DNA from: Caldithrix sp.
Lineage (GTDB): Bacteria; Zhuqueibacterota; Zhuqueibacteria; Oceanimicrobiales; Oceanimicrobiaceae
NCBI GenBank assembly: GCA_004357015.1
Contig: SMXE01000086.1
Span: 1 to 10,380, forward strand
Reading direction: 5' to 3'
Length of the DNA: 10,380 nt
Position numbers and translations under genes: made by a program. The notes below the pieces were generated by a model. The model was not told the origin of the DNA. It saw only the letters and a list, made by a program, of their open reading frames with translations, and ran no database searches. This document shows positions 1-10,380 of the stretch, piece by piece; positions within the stretch are counted from its first letter, which is position 1, and the number at the start of each line of letters is the position of its first letter.

Positions 1-22
1 CACGCACTTTTCGCCATGTCAC

Positions 23-57
23 AAAAGTTGCTCTACTATAGTTTGGAGCAACTTTTT
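23..57 (+). terminator. Hairpin terminator of an upstream unit
   Basis: An 11-bp perfect stem pairs 23-33 (AAAAGTTGCTC) with 46-56 (GAGCAACTTTT) around a 12-nt loop, and the 3' arm ends in a run of five T. This is the form of an intrinsic terminator. The A-run on the 5' side means it could also work on the opposite strand. It most likely ends a gene lying to the left of the window and separates it from the pilus-like operon. The T-tract is short and partly inside the stem, so termination may be incomplete. Confidence 0.7.
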
Positions 58-60
58 GAT

Positions 61-353
61 TAGAACCTAAATTGATCGATTGGCTTTTGGCAATTGTAAC
101 TATTCAGCTATTGGCATTTAGCTGTTGGTCATTCTTCATAAATTGGTTGCACACAATGAGAGATTTCAGGACTCTGAATATTTGGACCGGTGGGATTGCG
201 ATCGTTAAACAAGTTTACCGATCGGCAGAATTCCTTCCTGTTGAATAAAAATATGGCTTGGGTCACTTAGACAAAGAACAAAAAGAGGATAAATAACCTT
301 ATCAGCAAGCTCAAGGCCAACAGCCAATGGCCAAACGCATATTTTAGGTAGAA
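61..353. repeat. Intergenic element 1 with inverted heptad ends
   Basis: This fills almost the whole 365-base gene-free stretch at the left of the window. The left end (66-91) starts CCTAAA and carries TTGGC motifs. The right end (323-348) finishes TTTAGG, and its reverse complement again starts CCTAAA followed by GTTTGGC, giving imperfect terminal inverted repeats. TAGAA occurs directly outside both ends (61-65 and 349-353), like a 5-bp target duplication. Inside the ends are 7-nt periodic motifs: GGC at 82 and 89, then AGC/GGC/AGC/GGT at 106, 113, 120 and 127 on the left, and GCT/GCC at 309, 316, 323 and 330 on the right. No ORF or transposase is visible inside. The ends match element 2 closely, while the middles differ. 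A non-autonomous mobile element (MITE-like) or a structured intergenic repeat are both possible. Confidence 0.65.
199..224. other. Near-perfect palindrome in element 1
   Basis: The 12-nt arm at 199-210 (CGATCGTTAAAC) is the inverse of 213-224 (GTTTACCGATCG) with one mismatch, separated by AA. No T-run follows, so it is not an obvious intrinsic terminator. It could be a binding site for a dimeric regulator of the downstream genes or a folded part of the element. No function can be assigned from sequence alone. Confidence 0.4.
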
Positions 354-365
354 ATACATTAGAGT

Positions 366-1598
366 ATGGACTTCGAGTCGACCAGAAGCATTGTTAATAA
401 ATTAGCCAGCGACATTCCGCCGCATTTGTTCGGCGAGGCACGGCATGTATTCATCGGAAAATATCTGGATGAACAGCCCGATGAAATCAAAATGGGCATC
501 AAAACCCATCTCGATGGCCTGTTGGACCGGATGAGAAAGCTGGAAGCTTCGGATATCGACTTCGGCGGGCCCGGATGTGCGAAGAGAATCTGGTTCCGTG
601 TCTTTGGCAACAAGAAGCCTGAAATGAACCTGAAAGATTATTCGCTGGACGAAACCGACGTCATCATCAACAACATCATCACCAGCACGGAACGGGAAAA
701 ATTGCTGACGCAGCGCAATCTCGATTTTTCCTACAGAGTCTTTGACGAGGAAAACAAAACCTGGGCACGCTTTCGGGCTACGATCTATTTCGAATTGAAT
801 CATCTGGCGCTCAACATGCGCCGTATCAACGAGCAGATCATCCCGTTCCGGGAGTTCGGTTTCCACGATGATGTCGCCAAAGCACTCAGCCTGAAATATC
901 AGAAGTCCGGCCTGATACTGGTGACCGGTATCACCGGCTCCGGCAAGAGCACGACGCTTGACTCCATCATAGATGCCAACAACAGGACTATGAGCTCGCA
1001 TATCATCATCATCGCAGACCCGGTGGAATATGTGCACGAATCGATAAAGGCCATCGTCAAGCACAGGGAGATCGGAAGGGACGTCCACTCCTTTAAGGAA
1101 GGCACGATTCAGGCTTTGCGGCAGGATCCGGACATTATCGTCATCGGCGAGATGCGCGATGCCGAGACCATCATGACTGTTCTGGAAGTTGTGGACAGCG
1201 GCCACAAGGTCTTCTCAACCTTGCACACCTCTTCCGCGCTCGAGAGCATCGACCGGATACTCGGCGAAATTTCACCGGATGAACAAGACCGAATCCGGGA
1301 ACGCCTGGCGGATGTGCTGACAGCCGTGATCTCGCAAAAGCTGATTCCCAGCCTGGATGGCCGGCTCGTCCTGGCAAAAGAAGTTTTGCTGACAAACTCG
1401 TCGATTAAGACTGCCATCCGCAACAACAATATTGGCGAAGTCTACCAGATCATTCAGCAGTCGAATGCCGGCGGTATGAACACGATGGAACAGGATCTCG
1501 CCCGTCTGAACTCGACGAATACCATTTCATATTTTGAGGCCTACATCAACGCAAATAACAAGAAACGATTTGAGGAACTGGTAAAGTACAGTTACTAG
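366..1598 (+). CDS. pilT: PilT-type secretion/retraction ATPase
   Basis: This is a 410-residue P-loop ATPase of the type II/IV secretion superfamily. PilT-like members act at the inner-membrane base of pili and, as hexamers, power pilus disassembly. Residues about 60-150 resemble the PAS-like N-terminal domain (ASDIDFGGPG in place of the usual ASDLHL stretch). The catalytic half shows Walker A GITGSGKST (188-196), an Asp-box DPVEYV (219-224), Walker B with IIVIGEMRD (257-265) and the His-box STLHTSSALESIDRI (284-298). The C-terminal AIRN (350-353) and GGMNTMEQDL (369-378) match the PilT/PilU signature region, but the usual LIRE after AIRN is replaced by NNIG. About 60 extra residues precede the conserved N-domain. 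No tetracysteine zinc motif of PilB/GspE is present. The start has only a weak AGAG (361-364) before it. It lies between two related intergenic elements, upstream of the alignment-complex genes. Family assignment is firm; retraction activity is inferred. Confidence 0.9.
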   Translation: MDFESTRSIVNKLASDIPPHLFGEARHVFIGKYLDEQPDEIKMGIKTHLDGLLDRMRKLEASDIDFGGPGCAKRIWFRVFGNKKPEMNLKDYSLDETDVIINNIITSTEREKLLTQRNLDFSYRVFDEENKTWARFRATIYFELNHLALNMRRINEQIIPFREFGFHDDVAKALSLKYQKSGLILVTGITGSGKSTTLDSIIDANNRTMSSHIIIIADPVEYVHESIKAIVKHREIGRDVHSFKEGTIQALRQDPDIIVIGEMRDAETIMTVLEVVDSGHKVFSTLHTSSALESIDRILGEISPDEQDRIRERLADVLTAVISQKLIPSLDGRLVLAKEVLLTNSSIKTAIRNNNIGEVYQIIQQSNAGGMNTMEQDLARLNSTNTISYFEAYINANNKKRFEELVKYSY

Positions 1599-1680
1599 AA
1601 TCTAAATTGAGCGATTGGCTTTTGGCAATTAGCTTTTAGATAATAAAATTCAATGAGTTAAATATGGATATTGTAAATCA

Positions 1681-1728
1681 CCTGCCTGTGCGCTGCGTGC
1701 CTGCTGTAGGCATGCATGCAGACAGACC
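1681..1728. repeat. G+C-rich imperfect palindrome inside element 2
   Basis: The left arm, rich in CCTGCCTGTGCG and TGCGTGCCTGC (1681-1704), is the approximate inverse of GTAGGCATGCATGCAGACAG (1706-1725). This can form a hairpin with a tiny loop near 1704-1706. Its base composition contrasts with the AT-rich surroundings, and it resembles the REP/BIME style of dispersed extragenic palindromes. It may be a separate repeat nested in element 2. A folded RNA could lower read-through between the ATPase and PilMN genes. Confidence 0.5.
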
Positions 1729-1744
1729 AAACAGGAGCAATGAT

Positions 1745-1759
1745 ATTTACGACGTAAAT
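1745..1759. other. Short palindrome ATTTAC-GAC-GTAAAT
   Basis: Perfect 6-bp arms (ATTTAC at 1745-1750 and GTAAAT at 1754-1759) flank a 3-nt spacer inside element 2, about 75 bp before the PilMN start. It could be a protein-binding site or part of the fold of the element. Short palindromes of this size arise by chance in AT-rich DNA, so little weight should be placed on it. Confidence 0.25.
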
Positions 1760-1833
1760 TCTCAAAAATTAAAAGCCAAAGGCCAAGGGCCAATAGCTAA
1801 TAGCCAAACGCGTATTTTAGGTTGAAGTAAGAG

Positions 1834-3504
1834 ATGAAACCCAAGCACGCGATCGGAATTTCGATCAATGGCAATAATGTCAAAGCTGCTTTCCTGAGTC
1901 GGGTCAATGGCGAAATCAAGGTCATGGGCCTGCAATCGACGACCCTGGCCGGCCCGATAGAATATTCACGCCAGTTCAAACGGGCGCAAGAAACCGTGGG
2001 AATTGGCGAAGAAGCGCTCGAGAACGCTTTCGATATTCAGGACCCGGTCAGCACGATGCACGCGGACGATGAAGCGTTGCAGCCCGAACCCAAAAGTGAC
2101 ACCAACGTCAGTCTTATCTACTCGATGATCGACCGGTTCCACGATACGGACGCTGTCGTCGCCATCAACGCGCCCATTCTGACAGTCAAGTACGACTTTC
2201 TGGATACGGACTCCCTTCCCGATGAAAAAAAGCACAAGAAGGGATTCGTCAAGAAGATGGAGTTGTGGCGGAATGACGATGACGATCTGATCCGTTCCAC
2301 CTTCCTGCGGCTCAATTCGGAAAAAACGTTGCGGATCGAATATGAACACCATCCGCCCGTACTTGATTTGATCGATGATGTCAGCCAGTTCCGGCGCGGC
2401 CAACTCAAACTGCAACTGATGGATACCAATGAGCTGGCCCTGGCGCATCTGGTCAAGAAGAGCTATAACCTTCGCAAGGAATATACCACCGCAGTCATCT
2501 ATATCGAACCTGACTTCTCGCGGGTCATTTTCATGCGGGGTATGCAGGTTTATTACATTACCCCGGTCATTCACAAAGGCAGCATGTCCAAGGATGTGCT
2601 CGATGTGGTTTACAGCAGGATCATCCTGGCGCAGGATCACTACCACATCCCGGAACTTGACAAAATTTTGCTGGCTTCCCGCAGCGCCAAGTTGCAAGCA
2701 CAGAAATATTTCAAGGAGAAGTTCCCGTCCTCTAGTGTTGGGTATGTCAACTCGAAGCTGATAAAATCAGAGTACAAGTTCGACGAGGAAGGACGCCTGT
2801 TTTCTCAGTACGCCATTCCGATCTCATTTGCCTGGAAACTGCTGCAAAAGAAGTCCAAGTTTTCGAAACTGACCAACCTGCTGCCGGACTATATTCTGGA
2901 ACGGCAGAAAATGCCGAAGCTGGCGTTTCATGGCTATATTCTGCTGTTTCTGCTGGGCATAACGGCTTTCACGTTTACCTGGTTGCTGGTCACCAAGAAC
3001 CTCCAGATCGTGAAACTGAACCGAAGCAACGAGATGGTCGAGCGCCAGATTGAAAGCAATCAGCCTCTGGCTGAGAAAGTGAAGCAGTACGAGGATGAAA
3101 TCGGAAAACTGAATCGGAACAATGCCCTGCTGGACAGTATGACTACGGGTTACGATGAAACCATCACTTTTCTCTTGCACCTGAACAAGGCCATGGTGAA
3201 GGCGGGCGGCATCTGGATCACGAAACTGAGCATGAAAGATAAACGGATCGACCTCGAAGGAATTGCGACTCAGCGCGACAGAATCCCGATGCTGGCAAAT
3301 GCGCTGGGCGGGGCAAATCTGAGAAAGATCACCAGAACGGAATTTGAAGACAGAAAGGCGTTTAAGTTTCGTCTCGACAAGGATGTTAAGATTGAGGAAG
3401 ATTCTAATAACCTGAATCTGCTGCTGACCCTAAAGAAGAGATTTAACGGCCAGAACGACAAGAGAAGTAGCAATGGGAAGGCCGGTACCACAAACGGCCG
3501 TTAG
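1834..3504 (+). CDS. pilM: PilM-PilN fusion, pilus alignment protein
   Basis: This 556-residue protein has a cytoplasmic PilM/GspL-like actin-fold half followed by a PilN-like bitopic half. The actin-like part (1-340) begins GISINGNNVKAAFLS (8-22) and has a second-phosphate-like strand pair near VIYIEPDFSRVIFMRG (221-236). Residues 348-352 read NLLPD, echoing the INLLP peptide that in separate systems sits at the PilN N-terminus and docks into PilM. Next come a transmembrane segment (about 366-386), a charged coiled-coil-like stretch (390-435) and a ferredoxin-like periplasmic domain (about 440-515), with ITKLSMKDKRIDLEGIA at 462-478 as its typical strand pair. A polar tail ends the protein. 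The phosphate-binding loops lack the usual Asp/Gly pattern, so ATP binding is doubtful. GspL of type II secretion has a similar overall plan and is the main alternative. It is followed 42 nt later by the PilO-like gene. Confidence 0.82.
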   Translation: MKPKHAIGISINGNNVKAAFLSRVNGEIKVMGLQSTTLAGPIEYSRQFKRAQETVGIGEEALENAFDIQDPVSTMHADDEALQPEPKSDTNVSLIYSMIDRFHDTDAVVAINAPILTVKYDFLDTDSLPDEKKHKKGFVKKMELWRNDDDDLIRSTFLRLNSEKTLRIEYEHHPPVLDLIDDVSQFRRGQLKLQLMDTNELALAHLVKKSYNLRKEYTTAVIYIEPDFSRVIFMRGMQVYYITPVIHKGSMSKDVLDVVYSRIILAQDHYHIPELDKILLASRSAKLQAQKYFKEKFPSSSVGYVNSKLIKSEYKFDEEGRLFSQYAIPISFAWKLLQKKSKFSKLTNLLPDYILERQKMPKLAFHGYILLFLLGITAFTFTWLLVTKNLQIVKLNRSNEMVERQIESNQPLAEKVKQYEDEIGKLNRNNALLDSMTTGYDETITFLLHLNKAMVKAGGIWITKLSMKDKRIDLEGIATQRDRIPMLANALGGANLRKITRTEFEDRKAFKFRLDKDVKIEEDSNNLNLLLTLKKRFNGQNDKRSSNGKAGTTNGR

Positions 3505-3546
3505 GCGGAGAAAAGAACGGTTATTAAACGGATTTAAGCAAGAACG

Positions 3547-4434
3547 ATGTTCGCAAAAAGAAACAGTATTACATTGGCAGCCATCTGGCTTATCTTGTTG
3601 CTTGTCGGCATTTTCCTGTATGTCAAGGATACGCGACGCCTGGTTGAGGCCATGCACCAGAAAGTCACCCTCTCTACAAAGTTGGAGTCTTCTCAACACG
3701 AGATTGCCAGGCTTAAAGGCATTGAAGATGAACACTCTAAGTTGAGCCAGCTCTGGCACAGCATGCCCAAGAAAATCGTTTCCGCCGATGAGCCATCTTT
3801 CAGCCTCTCATACTTCAACTGGATCATGACACGATACCGTCTGGTGGTGGATTTTGACTTTGAACTGAACCAGATAAAACAATTAGACAGCTATACCAAG
3901 TATGTTTATACTCTGAACGGGGAGAGCGCCTACGGCGAAATCCTGAGACTCATATGGCACATTACGCACGAGCCCATTCTATACAGAATCAATTCCATCA
4001 GGCTGAACAGTACCGGCGACCCGCAACTGTTAAGCTTCAGCATTGAGCTCGAGGGTTACGCGATGAACGATGAGCTTGAAATTGCAGAGTTTTCGGAGCT
4101 ATCGCCTGCCAGCTACGCCTCTCTGCCGGTGCAGCACGACATTTTCGCCCCGATTATCAAACCGAAGCCCAAAATAGTTGTTGCTGAAGCGCCAAAATTA
4201 CCACCGAAGCTGCCGGGGCAGATAGATGTTGAACTGGCCTCTCTGCAAGCGGTAACGAGCAACTCCATCTTTATTGCAGACCCTGGCAATGGCGTGAAAG
4301 AGCTCAAGGTTGGCGACGCCGTTTACCTGGGTAGGCTGGTCCGCATAGACACCCAAAGAAACGAAGCTGAATTCCGAATTACGAAGTTTGGCAAAACGCA
4401 ACGAATTACATTGGGCATCAATTACAGGAAGTAG
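3547..4434 (+). CDS. pilO: PilO-PilP fusion, pilus alignment protein
   Basis: This 295-residue bitopic protein has a short basic cytoplasmic start, a transmembrane helix (about 8-26), a coiled-coil-like stretch (30-70) and a ferredoxin-like periplasmic domain (about 80-172), as in PilO. A Pro/Lys-rich linker follows (about 200-224, with PKLPPKLPG). The C-terminal domain (about 227-292) has the PilP/GspC homology-region pattern: a strand around ASLQAVTSNSIFIADPG (231-247), then KELKVGDAVYLGRLVRID (251-268) and a final pair of strands. Normally PilP is a separate lipoprotein that contacts the secretin N-domains. Here it appears to be tethered to PilO and anchored by the PilO helix. The TAG stop lies 5 nt before the secretin start, and the secretin ribosome-binding site lies inside the last codons, suggesting translational coupling. 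The PilO half is identified by position and architecture more than by sequence. Confidence 0.75.
   Translation: MFAKRNSITLAAIWLILLLVGIFLYVKDTRRLVEAMHQKVTLSTKLESSQHEIARLKGIEDEHSKLSQLWHSMPKKIVSADEPSFSLSYFNWIMTRYRLVVDFDFELNQIKQLDSYTKYVYTLNGESAYGEILRLIWHITHEPILYRINSIRLNSTGDPQLLSFSIELEGYAMNDELEIAEFSELSPASYASLPVQHDIFAPIIKPKPKIVVAEAPKLPPKLPGQIDVELASLQAVTSNSIFIADPGNGVKELKVGDAVYLGRLVRIDTQRNEAEFRITKFGKTQRITLGINYRK
4426..4431 (+). promoter_or_regulatory. Ribosome-binding site of the secretin gene
   Basis: AGGAAG lies 8 nt before the ATG at 4440 and overlaps the last codons of the PilO-PilP gene. It is the clearest Shine-Dalgarno match in the window and supports the chosen secretin start and coupled translation with the gene before it. 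Confidence 0.7.
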
Positions 4435-4439
4435 AAAAT

Positions 4440-5666
4440 ATGGCAAAGCGGATTTGCGTACTCGGATGCACGGTTCTGGTCATGGTTACTGCGTTTTGCA
4501 ATGGATTCTTACACGCGCAGGTCGTTCCACGGGGAGATACAAATCTGGGCCGGCGGCTCGGGCAATATGGTCCCGAGGAACTGGTTTCCTTCGATAGCAG
4601 TTTGCCCATGAGGACTGCGCTGGAAATACTGAGCCAATACACATCACGCTATGAAGGCAGAATTATCATCGATCCGGAAGGCCACACGCGGCCAATTAGT
4701 GTGATGGTAAACCGGATGTACTGGAAGCGGGCGCTTGAATACATCCTGCGTTCAAATTTACTCGAGTACATCGAACACGACAATTATTATGAAATCGTGC
4801 CTCTGGGGACCGCGACGGAAGAGGGAGAATTTATTGACATCCACTCACGGGAAATTGAAATCAACGCTGTTTTCTTTGAAGCCGACTACCAGACCCTGGT
4901 GGAGGCAGGTATCGACTGGAGTGCCATGAACGGCGGCAGGGTCAAAGTATTTGGTAATTTCGGCGGGGAAGTGACGAAAGATTTGTTCAGTGCAGGGTAC
5001 ATAGACAAATTTGGCAATTGGGATGTTACGACGTTGCTCCGCACCTTTGAGAGCCTGGACAAAGGGGAAGTGATAGCCAATCCGCAAATCAAAGTACTTG
5101 ATGGCGAGGTAGGCAAAATAAAAATTGGCACCAACTTCTTTCTGACCACCAGAGACTTTGCCGGCAATACGCGCTTTACCGAATACGAATCCGGTATTAT
5201 CCTGACTGTGACGCCCACCATCATCGGGGAAGCCGACTCCATGTTCCTCCATCTCGATATCAAGGCGGAAAGAAGCACGGTCAATCCCGATGCAATAAAT
5301 GTCACGAAAACCATCACGGAAAGCAACACTCAGGTGCTTCTCGTCGACGGCGAAGAGGTTGCCATCGCCGGGCTTTTTTCAAACACAGTCACCACGTCGA
5401 GAAGAGGCATTCCAATCTTAAAAGACCTGCCGCCATGGTTTTTCGGGCTGCGCTATCTTTTCGGATATTCGTCGAAGCAAGTCACGAAAAAGGAGCTGGT
5501 GATCTTGATACGGGCCAAGATCCTTCCAACCATTGCGGCCAGACTTGCCAGCAAGGCGAGACGACGAAATGTTCTACAAGAAAAGTTACTTGAATACAGA
5601 CGACGTCTGCGTGATCTGAGAAGCACCAACGGCCGCGCGCCCCGTCGCACCCGGAACGGCAAGTAA
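4440..5666 (+). CDS. pilQ: Short PilQ/GspD-like secretin
   Basis: This 408-residue outer-membrane secretin would form the ring-shaped gate for a pilus or secreted substrate. Residues 1-26 are a Sec signal peptide (KR at the start, hydrophobic core, cleavage expected after HAQ). Residues about 48-125 form an STN/N0-like domain. The core begins near REIEINAVFFEADYQTLVE (137-155). It continues with VIANPQIKVLDGEVGKIKIG (211-230), the strand GIILTVTPTII (252-262), TQVLLVDGEEVAIAGLF (297-313) and the signature RGIPILKDLPPWFFGLRYLF (322-341). It ends with ELVILIRAKILPT (352-364). A very basic tail of about 40 residues (370-408) follows. PilQ is usually well over 600 residues; here the AMIN domains and repeated KH-like N1 domains are missing. 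That fits a reduced alignment complex, with the fused PilP domain contacting a minimal periplasmic stalk. Secretin identity is firm; the pilus versus type II choice rests on the neighbours. Confidence 0.88.
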   Translation: MAKRICVLGCTVLVMVTAFCNGFLHAQVVPRGDTNLGRRLGQYGPEELVSFDSSLPMRTALEILSQYTSRYEGRIIIDPEGHTRPISVMVNRMYWKRALEYILRSNLLEYIEHDNYYEIVPLGTATEEGEFIDIHSREIEINAVFFEADYQTLVEAGIDWSAMNGGRVKVFGNFGGEVTKDLFSAGYIDKFGNWDVTTLLRTFESLDKGEVIANPQIKVLDGEVGKIKIGTNFFLTTRDFAGNTRFTEYESGIILTVTPTIIGEADSMFLHLDIKAERSTVNPDAINVTKTITESNTQVLLVDGEEVAIAGLFSNTVTTSRRGIPILKDLPPWFFGLRYLFGYSSKQVTKKELVILIRAKILPTIAARLASKARRRNVLQEKLLEYRRRLRDLRSTNGRAPRRTRNGK

Positions 5667-5674
5667 AACTTAAC

Positions 5675-5680
5675 GAAGAG
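5675..5680 (+). promoter_or_regulatory. Ribosome-binding site of the kinase gene
   Basis: GAAGAG lies 7 nt before the ATG at 5688, inside the 21-nt gap after the secretin stop. It supports this start; there is no room for a separate promoter in the gap. Confidence 0.5.
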
Positions 5681-5687
5681 TAGTAAA

Positions 5688-8246
5688 ATGGAGCCGTTCA
5701 AAATTCTCAATGACCGATACTACCTGCTAACCGTTATCAGACGAGGCGGTTTTGGCACGGTTTACAAAGGCCGGGATTCCGTGCTGGGCAAGGATGTCGC
5801 GGTGAAAGAGATCAACCCGGACCTGGTTGACGACGCCTGGTTTGTCGACCGGTTCCGGAACGAGGCGCGCCACGTCGCAAAAATGAATCACCAGAACATC
5901 GTGCACATCTTCGACCTGGTGGAGTCTGACGAGGGCCGCTACTACATCGTCATGGAATATATTGACGGCCTCGACCTCGGAACACTGCTCAGAGAGTGCC
6001 AAACAGCCTCAACTCGTCTGCCACACCACCTTGCCGTACACATCGTCGCCGAAACCTGCAAGGCGCTCGACTATGCCCATAACTGTCGTAATTTCGATAA
6101 CAACGAACCGCTGAATCTCGTGCACCAGGATATTTCTCCGGGTAACATCATGGTTTCAAAAGCCGGAACCGTGAAACTGATCGACTTTGGTATTGCGGGT
6201 GCACCCAAACCAACGACTGCCGATGATGACACGTTGGCGCTGCGAGGCAAAGTCCAGTACATGTCGCCGGAGCAGGTCAGCGTCGGGCGGCAACTGGATA
6301 AACGCTCGGATATTTTTTCACTGGGCCTGGTGCTGTACGAGCTTCTGGAGGGCAAACGCTACTTCCATGACCAGGATGCCGACACAATAATTGAAACATT
6401 GAACAACGGTAAGCTCAAGCTTAAAGAACTTTCACACACGCCTAAACCACTGCAGAAGGTGCTCGGCCGGGCCATGGAGAAGTATCCGGACAATAGGTAT
6501 CAGAACGCCAACCAGTTCTACATCGATCTGGTCACCTACCTTGCACTCAACTCGGATACATCAGATTTTGACGCTGAACTCAACCAGTTTATTGCCGGAC
6601 TTTCTGGTGTTGATGCACTTGACACCCAGCCCGGGGCAACCCTCGACATCACTGAAGCCGATGCGTTATTTGATTCCGTTCAGGCGGACATCGAGCAGGC
6701 GCAGACGGATGAGGAACCTGAAGAGCCGACCGGTGACGTCTTGGGGGAAGATGACCTTGGCGAGAGTCTGCCAAGCCTCCCGGGCCTGGCGCCGTCATCT
6801 TCCAAGCCCGTTCAAACACCGCCAGTGCCGGCCAAGCCGCCTGAGTACTTCGAAGTTGGCGATGAAATCAAGACCGTGATCGACGTGATTCGCCTGTCGA
6901 CGCGGGGACAAAAAAAAGCGATCACGCGTAGCCTGATTGCCGTAGCTGCAGCGGCTTTTCTTTTCTTCGTGATAGATATTTTCTCGCAGTGGACCAGCAT
7001 TGGTACAGGTGTTTATGACTACCTGTTCCCACCAACCATTCGAGTGGCTTCGGTTCCCGCGGGTGCAAAAGTTTATCTGAATGACGAGGCCATTCCCGGC
7101 GTCACGCCACTCTCTATCGACGGCATCGAACCTGGCGTTTACCAGTTGAAGCTGACGCTTGACCCGTACAAGCCCATCGTCAAGTCGCTTCACGTGCCGG
7201 GCAAAGGGCAAGCCGAAATTAAAGGAGAGGACGTTCGCAGCGGGGACCAGCCGTACGCATTCAGTTTCAAGACAACTCTGGAGTTAGAATCCGTGCCTCC
7301 TGGCGCCGACGTTTATATCAACGGTACCAAATTCGGTCTGCAGACACCTTGTTCCGTGACGTGGGAAGTCGGCGAGCCTTGCGAAATCAGGATGGCCAGA
7401 AAGGGATTCAGTGATCTCGCGGGTTTCGCGTTTGCCGGTGAATTGATGCGTGAAGAAATAGATGATCGCCGGCTCTGGAGATTTGAGGTAGTGCAGGATC
7501 CCAGCCCGCGATACAAAGTGCGTGGCCTGTTCGGTAAGTTTGTGACCGTCAATTCTACGCCATCGCGGGCGGCCATTTACCTGGATGGTGCGAATGATCC
7601 TGTTGGCACGACCGGCGACGGTGCCCAGCTTTTCCTGATGGCGGCCAAGCACACACTTGTATTGAAAAAGAAGGGATATAATGCCCGCACGATCAATATT
7701 TCGGTCAACGACGGGACGCCTGAGAAAGTATCGGCACTGCTCACCAGACCCGTGCGATTTTCTGCATACGATGCGACCAACGGCAAGAACAAAGACCTTG
7801 GTGCTTCTCTTAAGCGGCTGGTCCGGAATGGCAAAACAGTTAGCTCCGGAAGGCGGACGCCCTTCACGCTCAATCTCCAGCCACGGCCGTACACGGCCAC
7901 CTTTTCCAGGCCGGGATTCAAAGACGCCCGGGTGGATATCTCTTCGAGGGATAGAGCTGTAACCGTCAGGCTCGAGCCTGTCGCATCAAGATTTTCGGTG
8001 GTTGTTTTAGACAAGGCTTCCGGCAGCCCCTTGAGCAACGTTGAGGTAAGGATCAGAGCGCTCGATGAGCCAGCCGCTCCGGAATCTGTCGATGTCACAG
8101 ACATAGACGGTACCGTCAGCGGTCAGGTTGAGCCGGGTTTGTATCTCTTCCGTACCAGCAAGATCCGGTACGAATATCAGGAACAGTCTGTCGCCATTCG
8201 CTCCGGAGGAATGACATTGATCGAGTTTAATCTGGCAAGGAACTGA
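5688..8246 (+). CDS. Membrane Ser/Thr kinase with PEGA repeats
   Basis: This is an 852-residue Hanks-type kinase. The N-terminal catalytic domain (about 10-283) shows the glycine loop RGGFGTVYKG (19-28), the ATP lysine in VAVKEI (K40), the alpha-C glutamate (E59), the catalytic loop HQDISPGN (146-153), DFG (166-168), MSPEQ (192-196), the DIFSLG helix start (208-213) and a late Arg (R270). The catalytic loop has HQD rather than HRD. An acidic, Pro-rich linker (about 310-390) leads to one transmembrane helix (about 412-432), placing the rest outside the cytoplasm. Three PEGA-type units follow: 451-512 (SVPAGAKVYLNDE), 530-600 (SVPPGADVYING) and 617-686 (STPSRAAIYLDG). After them come a beta-rich stretch (689-764) and a carboxypeptidase-regulatory-like domain (767-849, with VTDIDGT). 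PEGA domains are thought to bind cell-wall or surface components. All catalytic residues are present, so it should be active. The position between secretin and FHA protein suggests it phosphorylates envelope-machine parts or the FHA partner. Confidence 0.92.
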   Translation: MEPFKILNDRYYLLTVIRRGGFGTVYKGRDSVLGKDVAVKEINPDLVDDAWFVDRFRNEARHVAKMNHQNIVHIFDLVESDEGRYYIVMEYIDGLDLGTLLRECQTASTRLPHHLAVHIVAETCKALDYAHNCRNFDNNEPLNLVHQDISPGNIMVSKAGTVKLIDFGIAGAPKPTTADDDTLALRGKVQYMSPEQVSVGRQLDKRSDIFSLGLVLYELLEGKRYFHDQDADTIIETLNNGKLKLKELSHTPKPLQKVLGRAMEKYPDNRYQNANQFYIDLVTYLALNSDTSDFDAELNQFIAGLSGVDALDTQPGATLDITEADALFDSVQADIEQAQTDEEPEEPTGDVLGEDDLGESLPSLPGLAPSSSKPVQTPPVPAKPPEYFEVGDEIKTVIDVIRLSTRGQKKAITRSLIAVAAAAFLFFVIDIFSQWTSIGTGVYDYLFPPTIRVASVPAGAKVYLNDEAIPGVTPLSIDGIEPGVYQLKLTLDPYKPIVKSLHVPGKGQAEIKGEDVRSGDQPYAFSFKTTLELESVPPGADVYINGTKFGLQTPCSVTWEVGEPCEIRMARKGFSDLAGFAFAGELMREEIDDRRLWRFEVVQDPSPRYKVRGLFGKFVTVNSTPSRAAIYLDGANDPVGTTGDGAQLFLMAAKHTLVLKKKGYNARTINISVNDGTPEKVSALLTRPVRFSAYDATNGKNKDLGASLKRLVRNGKTVSSGRRTPFTLNLQPRPYTATFSRPGFKDARVDISSRDRAVTVRLEPVASRFSVVVLDKASGSPLSNVEVRIRALDEPAAPESVDVTDIDGTVSGQVEPGLYLFRTSKIRYEYQEQSVAIRSGGMTLIEFNLARN

Positions 8247-8262
8247 AATCGGGAAAACAGCT

Positions 8263-10380
8263 ATGCCCAGGCTTATTCTAAAAAAGAACGACGTGCTGGT
8301 CAGAGAATTTGAATTTGACCGGTCCAAGACCGTGTTTATGGTTGGCGCAGATGTCGAAAACGACCTTGTCGTCGATGACGAAAACATCTCTAGCAAGCAT
8401 CTCAAGGTTGAGCGCATCAACAACAGTTTCTATTTGCAGATCATCAACACGGCTTTTCCTACGCAATTCAATGGCCGCCCGCTCCTGCGCAGAGTGCAAA
8501 TCGTTGATGGGGATGAGATCACCCTGGGCGAATACAGCCTGCTGTTTCGGCACGACAAGACGCCGTTGCCTGCCGCGAACTACGACGAAGATCTTGAAAT
8601 TATCGGTGCCGACGACCCCGTCAATGTTTTTGAGTTCGATCCGACAGAACCGGTGCAGACGCCGCCCAATCTGAACGAAAATATTGTTTTTGAACAGGCG
8701 ATATCAAGCCAATCTGACTCCTCAGAGATCATAGATCTGCCTAAGCTCTCAGACGCCTTTGTTACAGGAACCGGGAAAGATGACAACGGCGTCGATATCT
8801 CGGAAGAGAAACATTCAGACTACTATCTCCTTGCAATTCACGGTCCTTACATTGGTAAACGCTACCCCTTGAAACGCGGCGACACCAAGATCGGGCGTGA
8901 CAACACTTTGAATGACATCATCATCAGAAACAACGAGGATGGCGTGCTCGATCCCAGCGTTTCGAGGCGGCATGCCACGGTCAGTTACCGCAACGGTCAG
9001 TTCTTTGTCACAGACAAAAGAAGCAAGACCAGAACCTTCGTCAATCAGACGAAGCTTGAACCAACCGATGAAGTGGTGGTTCATGAAGGCGACGAGATCG
9101 AAATCGTCAGTGATCAGAAGAGTACGATTTTCCGTCTCACCCGAACAGATGTCAGTGATTTCAGGTCACCGCGCAAGGCGGGTCTCTGGTGGGTGCGTTA
9201 CTCGGGAAGGTTGTTTGTGTTGCTTTCTCTTGTGAGCATCGTGGTTGCCGCGGGTGCCATTGGCCTGTATGTTAAGAATCAGAAAGCAATTTCCCAAAAA
9301 CCCGAGCAACTCAAATTGGTTGAGGAGGTGTGGTTCCTGGCGCCGGCTTCCCTGGGAGACAGGCTCACTACGGCGACTCTTGCGGTTTCGGACCTGGACG
9401 GCAACGGTCAGGTTGACATCGTATTTACCGACACCGAGAATCACCTCACCGCGTTGGATGGTGTGACGAAGACAAAGTTATGGCAGAATACCGAGCTTGA
9501 AGTCCGGTACGATATTCCCATCGTGCTGGCCGACCTGAACAAGAATGGTTTGCAAGATGTGCTGGTGGTCGGTTTGGATGGCCGTCTGCACGCGTACGAC
9601 GGCGCTAACGGCGCTGAAATCTGGCTCAGCCCGATCCTGGGCGAAGCTGTCAGCGGGCCGCCGGTGGTGGACGATTTTAACGACGATGGCCTCAACGACG
9701 TGGCTATTTGCTCACAGGCAGGCGACATTCACATCGGCTATGGCAGTGTTTTCGAAGTCAACTGGAAAAGAATCGCGACGCAATTCAGCTTCAAGGCGTC
9801 GCCTTCGTGCGCGGACTTGGATGATGACGGCCAAAATGAAATATTCATCGGCACCGAAGACGGCAAGCTTCTGACCGTGACCGAAGACGGCAATGTCGCG
9901 ATTCTCAACTTGAGTGAAAAAATAAACGAAGCCGCCGGGGAAGTCGGAAAACGACATGTTCTCAGGAAGCCGGCAGCGTTCGGTGACCTGGACGGTGACG
10001 GTGTACCGGACATGATTGCAGGTTCGGTGGCCGGAGATTTTTTGGCGATGTCGGGATTGACGCAGCGTCCGATCTGGCATGAGAAACTACATCATGCATC
10101 GCTGTTCACGGAACAGAATTTCGCGCCTGTTGTCGGCAAGCTGAACGATGACAATTTCGATGACGTGGTACTTGTGACAAACCAATTGATTAGAGTTGTG
10201 GCCGGCAGCAATGACGCAGGTAATCCCAAGCCTGTCCTTTGGGACTATTACGTGGACGCCGAAGACTATTTCGTTGCCGCGCCGGCGCTGGCCGATTTCA
10301 ACAAGGACGGCTCAAACGACGTCATCATCGCCGCCCGCAGTGGCACAGTGTCCGTATTTGATGGGAAAAGCGGCAAGATC
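8263..10380 (+). CDS. Tandem-FHA, TM, FG-GAP/VCBS protein (partial)
   Basis: The ATG lies 16 nt after the kinase stop, and the frame is open for 706 codons to the window edge, so the C-terminus is missing. FHA 1 (about 3-97) has VGADVENDLVV (27-37), SSKH (43-46) and FNGR (69-72): the phosphothreonine-binding Arg after Gly is replaced by Ala. An acidic linker (105-183) follows. FHA 2 (about 187-293) is canonical, with IGRDN (210-214), SRRH (234-237) and VNQT (260-263). A basic stretch (301-316) and a transmembrane helix (about 317-337) give an N-in topology. The outer part (from 370) has seven calcium-loop-like FG-GAP/VCBS repeats, consistent with a beta-propeller. FHA domains read phosphothreonine, so the protein is a natural partner of the adjacent kinase. 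The FHA, TM and repeat calls are strong; the ligand is unknown. Only a weak GGGAAA precedes the start. Confidence 0.88.
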   Translation, partial: MPRLILKKNDVLVREFEFDRSKTVFMVGADVENDLVVDDENISSKHLKVERINNSFYLQIINTAFPTQFNGRPLLRRVQIVDGDEITLGEYSLLFRHDKTPLPAANYDEDLEIIGADDPVNVFEFDPTEPVQTPPNLNENIVFEQAISSQSDSSEIIDLPKLSDAFVTGTGKDDNGVDISEEKHSDYYLLAIHGPYIGKRYPLKRGDTKIGRDNTLNDIIIRNNEDGVLDPSVSRRHATVSYRNGQFFVTDKRSKTRTFVNQTKLEPTDEVVVHEGDEIEIVSDQKSTIFRLTRTDVSDFRSPRKAGLWWVRYSGRLFVLLSLVSIVVAAGAIGLYVKNQKAISQKPEQLKLVEEVWFLAPASLGDRLTTATLAVSDLDGNGQVDIVFTDTENHLTALDGVTKTKLWQNTELEVRYDIPIVLADLNKNGLQDVLVVGLDGRLHAYDGANGAEIWLSPILGEAVSGPPVVDDFNDDGLNDVAICSQAGDIHIGYGSVFEVNWKRIATQFSFKASPSCADLDDDGQNEIFIGTEDGKLLTVTEDGNVAILNLSEKINEAAGEVGKRHVLRKPAAFGDLDGDGVPDMIAGSVAGDFLAMSGLTQRPIWHEKLHHASLFTEQNFAPVVGKLNDDNFDDVVLVTNQLIRVVAGSNDAGNPKPVLWDYYVDAEDYFVAAPALADFNKDGSNDVIIAARSGTVSVFDGKSGKI
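9391..10320 (+). repeat. Seven FG-GAP/VCBS calcium-loop repeats
   Basis: Within the FHA protein, Asp-rich loops recur at residues 377 (DLDGNGQVD), 424 (DLNKNGLQD), 471 (DFNDDGLND), 518 (DLDDDGQNE), 575 (DLDGDGVPD), 626 (KLNDDNFDD) and 678 (DFNKDGSND). The first four are spaced exactly 47 residues apart; later spacings are 57, 51 and 52. The sixth lacks the first Asp and the Gly and may bind calcium poorly. Several repeats also carry a PQQ-propeller-like tail (HAYDGANGAEIW at 443-454). Seven blades would fill a typical propeller, but more repeats may lie beyond the window. Confidence 0.8.

What the first reader, a model, noticed from the sequence alone, without database searches (positions are those of the whole stretch)
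1834..10380. Compact pilus/secretion assembly joined to a kinase-FHA signalling module in one operon
The sequence shows PilMN, PilOP, secretin, Ser/Thr kinase and FHA protein on one strand with gaps of 42, 5, 21 and 16 nt, and a PilT-type ATPase just upstream. Kinase/FHA pairs controlling an envelope machine are known for type VI secretion (PpkA/Fha). The same arrangement in a minimal type IV pilus or type II-like operon is unusual to my knowledge. I infer that threonine phosphorylation gates assembly or use of this apparatus. No pilin, PilB, PilC or PilD is present in the window, so it may be either a full pilus with dispersed genes or a reduced derivative.
Basis: partly seen in the sequence, partly recalled or inferred. 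Interest (0 to 1): 0.72.

Follow-up and report, generated by a model that had tools for sequence, protein, structure and literature searches.

The report
Kinase–FHA pair inside pilus operon
In one family of uncultured KSB1 bacteria the genes for a retractable surface pilus carry, in the same operon, a membrane protein kinase and a partner protein that should recognise phosphorylated threonine, which suggests a pilus with its own phosphorylation switch, although no experiment has yet shown that the switch acts on the pilus.

Summary
PilT-like ATPase, PilMN, PilOP, secretin, Ser/Thr kinase and FHA protein lie on one strand, with gaps of 42, 5, 21 and 16 nt between the last five. The window is a whole contig of a 70%-complete KSB1-related MAG.

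In relatives these genes are half of a fuller type IV pilus cluster (pilin, PilC, PilB, minor pilins), so the machine is not reduced. The kinase–FHA pair adjoins the pilus genes in 6 of 7 pilus loci of the family.

The pair is not pilus-born. Across the class a cassette (PEGA kinase; two-TM FHA/propeller protein; PP2C; TPR protein; TPR-pseudokinase) stands apart from pilus genes (0 of 24 loci outside the family). Other families' pilus loci lack it (0 of 33). The window pair is a family-only lineage ('b'); another ('a'), with phosphatase, lies upstream of the pilin.

FHA2 keeps its phosphothreonine-binding residues; FHA1 mostly lacks them. In 32 of 33 kinases an isolated membrane-proximal [KNR]-T-[VI]-I-D motif is the best candidate FHA2 ligand. 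No convincing site was seen in pilus proteins.

Best reading: a pilus operon with a captured phosphothreonine module. That it controls the pilus is inferred from linkage only.

The parts
366..1598 (+). PilT-like retraction ATPase
   Evidence: TIGR01420 307.2 bits (cut-off 319.1), T2SSE E 1.8e-37; best PDB matches PilT
1599..1833 (+). PilT-PilMN spacer (235 nt) bearing repeats D2 (1596-1630) and D1 (1788-1829), whose other copies lie upstream of PilT at 61-95 and 315-356
   Evidence: the repeat finder; promoter-like hexamers at 1615-1649 (consensus match only)
1834..3504 (+). PilMN fusion: PilM-like actin-fold domain, TM 363-381, PilN domain
   Evidence: PDB profile match to PilN, Foldseek PilM, TM
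3547..4434 (+). PilO-like protein with a C-terminal PilP/GspC-HR-like domain (PilOP)
   Evidence: position, hydrophobic segment 2-20, alignment of 17 relatives; no family match
4440..5666 (+). short secretin (408 aa)
   Evidence: PF00263 E 5.1e-28; GspD and PilQ chains in PDB
5688..8246 (+). transmembrane Ser/Thr kinase with three PEGA stretches and a CarboxypepD_reg domain ('Kin-b')
   Evidence: Pkinase E 9.5e-43, PEGA E 1.1e-27; K40, D148, N153, DFG present; TM 415-433
6861..6896 (+). juxtamembrane motif DEIKTVIDVIRL with Thr396 (codon 6873-6875): candidate phosphosite and FHA2 ligand
   Evidence: [KNR]-T-[VI]-I-D before the TM in 32 of 33 kinases, in an otherwise unconserved linker
8263..10380 (+). 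FHA x2, TM, FG-GAP beta-propeller protein ('FHA-b'), cut by the contig end; 99%-identical P0072 (817 aa) has a second, C-terminal TM
8884..9105 (+). FHA2 (residues 208-281), with R212, S234, R235, H237 kept
   Evidence: same residues in 39 of 39 aligned proteins, read by eye
8269..8550 (+). FHA1 (residues 3-96), lacking the canonical arginine (VGAD in place of IGR)
   Evidence: fold from the model

Best explanation
The window holds the retraction-ATPase, alignment-complex and secretin half of a type IV pilus system, followed in the same operon by a family-specific copy ('b') of a KSB1 signalling cassette. Shown by sequence and model: a kinase with its catalytic residues, one TM and PEGA domains beyond it, and a partner with a phosphothreonine-competent FHA2 before its first TM and a BamB-like propeller after it. 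Inferred: the kinase senses envelope or pilus-machine state through its PEGA domains, autophosphorylates the juxtamembrane Thr in [KNR]-T-[VI]-I-D, and FHA2 docks there; the kinase–FHA complex then acts on the neighbouring PilMN/PilOP/secretin/PilT machine, and the PP2C of the upstream 'a' cassette resets it. The pseudokinase and TPR proteins, where present, are likely scaffolds.
For: Family linkage: the b pair lies beside pilus genes in G000, G001, G003, G005, G006 and G007 (five genera) and is absent in G002: 6 of 7 loci. Spacing upstream of Kin-b is 21, -1, -1, 12, 24 and 18 nt (ORF starts called mechanically); no sigma-70-like site in the window's secretin-kinase or kinase-FHA gap. In G007 the pilus genes are split: PilC-PilB-pseudopilins on C132, PilT-PilMN-PilOP-secretin-Kin-b-FHA-b on C83, so the pair stays with the envelope complex. 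Lineages a and b are each one family-only clade, SH-aLRT 100. G004, in which secretin, T2SSF and PilMN were not found, has a and c copies but no b. Catalytic and FHA2 residues are kept, and the juxtamembrane motif is in 32 of 33 kinases.
Against: G002 keeps the pilus genes without b. The cassette exists class-wide without pilus genes (0 of 24 loci outside the family, 0 of 4 family 'c' copies). The juxtamembrane motif belongs to the whole cassette family, so it does not itself tie the module to pili. No invariant Thr with acidic +3 in PilMN, PilOP or PilC, and the four in PilT and PilB lie in conserved ATPase-family sequence (5-7 proteins each). In the window's own assembly no PilC was found and the nearest PilB-like protein is 31% identical; the MAG is 70% complete. 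In G003 the kinase-FHA gap is about 161 nt. The b kinases have HQD in place of HRD and Lys at the activation-segment GT position, so activity is not certain.
Confidence: 0.6

Rival explanations
1. Hitchhiking: the cassette was duplicated into the pilus locus and shares its promoter, but its target lies elsewhere (for example envelope maintenance), and adjacency has no functional meaning. (The odds given here are not exclusive of each other.)
For: The cassette is class-wide and independent of pili; copy a lies divergently beside SpoIIE/HATPase/STAS/Mla-type genes in G003; no convincing phospho-acceptor motif in pilus proteins; G002 lacks b.
Against: Retention in 6 of 7 loci across five genera although the b proteins have diverged to about 40-69% identity, company with the envelope half where the cluster is split in G007, and two separate cassette lineages at the same locus.
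Confidence: 0.25
2. T6SS-like gating: the kinase phosphorylates a pilus inner-membrane protein (PilMN or PilOP), and FHA-b binds that phosphothreonine to license assembly, as Fha binds phosphorylated TssL.
For: Precedent in Agrobacterium (PMC3953482, abstract read); PilMN has low-confidence, probably disordered stretches at 46-86 and 134-152 in the model.
Against: No invariant Thr with an acidic residue at +3 in 7 PilMN or 7 PilOP proteins of the family; those PilMN stretches are poorly conserved. FHA ligands need not have an acidic +3, so this is weak evidence.
Confidence: 0.2
3. Structural role: FHA-b is an inner-membrane component of the pilus machine in the manner of YscD/CdsD, and phosphorylation is secondary or absent.
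For: PF16697 (Yop-YscD cytoplasmic domain) matches, E 6.2e-19; FHA1 lacks its binding arginine; two TMs and a large domain between them.
Against: FHA2 keeps the canonical residues; the part after the TM is a propeller with BamB and BBSome-type matches; G002 keeps a pilus locus without FHA-b.
Confidence: 0.15

Closest known systems
Type IVa pilus machine (PilB, PilC, PilT, PilM-N-O-P-Q, pilins)
   Same: PilT-like ATPase, PilM and PilN folds, PilO-like protein, secretin; relatives add PilC, PilB (MshEN in G003), pilin and minor pilin-like genes
   Different: PilM fused to PilN, and PilO apparently to a PilP-like domain; short secretin; the four family pilins seen start MGQQQLLL, without the usual Glu5 (usual feature recalled; sequences)
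T6SS threonine phosphorylation pathway (PpkA, Fha; phosphatase PppA recalled)
   Same: Ser/Thr kinase, FHA partner and, in the 'a' cassette, a PP2C phosphatase beside an envelope machine
   Different: no T6SS genes among the annotated neighbours; the FHA protein has TMs and a propeller and scores 57 bits against a 120.25-bit TagH cut-off; an extra pseudokinase and TPR protein
Chlamydia PknD / CdsD (type III secretion)
   Same: kinase plus a YscD-like protein with two FHA domains; PknD phosphorylates the CdsD FHA-2 domain in vitro (PMC2765968, passages read)
   Different: there serine and tyrosine of the FHA domain itself are modified and in vivo phosphorylation was not detected (same passages); here a propeller in place of the YscD-type periplasmic part (recalled), PEGA on the kinase, and a type IV pilus locus
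Archaellum regulatory network (ArnA FHA, ArnC/ArnD kinases, PP2A)
   Same: kinases, an FHA protein and a phosphatase controlling a type-IV-pilus-related machine (PMC5300886, passages read)
   Different: acts on expression; [quoted passage not shown] not a membrane kinase-FHA pair in the operon
Myxococcus Kil Tad-like apparatus
   Same: several FHA proteins in a type-IV-filament locus (PMC8460266, passages read)
   Different: FHA also fused to the ATPase KilF; 'Thr kinase' and 'threonine' do not occur in its main text

Membership tests
Type IVa pilus system | PilT-family ATPase | tested here: met
   TIGR01420 307.2 bits, just below the 319.1 cut-off; best PDB chains PilT
Type IVa pilus system | PilM/N/O/P alignment complex and secretin | tested here: met
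   PilM fold, PilN, secretin; PilO and PilP by position and alignment only
Type IVa pilus system | PilB, PilC and pilins in the genome | tested here: inconclusive
   Pilin, PilC and PilB in the clusters of G002, G003, G005, G006; PilC, PilB and minor pilin-like genes, but no pilin seen, in G007. In G000 no PilC and only a 31% PilB-like protein; the MAG is 70% complete and its pilins were not searched except by one minor-pilin query (weak hit)
T6SS threonine phosphorylation pathway | Ser/Thr kinase with catalytic residues | tested here: met
T6SS threonine phosphorylation pathway | TagH/Fha family FHA protein | tested here: not met
   TIGR03354 57 bits against cut-off 120.25
T6SS threonine phosphorylation pathway | adjacent T6SS core genes | tested here: not met
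   none among the Pfam-annotated genes of the window and of G003/G006 cluster genes; not searched genome-wide
YscD/CdsD inner-membrane ring protein | cytoplasmic FHA-like domain | tested here: met
   PF16697 E 6.2e-19
YscD/CdsD inner-membrane ring protein | periplasmic ring-building domains | tested here: not met
   the part after the TM is a propeller
PASTA kinases (PknB/Stk1) | NF033483 equivalog with PASTA repeats | tested here: not met
   255.7 bits against cut-off 450; PEGA found, no PASTA
Phosphothreonine signalling module | kinase activity, and FHA2 binding to a phosphopeptide | not testable with these tools
   residues present; biochemistry needed

The most novel reading that the evidence does not exclude
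A type IV pilus with a built-in phosphothreonine circuit: in this KSB1 family a complete kinase/FHA/PP2C/TPR/pseudokinase cassette stands upstream of the pilin gene and a second, diverged kinase/FHA(/TPR/pseudokinase) copy stands downstream of the secretin, so the pilus cluster is bracketed by two captured copies of one signalling cassette, with FHA2 reading a kinase juxtamembrane TxID phosphothreonine to couple envelope state to pilus extension or retraction.
Probability: 0.45. Interest if true: 0.75.

Novelty: new variant of a known kind. Interest (0 to 1): 0.6.

Why it matters
Kinase–FHA control of envelope machines is documented for T6SS, in vitro for a chlamydial T3SS protein and, at the level of expression, for the archaellum. 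My searches found no paper that joins a bacterial type IV pilus, a Ser/Thr kinase and an FHA partner in one operon (open-licence PMC texts only; I read listings, not every paper). If the module acts on the pilus, it would extend phosphothreonine switching to the machine behind twitching motility and DNA uptake. The conserved TxID motif gives one short peptide on which the idea can be tested in vitro without culturing KSB1 bacteria. The cassette itself, with its pseudokinase, may be an undescribed signalling unit across a KSB1 class.

Tried and rejected
Reduced or pseudopilus machine: rejected, since relatives carry the fuller set. Pair conserved with the secretin across the class: rejected. 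Phosphoacceptor in pilus proteins: no convincing site; the scan did list invariant Thr with acidic +3 in PilT (2), PilB (2), PP2C (1) and the pseudokinases (3), from 3-7 sequences each, so that scan alone does not single out the kinase motif. PilOP against PDB by profile: one chance hit. Promoter/terminator scan: 16 promoter-like sites against a shuffled mean of 9.3 (sd 3.3) and 9 terminator-like against 11.5; none promoter-like in the two key gaps. The GTDB scan gave five loci, all equal in contig length to contigs already seen under G handles (G001, G002, G003, G005, G006); it served for names. Literature searches for KSB1 pili, and for type IV pili with FHA, kinase and secretin, returned no paper. 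The own-genome secretin/PilT-like contig (L068) and PilB-like contig (L135) were mapped only. One weak PilMN match outside the family (G037:C426, E 1.8e-4) was not fetched. FHA/propeller matches of several genomes (for example G010, G024, G058, G071) were not fetched for context. Viral-contig, plasmid and phage collections were not searched.
Full report
Observation. The window is one whole contig (G000:C240, 10,380 bp) of a 2.2 Mb, 268-contig, 70%-complete MAG. Relatives are labelled candidate division KSB1 or Caldithrix sp.. Six ORFs lie on the + strand with the stated gaps. Domain searches confirm a PilT-like ATPase, a weak PilN match, secretin, a Ser/Thr kinase with PEGA domains, and an FHA protein with FG-GAP repeats. 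A 16-sequence AlphaFold2 model of PilMN (mean pLDDT 71.7) has P. aeruginosa PilM as top Foldseek hits, and the C-terminal half matches M. xanthus PilN by profile, so the PilM-PilN fusion is well supported. PilOP rests on position and alignment. The FHA model (mean pLDDT 81.1, pTM 0.52) shows two FHA folds, one long helix and a propeller with KICSTOR, BBSome and BamB propellers among its matches. A 99%-identical complete protein (703 of 706 residues) runs to 817 aa with a second TM.

What the machine is. PilMN homologues were found in 38 of 99 genomes searched, the window's own included. The window's family (f1) has eight held genomes, G000-G007. Its best assemblies show, on one strand, pilin, PilC, PilB, PilT, PilMN, PilOP, secretin and three short pilin-like genes (G002, G003, G005; G006 over two contigs; Pfam names for G003). 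In G007 the cluster is divided: PilC, PilB and the pilin-like genes on C132, followed by genes unlike any of the cluster, and PilT to FHA on C83. The window, with 365 nt before PilT that hold no cluster gene and bear repeats, looks like the G007 arrangement. I could not find PilC in the window's own assembly, and its PilB-like protein is only 31% identical to the family PilB, so the full set in this organism is not shown.

What the kinase and FHA genes are. They belong to a cassette found across the class: PEGA kinase, FHA/propeller, PP2C, TPR protein(s), TPR-kinase (some families lack one or another part). FHA/propeller proteins over 400 bits occur in families f1, f4, f6, f8, f9 and f11. The PEGA kinases keep the catalytic Lys, HxD and DFG. 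The TPR-kinase looks like a pseudokinase: of 29 such proteins taken from cassette loci, 28 cover the catalytic position and none of the 28 has Asp there; L120 could not be scored, and the f8 proteins L119 and L121 align poorly. The PP2C of G006 shows DGMGG, GDSR, TDG and DN motifs (sequence; motif names recalled). 38 of 38 FHA proteins not cut by a contig end have at least two predicted hydrophobic segments, one near the C-terminus.

Lineages. Trees of 39 FHA proteins and 33 kinases give three f1 clades: a (upstream of the pilin), b (downstream of the secretin; the window) and c (elsewhere), each one side of a branch with SH-aLRT 99-100; c groups with f6 and f8. These are quick trees without bootstrap, and deeper branches are weak.

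Linkage. Lineage b adjoins pilus genes in 6 of 7 pilus loci of f1 (not G002). Lineage a lies directly upstream of the pilin in 4 of 4 assemblies that are contiguous there (G002, G003, G005, G006); contigs end inside or at the cassette in G001, G004 and G007, and no a copy was seen in G000. Outside f1, 0 of 33 PilMN loci carry kinase-PEGA, FHA, propeller or PP2C homologues, and 0 of 24 cassette loci carry PilT, PilMN, PilOP, secretin or PilC homologues; 0 of 4 c copies do (hits of 80 bits or more counted; stretches of 3 to 20 kb, some cut short by contig ends; L057 was printed twice and counted once; one locus, L039, has an unrelated kinase). In five loci of other families examined, the gene after the secretin encodes a Big_1/Invasin-D3 protein in four and a WD40 protein in one. 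By longest-contig length, 10 of 21 PilMN entries on contigs of at least 15 kb share a contig with a b-type FHA protein; this is a proxy, read by eye, and only the best 120 of 224 FHA hits were listed. G004, where secretin, T2SSF and PilMN were not found, has no b but has a and c: consistent with b being tied to the pilus, but it is one genome, 89% complete and 8% contaminated.

Mechanism. FHA2 residues R212, S234, R235 and H237 are the same in 39 of 39 proteins; FHA1 lacks the canonical Arg in 37 of 39, and b copies lose more of it. The kinase linker between catalytic domain and membrane is unconserved except for an acidic stretch and [KNR]-T-[VI]-I-D just before the TM, in 32 of 33 kinases (exception: copy a of G007). 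A threonine with Asp at +3 suits several FHA domains (recalled). In f1 pilus proteins the four invariant Thr with an acidic +3 lie in conserved ATPase-family sequence of PilT and PilB; PilMN, PilOP and PilC have none; the PP2C and pseudokinases have four more. The kinase–FHA docking step is thus suggested by sequence; action on the pilus rests on linkage alone. In genus g2 the b cassette has shrunk: behind FHA-b G007 has only pieces of the pseudokinase, and G001 a TPR fragment at the contig end.

Comparison. Kinase–FHA control is established for T6SS (PMC3953482, abstract read) and shown in vitro for chlamydial CdsD (PMC2765968, passages read); the archaellum uses kinases, a phosphatase and an FHA protein for expression control (PMC5300886, passages read); the Myxococcus Kil system has FHA proteins in a Tad-like locus (PMC8460266, passages read). 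Membership in the T6SS pathway fails on the FHA family score and on the gene context seen. I file this as a new variant of a known kind.

Verdict.

Noticed in passing
L073:4532-6892, L074:2036-4471, L035:170-2647 and other cassette loci: The TPR-kinases of the cassette look like pseudokinases: the catalytic Asp is replaced by N, R, S, E or P in 28 of 28 scorable proteins.
   Followed up: partly
L045, L055, L042, L054 (gene after the secretin): In other KSB1 families the pilus secretin is followed by a large Big_1/Invasin-D3 repeat protein, possibly a pilus-linked adhesin; L040 has a WD40 protein there.
   Followed up: no
L035:2988-3389 and homologues in L036, L037, L038: The four family pilins begin MGQQQLLL, with a two-residue leader and no Glu5; a profile of them finds 27 ORFs in 19 of the other-family pilus loci searched (their N-termini were not inspected).
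   Followed up: no
L072:1386-8118 (minus strand): Copy a in G003 stands divergently beside SpoIIE/GAF, HATPase, STAS, MlaE, ABC ATPase, MlaD, ABC_trans_aux and NtrC-type genes; genes of similar size and order lie beside cassettes in f9 and f11 (not annotated).
   Followed up: partly
L033:10603-11560 and L034:1-336: Remnants behind FHA-b: pseudokinase pieces in G007, a TPR fragment at the contig end in G001.
   Followed up: partly
window 61-95 / 1596-1630 and 315-356 / 1788-1829: Two intergenic direct repeats (94% and 86% identical) flank the PilT gene.
   Followed up: no
P0022, P0023, P0026, P0044 and other PilMN homologues: Many family PilMN homologues carry a C-terminal SPOR domain (PF05036); none is listed for the window's protein.
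   Followed up: no
G000:C177 (L068) and G000:C120 (L135): A second secretin with a PilT-like ATPase, and a PilB-like ATPase, lie on other contigs of the same MAG.
   Followed up: no
kinase activation segment, window kinase residues 187-188 and 146-148: The usual GT before the Y-x-[SA]-PE motif is GK (GN in three c copies), and HRD is mostly HQD, with HKD or HLD in a few (usual forms recalled).
   Followed up: no
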